Shown in pieces: positions 1 to 32,000 of a stretch of DNA of 32,000 nt. The notes under the pieces are model-generated. The model was not told the DNA's origin and did no database searches. It was given only the letters and a program-made list of their open reading frames with translations. The number at the start of each line of letters is the position of its first letter. The stretch's first letter is position 1. The DNA comes from an uncultured Bacilli bacterium (GTDB lineage: Bacteria > Bacillota_I > Bacilli_A > RF39 > UBA660). The DNA lies in the NCBI GenBank assembly GCA_947601485.1, contig CANQGF010000011.1, forward strand, positions 1 through 32,000. Direction: 5' to 3'. The translations under genes and the position numbers were made by a program.

Positions 1-489
1 GTAGCAAGACCAAATAATATTAAATATTTAGGTTTTGGCTTTTACAACAAGAAAGGAACATGGAGACCAAAACCACACCTAAAGTCATTGCAAAAATTTG
101 AAAGAAAACTAAAAGATATAACTAGTAGAAGTAATGCTATGTCGATAAGTGATAAGATAGTAAAACTAAATCAAGTTATAAGAGGTTGGATAAACTATTT
201 TAGAGTAGCAGATATGAAATCATCAATGGATAAAACTGGCGAGCATTTAAGACATAGATTAAGAATGTGTATTTGGAAATATTGGAAGAAACCTAGAACT
301 AAATATAAAGCACTAAGAAAATTAGGAATTTCTGAATATAGCTCTTATATGGTAGCAAATACTAGAAGAGGTTATTATTGGGTGGCAAGCACAGTCGTAA
401 TGCATATTGCAATATCTAATGAAAGATTAAAACAAAAAGGACTAGTGTTTCCACTAGATCATTATCTTAAAGTACATACTGTAGTATAA
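1..489 (+). CDS. Group II intron reverse transcriptase/maturase, C-terminal fragment
   Basis: The frame is open from base 1, so the first 29 codons upstream of an internal TTG at 88 belong to the same protein. It begins in the conserved stretch KYLGFGFY, which follows the reverse-transcriptase palm. It then shows the thumb/maturase X domain (motifs VIRGWINYFRVADM, KPRTKYKALRKLGI and ANTRRGYYWVAS). It ends soon after the X domain with no HNH endonuclease domain, as in intron classes without En. The protein would help splice its own intron and copy it into DNA by target-primed reverse transcription. No RT catalytic YADD box is visible because that part is outside the window. The family is clear; the intron class is not assigned from the protein. 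Confidence 0.88.
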   Translation, partial: VARPNNIKYLGFGFYNKKGTWRPKPHLKSLQKFERKLKDITSRSNAMSISDKIVKLNQVIRGWINYFRVADMKSSMDKTGEHLRHRLRMCIWKYWKKPRTKYKALRKLGISEYSSYMVANTRRGYYWVASTVVMHIAISNERLKQKGLVFPLDHYLKVHTVV

Positions 490-492
490 ATT

Positions 493-569
493 GAACCGCC
501 GTATACGAGAACCGTACGTTCGGTGGTGTGAGAGGGACGAAATAATTTAATTATTTCTCTCTACTCGAT
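493..569 (+). ncRNA. Group II intron domain V and domain VI with 3' end
   Basis: About 493-528 folds as a domain V hairpin: CCGCCG pairs with CGGTGG, an inner TACG/CGTA helix is capped by AGAAC, and there is a two-base bulge on the 3' side. The catalytic-triad position reads CGC, which is known from class C introns rather than the usual AGC; this is a judgement by eye. Bases 530-569 form domain VI with an inner GAAATAAT/ATTATTTC hairpin and the terminal CTACTCGAT, whose adenosine is a likely branch point. It begins only three bases after the maturase stop codon. Confidence 0.75.
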
Positions 570-579
570 TTTTAAACAT

Positions 580-607
580 AAAAAAAATTCACAAATAAAT
601 GTGAATT
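580..607 (-). terminator. Rho-independent terminator of rpsF-ssb-rpsR
   Basis: On the minus strand, AATTCACA, loop TTTATT, TGTGAATT and then six T form an intrinsic terminator. The stem overlaps the rpsR stop codon. The group II intron 3' end lies about 16 nt beyond the stem. Confidence 0.85.
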
Positions 608-821
608 ATTTAACATATGGTATTAAAGCCATATATCTTGCATATTTAACTTGTTCAGCAATATGTCTTTGATGTTTTGCACAAGCACCAGTAATTCTTC
701 TAGGTAAGATTTTACCTTTTTCATTAATATATTTATTAATAATCATTACATCTTTATAATCAACACTTTTACCGGCACACATTTGACATATTTTCTTTTT
801 CTTACGATAAAATTCTGCCAT
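606..821 (-). CDS. rpsR: Small ribosomal subunit protein S18
   Basis: 71-residue S18, which binds S6 on the platform of the 30S subunit. The core TGACAKHQRHIAEQVKYAR is highly conserved. C12, C15, C47 and H50 give a zinc-binding (C+) form. A strong Shine-Dalgarno (AGGAGG) lies 7 nt before the ATG. It is the last gene of the rpsF-ssb-rpsR operon, 15 bp after ssb, and its stop codon lies inside the terminator stem. Confidence 0.96.
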   Translation of the reverse strand: MAEFYRKKKKICQMCAGKSVDYKDVMIINKYINEKGKILPRRITGACAKHQRHIAEQVKYARYMALIPYVK

Positions 822-836
822 TATTATTCCTCCTTT

Positions 837-1346
837 TTAGAATGGTAAGTCATCGCTTGTTAAAGTTATTTCTTCGCCAAAACTTTTAAAAGGATCTTCT
901 GATAAATCAGCTGTTTCCATACTACTTGAAGCATTATCCATATCATTCATTATCTCATTCATGTCATTATTGTTATAATCATTTGCTGGTTGATAACTAG
1001 ATGGTGCTTCACTATTACTTCCTTCACTAGTTCTAGTACTTAAGAAATTAACAGTATCGCAAACAACTTCTGTAACATATCTTTTAGTTCCGTCTTGAGC
1101 ATCGTAACTACTTGTTCTAATTCTGCCTTCAGCAGAAACTAAAGAGCCTTTATGACAATATTTAGAAATATTATCGGCTTGTCTTCCCCAAGCACTGCAG
1201 TTAATAAAATCAGCTCCTCTTTCACCATTCTTATTTACATAATTTTGAGAAACAGCAAGCGTAAATCTTGTTACAGCCATGCCTCCGGGAGTAGTCCTTA
1301 ATTCAGGATCCCTTGTAAGTCTTCCTACTAATAATACTTTATTCAT
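837..1346 (-). CDS. ssb: Single-stranded DNA-binding protein
   Basis: 169-residue SSB. Residues 1-105 form the OB fold (starts MNKVLLVGRLTRDPELR and includes FINCSAWGRQADNI). A low-complexity Asn/Ser/Asp-rich linker follows. The tail ends DDLPF, a match to the acidic C-terminal tip that recruits replication and repair enzymes. It coats ssDNA at replication forks and during recombination and repair. It lies between rpsF (2 bp gap) and rpsR, the conserved Firmicutes order, so it is co-expressed with S6 and S18 from the promoter near 1715-1743. Confidence 0.96.
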   Translation of the reverse strand: MNKVLLVGRLTRDPELRTTPGGMAVTRFTLAVSQNYVNKNGERGADFINCSAWGRQADNISKYCHKGSLVSAEGRIRTSSYDAQDGTKRYVTEVVCDTVNFLSTRTSEGSNSEAPSSYQPANDYNNNDMNEIMNDMDNASSSMETADLSEDPFKSFGEEITLTSDDLPF

Positions 1347-1348
1347 CC

Positions 1349-1639
1349 TTACTCACTTTCTTTTTTTAAGATTAAATGTCTTAAAACATTTTCGTTAATT
1401 CTAAGTTTACGATCAAATTCTCTGATAACGTCTTTACTAGCTTCGGTAGTAATTAAATAGTAGAAACCACTAACTTCTTTATTAATTGGATAAGCAAGTT
1501 TTTTTCTACCCATATCTTTGAATTCAATAACTGTAGCGTTATTATCAGTTAAAAGCTTTTGAATATTACTAGTTGTTTTAGCTAAAGTTGCATCATCAAG
1601 TGTAGCTTTAACGATAAACATAACTTCATATTTAGTCAT
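1349..1639 (-). CDS. rpsF: Small ribosomal subunit protein S6
   Basis: S6 pairs with S18 on the 30S platform. I place the start at the ATG at 1639 (96 residues, MTKYEVMFIVKATL), because it lies 11 nt after AAGGAGG. An upstream in-frame GTG at 1651 is part of the Shine-Dalgarno itself and cannot be the start. The body shows the S6 signature: a basic MGRKKLAYPINKE segment, a YYLITTEA strand and a C-terminal NENVLRHLILKK. It is the first gene of the rpsF-ssb-rpsR operon. Confidence 0.95.
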   Translation of the reverse strand: MTKYEVMFIVKATLDDATLAKTTSNIQKLLTDNNATVIEFKDMGRKKLAYPINKEVSGFYYLITTEASKDVIREFDRKLRINENVLRHLILKKESE

Positions 1640-1651
1640 CTTTTCAAACAC

Positions 1652-1709
1652 CTCCTTATGGTCTTTTGGCTTTTTCTAATAAAAAGCAAGGAGTAATTAA
1701 TTTACTCGT
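1652..1709 (-). promoter_or_regulatory. 5' leader of rpsF operon with two hairpins
   Basis: The leader of about 60-70 nt between the promoter and rpsF can form GAGTAA-ATTAA-TTACTC and then GCTTTTT-ATTAG-AAAAAGC, just before the Shine-Dalgarno. In many bacteria an S6:S18 complex binds the rpsF leader and represses the operon. I do not see the typical CCG element of that RNA, so the regulatory role is a guess; the hairpins are directly visible. Confidence 0.4.
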
Positions 1710-1714
1710 GTATT

Positions 1715-1743
1715 AGTATACCAAATATAATCTCTATTGTAAA
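1715..1743 (-). promoter_or_regulatory. Sigma-A promoter of rpsF-ssb-rpsR
   Basis: Minus-strand TTTACA (1738-1743), a 17-bp spacer and TATACT (1715-1720). This is close to consensus and lies between the end of ychF and rpsF. Confidence 0.8.
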
Positions 1744-1785
1744 TGAAAAATTAATCTCAAAGAATTATATTGTTCTAATTATTTT

Positions 1786-2886
1786 TTATACATTAAAGCG
1801 GAAATAAACAATATCACCATCTTGCATTAGATAGTCTTTTCCTTCCACTCTAACCTTACCTTTTTCTCTAACTTTTAATTCACTACCTAATTCATATAAA
1901 TCACTAAAGCTCATAACTTCTGCTCTTATAAAACCTCTTTCAAAATCACTATGAATTAATCCCGCACAAGATGGAGCTTTCATACCCTTTTTAAAGGTCC
2001 AAGCACGACATTCATCAGTTCCTGATGTGAAGAAGGTAGCAAGCCCTAATAAATCATAAGTAGCAAAAATAAGTTTATCAAGACCACTTGATGAAATACC
2101 TACTTCTTTTAAGAATGCTTCTTTTTCTTCATTATCATAATCAGCTAAATCACTTTCTAATTTAGCACACATTACTACTACAGAAGAATTTTCTTTATCA
2201 GCATATTCTTTTAATTTTAAAGAATATTCATTATCACCAACTGAAGCCGAATCTTCATCAACATTAGCGACATAAATAACTTTTTTTAAAGTAATAAAAT
2301 TAAAGTTTTTAAGTAATAATAATTCATCTTTATCAAAATCAACATTTCTTAAACAAATATTCTTTTCAAGATTATCTTTTACTTTTCTTAATAATTGTAC
2401 TTCTTTAATGGCATCTTTATCTTTTGTAGTTTCGGCCTTTTTTTCAATTTTGCCTAAACGATTAGAAACTATTTCTAAATCTGATAATATTAGTTCTGTA
2501 TTAATTATTTCTACATCTCTAATGGGATCTGTTGCACCCTCAACATGGGTTATATTTTCATCATCAAAGCATCTAACAACATGAACGATAGCGTCAACTT
2601 CTCTAATATGTGATAAAAATTTATTACCTAAACCTTCACCAGATGATGCTCCACTTACTAAACCTGCAATATCAATAAATTCAAAAGTAGTTGGAACAAT
2701 ACTTTTAGGATTATATAAACTAACTAAAAAATCAAGTCTAGTATCAGGAACAATGACAACTCCCACATTTGGCTCAATCGTTGCAAATGGATAATTAGCG
2801 GCCAAAATATGTTTTTTAGTAATAGCGTTAAAAAGTGTGGATTTTCCAACATTAGGTAGTCCCACAATACCTGCTTGTAAACTCAT
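1786..2886 (-). CDS. ychF: Redox-regulated ATPase YchF (Obg-family P-loop protein)
   Basis: 366 residues, the normal family length. N-terminal P-loop GLPNVGKST (residues 9-17), switch region NYPFATIEPNVG, G3 motif DIAGL. NVDE takes the place of the NKxD guanine-specificity motif, consistent with the family's preference for ATP over GTP. A coiled-coil hairpin lies mid-protein (about 125-180) and a TGS domain at the end (VEGKDYLMQDGDIVYFRFNV). YchF associates with ribosomes and is linked to stress and translation control. The Shine-Dalgarno GGGAGG precedes the ATG. It sits 13 bp after the transporter gene in the same direction. No terminator is visible after it, so some transcripts may read into rpsF. 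Confidence 0.95.
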   Translation of the reverse strand: MSLQAGIVGLPNVGKSTLFNAITKKHILAANYPFATIEPNVGVVIVPDTRLDFLVSLYNPKSIVPTTFEFIDIAGLVSGASSGEGLGNKFLSHIREVDAIVHVVRCFDDENITHVEGATDPIRDVEIINTELILSDLEIVSNRLGKIEKKAETTKDKDAIKEVQLLRKVKDNLEKNICLRNVDFDKDELLLLKNFNFITLKKVIYVANVDEDSASVGDNEYSLKLKEYADKENSSVVVMCAKLESDLADYDNEEKEAFLKEVGISSSGLDKLIFATYDLLGLATFFTSGTDECRAWTFKKGMKAPSCAGLIHSDFERGFIRAEVMSFSDLYELGSELKVREKGKVRVEGKDYLMQDGDIVYFRFNV

Positions 2887-2899
2887 TAATAAACCTCCC

Positions 2900-4444
2900 T
2901 TAAGATACAGTTGGGAATGTACCTATTCCCATTGGAATACCAATAATATACCAAATTAATAATAATATTAATAAAGAAAAACCAATAATAATACTATAAG
3001 GTAATTGATACTTAATTGATTCTTTTATACTAATTTTATTAGCGCCTTGATTGTATTTTTCTAAAAAGGCTATATAAACAATAAAGTAAGCTAAAATAGG
3101 TGTTAAATTCATCGTCGCACTTTCGGCAAAGCGGAAAATAACTTGGGTAAATTCAGCTGAAATTTCGGAATTATAAGCAACTGGTATAATAGATGGTGCT
3201 AAAATAGCCCATTTAGAAACACTTGAAGGTAAAATTAAAGTTGCAATAGCTACCCCAATAAAAATCATAATTACTAAAGGCAAACCAACAAAATTATTAT
3301 TACCAATAAAACTAGCAATTAAACCAACAACAACATTACCAATATTAGTTTGTTTAAAAATACTAATAAAAGTTGAAGCAAAGAAAATACTAACTAACAT
3401 ATTTCCAATACCATCTAAAGAATGACCTAAATTATTACAAAAGTCATGATGGTTTTTAATTGTTTTAACCCCAATACCATAAAATAAACCTAAAATAATA
3501 AAGAGAATTGTTACAACAAAAACAAAGCCATTACTAAAGAAGGAATTAACACTAAATAATTTATCTATATATCTTATTTCGCTATTATCAAGTAAAGCCC
3601 CACTTAATGGTAAATTAGGGATAATACTATAAATAAAGATAATTAAATAAATAAAAGCACTAGTACAAGCATAAATCATACCTTTCTTTTCATCTTTAGT
3701 TACAATATCTTCTTCAAGTTCACTTTCACTAAATTCATATTTAGGTAATTTTTTAGCTATAATATTTTCGGTAACAATAGTTATGATATAAGATATTAAT
3801 AATACCGCAACTAACATAATAATTAAAAAGGCTGTTGTTTTAATTTCATAACCACTTTTTAAAGTATGTATAGCATCTAAAGTATAATTTAAAAGTTCAG
3901 AATCAGATGAAGTGAAAAAAACATTGATGGCACTACCACAAGAAAGGGCCGCAAAAGAAGAAATAATACCAATCGCTGGATTTCTTTTTCCATAATAGAA
4001 TAATAAAGCTCCAAGAGGAATAAAAATCAAATATGATAAATTGCCAAAAACACTAGCTAATATACAAATTAAGACAAAGAAATAAGTAACAGTTTTTTTC
4101 TTTAATTTTTTAGTAGTTAAAGTTATAGCAGTTTGTAAAAAACCACTTTTATCCATAATACTTATCCCCATTAATAAGATAATTAAATTAGATAAAACGG
4201 TAAAATTAGCAAAATTAGCTACAGTAGAAGTAAAAATATATTTTATTCCACTAAAACTAAATAAAGATTTTACAACTTCCGTAACTGGTATTAATTCTAA
4301 AGATGTTAAATTAACTTTATAAAATGTACTTTGAATATCAAGTAAGTTTAACACTCCACTTAATAAAACGGTAATAACAATAAAAAGTACATATACCATT
4401 AATGGATGTAGAGGTTTTTTATTCTTCATTCCCTTTTTCTTCAT
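2900..4444 (-). CDS. AbgT-family membrane transporter
   Basis: 514-residue polytopic membrane protein with roughly 12 hydrophobic segments; the N-terminus is basic (MKKKGMKNKKP). Family markers include the MDKSGFLQTAI segment in the first third and the conserved LPSSVSKWAILAPSIIPV motif near residue 400, which matches AbgT/MtrF proteins (p-aminobenzoyl-glutamate uptake, or sulphonamide/PABA efflux). The length also matches. Substrate and direction cannot be read from sequence. It overlaps the DUF951 gene by 26 bp, and its own Shine-Dalgarno (AAGGTG) supports the ATG at 4444. It is an unusual passenger between parAB/DUF951 and ychF, genes that are commonly close to each other in Bacilli. Confidence 0.85.
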   Translation of the reverse strand: MKKKGMKNKKPLHPLMVYVLFIVITVLLSGVLNLLDIQSTFYKVNLTSLELIPVTEVVKSLFSFSGIKYIFTSTVANFANFTVLSNLIILLMGISIMDKSGFLQTAITLTTKKLKKKTVTYFFVLICILASVFGNLSYLIFIPLGALLFYYGKRNPAIGIISSFAALSCGSAINVFFTSSDSELLNYTLDAIHTLKSGYEIKTTAFLIIMLVAVLLISYIITIVTENIIAKKLPKYEFSESELEEDIVTKDEKKGMIYACTSAFIYLIIFIYSIIPNLPLSGALLDNSEIRYIDKLFSVNSFFSNGFVFVVTILFIILGLFYGIGVKTIKNHHDFCNNLGHSLDGIGNMLVSIFFASTFISIFKQTNIGNVVVGLIASFIGNNNFVGLPLVIMIFIGVAIATLILPSSVSKWAILAPSIIPVAYNSEISAEFTQVIFRFAESATMNLTPILAYFIVYIAFLEKYNQGANKISIKESIKYQLPYSIIIGFSLLILLLIWYIIGIPMGIGTFPTVS

Positions 4445-4625
4445 TATTAAGCACCTTCTTTAATTTTTTTTGAAATTCTAATCGATCCATCATTATTTCT
4501 CTACCACAATGATTACATTTAATTTTAATATCTACTCCCACTCTTGTAATAGTCCATTCATTAGTGCCACAAGCATGGTTTTTTCTCATTATAACTATAT
4601 CATTAAGAGAAAATTTTTTATCCAT
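4419..4625 (-). CDS. DUF951 family small zinc-ribbon-like protein (YyzM-like)
   Basis: 68 residues from the ATG at 4625. The GTG at 4637 lies inside the Shine-Dalgarno GTGAGGA and was rejected. The pattern DIVIMRKNHACGTNEWTI, then KCNHCGREIMMDR and a basic LEFQKKLKKVL tail is diagnostic of DUF951, found near parB, ychF and rpsF in many Bacilli. Three cysteines (CG and CxxC) could bind metal. Function is unknown. The start codon lies 1 nt after the parB stop, which suggests translational coupling. Confidence 0.88.
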   Translation of the reverse strand: MDKKFSLNDIVIMRKNHACGTNEWTITRVGVDIKIKCNHCGREIMMDRLEFQKKLKKVLNNEEKGNEE

Positions 4626-4626
4626 A

Positions 4627-5514
4627 CTATTCCTCACTAATGGTAATATTAAATATTTCCATTATTCTTTCTAAATCTTTTTCTGAATCAAAAGTAATTT
4701 CTAATTTATTATTATTTATTTTTACTTTATTTCCTATTTTATCACTAATAACATTTTCATACATTTGATATTTTTTATTTATAGGGTTACGACTTTTTAA
4801 AATAGGTGTTCTTTTAGTAACATCTTCATTATTAACTATTTTTTCAAGTTCTCTTACATTAAGTCTTTCCTTAACTATTCTTTTAGATAATTCATCAATT
4901 TGTAAAGGATTATCTAATTTAGATAAAACTCTAGCATGGGATGCTGAAATTTCTTTATTTATAACCATTTGTTGAATTTTTTCTGGTAAATTTAAAAGTC
5001 CCAATAAATTAGTTACATAACTACGACTTTTACCAAATTTAATGGCAAATTCTTCTTGCGTAATTCCTCTTAATTTAATAATATTTAAAACACTTTTAGC
5101 TTCATCGATTGGATTTAAATCTTCTCTTTGAATATTTTCAATTAAAGCTATTTCCATCATTTCTTCATCAGTAAAGTCTTTAATAATTGCTGGTATTTTA
5201 TCTTTACCCGCTATTTTAGCAGCTTTGCAACGTCTTTCACCCGCTACTAATTCATAACCTTTAATACTTTTTTTAACAATTATTGGTTCAATGACACCAT
5301 ATTCTTTAATTGATGTAGCTAGTTCATGTAATGTTTCTTCATTAAATGTTTTTCTAGGTTGATGAGGATTACTTCTAATTTCATCTAAATTAATTTCCAC
5401 AACATCATTTTTATTATCTTCAACAATTTCTTTTTCAAAATTATCAAAATCAATGACATTATTAGCAAATAATTGCTCTAATCCTTTCCCTAAAGCTTTT
5501 TTCTTGGGTTCCAT
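4627..5514 (-). CDS. parB: Chromosome-partitioning protein ParB (Spo0J-like)
   Basis: 295 residues. It starts with the ParA-stimulating peptide (MEPKKKALGKGLEQLF). The CTP-binding ParB/Srx domain (about 38-130) follows with NPHQPRKTF, the GERRCKAA motif and ENIQREDLNP. Then comes a helix-turn-helix around TQEEFAIKFGKSRSYVTN, and a C-terminal dimerisation region. ParB loads at parS, slides as a CTP clamp and recruits SMC; with ParA it segregates the origin region. It is downstream of parA (14 bp gap) and upstream of DUF951. I found no TGTTTCACGTGAAACA-like parS in the window. Confidence 0.95.
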   Translation of the reverse strand: MEPKKKALGKGLEQLFANNVIDFDNFEKEIVEDNKNDVVEINLDEIRSNPHQPRKTFNEETLHELATSIKEYGVIEPIIVKKSIKGYELVAGERRCKAAKIAGKDKIPAIIKDFTDEEMMEIALIENIQREDLNPIDEAKSVLNIIKLRGITQEEFAIKFGKSRSYVTNLLGLLNLPEKIQQMVINKEISASHARVLSKLDNPLQIDELSKRIVKERLNVRELEKIVNNEDVTKRTPILKSRNPINKKYQMYENVISDKIGNKVKINNNKLEITFDSEKDLERIMEIFNITISEE

Positions 5515-5528
5515 TAAATCACGCCTTT

Positions 5529-6311
5529 CTAACTATTTCTTTCTATAACTTCTAAAGCTAAATTATGATATGCTTCGGTGGCTCTGCTAGTTGGATCATA
5601 TTCATTAATAGGTTTACCATGGCTTGGAGCTTCAACTAATCTAACTAATCTTGGAATAATAGTATTAAATACTTTATCTTTAAAATATTTTCTAATTTCT
5701 TCAATTACTTCTAAACCAATATTTGTTCTTCCATCAAGCATTGTTAACAAAACACCTTCAATAGCTAAAGATGGATTTAATCCTGATTGAACCATTATAA
5801 TAGTATTTAGTAATTGAGTAATACCATCTAAAGCATAGAACTCACATTGAACAGGAATAATTACCGAATCACTTGCTACTAAAGCATTCATTGTCCCAAA
5901 ACCAAGTGATGGTTGACAATCTATAATAATAAAATCAAAGGCATTTCTAATTTCACTAATCGCACTACGAAGTTGTTCATTTTGATGAAAATTTTGTTCT
6001 TCTAACATTTTTTTAACAAATTCCACATCAATTCCTACTAAATTTAAAGTAGATGGAATAATAGCTAAATTATCAAAACCTGTTTTTCTAATTGCTTCAC
6101 TAATCTTACATTTACCTGTTAATACATCATAAATGTCATACTCAAAATCATTGGAATTTAAACCTAACCCAGTTGTGGCATTACTTTGTGGGTCTAAATC
6201 AATTAATAAAACTCGCTTATCTTCTTTACCTAAAGCTGCCGCTAGATTAATACTTGTAGTTGTTTTGCCAACTCCCCCTTTTTGATTTACTAATGAAATA
6301 ACTTTTGCCAT
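5529..6311 (-). CDS. parA: Chromosome-partitioning ATPase ParA (Soj)
   Basis: 260 residues. Deviant Walker A box QKGGVGKTTT with signature lysine K11 and catalytic K16, Walker A' LLIDLDPQSNATTGLG, and Walker B FDFIIIDCQPSLG. It lacks an N-terminal HTH, so it is a chromosomal Soj-type protein rather than a plasmid ParA of the long type. It dimerises on ATP, binds DNA non-specifically and is stimulated by ParB. In spore formers Soj also affects DnaA and Spo0A-dependent sporulation. The Shine-Dalgarno AGAGGTG precedes the ATG. The upstream terminator at 6375-6402 makes it the first gene of its transcript, but I could not define a convincing promoter in the 65 bp between. Confidence 0.95.
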   Translation of the reverse strand: MAKVISLVNQKGGVGKTTTSINLAAALGKEDKRVLLIDLDPQSNATTGLGLNSNDFEYDIYDVLTGKCKISEAIRKTGFDNLAIIPSTLNLVGIDVEFVKKMLEEQNFHQNEQLRSAISEIRNAFDFIIIDCQPSLGFGTMNALVASDSVIIPVQCEFYALDGITQLLNTIIMVQSGLNPSLAIEGVLLTMLDGRTNIGLEVIEEIRKYFKDKVFNTIIPRLVRLVEAPSHGKPINEYDPTSRATEAYHNLALEVIERNS

Positions 6312-6374
6312 AACACACCTCTTACTACATTTCCACGTATTAATATTTTAACATATAAAACATATTTAGGGTAG

Positions 6375-6402
6375 AAAAAAAGAAAGAATTTTTATCTTTC
6401 TT
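6375..6402 (-). terminator. Rho-independent terminator of the tail-anchored protein gene
   Basis: Minus strand AAGAAAGA, loop TAAAAAT, TCTTTCTT and then a run of T; it starts 5 bp past the stop of the gene at 6407. Confidence 0.75.
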
Positions 6403-6406
6403 AAAA

Positions 6407-7447
6407 TTATTTTAATAAGTATATTTCTAAAAGAATTATTAAACCACTTATTAAAGATGTAATAGCAAAAATGATAATAGAATTAGATAGTCCTTTACGA
6501 TCTAAAATACGTCCTTTACCTTTATCTTGTTCTAAACTTTGATCTGTTCTAACAATTTCACCCATTTCATTAATATAACCTAAATACTCACCATCTACGG
6601 TATAAACTACTCCATCTTGAGTTATAATATTATCTTGATAATCATTTTGATAGCCATATTCTTTTCCTTGATCGGAAGAGATGGCTTCACTACGTTCTTC
6701 TTTATCTTCAATCGGCATCTCTTTAACAATATCTTCACAACGATCATTTAACTCCATCGCGTATTCATAATCGATATTATTAACTCCTAAAAAAGTCTTT
6801 TCTTCTGTTCCTAAACGGAAATTACCTCTTTTATTAACAGGATCATTTATTCTTTCAGCATAATGCATTTTAATTTGACTTCTTCTTGCTACTTCTAGAA
6901 CAATCGGCTCAATTAATTCTTTTTCTAAATTTTCATTATAAACTAAATGTTCTTTAATATGATCATAAGTATTAACTTCATCTTGATATTTTAAAGATAT
7001 TTCACAATATCTAGGACCAATCGAATTATCTATAACACTAAAATTAATTATGGCATTTAAATTAGGCTTTTTATTTTGCTCTAAATTTTCCATTATTCTA
7101 TTTTTAAGATCTATAACATTTTGAATTTGCAATTCCCCTAACCCAAAGGCTAATAACTTTTGTTTTTCTTCTTCATTTAAATTGCAACTTTTAACAAAAT
7201 TATTCAAAGTATCATAATTTAAAATACTTCCCTTTTTAATCATTTCTTTTAAAAGATTTAAAAAATCTTCATAAGTTTTTGGTCTATTTAAACTGATATC
7301 TTGCATTTTATTGATTTCACCAAAAACAAAATTTCTTTCTTCAATACTTACTAATTCTCTTTTGCCATCAATAATTTTATACATTTCATAGTTATCACTA
7401 TTAACGACAAAAGTATTATTTTTATCATCACTAAATCTTAACTCCAT
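6407..7447 (-). CDS. Uncharacterised tail-anchored membrane protein
   Basis: I do not recognise this protein. I start it at the ATG at 7447 (346 residues) with GTGAG just upstream; a GTG at 7456 is the alternative. The first 310 residues are hydrophilic, mixed alpha/beta and rich in Glu, Lys and Asn. A short unit around ITQDGVVYTVDGEYLGYI resembles a beta-hairpin repeat. The last 25 residues are a single hydrophobic helix (SNSIIIFAITSLISGLIILL) ending LEIYLLK, so the bulk should face the cytoplasm. It has its own promoter (7471-7499) and terminator, so it is a single-gene unit between rplQ and parA. Base composition matches the neighbours. No catalytic motif is visible. Confidence 0.8.
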   Translation of the reverse strand: MELRFSDDKNNTFVVNSDNYEMYKIIDGKRELVSIEERNFVFGEINKMQDISLNRPKTYEDFLNLLKEMIKKGSILNYDTLNNFVKSCNLNEEEKQKLLAFGLGELQIQNVIDLKNRIMENLEQNKKPNLNAIINFSVIDNSIGPRYCEISLKYQDEVNTYDHIKEHLVYNENLEKELIEPIVLEVARRSQIKMHYAERINDPVNKRGNFRLGTEEKTFLGVNNIDYEYAMELNDRCEDIVKEMPIEDKEERSEAISSDQGKEYGYQNDYQDNIITQDGVVYTVDGEYLGYINEMGEIVRTDQSLEQDKGKGRILDRKGLSNSIIIFAITSLISGLIILLEIYLLK

Positions 7448-7470
7448 TATGCTCACTCTACTTTAAATTA

Positions 7471-7499
7471 AGTATACTAAAATTATTTTTAAAAAACAA
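7471..7499 (-). promoter_or_regulatory. Sigma-A promoter of the tail-anchored protein gene
   Basis: Minus-strand TTGTTT (7494-7499), 17-bp spacer, TATACT (7471-7476), 23 bp upstream of the chosen ATG. Confidence 0.65.
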
Positions 7500-7509
7500 T
7501 ATTTTTTTC

Positions 7510-7545
7510 AAACAAAAACTGTTATAAAATTATCTATAACAGTTT
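7510..7545 (-). terminator. Rho-independent terminator of the ribosomal superoperon
   Basis: Minus-strand AAACTGTTATA and TATAACAGTTT form a perfect 11-bp stem around an 8-nt loop, followed by TTGTTTG. It lies 7 bp after the rplQ stop and closes the 14-kb operon. Confidence 0.88.
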
Positions 7546-7551
7546 CTACTT

Positions 7552-7893
7552 TTAAACTAATTCAATTCTAACTTGTAAAGCATCGTCGCCTTGGCGTTCA
7601 TTAAGTTTAATTAATCTAGTATAACCACCATTACGATTTTCATACTTTTTAGCTAATTCATTGAAAACTTTGTTAATAACATCTGAATCATTATGTAAGA
7701 ATGCTAAAGCTTTACGACGAGATACTAATGTACCTCTTTTACCATAAGTAATCATTTTATCAACAAATTTTCTTACTTCTTTAGCTCTTGCTTCAGTTGT
7801 AACAACACTTTCATGCATTATAACATCTTTAGTAAGTCCTGCTAAAATGCTTCTTCTAATTCTTGTTTCTCTTCCTAATTTTCTATATGCCAT
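7552..7893 (-). CDS. rplQ: Large ribosomal subunit protein L17
   Basis: 113-residue L17 of the short Firmicutes type: N-terminal MAYRKLGRETRIRRSILAGL, then TTEARAKEVRKFVDKMITYG, C-terminal GGYTRLIKLNERQGDDA. It sits near the peptide exit tunnel of the 50S subunit. Its Shine-Dalgarno (AAGGAG) is encoded in the last codons of rpoA, 4 bp upstream, which implies coupling. It is the final gene of the superoperon, immediately before the terminator. Confidence 0.97.
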   Translation of the reverse strand: MAYRKLGRETRIRRSILAGLTKDVIMHESVVTTEARAKEVRKFVDKMITYGKRGTLVSRRKALAFLHNDSDVINKVFNELAKKYENRNGGYTRLIKLNERQGDDALQVRIELV

Positions 7894-7897
7894 AATA

Positions 7898-8845
7898 TTA
7901 CTCCTTAAATGTTAAGCCTAAATCAGCAACTTTATCAAGAACTTCTTTAAGACTTTTCTTACCTAAATTTCTAATTTTAGTAACTTCTACTTCTCTTTTA
8001 TCAACTAAATCTTGAACAGTATGAATACCAGCTCTTTTTAAACAGTTATAAGCTCTGACACTAAATTCAACTTCTTCAATAGGTGTTTCAAGTGTTTTAG
8101 TAATGGTATCTACTTTCTTCTCTTGCATTAATCCAGAGAAATCACTAATTGAATTTAAATCAGTAATAATACTAAAATGTTCTACTAATATTTTACCAGC
8201 TAAAGCTAAAGCTTCTTCTGGACTCATACTACCATTAGTTGTAATTTCCATGATTAGTTTATCATAATTTTCATTTTGACCGACACGAGTATCAACAACT
8301 TCATATTTAACAAGCTCAATAGGTGAATAAGCTGAATCAATAGCAATAGTTCCAACTTTTAAATCATCAATCATCTTTTTGTTCTCTTTAGCATCAACAT
8401 AACCACGACCATTTTTAACAGTCATTTCAATATTGATCTCGCCACCTTTTTCAAGGTTACAAATAACTAAATCACCATTGATTACATCTACATCAGGATC
8501 TTTATCAATCATACTAGCTGTAACAGGTCCTTCTGTATTAGCATGTAAATGAAGAGTTTTAACTTCATTAGTATGATTTTTAACGACTAAACTTTTAATT
8601 GCTAGTACAATACTAGTTACATCTTCAACTACTCCGTCAATTTTTTGAAATTCATGTAATACACCATCAATTTTAATGCTAGTAACAGCACTTCCTGGTA
8701 AACTAGATAGTAATACTCGACGTAGAGCGTTACCAATAGTAGTACCAAAACCTCTTTCTAAAGGTTCCATTTCAAATCTAGCAAAATGACTTGACTCGTT
8801 GTATTCAGTAATTTTGTATTCTGGTTTTTCAAATCTTATCATCAT
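7898..8845 (-). CDS. rpoA: DNA-directed RNA polymerase subunit alpha
   Basis: 315 residues. The N-terminal domain (1-230) carries the dimerisation and assembly motif ERGFGTTIGNALRRVLLSSL. The C-terminal domain (about 245-315, FSVRAYNCLKRAGIHTVQDL, then KIRNLGKKSLKEV) binds UP elements and activators such as Spo0A. Tandem ATG codons open the gene; either could be used. It lies between rpsK and rplQ, the usual alpha-operon order. Confidence 0.97.
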   Translation of the reverse strand: MMIRFEKPEYKITEYNESSHFARFEMEPLERGFGTTIGNALRRVLLSSLPGSAVTSIKIDGVLHEFQKIDGVVEDVTSIVLAIKSLVVKNHTNEVKTLHLHANTEGPVTASMIDKDPDVDVINGDLVICNLEKGGEINIEMTVKNGRGYVDAKENKKMIDDLKVGTIAIDSAYSPIELVKYEVVDTRVGQNENYDKLIMEITTNGSMSPEEALALAGKILVEHFSIITDLNSISDFSGLMQEKKVDTITKTLETPIEEVEFSVRAYNCLKRAGIHTVQDLVDKREVEVTKIRNLGKKSLKEVLDKVADLGLTFKE

Positions 8846-8866
8846 ACAATATCCCTTTCTTTTACA

Positions 8867-9250
8867 CTAATTTCTAGGTCTTTTTGGTGGACGACATCCA
8901 TTATGAGGTACTGGAGTTTCATCAACAATACTTGTAATTTCAAGTCCAGCACTTTGAAGTGAACGAATTGCGTTTTCTCTACCAGGGCCTAAACCTTTAA
9001 CATAAACATCAACTTTTTTAACACCTTGTTCAATCGCAGTAGCAGCGGCAGCTTCAGCTGTAAGACCTGCAGCATAAGGAGTTTTCTTTTTACTTCCTAA
9101 ATAACCAATTCTGCCAGCACTTGACCAACTTATCGCATTACCATCTTTATCAGAAATAGTAACTATTGTATTGTTATAAGTTGCATGAATATGAGCTTCA
9201 GCTTCTGGTATATTCTTCTTAACTTTTCTTTTTCTTCTATTATAAGCCAT
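8867..9250 (-). CDS. rpsK: Small ribosomal subunit protein S11
   Basis: 127 residues. The basic N-terminus ([20 protein letters not shown]) is followed by [20 protein letters not shown] and the C-terminal [13 protein letters not shown], all diagnostic. S11 lies on the 30S platform close to the mRNA exit and the Shine-Dalgarno duplex. It follows rpsM by 10 bp with an AGGGGA Shine-Dalgarno. Confidence 0.97.
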
Positions 9251-9260
9251 TTATAGTCCC

Positions 9261-9635
9261 CTACTTTCCTACTTTTTTCTTATTAGCAACAACTTTTCCT
9301 CTACCTTTACGAGTTCTTGCATTTCTACTTGTTCTTTGTCCTCTTACAGGTAAACCTTTTTTGTGTCTAATACCTTCATAACAATTTATTTCCATTTTGT
9401 TTTTAATGCTCATTTGAACATCACGACGTAAGTCACCTTCAACTGGATATTTATCAACTTCTTTTCTTAAAGCTGTAATTTCATCTTCAGTTAAATCTTT
9501 AATTTTTTTAGTTTCATCAACACCAGCATCCTTACAAATTGTTTTTGCTAAAGGACGACCTATACCATAGATTGCCGTAAGGCCAATACAAGTATGTTTT
9601 TCACCTGGTAAATCAATATTTTTAATTCTTGCCAT
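9261..9635 (-). CDS. rpsM: Small ribosomal subunit protein S13
   Basis: 124 residues. [20 protein letters not shown] opens the HhH region with [12 protein letters not shown]; the C-terminal basic tail [13 protein letters not shown] reaches toward the tRNA sites. S13 sits in the 30S head and bridges to the 50S. Its Shine-Dalgarno (AGGAGGATAT) overlaps the rpmJ stop codon. Confidence 0.97.
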
Positions 9636-9647
9636 TCAAATATCCTC

Positions 9648-9761
9648 CTAACCTTGTACTTGTTTATGTTTAGGGTTATCACAAATAACCATAACTTTTC
9701 CATTTCTTCTAATTATTTTACATTTTTTGCATATTTTTTTGACTGATGGTCTAACTTTCAT
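9648..9761 (-). CDS. rpmJ: Large ribosomal subunit protein L36
   Basis: A 37-residue gene read directly from the minus strand: [19 protein letters not shown] at the N-terminus and KHKQVQG at the end. C11, C14, C27 and H32 form the zinc site, so this is the C+ form. Its TAG stop merges with the AGGAGG Shine-Dalgarno of rpsM (12-bp gap). It follows infA by 12 bp, the standard order. Confidence 0.96.
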
Positions 9762-9773
9762 AAATATACTCTC

Positions 9774-10046
9774 CTATCTTTTATTCCATGTTATAATCCC
9801 ACGTGTTAAATCGTAAGGCGATAATTGCACTGTAACGGTATCACCCGGTAAAACACGTATCATATTAATGCGCATTTTACCAGAAACGTAGGCTTTTACA
9901 GTGTGGCCATTAGGAAGTTCAACTAAATAATCGGAACCCTTTAATTCTTCAATGACCTTGCCTTCGACCTCTATTTTATCATTCTTTTTTGATTCTGCAA
10001 CACTTTTTATTTTGTTATTTTTTTTGGAATCTGCCAAATTTCTCAC
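9774..10046 (-). CDS. infA: Translation initiation factor IF-1 with extended N-terminus
   Basis: The S1-like OB-fold core is typical ([47 protein letters not shown]). IF-1 blocks the A site of the 30S during initiation. The family is about 72 residues; this frame is 90. The excess is an N-terminal extension in which ADSKKNNKI (residues 5-13) is repeated as AESKKNDKI (17-25), a 12-codon tandem duplication. The start is uncertain: the GTG at 10046 overlaps the map TGA stop as GTGA, while a TTG at 10037 is better spaced from GGGAG/GTGAG. Confidence 0.93.
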
Positions 10047-10786
10047 TCTCCCGTTAATATAACATATCCATCTTTAGTAACTAATACTGTATGTTCAAAA
10101 TGGGCACTAGGAAGTCCATCTTCTGTTCTAATTGTCCAATCATCATCTTCTAAATAAATGTGTCTTGTTCCTAAATTTAACATCGGCTCAACCGCAATTA
10201 CCATACCTTCTTTTAAGATATGCGTATCTTTAGTATAGTAATTAGGAACATCTGGATCTTCATGAACACTTGTCCCAACGCCATGACCTACTAGCTCTCT
10301 TACAACGCCTAAATTGCATTTCTTGGCAAAATTTTCAATTTTGCTTCCGATATCACTTATTTTAGCACCAGATTTAATTGCACTCAAGCCTTCATAAAGA
10401 GATTTTTTGGTGTTTTCTACTAATTCCTCTACTTCTTTAGTTGTTTTACCAACAATATAAGTATTAGCGGAATCAGAATGATATCCTTTATATTCTACTC
10501 CGATATCTACTGATACAGCATCCCCATCTTTAATTTTTCGCTTTCCAGGAATTCCATGTACCACTTCATCGTTTATAGATATACAGATACTTGCTGGGTA
10601 ACCTTCAAAATTTAAAAATGAAGGTTTACAATCATTCTCTAAAATAAATTTGTGAGCAATATCATTTAATTCTTTAGTAGTTATTCCTACTTTTAAATGC
10701 TTTGCTACTTCTAGATGAGTCAAATAATTGATATGCCCAGCATGTTTCATTAATTCAATTTCTCTATCACTTTTTATACTAATCAT
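10043..10786 (-). CDS. map: Methionine aminopeptidase, type I
   Basis: 247 residues. Removes the initiator methionine from new proteins. The five metal ligands are in place: D94 (SVDIG), D105 (HSDSANTY), H168 (LVGHGVG), E200 (VIAVEPML) and E231 (HFEHTV). It lacks the N-terminal zinc-finger extension, so it is the short Ia form. It overlaps adk by 4 bp (ATGA) and infA by 4 bp (GTGA), and ends in TGA, which shows that UGA is a stop here. Confidence 0.97.
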
Positions 10787-11421
10787 TTTAAAATTTCCTT
10801 AACTTTATCTGCAATTTTTAAACTATCATCCATTGAAGAAATGATATGTAGTTTATTTTTTGATTCATAATATTTTTTGATTGGTTCGGTATTTTCTTTA
10901 AATGTTTCAAACCTAACTTTAAATGAAGCTTCATTATCATCATCTCTAGTTATTAAAGGTTTTCCACATTTATCACAAATACCTGGATTGTGAGGTTTTA
11001 ATAATTCATCATATTTATTATATGAAGCCCCACAAGAACATGTAAGACGTCCAAGTGATCTTTTTAATGCTTCTTCTAAAGTAATATCTAAATAGATAAC
11101 TTCATAATCATTAATATTTAAATCATTAAACAAATCATCTAATAAATTAGCTTGATATATAGTTCTAGGATAACCATCTAATATAAATGGTTTACTAACA
11201 TTAATTAACTTATTCTTAATAAGATTATGTACTATATCATCATTAACTAATTTACCACTGGCTATAATATCTTTTATTTCTAAACCAATAGTTGTTTGTT
11301 TAGTAATTTCTTCTCTTAACAAATCACCAGCTGAAATATGAGTATATCCCATTTTTTCTAAATAAGAACTTTGTGTTCCCTTACCACTGGCAGGAGGAGC
11401 AATAAAAATCACACTTTTCAT
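10783..11421 (-). CDS. adk: Adenylate kinase
   Basis: 212 residues. Catalyses ATP + AMP to 2 ADP. The P-loop is APPASGKGTQ (residues 8-17; K14), slightly different from the usual GxPGxGKGTQ. The AMP-binding region has DGYPRT. The LID domain has four cysteines, CSC and CDKC, so it should bind zinc, but the first pair is spaced CxC rather than CxxC. The gene starts in a TAATG overlap with the secY stop and ends in a TGA overlapping the map start, so the three genes are tightly coupled. Confidence 0.96.
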   Translation of the reverse strand: MKSVIFIAPPASGKGTQSSYLEKMGYTHISAGDLLREEITKQTTIGLEIKDIIASGKLVNDDIVHNLIKNKLINVSKPFILDGYPRTIYQANLLDDLFNDLNINDYEVIYLDITLEEALKRSLGRLTCSCGASYNKYDELLKPHNPGICDKCGKPLITRDDDNEASFKVRFETFKENTEPIKKYYESKNKLHIISSMDDSLKIADKVKEILK

Positions 11422-12662
11422 TATCTTAATTTTCTCCTTTTTTCTTTATAACTTCTAGCAAGTAAACTGCTTTCAATTTGTTTATAAGTTTCAATCGCAA
11501 CCCCAACTACAATTAAAATTCCTGTTCCACCGATTGATATCGCAGAACCTAAAGTTGAGAATTTGGCAACTAATGTTGGTAATATAGCAATTATCATTAA
11601 GAAGATACTTCCGACAATCGTTAACTTACCAATGGAATTACCAATAAATTTTGATGTATCATTACCAGGACGAACACCTGGAATGTATCCTCCTCTTTCA
11701 TTTAAATTCTTACTCATTTCATCAGGATTCATCATCATAAATGTGTAAAAATAACCAAAGAAGAAGATTAATATTAAGTATAATAACATTCCGGTATTTG
11801 ATGTTGGAACAATCCATTTATTCATAAAGCTAGTTGCAGCTTCACTTTTAAATAAAGCAGCAATAGTGGATGGAATTGTTAAAACTATTTGTGCAAATAT
11901 GACAGGAATAACACCAGCTGAATTAAGTTTAATTGGTAAATAGCTTTGTTCAGCACCATAAGCACTATTAGTTCTATTAGAATATTGTATAGGGATTCTT
12001 CTTTCAGCTAGTTCAATATAAATGATACCAACTAAAACTAAAATATAAACAATAACAAATAGAATAAACATTGGAATATTGAAACCATTATAAGCATTGA
12101 TAAAGATACTTGGCATTCTAAATAAAATACCTGCTAGAATTAACATAGATGTACCATTACCAATCCCTTTTCTAGTAATTTCATCACCTAACCACAAACA
12201 GAATGCAGTACCAGCTGTCATTACAAGTGATGTTGCAACCATTTCCATAGCATTTAACCCTAATGTTTTATTATACATAATACATAAAGCATAACTTTGA
12301 GCAAAAGCAAAGATAATAGCTAGATAACGAGTAATTTTATTAATTTTTTGTCTTCCCGTATAGCCTTCATCTTTTAATTCGCTAAAATAAGGGATAATAT
12401 CCATTTGTAGTAATTGCGTAATAATAGATGCCGTAATGTAAGGAGAAACTCCTAAAGCGAATATTGAAACATTTTCAAGTCCGCCACCACTCATTAGGTT
12501 GAATATTTCTAAAGCTCCTAGCCCTTCAATAACACCATCTACCCAAGGAACAGTAATTGTTGTTCCTAAACAGAATAAGCCTAAACAGAATAGGGTAAAA
12601 TAAATTCTTTTTCTTAAATCTTTATTTGATTTAGAAAATATTTGGGAAAACCCACGAAACAT
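11421..12662 (-). CDS. secY: Preprotein translocase subunit SecY
   Basis: 413 residues, ten predicted membrane helices. SecY is the protein-conducting channel of the Sec system. Motifs include FNLMSGGGLENVSIFALGVS with PYITASIITQLLQM (plug and helix 2), GNGTSMLILAGI, and the cytoplasmic loop LAERRIPIQYSNR plus NLNERGGYIPGVRPG in the C5 region. The Shine-Dalgarno GAGGTGATC overlaps the end of rplO. It is the membrane export gene of the spc operon, followed by adk and map. Confidence 0.97.
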   Translation of the reverse strand: MFRGFSQIFSKSNKDLRKRIYFTLFCLGLFCLGTTITVPWVDGVIEGLGALEIFNLMSGGGLENVSIFALGVSPYITASIITQLLQMDIIPYFSELKDEGYTGRQKINKITRYLAIIFAFAQSYALCIMYNKTLGLNAMEMVATSLVMTAGTAFCLWLGDEITRKGIGNGTSMLILAGILFRMPSIFINAYNGFNIPMFILFVIVYILVLVGIIYIELAERRIPIQYSNRTNSAYGAEQSYLPIKLNSAGVIPVIFAQIVLTIPSTIAALFKSEAATSFMNKWIVPTSNTGMLLYLILIFFFGYFYTFMMMNPDEMSKNLNERGGYIPGVRPGNDTSKFIGNSIGKLTIVGSIFLMIIAILPTLVAKFSTLGSAISIGGTGILIVVGVAIETYKQIESSLLARSYKEKRRKLR

Positions 12663-13106
12663 CTAGATCACCTCTGCTTTACCGCCGGCTTTTTCTATTT
12701 TTGTTACAGCCTTACTTGAAAATCTATGAGCTTTAACGGTTAATTTTTTATCTAATTCACCAGTAGCTAATACCTTAATTCCACATAGGGCGTCTTTAAT
12801 TATTCCTCTTTCTTTTAATACTTCAGGAGTAACAACATCTCCGTCTTTGAAGAAATTATTTAAAGCATTTAAATTAATTGTAGCATATTCACATCTGAAG
12901 TTTTTATTATTAAATCCTCTTTTAGGTACTCTTCTATATAATGGAGATTGACCACCTTGGAACCATGCTGAAATAGATGCACCACTTCTAGCTTTTTGAC
13001 CTTTTTCACCACGAGTTGATGTTTTACCCATTCCACTTCCTGGTCCACGGCCTACTCTTTTTATTCCTTTAGTTTCTTTAGATTTTGGTAAATTTTCTAA
13101 TCTCAT
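12663..13106 (-). CDS. rplO: Large ribosomal subunit protein L15
   Basis: 147 residues from the ATG at 13106, which sits 8 nt after a near-perfect GGAGGAAT Shine-Dalgarno; an upstream in-frame start at 13145 would add 13 residues unlike L15 and overlap rpsE. It begins [19 protein letters not shown], with the loop [20 protein letters not shown] and [18 protein letters not shown]15 assembles late into the 50S. Normally rpmD (L30) precedes rplO; here only 1 bp separates it from rpsE. Confidence 0.96.
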
Positions 13107-13107
13107 A

Positions 13108-13626
13108 TTATAATTCCTCCACCTTTTTGCCACGAAGTTCTGCAATATGTTCTGGAGTTCTTTGAGCTTGTAAGCCTTCTAAAGTTGCTTTAGCAACATT
13201 AATTTGAGTATTAGCTCCTAAACTTTTAGCAACAATATCTTTAACACCAGCAAGTTCTAAAACTGCTCTTGCAGCACCACCGGCGATGATTCCACGACCT
13301 TCTTTAGCAGGTTTAAGAAGAACAACACTTCTTCCAACTTTACCCGTTATTTCATGAGGAATAGTACGATTATCTATCAAAGCTATTTTAATAACATTTT
13401 TATTTGCAGCTTGGATAGCTTTTTTAATTGCTTCAGAAACTTCATTAGCTTTTCCTGTACCAATGCCAATTAAACCTTTTCTATTACCAACAGCTACATC
13501 AGCTTTGAAACGAAAATGTCTACCACCTTTAGTAACTTTTGTTACCTTTGATATAGATATAACTTTTTCTTCTAATAAATTTTTCTTGACATCATTATTT
13601 TTTCTATTAACAATCTTCTTATCCAT
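13108..13626 (-). CDS. rpsE: Small ribosomal subunit protein S5
   Basis: 172 residues. The double-stranded RNA-binding-like domain carries [20 protein letters not shown], and the loop [20 protein letters not shown] follows. The C-terminal half contains [18 protein letters not shown]5 takes part in decoding fidelity and mRNA entry. Shine-Dalgarno AAGGAGG. It lies between rplR (10 bp) and rplO. Confidence 0.97.
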
Positions 13627-13636
13627 AACATCCTCC

Positions 13637-13993
13637 TTATATCTCTAATCCTGCTTCTCTAGCAGCATCCGCTAGAGCACTTACACGACCATGATATAGG
13701 TAACCGCCACGATCGAATACTACTTTATTAATTTTTGCTTTCTTACATTTTTGAGCAACATCTTTACCAACTGCTTTAGCAGCTTCAATGTTACCACCAT
13801 TTGCAAGTTTTAACTCACGGCTAGAAGATGATACAAGAGTATGACCTGTTGTGTCATCAATTACTTGAGCATAAATTTCTGAATTTGAACGGAAAACATT
13901 AAGTCTTGGCATTTCTTTAGTGCCGCTTAAATTTTTTCTGATTCTTTTATGTCTTATTTCACGCATTGCGTTTCTTGATTCTTTTTTTATCAT
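13637..13993 (-). CDS. rplR: Large ribosomal subunit protein L18
   Basis: 118 residues. L18 binds 5S rRNA together with L5. Conserved [20 protein letters not shown], then the [20 protein letters not shown] signature at the end. Strong GGAGG Shine-Dalgarno before ATG at 13993. In-frame ATG at residue 10 is an alternative start, less well placed. Confidence 0.96.
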
Positions 13994-14004
13994 AATTTAC
14001 CTCC

Positions 14005-14541
14005 TTAAGCCGCTTTCTTTCCTTCTTTACGACGAACATATTCGCCTTTATAACGAATACCTTTTCCTTTATAAGGTTCTGGACTTCTTACTTTTCTAAT
14101 ATTTGCAGCAAATTCTGTAACTCTTTGTTTATCAATACCTTTAATAGTAAGTTCAGTATTGGAAACAAGTTCTGCACTAAGTCCTTCAGGTACTTCAATT
14201 TCAACAGGATGACTATATCCTGCACTAATAACTACTTTTTTGCCTTGAACATTAAATCTATAACCAACCCCAACAGCTTCTAGACCTTTTTCAAAACCTT
14301 TTGAAACACCATCTAACATACTTTTGATTAAGGAATTTGTTGTTCCTTGAATCATATTAGCTTCTTTAGATGCGTTTATTTGTTTGGTAACTATTGTGTT
14401 ATCTTCTTGTCTTACATCAATTAGATTACTAAAAGTATATTTAAGTTCACCTTTACTACCTTTAACTGTTATATTATTATTTTCAATTTCTACAGTAACA
14501 CCTTCAGGTATAGTTAATTTTCTTTCACCAATTCTACTCAT
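14005..14541 (-). CDS. rplF: Large ribosomal subunit protein L6
   Basis: 178 residues with the L6 duplicated fold. MSRIGERKLTIPEGV opens the first half, VGVGYRFNVQGKKVVISAGYS the middle; the C-terminal signature RSPEPYKGKGIRYKGEYVRR (20 residues) is diagnostic. L6 contacts the sarcin-ricin loop region. Its Shine-Dalgarno is weak (GGTAAG at the end of rpsH), which suggests coupling to rpsH translation 6 bp upstream. Confidence 0.97.
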   Translation of the reverse strand: MSRIGERKLTIPEGVTVEIENNNITVKGSKGELKYTFSNLIDVRQEDNTIVTKQINASKEANMIQGTTNSLIKSMLDGVSKGFEKGLEAVGVGYRFNVQGKKVVISAGYSHPVEIEVPEGLSAELVSNTELTIKGIDKQRVTEFAANIRKVRSPEPYKGKGIRYKGEYVRRKEGKKAA

Positions 14542-14547
14542 AATTAC

Positions 14548-14946
14548 TTACCAAATATAGGCAAGGACTTCGCCTCCTAACTTAGCTTCTCTTGCTTCTT
14601 TATCAGTCATTAAACCTTTAGAAGTTGAGATAATTGCAATACCTAAACCATTAAGAACGCGAGGAACTTCATTAGCTTTAGCATATACTCTTAAACCGGA
14701 TTTACTAATTCTTCTAAGACCAGTAATAACTCTTTCTTTTCTAGCACCATATTTAAGTGTTATTGTTAAATTATCACCTTTAGTAGTTTTTTCATAATTA
14801 AAATCTTCGATATATCCTTCACGTTTTAAAATTTCTGCAATACCTAATGTCATTTTAGTTCCAACAACACAAACAGTTGGATATCTCATGATATTAGCAT
14901 TACGAATACGTGTTAACATATCTGCTATTTTATCTTGTACAAACAT
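14548..14946 (-). CDS. rpsH: Small ribosomal subunit protein S8
   Basis: 132 residues. [20 protein letters not shown] at the start and [20 protein letters not shown] at the end are diagnostic. S8 is a primary 16S rRNA binder; in Escherichia coli it represses the spc operon. Whether it does so here is not shown. Shine-Dalgarno AAGGAGG precedes the ATG. Confidence 0.97.
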
Positions 14947-14962
14947 TTTTTAGTTCCTCCTT

Positions 14963-15148
14963 CTACCAACTAGATTTCTTTACGCCAGGAAGTTTTCCTT
15001 CGTTAGCAAGTTCTCTAAAACAAATACGACATAATTTAAATTTGCTTAAGACTGCATGAGGTCTTCCACATCTTTCACATCTTGTATATTCTCTTGTCGA
15101 AAATTTTTGTTTTCTTCTATTTTTTACTTTTAAACTTGTTTTAGCCAT
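14963..15148 (-). CDS. rpsN: Small ribosomal subunit protein S14, zinc-binding type
   Basis: 61 residues, the short C+ (type Z) form. C24, C27, C40 and C43 ([10 protein letters not shown] and [12 protein letters not shown]) make a complete zinc knuckle. It sits in the 30S head. Zinc-free paralogues are often kept elsewhere for zinc starvation; none is in this window. Between rplE (9 bp) and rpsH. Confidence 0.97.
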
Positions 15149-15157
15149 AAATAACTC

Positions 15158-15697
15158 CTAACCTTTAAATGGCATTCCAAATGCCTTAAGTAATGCATAA
15201 GCTTCTTTATCACTTTTAGCAGTAGTAACGAAGACAATATCCATACCTCTAATTTTATAAACATTATCATATTCAATTTCTGGGAAAATTAATTGTTCTT
15301 TAACCCCTAAAGTATAATTTCCTTTGCCATCAAAAGCATGAGCAGATACACCACGGAAATCTCTTACTCTTGGTAGAGATACTTTAATTAGTTTTTCCAT
15401 AAAATTGTACATATTTTCACCACGTAATGTTACTTTAACCCCAACAGGTTGACCTTCTCTTAATTTAAAACCAGCGATTGATTTACGAGCACTTGTAACA
15501 ACTGCTTTTTGTCCAGCGATAAGTTCTAGATCTTTAACAGCAGCTTCAATAAATTTAGCATCATGACTACCTTCACCAACACCCATGTTGATAACTATTT
15601 TTTCTAAACGAGGTACTTGCATAATACTCTTATAATTTAATTCTTGCATTAAATCTTTTTTAATTTTTGATTCATATAATTCTTTAAAATTACTCAT
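15158..15697 (-). CDS. rplE: Large ribosomal subunit protein L5
   Basis: 179 residues, full length. [40 protein letters not shown], and [20 protein letters not shown] are L5 signatures. It binds 5S rRNA with L18 and forms the central-protuberance bridge to S13. Shine-Dalgarno AGGTGAG 4 nt before the ATG. Confidence 0.97.
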
Positions 15698-15704
15698 AAC
15701 TCAC

Positions 15705-16022
15705 CTACTTACTAGCTTTCTTTGTTGTCTTTTTTGGTTTTTCTTCAGCTGTTTCAACTTTTGTTTCTTTTACTTTTTTAACATCTTTTTTAGGAGTGGC
15801 CTTTTTATCAACTAATTTAACATTTGATACATGAATAGGCATTTCTATTTCAAAAATTCCACCTTGTTCATTGGTTGTTCTAGGCTTTGTATGTCTTTTG
15901 GAAATATTTACACCTTCAACAACAACTTTATTGGAAGATTTTAAAGTTTTTAATACTTTGCCGGTTTTTCCTTTATCTTCACCAGCAATAACTTTGACAT
16001 TATCATTTACTTTAATTTTCAT
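15705..16022 (-). CDS. rplX: Large ribosomal subunit protein L24
   Basis: 105 residues. The KOW motif ([17 protein letters not shown]) and [13 protein letters not shown] mark it as L24, an early 23S rRNA-binding assembly initiator. The C-terminal 25-30 residues are a Lys/Thr/Glu-rich low-complexity tail (ending [11 protein letters not shown]). Such tails vary among species. Strong Shine-Dalgarno AGGAGG. Confidence 0.96.
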
Positions 16023-16030
16023 ATTTCCTC

Positions 16031-16399
16031 CTATAAAACCTCAGGTGCTAAAGAAACGATCTTCATATAATCTTTTTCTCTTAATTCTCTAGCAACTGGA
16101 CCTAATACTCTTGTTCCGATTGGTGATTTATCATCTTTAATAAGAACGCAAGCATTATCATCAAATTTGATATAAGAGCCATCTTCTCTTCTAACGCCTT
16201 CAACAGTTCTAACAATAACTGCTTTTACGACTTTTCCTTTAGGCATATTACTATTAGGAATAGCTTTTTTAACTGTTCCAACAACAACATCACCAATGTT
16301 TCCACTTTTAACACGGCTACCGCCCATAACTTTAATTACTAAAAGTTCACGAGCACCAGTATTATCAGCAACTTTTAATCTTGTTTCTTCTTGAACCAT
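16031..16399 (-). CDS. rplN: Large ribosomal subunit protein L14
   Basis: 122 residues, the standard length. [19 protein letters not shown] at the start and [20 protein letters not shown] at the centre are diagnostic. L14 lies at the subunit interface and is the docking site of the silencing factor RsfS. Shine-Dalgarno AGGAGG, 10 bp after rpsQ. Confidence 0.98.
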
Positions 16400-16409
16400 A
16401 GCTTACCTC

Positions 16410-16667
16410 CTAAAGTACTACAGCTTTTTCTAAGACTTCAACTAATTCATATTTTTTTAATTTAGATATTGGTTTTGTAAGTCTTATTCTAACTGTATCT
16501 CCTAATTTTGCTTTATTTTCTTCATCATGTGCATGATATTTTTTAGAATATTTAACACGTTTATTATATAGTGGATGACGTTTGTAAGTTTCGACTAAAA
16601 CAGTTATAGTCTTATCATTTTTATCACTTACTACTTTACCAACTAATTCTTGAACTCTTTTAGCCAT
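16410..16667 (-). CDS. rpsQ: Small ribosomal subunit protein S17
   Basis: 85 residues. The OB-fold signature [20 protein letters not shown] and [20 protein letters not shown] are conserved. S17 is a primary 16S rRNA-binding protein. The start overlaps the rpmC stop by 1 nt (TAATG), so it is translationally coupled. Confidence 0.97.
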
Positions 16668-16870
16668 TATTTAGACGCACCCTCCATTTCTCTTTCTCTA
16701 AGAACAGTTTTCATTTTTGCAACATTTCTTCTAAGTTCTCTTAAAACAACTGGTTTATCTAAAGTACCATTTGCTTGTTGCATTCTTTTTGTGAATAATT
16801 CATCTTTAGTTTCTTTTATCTTTTTCTTTAAATCAGCATCAGATAATTTTCTAATATCTTTAATATCCAC
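16667..16870 (-). CDS. rpmC: Large ribosomal subunit protein L29
   Basis: 67 residues, two long helices. [20 protein letters not shown], then [16 protein letters not shown] and [17 protein letters not shown] match L29, which lies at the exit tunnel and with L23 forms the docking site for SRP and trigger factor. Two base pairs separate it from rplP. Confidence 0.96.
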
Positions 16871-16872
16871 TA

Positions 16873-17286
16873 TTATTCACCATCCTTTTTAATAAATTTA
16901 CATTTGATTGGAAGTTTATATGAAGCAAGACGTAATGCTTCTCTAGCTGTTGCTTCATCAACATCTGTAATTTCAAACATAATTTTACCTTTTTTAACAA
17001 CAGCAACATATTGTTCTACGTCACCTTTACCTTTTCCTTGACGAGTTTCAAGAGGTTTCATTGTTAAAGGTAGATGTGGGAAAATATTAATAAATACTTT
17101 ACCACCACGTTTCATATAACGAGTCATTGCTATACGAGCTGCTTCGATTTGACGAGCAGATACCCAAGCACCTTCTAAAGCTACAAGGCCATATTCTCCT
17201 TGAGTTAGAGTAGTATTTCCTTTAGCATGACCATCATATGTTAATCTGTGCGACTTTCTATATTTAGTTCTCTTTGGCATTAACAT
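16873..17286 (-). CDS. rplP: Large ribosomal subunit protein L16
   Basis: 137 residues. [33 protein letters not shown] and [17 protein letters not shown] are diagnostic. L16 contacts the A-site tRNA elbow. The ATG at 17286 lies 9 nt after AAGGAGG; the internal ATG two codons later is too far. The gene overlaps the end of rpsC by 23 bp. Confidence 0.97.
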
Positions 17287-17944
17287 CTAAAGTCGCCTCC
17301 TTTTTAACACTTTTTTTAGCAGGTAAAATTTCATCTTTATAGATCCATACTTTTACCCCAATTTTACCATAAGTTGTATTAGCTTCACTTTTAGCATAAT
17401 CAATATCAGCACGGATAGTATGTAGAGGAACAGTACCTTCAGTATAACCTTCACTACGAGCCATTTCTACACCATTAAGTCTTCCACTTACTAAAGTTTT
17501 AATTCCTTTAGCTCCAGCTTTCATTGTATCTCTAATTGCTCTTTTTTGAGCTGCTCTAAATGGAGCTCTATTTTCGATTTGCATCGCAATATTATCAGCA
17601 ACTAATTTAGCATTTAAATTAGGATTTTTTTCTTCAACTATATTAATGAATACTTCTTCATTAACTAAAGAAGAAACTTTTTTCCGAAGTTTTTCAATAT
17701 CTTCGCCACCACGGCCAATAATTACACCAGGTTTGGCAGTTCTAATTGTAACTTCAACCTTTTTATTCTTTCTTTCAATAATAACAGAAGCGATAGATGC
17801 ATCTTTAAGACTAGTTAAAATATATTCACGAATTTTAATATCTTTATTAACATTAGTAGCATAGTCTTTTTTACTATACCAACGTGAATCACAATCTTTA
17901 TTAACACCTAAACGATATCCGATTGGATTAACTTTTTGTCCCAT
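17264..17944 (-). CDS. rpsC: Small ribosomal subunit protein S3
   Basis: 226 residues. [20 protein letters not shown], the KH motif [17 protein letters not shown] and the C-terminal half with [19 protein letters not shown] define S3, part of the mRNA entry channel and helicase activity. The start overlaps the rplV stop by 1 nt (TAATG). The 3' end overlaps rplP and holds its Shine-Dalgarno. Confidence 0.98.
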
Positions 17945-18297
17945 TATTTAGCATCTCCTTCCATTTTACCATCAGTAACAACTACTTTAATATGACTAGT
18001 TCTTTTATCATGTCTGTCAACATTTCCACGTGATGCAAATTGGATTCTTTTTAAAACTCTTCCTGGATTAACAAAACATTCTTTAATAACTAAATCATTT
18101 TCATTCATACCGTTATTATTAACAGCATTAGCAACAGCAGAATTTAATACTTTTAGTATCATTCTACTAGCTTTAGTATTTGTGGTTTCAAGTATATTTC
18201 TAGCACTTTTAACATCTTTGCCTCTAACTAAATCCATAGTCATACGTGCAAGACGTGGTTTAATAATAGCGCCTTTATGTATTGCGTAAGCTTCCAT
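17944..18297 (-). CDS. rplV: Large ribosomal subunit protein L22
   Basis: 117 residues. [20 protein letters not shown] at the start and [20 protein letters not shown] at the end; the latter includes the beta-hairpin tip region lining the exit tunnel, a known macrolide-resistance site. It is coupled by 1-nt overlaps to rpsS upstream and rpsC downstream. Confidence 0.97.
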
Positions 18298-18566
18298 TAT
18301 TTATTACCTCCACCAGCATGTCCAGTAAACTTACGAGTTTGTGAAAACTCTCCTAGTTTATGGCCAACCATTTCTTCAGTTATATAAACTGGAATAAATT
18401 CTTTACCATTATGAATGGCTAAAGTATGTCCTACAAAATCAGGATAAATTGTACTTCTTCTTGACCAAGTTTTAATAACTGTTTTCTTATTTTCTTTATT
18501 TAAATTTTGAACCTTCTTTAATAATGATTCTTCAACATAAGGTCCTTTTTTTAAACTTCTTGCCAT
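18297..18566 (-). CDS. rpsS: Small ribosomal subunit protein S19
   Basis: 89 residues. [20 protein letters not shown], then [20 protein letters not shown] and [17 protein letters not shown] are hallmarks. S19 forms a 30S head complex with S13. Shine-Dalgarno AGGAGG; 1-nt overlap with rplV. Confidence 0.98.
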
Positions 18567-18575
18567 ATTATCCTC

Positions 18576-19409
18576 CTATTTACTCTTCCTACTAATAATA
18601 AGTTTTTCAGAAGCTTTTTTAGATTTACGAGTTTTATGACCAAGGGCTGGTTTACCCCAAGGAGTCATAGGACTCTTACGTCCAACAGGTGCTCTACCTT
18701 CACCACCACCATGTGGGTGATCATTAGGGTTCATTACACTACCACGGTTAGTAGGTCTTATACCCATATGTCTTTTTCTTCCAGCTTTACCTAAATTAAC
18801 TAGGTTAGCATCTTCATTACCAACAACTCCAACGGTAGCAATGCAGACACCTAAGATTTTTCTTGTTTCACCAGAAGTTAAACGAACAATAACATATTTA
18901 CCATCACGGCCAAGAATTTGCGCAGAAGCTCCAGCAGCTCTACATAACTCGGCACCTTTACCTGGTTTAAGTTCTATACAATGAACCATTGTACCAACAG
19001 GAATGTTTTGAAGTGGTAGGGCATTACCAACTTTAATATCGGCACCTTCACCATTTTCAATAATCATTCCAACTTTTAAACCATTAGGAGCAATGATATA
19101 TTTCTTTTCACCATCACGGTAATTAATTAATGCTATGTTAGCATTACGGTTAGGATCGTATTCAATAGTAGCAACTCTTCCTGTAACCCCAACTTTATTT
19201 CTTTTATAATCAATAACACGGTATTTTTTAGTATGTCCACCACCAATGTGACGAACAGTCATTTTACCTTGGTTATTTCTTCCACCAGTTTTATTAACCT
19301 TAACAACTAAAGATTTAGTAGGATCATTATTTGTTGTAATTTCTTCATTACTTAACGTACTCATTCCTCTACGTCCATTAGTAGTAGGTCTAAAATGTTT
19401 TATTGCCAT
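18576..19409 (-). CDS. rplB: Large ribosomal subunit protein L2
   Basis: 277 residues, normal length. [19 protein letters not shown], the RNA-binding domain, and [19 protein letters not shown] near the C-terminus (the peptidyl-transferase-proximal loop with the conserved histidine). L2 is needed for subunit association and peptide bond formation. Strong Shine-Dalgarno before ATG; follows rplW by 12 bp. Confidence 0.98.
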
Positions 19410-19421
19410 TATTTAATCCTC

Positions 19422-19697
19422 CTATAAATCTATGGTAGAACCAGATTTTAAAGTAACAATAGCTTTTTTATAAGCTTTAGTTGTTCCTTCATATCTGCCT
19501 ACTCTACGTCTTTTAGTTTTTGTATTAAGTGTATTAACACTTGTTACATCTACTTTAAAAGCTTCTTCAATAGCAGCTTTGATTTCATCTTTAGTAGCGC
19601 TTTTAGCTACTTTAAATGTATAAACACCATTTTTTCTTTCTGCCATGCTTTTTTCTGTAATAACTGGTGAATAAATAATATCACTATAATGTTTCAT
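19422..19697 (-). CDS. rplW: Large ribosomal subunit protein L23
   Basis: 91 residues. IIYSPVITEKSMAERKNGVY, then VAKSATKDEIKAAIEEAFKV and NTKTKRRRVGRYEG match L23, the exit-tunnel dock for trigger factor and SRP. 1-nt overlap with rplD. Confidence 0.97.
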   Translation of the reverse strand: MKHYSDIIYSPVITEKSMAERKNGVYTFKVAKSATKDEIKAAIEEAFKVDVTSVNTLNTKTKRRRVGRYEGTTKAYKKAIVTLKSGSTIDL

Positions 19698-20317
19698 TAT
19701 TTAAGCACCTCCTCGATTTCTTTAAGTGCATCTTCTGTAACTACTAAATTATCAGCATTTACTATATCATAGCAGTTTAATTCAGAAGACATTAATACTA
19801 GGACATTTCCTAAATTTCTTGTTGCCATATATAAATTTTCATTTTCATCTTTAGTAACAAAAATAGTTTTACCAGCAAGTTTTAAAGATTCTAACATACT
19901 AGTAGCTTCTTTTGTTTTTAAAGAATTAAATTTAAGATCATCAACAACAATTAAAGCTTTTTCTTTAGCTTTATAAGTTAAAGCTGTTTTGATAGCTAAA
20001 GCTCTTTCTTTACGATTAATTTTAAATGTATAATCGCGATTATCAACACCAAAAGCTATACCGCCACCACGCCATTGAGTAGCACGGATACTACCTTGAC
20101 GAGCACGTCCTGTACCTTTTTGTTTCCATGGTTTTTTACCACCACCAGATACTTCAGCTCTTGATTTTGTTTTTCTTGTTCCTTGACGCATACTATCAAG
20201 TTGTAATCTAATCATTTTCTTTAATGCATCATCATTAACTTCAATATTCCAAATATCATTATTAAGGGTTAATTCTTTAACATCTTCCCCTTTTATATTT
20301 TTAACACTTATCTTCAT
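19697..20317 (-). CDS. rplD: Large ribosomal subunit protein L4
   Basis: 206 residues. The long tunnel loop carries RQGTRKTKSRAEVSGGGKKP and RARQGSIRATQWRGGGIAFG. L4 lines the exit tunnel and in enteric bacteria is the autogenous repressor of the S10 operon; in this organism the structured leader upstream of rpsJ makes some form of leader control plausible but unproven. It lies between rplC (21 bp) and rplW. Confidence 0.97.
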   Translation of the reverse strand: MKISVKNIKGEDVKELTLNNDIWNIEVNDDALKKMIRLQLDSMRQGTRKTKSRAEVSGGGKKPWKQKGTGRARQGSIRATQWRGGGIAFGVDNRDYTFKINRKERALAIKTALTYKAKEKALIVVDDLKFNSLKTKEATSMLESLKLAGKTIFVTKDENENLYMATRNLGNVLVLMSSELNCYDIVNADNLVVTEDALKEIEEVLK

Positions 20318-20338
20318 AATCTGTTTTTCCTTTCTAGA

Positions 20339-21184
20339 CTAATTATTAGCCTCAGGATCCGCTACTGGATTTTCTTCTTTAGTTTCTTCTTGAACTTCTT
20401 CAGTTGCCTCTTCTGCTGGAGCATTTGAAGTCCCAGCTACTTCTTCAGTAGCATCTTCTACTACTTCATCAACAACTGTTTCATTTACTTCTTCTTGAAC
20501 ATCTACATTTTCACTTGCAACTTCACTTTCGTAAGTCATAAGTTCTTTTGGGGATGCCTTTCTTGAATTTTTAATAGCAGATTTAATATAAACTAAAGAA
20601 TTTTTTGCACCTGGAATATTGCCACTAACTAAAATATAATTATCAGTTGTATTGACTTCAACAATTTCAAGATTTTGAATTGTTACAGTTTCAACTCCCA
20701 TATGACCAGGTAATTTCTTACCCTTTAATACTCTTTTTGGAAGCATTGTACCAAGTGAACCTGGTTTTCTATGATAATGTGATCCATGTCCCATTGGTCC
20801 ACGAGATTGGTTGAAACGTTTGATAACGCCTTCAGTACCTTTACCTTTTGAAGTACCAGTTACATCAACAATTTCACCAGTACTAAATATGTCAGCCCCT
20901 ATTTTATCTCCAACATTATAAGTAGCATCTACATCTCTGATTTCCTTTAAGAAGCGCTTAGGTGTAGTATTTGCTTTTTTTGCATGTCCAATTTCTGCTT
21001 TATTGGCACGACTTTCCTTTTTTTCAATTACGCCAAGTTGAATAGCGTTGTATCCGTCTTTTTCAACTGTCTTAACTTGCATAACAGTATTTGGTTCGCA
21101 AGATACAACAGTAACAGGAATTAATTTACCATCTTTGGTAAATACTTGAGTCATTCCAACTTTGCGTCCTAAGATTCCTTTCAT
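20339..21184 (-). CDS. rplC: Large ribosomal subunit protein L3 with acidic C-terminal tail
   Basis: 281 residues; a typical bacterial L3 is about 205-215. The body (1 to about 208) is normal: [60 protein letters not shown]. After [14 protein letters not shown] an extra segment of about 70 residues follows, rich in Glu, Val, Thr and Ala (for example [18 protein letters not shown]) with almost no basic residues. It is one continuous frame with no sign of frameshift. L3 starts 50S assembly and contacts the peptidyl-transferase centre; the tail would lie on the solvent side. Confidence 0.97.
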
Positions 21185-21204
21185 TTTTCTTTTTCCTTTC
21201 TTTA

Positions 21205-21516
21205 TTATTTAAATGTTTTTATATCGATGTCAACGCCACTTGGTAAATCTAAATGACTTAATGCATCAATGGTTTCTTTACTTGGGTTTTTAATATCCAC
21301 AAGTCTTTTGTGAGTTCTTCTTTCAAATTGTTCACGACTATCTTTATATTTGTGAACAGCTCTTAAAACCGTAAACTTCTCAATCTCTGTTGGAAGAGGT
21401 ACTGGTCCAGAAACTTCCCCACCTGTTCTTTTTACAGTTTCAACAATTTTAGAAGCAGCAACATCAAGTAATCTATGATCATATGCTTTTAAATTGATTC
21501 TAACTTTATTTGACAT
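21205..21516 (-). CDS. rpsJ: Small ribosomal subunit protein S10
   Basis: 103 residues. [40 protein letters not shown] and [16 protein letters not shown] are diagnostic. S10 lies in the 30S head and also serves as NusE in antitermination. First gene of the superoperon; Shine-Dalgarno AAAGGAGG 9 nt upstream of ATG, preceded by a 125-nt structured leader. Confidence 0.98.
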
Positions 21517-21524
21517 TTACATGT

Positions 21525-21642
21525 CCTCCTTTCGTCTATATCTAGTATAGGCTTGCTCCACACGAATTCCCTAATTGCTAGAATAATATTTACCAACTTA
21601 CCCTAGTGTATCAGCAACCTCGCATATCTCCGCAGTCATACG
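21525..21642 (-). promoter_or_regulatory. Structured 5' leader of the S10 superoperon
   Basis: The transcript leader between the promoter and rpsJ has a long-range pairing: GGTTGCT (21613-21619) with AGCAAGCC (21550-21557, one bulged G), continued by ACAC (21606-21609) with GTGT (21560-21563). These enclose about 42 nt. A second hairpin CTATA-CTAGA-TATAG (21536-21550) ends 6 nt before the Shine-Dalgarno and shares base 21550 with the first helix, so the two may be alternatives. A role in autogenous control is inferred from position. Confidence 0.6.
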
Positions 21643-21648
21643 AATATC

Positions 21649-21678
21649 ATTATAACACAATAATTATATGAAATGCAA
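21649..21678 (-). promoter_or_regulatory. Sigma-A promoter of the S10 superoperon
   Basis: Minus-strand TTGCAT (21673-21678), an 18-bp spacer and a perfect TATAAT (21649-21654). The A/T-rich bases just upstream (AATAGCAATTTTTT) could be an UP element; the insertion sequence landed inside it. Confidence 0.85.
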
Positions 21679-21685
21679 CCAAAAA

Positions 21686-21694
21686 ATTGCTATT
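21686..21694 (+). repeat. Target site duplication, left copy (9 bp)
   Basis: ATTGCTATT directly precedes the left inverted repeat and recurs exactly at 23168-23176 directly after the right one. Confidence 0.93.
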
Positions 21695-21721
21695 GGGTGT
21701 AAAAAATTTTCCGGGGTAAAA
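21695..21721 (+). repeat. Left terminal inverted repeat of the IS
   Basis: 27 bp, beginning GGGTGTAAAA and ending GGGGTAAAA; 26 of 27 positions match the reverse complement of 23141-23167. Confidence 0.93.
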
Positions 21722-21773
21722 CATGTAGAAATTGTGATAAAATTATACTTAAGATAGGAAGTGTATCTCAAGT

Positions 21774-22010
21774 ATGAAAAATAATAATGTAGAAAATAAA
21801 TTTACAACATTTGTTAATGAAGGAAAATTAAATATAAGTACGATAGAAGATATAATGTTAGAAGATTTAGAAAACTATAAAGAAGAATTAATCACTCATA
21901 TCGAAGAATTATTACTAAGCAAAATAGATGAGAAAGATTTAATCAGTAAAAAAAAGATTACTGGAATGATAAAGGAATTAAGATTAAGAATAAAGGCACC
22001 GAAACACTAA
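21774..22010 (+). CDS. IS transposase, N-terminal frame (orfA)
   Basis: 78 residues from the ATG at 21774; AGGAAG lies upstream, further from the ATG than usual. Hydrophilic and helical, rich in Glu, Lys and Leu. It carries an A-run (21948-21955) read as AAA AAA AAG; the canonical -1 slippery heptamer A_AAA_AAG is at 21950-21956. After the slip the ribosome would enter the orfB frame. Without the slip it ends 18 codons later in TAA. The fused product (about 61 plus 393 residues) would match a normal single-ORF transposase of about 450 residues. Confidence 0.7.
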   Translation: MKNNNVENKFTTFVNEGKLNISTIEDIMLEDLENYKEELITHIEELLLSKIDEKDLISKKKITGMIKELRLRIKAPKH

Positions 22011-23134
22011 CTTTAGTTTTAATAACAGGTAAAATAAAGATAAGAAGAACAATATTGCAAATAGTTAGTGACATAAATTTAGAAGATTACAATCTAAAAA
22101 GTAAATTAATAGTACCTTTAGATGAATATTTAGGAATAGATAAACTACCATTTAAAGTATCAATAAGAGCAATGATAGAAATAGCATTTTGGGGACAAAA
22201 TCAACCATCATTTCAAAGAGCAAAAGAAATAATTAAAAGAGTTCATAATATAGATATATCTTATGTTACTGTTATGAATATCACTAAATTTATAGGAAAA
22301 ATAATTTTTGATTGTAACTATAATAAAGCTTTAAAAATGTGGAATAACCGGGCTAATATAGATATTAATAATGCTAATAAAAAAGGTACTTTATATATGC
22401 AATCAGATGGTGCAGCAGTTAATACTAGAATAGAAGATGAAAATGGCTCTACGTGGAGAGAAAATAAATTAGGAATACTATTTTCAGAATATGATTTATA
22501 TAAAAGAAAAAATAAAGCCAATCAAATCAATCATAAAGAATATGTGGCTTATGTGGGAAATGTTGAAACTTTTAGATTATTAATATTTGCTAAGGCAGTA
22601 GAACTAGAATATTGGAAATACGAAAATATAGTATTTATATCAGATGGAGCAACTTGGCTTAGAAATATGATAAGTGAACTATTTCCTGAAGCAATACAAA
22701 TATTAGATAAATATCATTTAATTGAAAATATATATGATTATGGTAAATTTATCTTTAATGAAGATATGAAAAAAGTAGAAAGATTTAAAGATAAAATAAT
22801 AGGATATTGTTATTCTAGAGAATATAAATTAATTGAAAAAGAATTAAAGAAATATAAAGATATAAAAGTACCAACAACTGTTTGTAACCTACCAACTTAT
22901 TTAAAGAATAATAAAGACAAAATAGATTATTCAACTTATGAACATAAAGGTTGGTTTGTAGGAAGTGGAGCCATAGAAAGTTCTAATAAAATAATAGTAC
23001 AACAAAGATTAAAACAAGCAGGTATGAGATGGAGTGTTGATGGTGCTAACTATTTAATAGTATTGAGATGTTATCAAGAAAGTGGACATTGGGGTGATAT
23101 AGAAAAAATAGTAGTTGACTATTTAAGCCAATAA
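21950..23134 (+). CDS. IS transposase, catalytic frame (orfB)
   Basis: Open in the -1 frame relative to orfA from 21950; its only good internal start is TTG at 22055 (359 residues), so expression probably relies on frameshifting. Catalytic DDE residues are visible: D in MQSDGAAVNTR, D in FISDGATWLRN, and E in VGSGAIESSNK. The last is followed by RLKQAGMRWSVDGANYLIV and LRC, typical of ISKra4 transposases. The DKYHLIEN helix after the second D fits the RNase-H fold. It cuts and joins the IS ends. The reading frame is otherwise undamaged, so the element may be active. Confidence 0.85.
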   Translation, partial: KKDYWNDKGIKIKNKGTETLTLVLITGKIKIRRTILQIVSDINLEDYNLKSKLIVPLDEYLGIDKLPFKVSIRAMIEIAFWGQNQPSFQRAKEIIKRVHNIDISYVTVMNITKFIGKIIFDCNYNKALKMWNNRANIDINNANKKGTLYMQSDGAAVNTRIEDENGSTWRENKLGILFSEYDLYKRKNKANQINHKEYVAYVGNVETFRLLIFAKAVELEYWKYENIVFISDGATWLRNMISELFPEAIQILDKYHLIENIYDYGKFIFNEDMKKVERFKDKIIGYCYSREYKLIEKELKKYKDIKVPTTVCNLPTYLKNNKDKIDYSTYEHKGWFVGSGAIESSNKIIVQQRLKQAGMRWSVDGANYLIVLRCYQESGHWGDIEKIVVDYLSQ

Positions 23135-23140
23135 CTACTA

Positions 23141-23167
23141 TTTTACCCCGAAAAATTTTTTACACCC
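23141..23167 (+). repeat. Right terminal inverted repeat of the IS
   Basis: 27 bp, TTTTACCCC at its inner end and ACACCC at its outer end; complement of the left end with one mismatch. Confidence 0.93.
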
Positions 23168-23176
23168 ATTGCTATT
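23168..23176 (+). repeat. Target site duplication, right copy (9 bp)
   Basis: ATTGCTATT, identical to 21686-21694. Confidence 0.93.
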
Positions 23177-23244
23177 TTTGTAACTATTGCTTTTTACTAG
23201 TTACTTTTGAATTGATCTTTTTTAACTATTTAAATCAATGCATA

Positions 23245-23273
23245 TTAAAAATGAGAACCTGTAAAAAGCTCTC
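23245..23273 (-). terminator. Terminator of the first glycine-rich protein gene
   Basis: Minus-strand GAGAGC, loop TTTTTACAG, GTTCTC (one G-U pair), then ATTTTTAA. On the plus strand the stem is followed by CTTTTTATT, so it may also stop transcripts leaving the IS. Nearly the same hairpin and loop occur at 26959-26987. Confidence 0.7.
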
Positions 23274-23283
23274 CTTTTTATTA

Positions 23284-24942
23284 TTATCCTAAAAAAGTTA
23301 TTTTAGCGTATCCGCTTCCAGTGTTACCTACCATTGTACCAGTTCCCTTATAATCAGGCATTGCTTTATTTCCAGCAATCATATTAGGTGCATAAAATAC
23401 TTTTCCACTATAATGAATAGCACTATCTAAATGTGTTATACTACTTGCGGTCGATGATCCGTTTATTGCTCTACATCCTGGGTAACCTGAAACAAATGAC
23501 GAACCACCACTACCACCACTATGGGCAACGGCTGCTCCAGCATAATAGCCTCCGCCTCCGCCTGACTGTCCAGCTAAGACATAGCCAAAATTACCTTGTT
23601 GAGCATATTTAGATCCATCATCTCCAGAATAATTGATATGCCAAACCCATTTGCCTCCCTCTGTTTGCGATGCTCCGTATGCCGTAGACCACCCATAGGC
23701 TTTTCCAGATGTAGGATGTGTATGTGTTTCATCATTTGATTCACCATCACCACCAACTAGAGCTCCTCCGTAACCCCCACTTCCAGCTCCAAAATACCAA
23801 TTTTCGTTCAAAAAATACGTATTTCGATTCCTATTATTGGCACCACCTCCACCGGCAGCAACCATTATTCGGGATTTCAATCCATCAAATGTTTTCCATT
23901 CACCAGACAAAAGCCTTATGTCAGTGGCTCCTCCACCCGTAGAACCATAATTATCTCCAATAGTGGGTCCTCCACCATTAAATTTCTCCTTTGATGATTC
24001 ACTACCAGATTCTCCAACATATACATAAATAGATTCATTTTTAGCAAGATGTATTATCCCTTCGGTATAAGCACCTTTACCACCATAATAGTCATTATAA
24101 TCACCACCGCTTGCTCCCCAAAGTTCAATTAAATAGTCACCATCTTTAGTTGGTGTAAATGTTTGAACACCACCAGTATACTTATATTCGTTAACCTCTT
24201 TTTCTACCTTTTCCCCTTGTTCTTCTATATTTGTTAATATCCCAAATATCTCTTTAAATTCTTTCCCTTGTGTACTATTATTAAAAGTATTTATTTCTAA
24301 ATTTTGATATATATTTCCTTCTTCATAATCTACCCATAAATATACTTTATATGTATTTGTGGTATTGCTTTTTATACTATCTACATCAAGCACATAATTA
24401 TTTCTTGTTTGATAACTACTTGTTAATGTATTTTTACTTAATGTATCATTAAGTAATGCATAAACGTTCCCTGAATTTATCCTATTTATATTATTTAAAA
24501 TACCACTATCTTTTAATACTTCTTCTTTTCCACTATTTATTTGTTTCATTACTTTAGTTTTTATTTGAAAATCTTTTATTTGACTAACAGTATTATTATT
24601 TGCTAATGTCGTCATGGTTAAGGTATATTTTATATCTTCTTGTCCTTCACCACATTTATTTGTAACTTTTACTTCAATAGGTTTAATTTTTTCCAAAGCT
24701 TTACTATCAGTTATTGGGTAATCATATGGTAATTCTAATTCACTACTAGATATACCTACATCTACACAATCTGTTTTACCACCAACTACTATTAAAGCTT
24801 CACTATGTAATTCATCATTTGCATTAAAAAAGGCATAGGCTATTCCCAAACTCGTTAATAGTAACATAATTATTGCTATTACATATATTTGAATTGGAAT
24901 TTTAATCTTAAATTCTTTCCCGAACAAAAATTTCTCGTCCAT
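23284..24942 (-). CDS. Membrane-tethered surface protein with ALK-like glycine-rich domain (copy A)
   Basis: 552 residues. A cytoplasmic basic stub (KEFKIKIP) leads into one membrane helix (about 17-37, ending GIAYAFFNANDE). That ending resembles the TasA/camelysin-type leaders cut by SipW-like signal peptidases. Residues about 40-230 are a beta-rich domain with a Cys pair (DCVDV and TNKCGEG). From about 255 comes a glycine-rich domain with FTPTKDGDYLIELWGASGG, YVYVGESG, GGGATDIRLL, RIMVAAGGGGA and GGSSFVSGYPGCRAI. This pattern is like the glycine-rich domain of ALK/LTK receptors and related bacterial surface proteins. There is no LPXTG or C-terminal anchor. The function is unknown, possibly adhesion or matrix. 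The gene has its own promoter and terminator; a paralogue lies immediately upstream at 25183-26859. Confidence 0.8.
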   Translation of the reverse strand: MDEKFLFGKEFKIKIPIQIYVIAIIMLLLTSLGIAYAFFNANDELHSEALIVVGGKTDCVDVGISSSELELPYDYPITDSKALEKIKPIEVKVTNKCGEGQEDIKYTLTMTTLANNNTVSQIKDFQIKTKVMKQINSGKEEVLKDSGILNNINRINSGNVYALLNDTLSKNTLTSSYQTRNNYVLDVDSIKSNTTNTYKVYLWVDYEEGNIYQNLEINTFNNSTQGKEFKEIFGILTNIEEQGEKVEKEVNEYKYTGGVQTFTPTKDGDYLIELWGASGGDYNDYYGGKGAYTEGIIHLAKNESIYVYVGESGSESSKEKFNGGGPTIGDNYGSTGGGATDIRLLSGEWKTFDGLKSRIMVAAGGGGANNRNRNTYFLNENWYFGAGSGGYGGALVGGDGESNDETHTHPTSGKAYGWSTAYGASQTEGGKWVWHINYSGDDGSKYAQQGNFGYVLAGQSGGGGGYYAGAAVAHSGGSGGSSFVSGYPGCRAINGSSTASSITHLDSAIHYSGKVFYAPNMIAGNKAMPDYKGTGTMVGNTGSGYAKITFLG

Positions 24943-24970
24943 AATTTGCCTCTTTCTATTTTTCTTTTTT

Positions 24971-24999
24971 ATTTTATCACGTTATTTATATTTTGAAAA
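24971..24999 (-). promoter_or_regulatory. Sigma-A-like promoter of glycine-rich gene A
   Basis: Minus-strand TTTTCA (24994-24999), 17-bp spacer, TAAAAT (24971-24976). About 75 bp from the start codon through and past the -35 are nearly identical to the region before copy B. Confidence 0.6.
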
Positions 25000-25101
25000 T
25001 GACTTTATAATCTATCAATATCTTTTGAAATATTACTTATTTTAAATTAATTTCTAGGTTGATGATTTTACACATTTCTTTTCTATAATTTTAAGCAATT
25101 T

Positions 25102-25139
25102 AAAAAGATAGAATTTTTCTATCTAATTTTCTATCTTTT
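25102..25139 (-). terminator. Terminator of glycine-rich gene B
   Basis: Minus-strand AAAAGATAGAA (25129-25139) and TTCTATCTTTT (25103-25113) form an 11-bp stem with a 15-nt loop, ending in a short T-run. It separates the two paralogues (the 240-bp gap otherwise holds only the promoter of copy A). Confidence 0.75.
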
Positions 25140-25182
25140 AAGAACTTAAAATTGTTTTTAAAAATCTACCTATTTTTATTAT

Positions 25183-26859
25183 TTATCCCATATATGTTAT
25201 TTTAGCATAGCCATTTCCTGTATTTCCAATCATAGTTTTTGTTCCATCATGAGTTGGCATTGGAGAATTGCCAGCAATCATACCAGGTGCAGCAAATACT
25301 TTTCCGCTATAATGAGTAGAACTATCCAAATGCGTTATACTATCAGCAGTTGAGGATGCACTTATTGCTCTACATCCAGGATATCCTGATATAAATGAAG
25401 AACCACCACCTGCACCACTCCAAGTACCACCGGGATGATTACCATGACCACCACCATAGTAACCACCGCCACCACCAGCTGAATCAGGTCCATTAACACT
25501 TGAATTGAATTTACCATATCCTCCACTACCAAATTTTCCTGTCATTTCAGGTAACACAGAAGGATCTACTCCACCAGTAAACAAAGTGCCAGGTTTTCCG
25601 CCAGCTGTTTGTGTTGCTCCATGTCCACTATAATCAAAACTACCATTACAGTAAAAATGAGCATCAATACCATTAAGGGCACCACCATCACCCCTAACAT
25701 CTTCAGCAGTAGCGACAGATCCTAAATAATAAACACCGCCACCGCCACCAGCAGCAACCATAATCCGTGATTTTAATCCATCAAAAATATTCCATTTTCC
25801 TGGCAAAAGTCTTACATCAGTAGCACCACCACCAGGTGTACTACCAGAGCCACCACCATTAAAGCTTAATCCATAACTAGCACATCCATCTTCACCATGT
25901 TGCATATTTTCACCTACATATACATAAAGTGATTCATTCTTTTTAAGGTAAATACTTCCAATCGTGTAAGCACCTCTACCATATGTATCTGGTCTATCAC
26001 TACTTCTACCATTAGTACCACTTGCGCCCCATAATTCAATTAAGTATTCACCATCTTTTGTCGGAGTAAATGTTTGATAATCTTCTTTATTTCCCGTATA
26101 TTCAAATTCAGTTACTTGGTTTTGAAAGGCTTCTCCATTTTCTTCTATATTTGTTAATATACTGAACATTCCTTTAAATTCTTTTCCTTGAGTACTATTA
26201 TTAAAAGTATTTATTCCCAAATCTGAGTATATATTTCCTTCTTCATAATCAACCCATAAATATACTTTATATGTATTAGTAGTATTTGTCGCTACTTCAT
26301 TAACATCTAATACATAATTATTTCTTACATCGTATTTACTTGTTGTTTCATTTTCATTATAAGCTTTATCTATTAATGCATAGACATTTCCCGAATTTAT
26401 TTTGTTTATTTTATTTAGTAAACCAGTATCTTTTATAACTGTTTCACTTCCATTATTTACTTTTCGTGTAACTTTTGCCTTTATTTGATAATCTTTTATA
26501 GGTATTTTGTCACTATTTGCTAATGTAGAAAATACTAATGAATATTTTATTGCTTGTTGTGCTTCTTTGCATTTATTTGTTACATTTATTTCAACTGGCT
26601 TTATATTTTGCAAAGCAAAGCTATCATTTATAGGATAATTATAAGATAATTCTATTTTACTACTTGATATATCTATATCTATACATTCTGTTTTGCCACC
26701 GACTACTGTTAAAGCTTCACTATTTAATTCATCATTTGCATTAAAAAAGGCATAAGTTATTCCTAAACTTGTTAATAATAACATAATTATTACTATTACG
26801 TATATTTGGATTGAAATTTTACTTTTTAATTTTTTCCCGAACAAAAATTTTTTGTCCAT
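25183..26859 (-). CDS. Membrane-tethered surface protein with ALK-like glycine-rich domain (copy B)
   Basis: 558 residues, same architecture as copy A: basic stub, membrane helix (about 17-37, ending GITYAFFNANDE), beta-rich domain with ECIDI and TNKCKEA cysteines, then the glycine-rich domain from about 255 (YQTFTPTKDGEYLIELWGAS, YVYVGEN, GGGATDVRLL, RIMVAAGGGGG, GGSSFISGYPGCRAI). The first 100 and last 75 residues are very similar to copy A, while the middle of the glycine-rich part differs in length and sequence. Gly codons are mostly GGT and GGA, in line with the AT-rich genome. No cell-wall sorting signal. It has its own promoter and terminator. The role at the cell surface is inferred. 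Confidence 0.8.
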   Translation of the reverse strand: MDKKFLFGKKLKSKISIQIYVIVIIMLLLTSLGITYAFFNANDELNSEALTVVGGKTECIDIDISSSKIELSYNYPINDSFALQNIKPVEINVTNKCKEAQQAIKYSLVFSTLANSDKIPIKDYQIKAKVTRKVNNGSETVIKDTGLLNKINKINSGNVYALIDKAYNENETTSKYDVRNNYVLDVNEVATNTTNTYKVYLWVDYEEGNIYSDLGINTFNNSTQGKEFKGMFSILTNIEENGEAFQNQVTEFEYTGNKEDYQTFTPTKDGEYLIELWGASGTNGRSSDRPDTYGRGAYTIGSIYLKKNESLYVYVGENMQHGEDGCASYGLSFNGGGSGSTPGGGATDVRLLPGKWNIFDGLKSRIMVAAGGGGGVYYLGSVATAEDVRGDGGALNGIDAHFYCNGSFDYSGHGATQTAGGKPGTLFTGGVDPSVLPEMTGKFGSGGYGKFNSSVNGPDSAGGGGGYYGGGHGNHPGGTWSGAGGGSSFISGYPGCRAISASSTADSITHLDSSTHYSGKVFAAPGMIAGNSPMPTHDGTKTMIGNTGNGYAKITYMG

Positions 26860-26887
26860 AATTTGCCTCTTTCTATTTTTCTTTTTT

Positions 26888-26916
26888 ATTTTATCACATT
26901 ATTTATATTTTGAAAA
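26888..26916 (-). promoter_or_regulatory. Sigma-A-like promoter of glycine-rich gene B
   Basis: Minus-strand TTTTCA (26911-26916), 17-bp spacer, TAAAAT (26888-26893); same elements and spacing as for copy A. Confidence 0.6.
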
Positions 26917-26958
26917 TGACTTTATAATCTATTAGTACTTTTTTCAGCTAAAGTTATT

Positions 26959-26987
26959 AAAAGAGAACCCGTAAAAAGTTCTCTTTT
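26959..26987 (-). terminator. Terminator of gpmI-vanY
   Basis: AAAAGAGAAC, loop TTTTTACGG, GTTCTCTTTT: a perfect 10-bp stem, symmetrical enough to work in both directions. It lies 20 bp past the carboxypeptidase stop. Confidence 0.75.
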
Positions 26988-27006
26988 AATATACTGTTTT
27001 TATTGA

Positions 27007-27888
27007 CTATTTTTCAATAAAGTAAGCATAATATTCATCATAAGTTATATCATGTTCATAAATGTATTTAGCTACCTCTATCCCAACATAACGATAATGC
27101 CATGGCTCAAAGATATAACCAGTAATATATTCTTTATCTTTTGGATATCTTAAAATAAAACCATATTTATAAGAATTAGCTATTAGCCAAGCGTACTCTT
27201 TAGTATTTTCAAAATGCTTATCTTCATCAGAAGTTATAATATCAGATGCAAGTCCGGTTTGATGTTCAGAGTATCCTGGTCTTGCTGAAGTTGCATCAGC
27301 ATAATCTTTCCCTCCTGTTTTAGTATAATAATTATATAAATATTCTTGTCTTTCATAACTACGATAAGCAGATACATTATATAAATGAATACCATCTATG
27401 GCTGCTGCATCACACATTTCTTTATAATGTTCATAAGCTGTTCTTTCCATTTTAAATGATCCATAAGTATACGCACTACTCATATCTACTAAATCAGGAT
27501 TATAATCTTCTGGTAATTTATGAAATTTATTAACAATTATTAATGTTCCATCATTAACATTACTTTCTACTTCATTAGTATAAAAAGCATAATCAATATT
27601 AGCGTTAACGCTTCTTATAACTTCCTCCATATCTTTATCTGGATTATTTTTAATATAATCTAAATATCTTGTTAATCTACTTTCAATAAAATATGTTTCT
27701 TTTTTTAAAGCCGCTACAACGGGATCTAACGCTTCATTAGCTTCATTATTTTCATTACCTGGATTTACTGGCACATCATCGCCACCATTTCTATTTTTTA
27801 ATAAAGCCACTCCACTAAAACATATTATTGTAAGGACTAATAATATGACTATAATTATTATTAATTTTTTTCTTTCTCTTCTATTCAT
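27007..27888 (-). CDS. VanY/DdlY-type D-Ala-D-Ala carboxypeptidase (peptidase M15B)
   Basis: 293 residues. An N-terminal membrane anchor (residues about 9-29, IIIIVILLVLTIICFSGVAL) is followed by an Asn/Gly/Pro linker. The LAS-type catalytic domain is at the C-terminus. Zinc ligands H209 and D216 (SEHQTGLASDI) and H264, with the catalytic E261 (FEPWHYRYVG), are all present. SAYRSYERQEYLYNYY is the conserved substrate-side helix. It should trim the terminal D-Ala from peptidoglycan stems outside the membrane. Such enzymes are common housekeeping genes, and nothing nearby suggests vancomycin resistance. It lies 7 bp after gpmI and is probably co-transcribed with it. Confidence 0.93.
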   Translation of the reverse strand: MNRRERKKLIIIIVILLVLTIICFSGVALLKNRNGGDDVPVNPGNENNEANEALDPVVAALKKETYFIESRLTRYLDYIKNNPDKDMEEVIRSVNANIDYAFYTNEVESNVNDGTLIIVNKFHKLPEDYNPDLVDMSSAYTYGSFKMERTAYEHYKEMCDAAAIDGIHLYNVSAYRSYERQEYLYNYYTKTGGKDYADATSARPGYSEHQTGLASDIITSDEDKHFENTKEYAWLIANSYKYGFILRYPKDKEYITGYIFEPWHYRYVGIEVAKYIYEHDITYDEYYAYFIEK

Positions 27889-27895
27889 AATTCAC

Positions 27896-29389
27896 CTACT
27901 TAATTAAGATATCTGTTTCTTTCATTTCATCCGGTCTAGCTATATCCATATATTCTAAAATAGTCGGCGCAACCATAGTTAAATCGCCGCTTTCTTTTAA
28001 TTTAACACTCTTATCCATAATAATAAATGGTACTTTACTTAAAGTATGTGTCGTTATTTTATTACCATCATTATCAAGCATCATATCAGCATTGCCATGA
28101 TCAGCTAAAATAATTACTTTATAAAAATTATCTTCTGCTTTTTCAATAATTTTTCCTAAACATAAATCGATAGTCATACAAGCTTTAATTGTTGCTTCAT
28201 AATTACCCGTATGTCCAACCATATCTGGATTAGCAAAATTCATTAGAATAAAATCATAATCTTGAACCATGCACTCAATACATTTCTTTGTTACTTCAAT
28301 CGCACTCATTTCAGGTTGTAAATCATAGGTTGCAACATGAGGTGATGGAATTAAAAATTCATTACATTTACTTATCTTACCCGCATACCCACCATCAAAA
28401 AAATATGTTACATGCGGAAATTTTTCGGTTTCAGCAATTCTTGCTTGCGTTAAACCTAATTTTTCAAAATAGAGACCTAATGGATTAGTAACAACTGATT
28501 GATCCATAAAATTATTGGTTATAATATCTTTATCGATTGGTAAAAAACTAAATACTTTTAAATTACTCATATCTTTAGTTTTAAAAAATTCAAAGTCACT
28601 TTTAATAAAAGAAGATATTATTTGTTTAGCTCTGTCTTCTCTATAATTCATCCAAATTAATACATCACCATTTTTAATTAAAGAATTTCTATTTAAAATA
28701 ATTGGTTTAATAAATTCATCTGTTACTTTATTAGCATACATTTCTTTTAATGAAGTTTTAATATTAATTTCATTGATCCCAACTCCATTTGTAACTGCAT
28801 CATAATAAATCTTTGTTCTTTCATAATGTTTATCACGATCCATGGCATAGTATCTACCCGCAATCGTAGCAATATCCCCAACTTTTTTCTCATGAATTAG
28901 ATCTTCAATTTGTTTAATATATTTATATGCATCATAAATGCCTGTATCTCTACCATCTGTAATAAGATGAAAGTGAATTTTTTGAAAGCCATTTTTAACT
29001 AATATTTGATATAGTTTAATAAAATGATTAATATTAGCATGAACATCGCCATCACTAGCTAATCCCATAATATGAATATCTTTATCTTTATAATTTAATA
29101 ATTCTTGAAATTTTTCATTTTCTAAAACATCACTATCTAAAAATTCATCTACTAATGTTTCATTTTGTTTAATGAGTCTACCTGCCCCAATAGTAAGATG
29201 ACCTGTTTCACTATTCCCAAACTGACCCTTATGAAGGCCTACATATTCTTCAGACGCATATAATGATGAATGAGGATATTCCTCCCAAATTTTCTTAAAA
29301 GTTGTCATATCAGCGGCTTTAATCGCATTACCATATTCTTCATCTCTTAAGCCAAAACCATCCAAGATAATTGTTAATATCTTTCTCAT
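27896..29389 (-). CDS. gpmI: 2,3-Bisphosphoglycerate-independent phosphoglycerate mutase
   Basis: 497 residues from the ATG at 29389, 8 nt after AAGGTGA. An in-frame start at 29422 would overlap the -10 of the promoter and was rejected. Interconverts 3- and 2-phosphoglycerate in glycolysis using two Mn ions. Catalytic S60 lies in GNSETGHLTIGAGR and D10 in ILDGFGL; ITDGRDTG, RYYAMDRDKHYER and ILADHGNADMM complete the family pattern. Mn dependence of this enzyme links it to sporulation in Bacillus, and spo0A is the next gene upstream. Confidence 0.96.
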   Translation of the reverse strand: MRKILTIILDGFGLRDEEYGNAIKAADMTTFKKIWEEYPHSSLYASEEYVGLHKGQFGNSETGHLTIGAGRLIKQNETLVDEFLDSDVLENEKFQELLNYKDKDIHIMGLASDGDVHANINHFIKLYQILVKNGFQKIHFHLITDGRDTGIYDAYKYIKQIEDLIHEKKVGDIATIAGRYYAMDRDKHYERTKIYYDAVTNGVGINEINIKTSLKEMYANKVTDEFIKPIILNRNSLIKNGDVLIWMNYREDRAKQIISSFIKSDFEFFKTKDMSNLKVFSFLPIDKDIITNNFMDQSVVTNPLGLYFEKLGLTQARIAETEKFPHVTYFFDGGYAGKISKCNEFLIPSPHVATYDLQPEMSAIEVTKKCIECMVQDYDFILMNFANPDMVGHTGNYEATIKACMTIDLCLGKIIEKAEDNFYKVIILADHGNADMMLDNDGNKITTHTLSKVPFIIMDKSVKLKESGDLTMVAPTILEYMDIARPDEMKETDILIK

Positions 29390-29422
29390 TTTTGTTTCAC
29401 CTTCACACCATAAATATACCAT

Positions 29423-29450
29423 ATTATACGCAAAAAGACAATTTTATAAA
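29423..29450 (-). promoter_or_regulatory. Promoter of gpmI
   Basis: Minus-strand TTTATA (29445-29450), 16-bp spacer, TATAAT (29423-29428), about 33 bp before the chosen ATG and downstream of the spo0A terminator. Confidence 0.6.
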
Positions 29451-29467
29451 CATCTAAAATAAGACAT

Positions 29468-29497
29468 AAAAAAAGTAAAAAAGCATTCTTTCTTACT
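29468..29497 (-). terminator. Rho-independent terminator of spo0A
   Basis: Minus-strand AGTAAGAAAG, loop AATG, CTTTTTTACT, then six T. The stem begins inside the spo0A stop codon. Confidence 0.85.
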
Positions 29498-30254
29498 AAT
29501 TATATACTAAATTATTATCTACTTTTAATTTATCAGCTAAAGTTGTTAAATATTCGGCATTAGTTGGTTTATCACGATTAACATTGACACTATTACCAAA
29601 AATAGTTTCCATTAAATTGATATCTCCTCGATTCCAACTAATTTCAATGGCATGTCTAATGGCACGTTCTACTCTAGTCGGAGTTGTATCAAATTTTTTG
29701 GCAATTTCTGGATAAACATCTTTAGTTACATAAGATATCATATTTTTATCATGATATACTATTTGAACACCTTCTTTAATATATTGATATCCTCTAACAT
29801 GAGAAGGTATTCCTAAATTATGGAGTAAATCAGTAAGAATTCTTTCTTGCATAAACAAGCTTTTCTTATCCTCATTATTTTTAGAAATAGAAATAATTCT
29901 TTTTTCTAAACTAGCATAATTAATTGGTTTCAACATGTAATAATCTATTCCATATTGGCTAGCTTCTTCTAAAATATGTTCATCTTTAAAACTAGTTGTA
30001 ATAATAACATTTTTTCTTATTTTTCTCGATGCCATTTCACTTAAGATATATAAGCCATCCATTTTAGGAATAACTAAATCCATGACAATAATATCAACAT
30101 CGTTAATATTATTGATTAAATAACTAAGCCCTTCCTCTCCATTATTTTTACAAGCTACTACTTTAATTACTTCATGACTGCTAAAATACTTCTCCAAGTC
30201 TTTAGTCATTGTTTCGTTGTTATCAATAACTAAAACTTTAACACTATTGTTCAT
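29496..30254 (-). CDS. spo0A: Sporulation transcription factor Spo0A
   Basis: 252 residues from the ATG at 30254, 7 nt after GAGGAG; the adjacent ATG at 30257 is too close. A start at 30332 would cover the promoter and was rejected. The receiver domain (1-120) has phosphoacceptor D59 (IVMDLVIPKMDG), the switch Thr (NVIITTSF) and Lys (YYMLKP). In the acidic pocket the usual second Asp is Asn (VIDNNE), a small oddity. After a linker, the Spo0A-specific DNA-binding domain follows: LLHNLGIPSHVRGYQYIKEG and the recognition helix TPTRVERAIRHAIEISWNRG. It is the master regulator of sporulation, activated by phosphorelay. It is monocistronic, with 0A boxes in front, so probably autoregulated. spoIVB, its common partner, is not beside it. 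Confidence 0.95.
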   Translation of the reverse strand: MNNSVKVLVIDNNETMTKDLEKYFSSHEVIKVVACKNNGEEGLSYLINNINDVDIIVMDLVIPKMDGLYILSEMASRKIRKNVIITTSFKDEHILEEASQYGIDYYMLKPINYASLEKRIISISKNNEDKKSLFMQERILTDLLHNLGIPSHVRGYQYIKEGVQIVYHDKNMISYVTKDVYPEIAKKFDTTPTRVERAIRHAIEISWNRGDINLMETIFGNSVNVNRDKPTNAEYLTTLADKLKVDNNLVYN

Positions 30255-30287
30255 CATTTTCTCCTCTTTTGTACTGCTTGTAAATTC

Positions 30288-30293
30288 ATTATA
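30288..30293 (-). promoter_or_regulatory. spo0A promoter -10 element
   Basis: A perfect minus-strand TATAAT, 33 bp before the ATG, without a recognisable -35 at 16-18 bp (TGGCTT at 17 bp). This suggests a promoter that needs an activator. A sigma-H-like GAAT overlaps downstream (AATGAATTT) but no matching AGGA -35 is present. Confidence 0.6.
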
Positions 30294-30300
30294 AGAGAAT

Positions 30301-30363
30301 ATTAGACAAAAAGCCATAGGAAGTTTTGACAAGTTTTGTCTAATATTGTAAACATTTGTCGAA
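30301..30363. promoter_or_regulatory. Cluster of four Spo0A-binding (0A) boxes
   Basis: Against the consensus TTTGTCRAA: TTTGTCGAA on plus at 30355-30363 (perfect), TTTGTCTAA on plus at 30335-30343 (one mismatch), CTTGTCAAA on minus at 30325-30333 (one mismatch), TTTGTCTAA on minus at 30302-30310 (one mismatch). Two of them form a perfect 11-bp inverted repeat, ATTAGACAAAA (30301-30311) and TTTTGTCTAAT (30334-30344). The last box lies between the -35 and -10 positions, where binding would repress; the others are upstream and could activate. Confidence 0.7.
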
Positions 30364-30457
30364 TTATGACGGATTTATTAAAAATTATGTTATTTTTAAC
30401 TTATTTTTATTTCATTTTTCTACATTTTAACTATTTATAGTCTTTTCTTAATTTAAA

Positions 30458-30495
30458 AAATAATGTTGAAAACCCATGAATTATCAACATTATTT
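30458..30495 (-). terminator. Rho-independent terminator of pgk
   Basis: Minus-strand AAATAATGTTGA (30484-30495) pairs perfectly with TCAACATTATTT (30458-30469); T-rich on both sides. It starts 8 bp after the pgk stop. Confidence 0.85.
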
Positions 30496-30503
30496 TTTTC
30501 ATA

Positions 30504-31640
30504 TCAATTTTCTTTAATATATTTTAAGGCGTCTAAATCGCCATCACTTAAGTATTCTAAAGTTGCTCCACCACCACTAGAAATGTACTTAAAATTACTT
30601 TCTAAATTAAATAATTTAACGAAAGATGCAGTATCTCCACCACCAACATAAACATCATTACCACTATTAGCAAGCATATTAAGTAATTTAGTGGTTCCTT
30701 TCTTATAATTATCATCTTCACACATTCCACAAGTGCCATTTAAAAATATTACTTTTGCATCGTTTATAACATTATTTAAATCTACTAAATTATCATAAAT
30801 AATATCATTATTTTCTATATCATCAAGAGTTACTTCTAAATTATCATTACCTCTTTTAACAATAAATTTATCACTATATAAAATTTTATCTTTATTATCT
30901 TTTAAAATTTTTCTAACACTATTTAATACATCTTCATCACTCGCTACTAAACTATTACCTACTTTATAACCCATTTCTTTAAGAAAAGTATTAAGTATTC
31001 CTCCGGTGATAATTAGATAATTACATTTTTTAAGTAATCCTTCAATTATTTTTATTTTATCATCTACTTTAGCACCACCCATAATTACTAAATCAATATG
31101 ATTTAGTAAAGGCTTTAAATTAGTTAATTCTTCCTCTACTAAAAAACCTAAATAAGTTGATAAATATTTAGAAAGGCCTGCTGTAGAAGAATGAATTCGA
31201 TGCATAGAACCAAAAGCATCAACAACAAATATATCAGCATAATTACTCCAATATTTAGCTAGACCTAAATCATTTGCACTTTCTCTTTTAACAGGTACAT
31301 CTGTAAATCTAGTATTTTCTACTAAAAAGATTTTTTTAGAACTTTTATTTATTATATCTAAATTTAATGGATTATCTACAAATTCTAAATCATAATATTG
31401 TTTTAAATATTCATAAACAATTTTTAAACTGTTTTTATCTTTATCTTCTTCATTCTTAACTCTACCAAAATGACTTAATAATATTATAATATTATTGTTA
31501 TTTAATAAATAATTAATTGTTTTAAAACTTTTAGTAATTCTACTAGCATCAGTTATTTCATTATTCTTAACCGGAACATTAAAATCACATCTTAATATTA
31601 TTCTTTTGTTACTAATATTTTCTTCACTTAAATATTTCAT
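30504..31640 (-). CDS. pgk: Phosphoglycerate kinase, divergent
   Basis: 378 residues from the ATG at 31640; a longer frame from 31697 adds a hydrophobic, AT-rich stretch unlike PGK and was rejected. The Shine-Dalgarno is weak (GTGAT). It catalyses 1,3-bisphosphoglycerate + ADP to 3-phosphoglycerate + ATP. N-domain motifs are kept: RCDFNVPVKNNEITDASRI, SHFGR, ENTRF, DAFGSMHRIHSSTAG. C-domain: GGAKVDDKIKIIEGLL and YVGGGDTASFVK, with SSGGGATLEYL. The usual nucleotide-side motif NGPMGVFE is NGTCGMCED here, and the protein is about 15-20 residues shorter than common PGKs. It is most likely the glycolytic enzyme, with gpmI two genes away, but may be an altered paralogue. Confidence 0.88.
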   Translation of the reverse strand: MKYLSEENISNKRIILRCDFNVPVKNNEITDASRITKSFKTINYLLNNNNIIILLSHFGRVKNEEDKDKNSLKIVYEYLKQYYDLEFVDNPLNLDIINKSSKKIFLVENTRFTDVPVKRESANDLGLAKYWSNYADIFVVDAFGSMHRIHSSTAGLSKYLSTYLGFLVEEELTNLKPLLNHIDLVIMGGAKVDDKIKIIEGLLKKCNYLIITGGILNTFLKEMGYKVGNSLVASDEDVLNSVRKILKDNKDKILYSDKFIVKRGNDNLEVTLDDIENNDIIYDNLVDLNNVINDAKVIFLNGTCGMCEDDNYKKGTTKLLNMLANSGNDVYVGGGDTASFVKLFNLESNFKYISSGGGATLEYLSDGDLDALKYIKEN

Positions 31641-31665
31641 ATTTATCACATTCTTTCTCTTTCTT

Positions 31666-31694
31666 ATTTTAACAATTAATAATAAAAAAATAAA
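31666..31694 (-). promoter_or_regulatory. Possible promoter of pgk
   Basis: Minus-strand TTTATT (31689-31694), 17-bp spacer, TAAAAT (31666-31671), between the upstream terminator and pgk. Very AT-rich surroundings make this tentative. Confidence 0.35.
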
Positions 31695-31701
31695 CATTTT
31701 T

Positions 31702-31728
31702 ATATAAAAAGAAAAGGCCTTAAGGCCT
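31702..31728 (-). terminator. Terminator of the Rpn-like gene
   Basis: Minus-strand AGGCC-TTAA-GGCCT followed by TTTCTTTTT, 27 bp after the stop of the gene at 31755. Confidence 0.8.
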
Positions 31729-31754
31729 AATTAAACTTATTATAAAAATATGTT

Positions 31755-32000
31755 TTATTGTTGAGAAGAAGATTCTTGTATTTTTTCTACTTCTTCTACA
31801 GTTAGATTAGCAGCTTTAGCTATAGCTTCTAGAGGAATTTTATCTTCTAATAAACTTTTAACCATTGAAAGTTTTTCTTCAAGAGCGCCTTTATCATAAC
31901 CAACTTTAACGCCATCATTATATCCATCTTCTTTGGCATATTTTAATCCATTATGATATACTATTTCAGCATCTCTTTCTCTTTCCATTTGATCTATGAT
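31755..32000 (-). CDS. Rpn/PD-(D/E)XK nuclease-family protein, C-terminal fragment
   Basis: The frame is open through the right edge (codons IIDQ precede an internal Met at 31988), so only the last 81 residues are visible. They show the C-terminal tail common in Rpn-type recombination-promoting nuclease/putative transposase proteins: NGLKYAKEDGYNDGVKVGYD (repeated basic/acidic helix), then MVKSLLEDKIPLEAIAKAAN and LTVEEVEKIQ, a small helical unit. The nuclease domain itself would lie outside the window, so the family call rests on the tail alone. Confidence 0.6.
   Translation of the reverse strand: MIDQMERERDAEIVYHNGLKYAKEDGYNDGVKVGYDKGALEEKLSMVKSLLEDKIPLEAIAKAANLTVEEVEKIQESSSQQ

Follow-up and report, generated by a model that had tools for sequence, protein, structure and literature searches.

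Two adjacent genes of an uncultured Bacilli bacterium encode ALK/LTK-type glycine-rich proteins with an apparently recombined core

The analysed window comprises the first 32,000 nucleotides of contig CANQGF010000011.1, from a 1.37 Mb assembly of 91 contigs (GCA_947601485.1) of an uncultured Bacilli bacterium. It contains two adjacent genes, both real open reading frames on the minus strand, located where a preliminary description of the sequence had placed them. Gene A (23284–24942) encodes a protein of 552 amino acids and gene B (25183–26859) one of 558 amino acids, with the same architecture: a membrane leader, a beta-sandwich and an ALK/LTK-type glycine-rich domain. By model secondary structure and sequence, the leader is a single helix at residues 17–46 of A (24805–24894) and 17–43 of B (26731–26811), ending in LGIAYAFF and LGITYAFF, respectively. 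It is followed by a beta-sandwich domain, assigned from structure matches, at residues 54–240 of A (24223–24783; middling matches only) and 53–240 of B (26140–26703). The glycine-rich domain, PF12810 by Pfam and structure, spans about residues 246–552 of A (23287–24207) and 245–558 of B (25186–26127). Identities, trees and searches delimit a core within it, at residues 368–460 of A (23563–23841), between the motifs VAAGGGG and GGGGGYY, and residues 375–461 of B (25477–25737).

The most conserved stretch that the two genes share lies outside the proteins. The 73 nt before both ATGs (24943–25015 for A and 26860–26932 for B) have a single mismatch (72/73 nt), and this block includes a ribosome-binding site and a promoter-like TTTTCA-17-TAAAAT arrangement, with the hexamers at 24999–24994 and 24976–24971 for A and at 26916–26911 and 26893–26888 for B. 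A 34-nt probe from the block found no further site in the genome within 3 mismatches.

The pair is located between rpsJ/rplC and a vanY-like gene, and its neighbours also include gpmI, a spo0A-like gene and pgk. An ISKra4/ISLre2-like transposase reading frame with a TTG start (22055–23134, plus strand) adjoins it; the match to the ISKra4 model is confined to the C-terminal two thirds, and the frame is perhaps a truncated insertion. The gpmI-vanY synteny is kept in three other genomes (G003, G006 and G017), where the next gene encodes another membrane protein, so that the site beside vanY is variable. This synteny comparison revealed no element boundary at the site of the pair. Inverted repeats around A and B are weak, with no sign of a DNA-inversion system, and an Rfam scan of the window found nothing.

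Both glycine-rich domains exceed the curated cut-off (24.5 bits) of the Pfam family ALK_LTK_GRD (PF12810, the TG domain), with 162 and 145.9 bits (E-values of 3.2e-47 and 2.6e-42), covering positions 6–243 and 6–242 of the 243 in the profile. AlphaFold2 models of the two proteins, made from alignments of 48 and 44 sequences, reached mean pLDDT values of 81.0 and 80.2 and pTM values of 0.72 and 0.65. ALK/LTK structures were the sole strong PDB matches of these models (Foldseek E 1e-8 to 1e-9), with VIA-align Z scores of 16.1 for A and 15.7 for B, far above other folds, and a sequence profile of the family matches ALK in the PDB at E 1e-5. Sequence family and modelled fold together support a true ALK/LTK-type domain in both proteins, and bear out the resemblance to these receptors that the preliminary description had proposed. 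Unlike ALK and LTK, A and B are bacterial, give no kinase-domain match in a Pfam scan, have a bacterial leader and a beta-sandwich fused to the domain, and appear to have the core exchanged as a cassette.

The next-best folds were glycine-rich phage tips (Pam3 fibre, Z 7.7–9.9; Bxb1 tail tip, Z 7.6–9.5). In Pam3 gp24 and the T-even gp38-type tip of S16, a conserved glycine-rich stem bears a variable distal tip that is proposed to bind the receptor and set specificity (PMC9608196, PMC6851490). The core of A and B is positioned in both models between strands of the sandwich, in the glycine-rich part, after the strand at 358–369 and before the strands at 517–528, and by analogy with these adhesins it may be used as a distal binding tip. 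The likeness is one of fold and logic; the adhesins, unlike A and B, are phage proteins, and that of Pam3 is trimeric and chaperone-assembled. The shared fold could also be read as a sign that A and B are phage-derived tail-tip genes in a prophage. We consider this extremely unlikely, as both proteins have a membrane leader, the neighbours are the rpsJ/rplC, vanY-like, gpmI, spo0A-like and pgk genes, and none of 50,697 phage records was matched by tblastn with the low-complexity filter on. A tblastn search of plasmids gave no match, perhaps owing to the same kind of filter.

Aligned in windows of 60 columns, the A and B proteins do not diverge equally along their length but range from 26 to 82% identity. 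Identity is 82% at residues 1–60, 54–57% at residues 61–180, again 82% at residues 181–240 and 67–76% where the glycine-rich domain begins. It is only 26–40% across alignment columns 391–510, and 71–75% from there to the C-terminal end. By section, the identities in the glycine-rich domain are 0.64–0.66, 0.23–0.25 (the core) and 0.73. The preliminary description had reported a divergent centre between an almost constant start of ~100 residues and a nearly constant end of ~75 residues. The centre does collapse, to about 25% in the core; the constancy of the ends was overstated, being only moderate, with 82% at residues 1–60, about 55% in a second, less conserved stretch at 61–180 and about 73% in the last 75 residues. 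The dS between the genes has its minimum, 0.35, at residues 1–60 and is mostly 0.6–1.8 elsewhere, a hint of either strong constraint or recent gene conversion at the 5' end. Over most of the length synonymous sites approach saturation; the pair therefore does not reveal when or in which direction any exchange took place, and no breakpoint is visible at the DNA level.

We cut 54 glycine-rich domains from related genomes at VAAGGGG and GGGGGYY into flanks and core. The cores fall into a few internally conserved subtypes; the "variable" core of the preliminary description therefore stands in that A and B differ, and does not amount to random hypervariation. B has a type I core (RGDGG..NGIDAH..YSGHGATQT..GG.PG..M.GKFG.GGYG), also found in at least nine other genes (L009–L014, L045, L076, L077 and L088) and 0.47–0.57 identical to most of them. 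The type II core of A has an identity of 0.23 to that of B, compared with 0.42 to L075 and L085 and 0.39 to L057. A third type is found in L017, L041, L072, L073 and L080. When the flanks of A were used in a search, B was the top match; when its core was used, B ranked about 34th.

Trees of the two parts conflict. In the flank tree, A, B, L009 and L010 group together (99/99), the A–B pairing itself being weak, while in the core tree B falls inside type I (100/99) and A, on a long branch, among type II. Forcing A, B, L009 and L010 together in the core tree was rejected (p-AU 0.005), as was forcing A, L075 and L057 together in the flank tree (p-AU 0.0001), for clades that were chosen after the trees had been seen and a short, gap-rich core of about 90 columns. 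Constraining every type II row to a single clade was borderline (p = 0.066 for the core, 0.050 for the flanks). Such conflict is as expected from recombinational exchange of the tip-forming segment. By these comparisons, A apparently had its core, the tip of the fold, replaced by recombination, in keeping with the diversification by recombination suggested in the preliminary description. The conflict probably recurs beyond the pair: in genome G018, the cores of L074 and L075 are of type II and their flanks group with those of type I genes from the same genome (support of 80/82 in one tree; 93/91 in the other, for the L074–L075 pair only). Furthermore, in same-type, well-aligned pairs (L009/L010, L014/L077 and L014/L076) core dS tends to exceed flank dS, with flank/core/flank values of 0.44/1.08/0.46 for L009/L010, which is expected if flanks were homogenised or cores imported.

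Could A and B instead be ordinary paralogues of one duplication, in which the loops diverged fast under weak constraint or positive selection and no recombination took place? Variation in such a fold is expected to be greatest at the tip (PMC9608196, PMC6851490), the core of A has a long branch, and dN between the A and B cores is about 1, in a region where the alignment of unlike cores is arbitrary and dN/dS is meaningless. This history is nevertheless unlikely in our view, because the A core shares more with type II cores of other genomes (0.42) than with that of B (0.23), the B core is still about 0.5 identical to the type I cores of other genomes, a single history is rejected by the AU tests, and the excess of core dS over flank dS in the three pairs is not predicted by amino-acid selection alone.

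Sister genes of A and B carry tracts of G8–10, either in the spacer between the −35 and −10 hexamers or early in the reading frame. Thirty-two of the 51 distinct tracts lie between the hexamers, compared with 7.5% of random anchors, at hexamer spacings of 15 nt (15 tracts), 16 nt (12), 17 nt (3) and 20 nt (2); one of these, the L010 tract, is also inside a reading frame. Tracts of the in-frame type are found in both reading states: in the assemblies, the upstream ATG is out of frame in L009, L010, L021 and L032 and in frame in L015. Of the 77 ORFs with a leader or a glycine-rich domain (74 once duplicate A/B entries are removed), 26 have a tract; the count for other ORFs is 6 of 112, and these six have the same leaders. 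The p value of 6e-7 is a guide only, since the presence of these genes was the criterion by which the loci were picked, and paralogues do not count as independent. This layout is that of slipped-strand phase variation, and the tracts look like on/off switches. In the Neisseria genes porA, fetA and opc, which encode phase-variable surface proteins, a homopolymer is likewise located in the promoter spacer (PMC2791445), and the sister genes have spacings mostly of 15–17 nt. Unlike in Neisseria, the tracts described here are in gut Bacilli, in the sister genes and not in A and B, and are known from sequence.

In the window, G/C runs stay below 6 nt and A/T runs below 9 nt. Just inside the frame, at the site of the G9 tract in L009 and L021, A has GGGAAAGAA (24913–24921, minus strand), which is no slippery tract, and B has GGGAAAAAA at the equivalent position (26830–26838, minus strand). 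Being tract-free, the two genes should be expressed steadily; phase variation is predicted for the wider family and not for A and B.

Elsewhere in the same genome (G000), about a dozen G8–10 tracts are present (loci L112–L135), mostly in the spacer or early frame of genes for secreted or surface proteins (C1:15687, C9:6293, C12:19392, C13:26031, C40:10013, C49:19, C51:8313, C59:6083 and C84:1195). They include the tracts of a four-gene family (MKNNYIKIS...), in which a single copy is in frame and the other three are out of frame. Two G9 tracts at C39:12310 and 12851 (L120) lie beside phage tail-fibre-like ORFs, which suggests a prophage carrying switchable tip genes of its own. In G058 (L040, L081 and L099–L102) the tracts have another context, TGCAACT-G8/9-TGCGATACA, which recurs upstream of many genes for glycine-rich proteins. 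It showed no sigma-A hexamers and is perhaps another type of promoter.

The leader end LGI(T/A)YAFF resembles SipW substrates by eye, and the preliminary description had likened the leader to those of SipW-processed matrix proteins (TasA/camelysin). A SipW-like ER-type peptidase is indeed encoded in the genome, on contig C60 (TIGR02228, 75.7 bits with a cut-off of 51.85), next to a DUF5305 protein and a 164-aa ORF that is TasA/camelysin-like by eye (Pfam M73 only 0.08). The TasA fibre (8aur) is among the best matches of the B beta domain (Z 7.6, a middling score, with 142 aligned residues and 12% identity); RbmA also appears among the structure matches of B. TasA is absent among the matches listed for the A model, and its match to B may reflect only a common arrangement of strands. 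SipW-signal, TasA and camelysin HMMs of Pfam and NCBIfam gave no match to A or B at E ≤ 1. A SipW-type leader is thus compatible with the peptidase gene and the fold match, and is not seconded by the HMMs; we infer that the peptidase may process the leader. A third leader-domain protein in this genome, with no glycine-rich domain, is encoded between obgE- and ruvA-like genes.

It is quite unlikely that A and B are TasA-like subunits of a biofilm matrix or fibre in which the glycine-rich part is structural. They share with TasA and camelysin the leader ending, a beta-sandwich and a peptidase gene in the genome, where a TasA-like ORF is also present, and the TasA and RbmA matches of B would fit such a role. 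Unlike TasA and camelysin, they have a C-terminal glycine-rich domain, no HMM match and a fold match that is middling for B and absent among the matches listed for A; the leader helix may stay as an anchor, and a recognition surface accounts better for discrete tip subtypes and G tracts.

PF12810 was found in 33 of 148 relatives, with up to 20 matches per genome, but a phylum-wide sample of 295 genomes had it in only 6. The nearest named relatives in a search with an alignment query were rabbit-gut uncultured Bacilli MAGs; there were also matches in rumen Bacilli and Segatella albensis. In some cases the domains are repeated in giant frames of 2,200–5,500 aa (L085 and L086 in G014, L092 and L093 in G075, and G056:C24). 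In others they are fused to type IV pilin-like leaders (GFTLIELL; L082–L084 in G063, L104 and L107), so the same tip is also borne by pilin-like proteins.

We favour the reading, with a probability of roughly 0.6, that A and B are exchangeable recognition proteins whose core was swapped by recombination, within a wider repertoire that is often switchable. As duplicated, membrane-anchored proteins they would be displayed at the cell surface, where the TasA-like beta-sandwich would lift the C-terminal ALK/LTK-type domain off the cell. In that domain the N- and C-flanking strands would build a sandwich, and the glycine-rich middle would build a lattice with distal loops. Binding has been proposed for these loops in phage tips, and may be their role in A and B as well. 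A would have a type II core on a frame that is sister to the type I frame of B, recombination having exchanged the core or homogenised the flanks, possibly by crossover in the flanking GGN-rich DNA. The tracts would make the repertoire of sister genes switchable around a steadily expressed A and B. The most likely role would be recognition, as adhesion to host glycan, mucin or other cells, and core exchange and switching could allow escape from phage or immunity, or a change of ligand. More tentatively, and with slightly less than even confidence, we propose an antigenic-variation system of gut Bacilli in which ALK-fold tips are swapped as cassettes between paralogues and single copies are switched by G tracts.

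Searches of the open-access literature found no paper on bacterial ALK_LTK_GRD proteins, nor an assigned role for them, and no paper on G-tract switching in these Bacilli; as far as these searches reached, a known kind of domain and a known kind of switch are combined here in an unreported way. If the tips are swapped and switched, these proteins are likely the face that uncultured gut Bacilli turn toward host, phage and neighbours, and the ALK/LTK domain would have a recognition logic in common with bacterial and phage adhesins.
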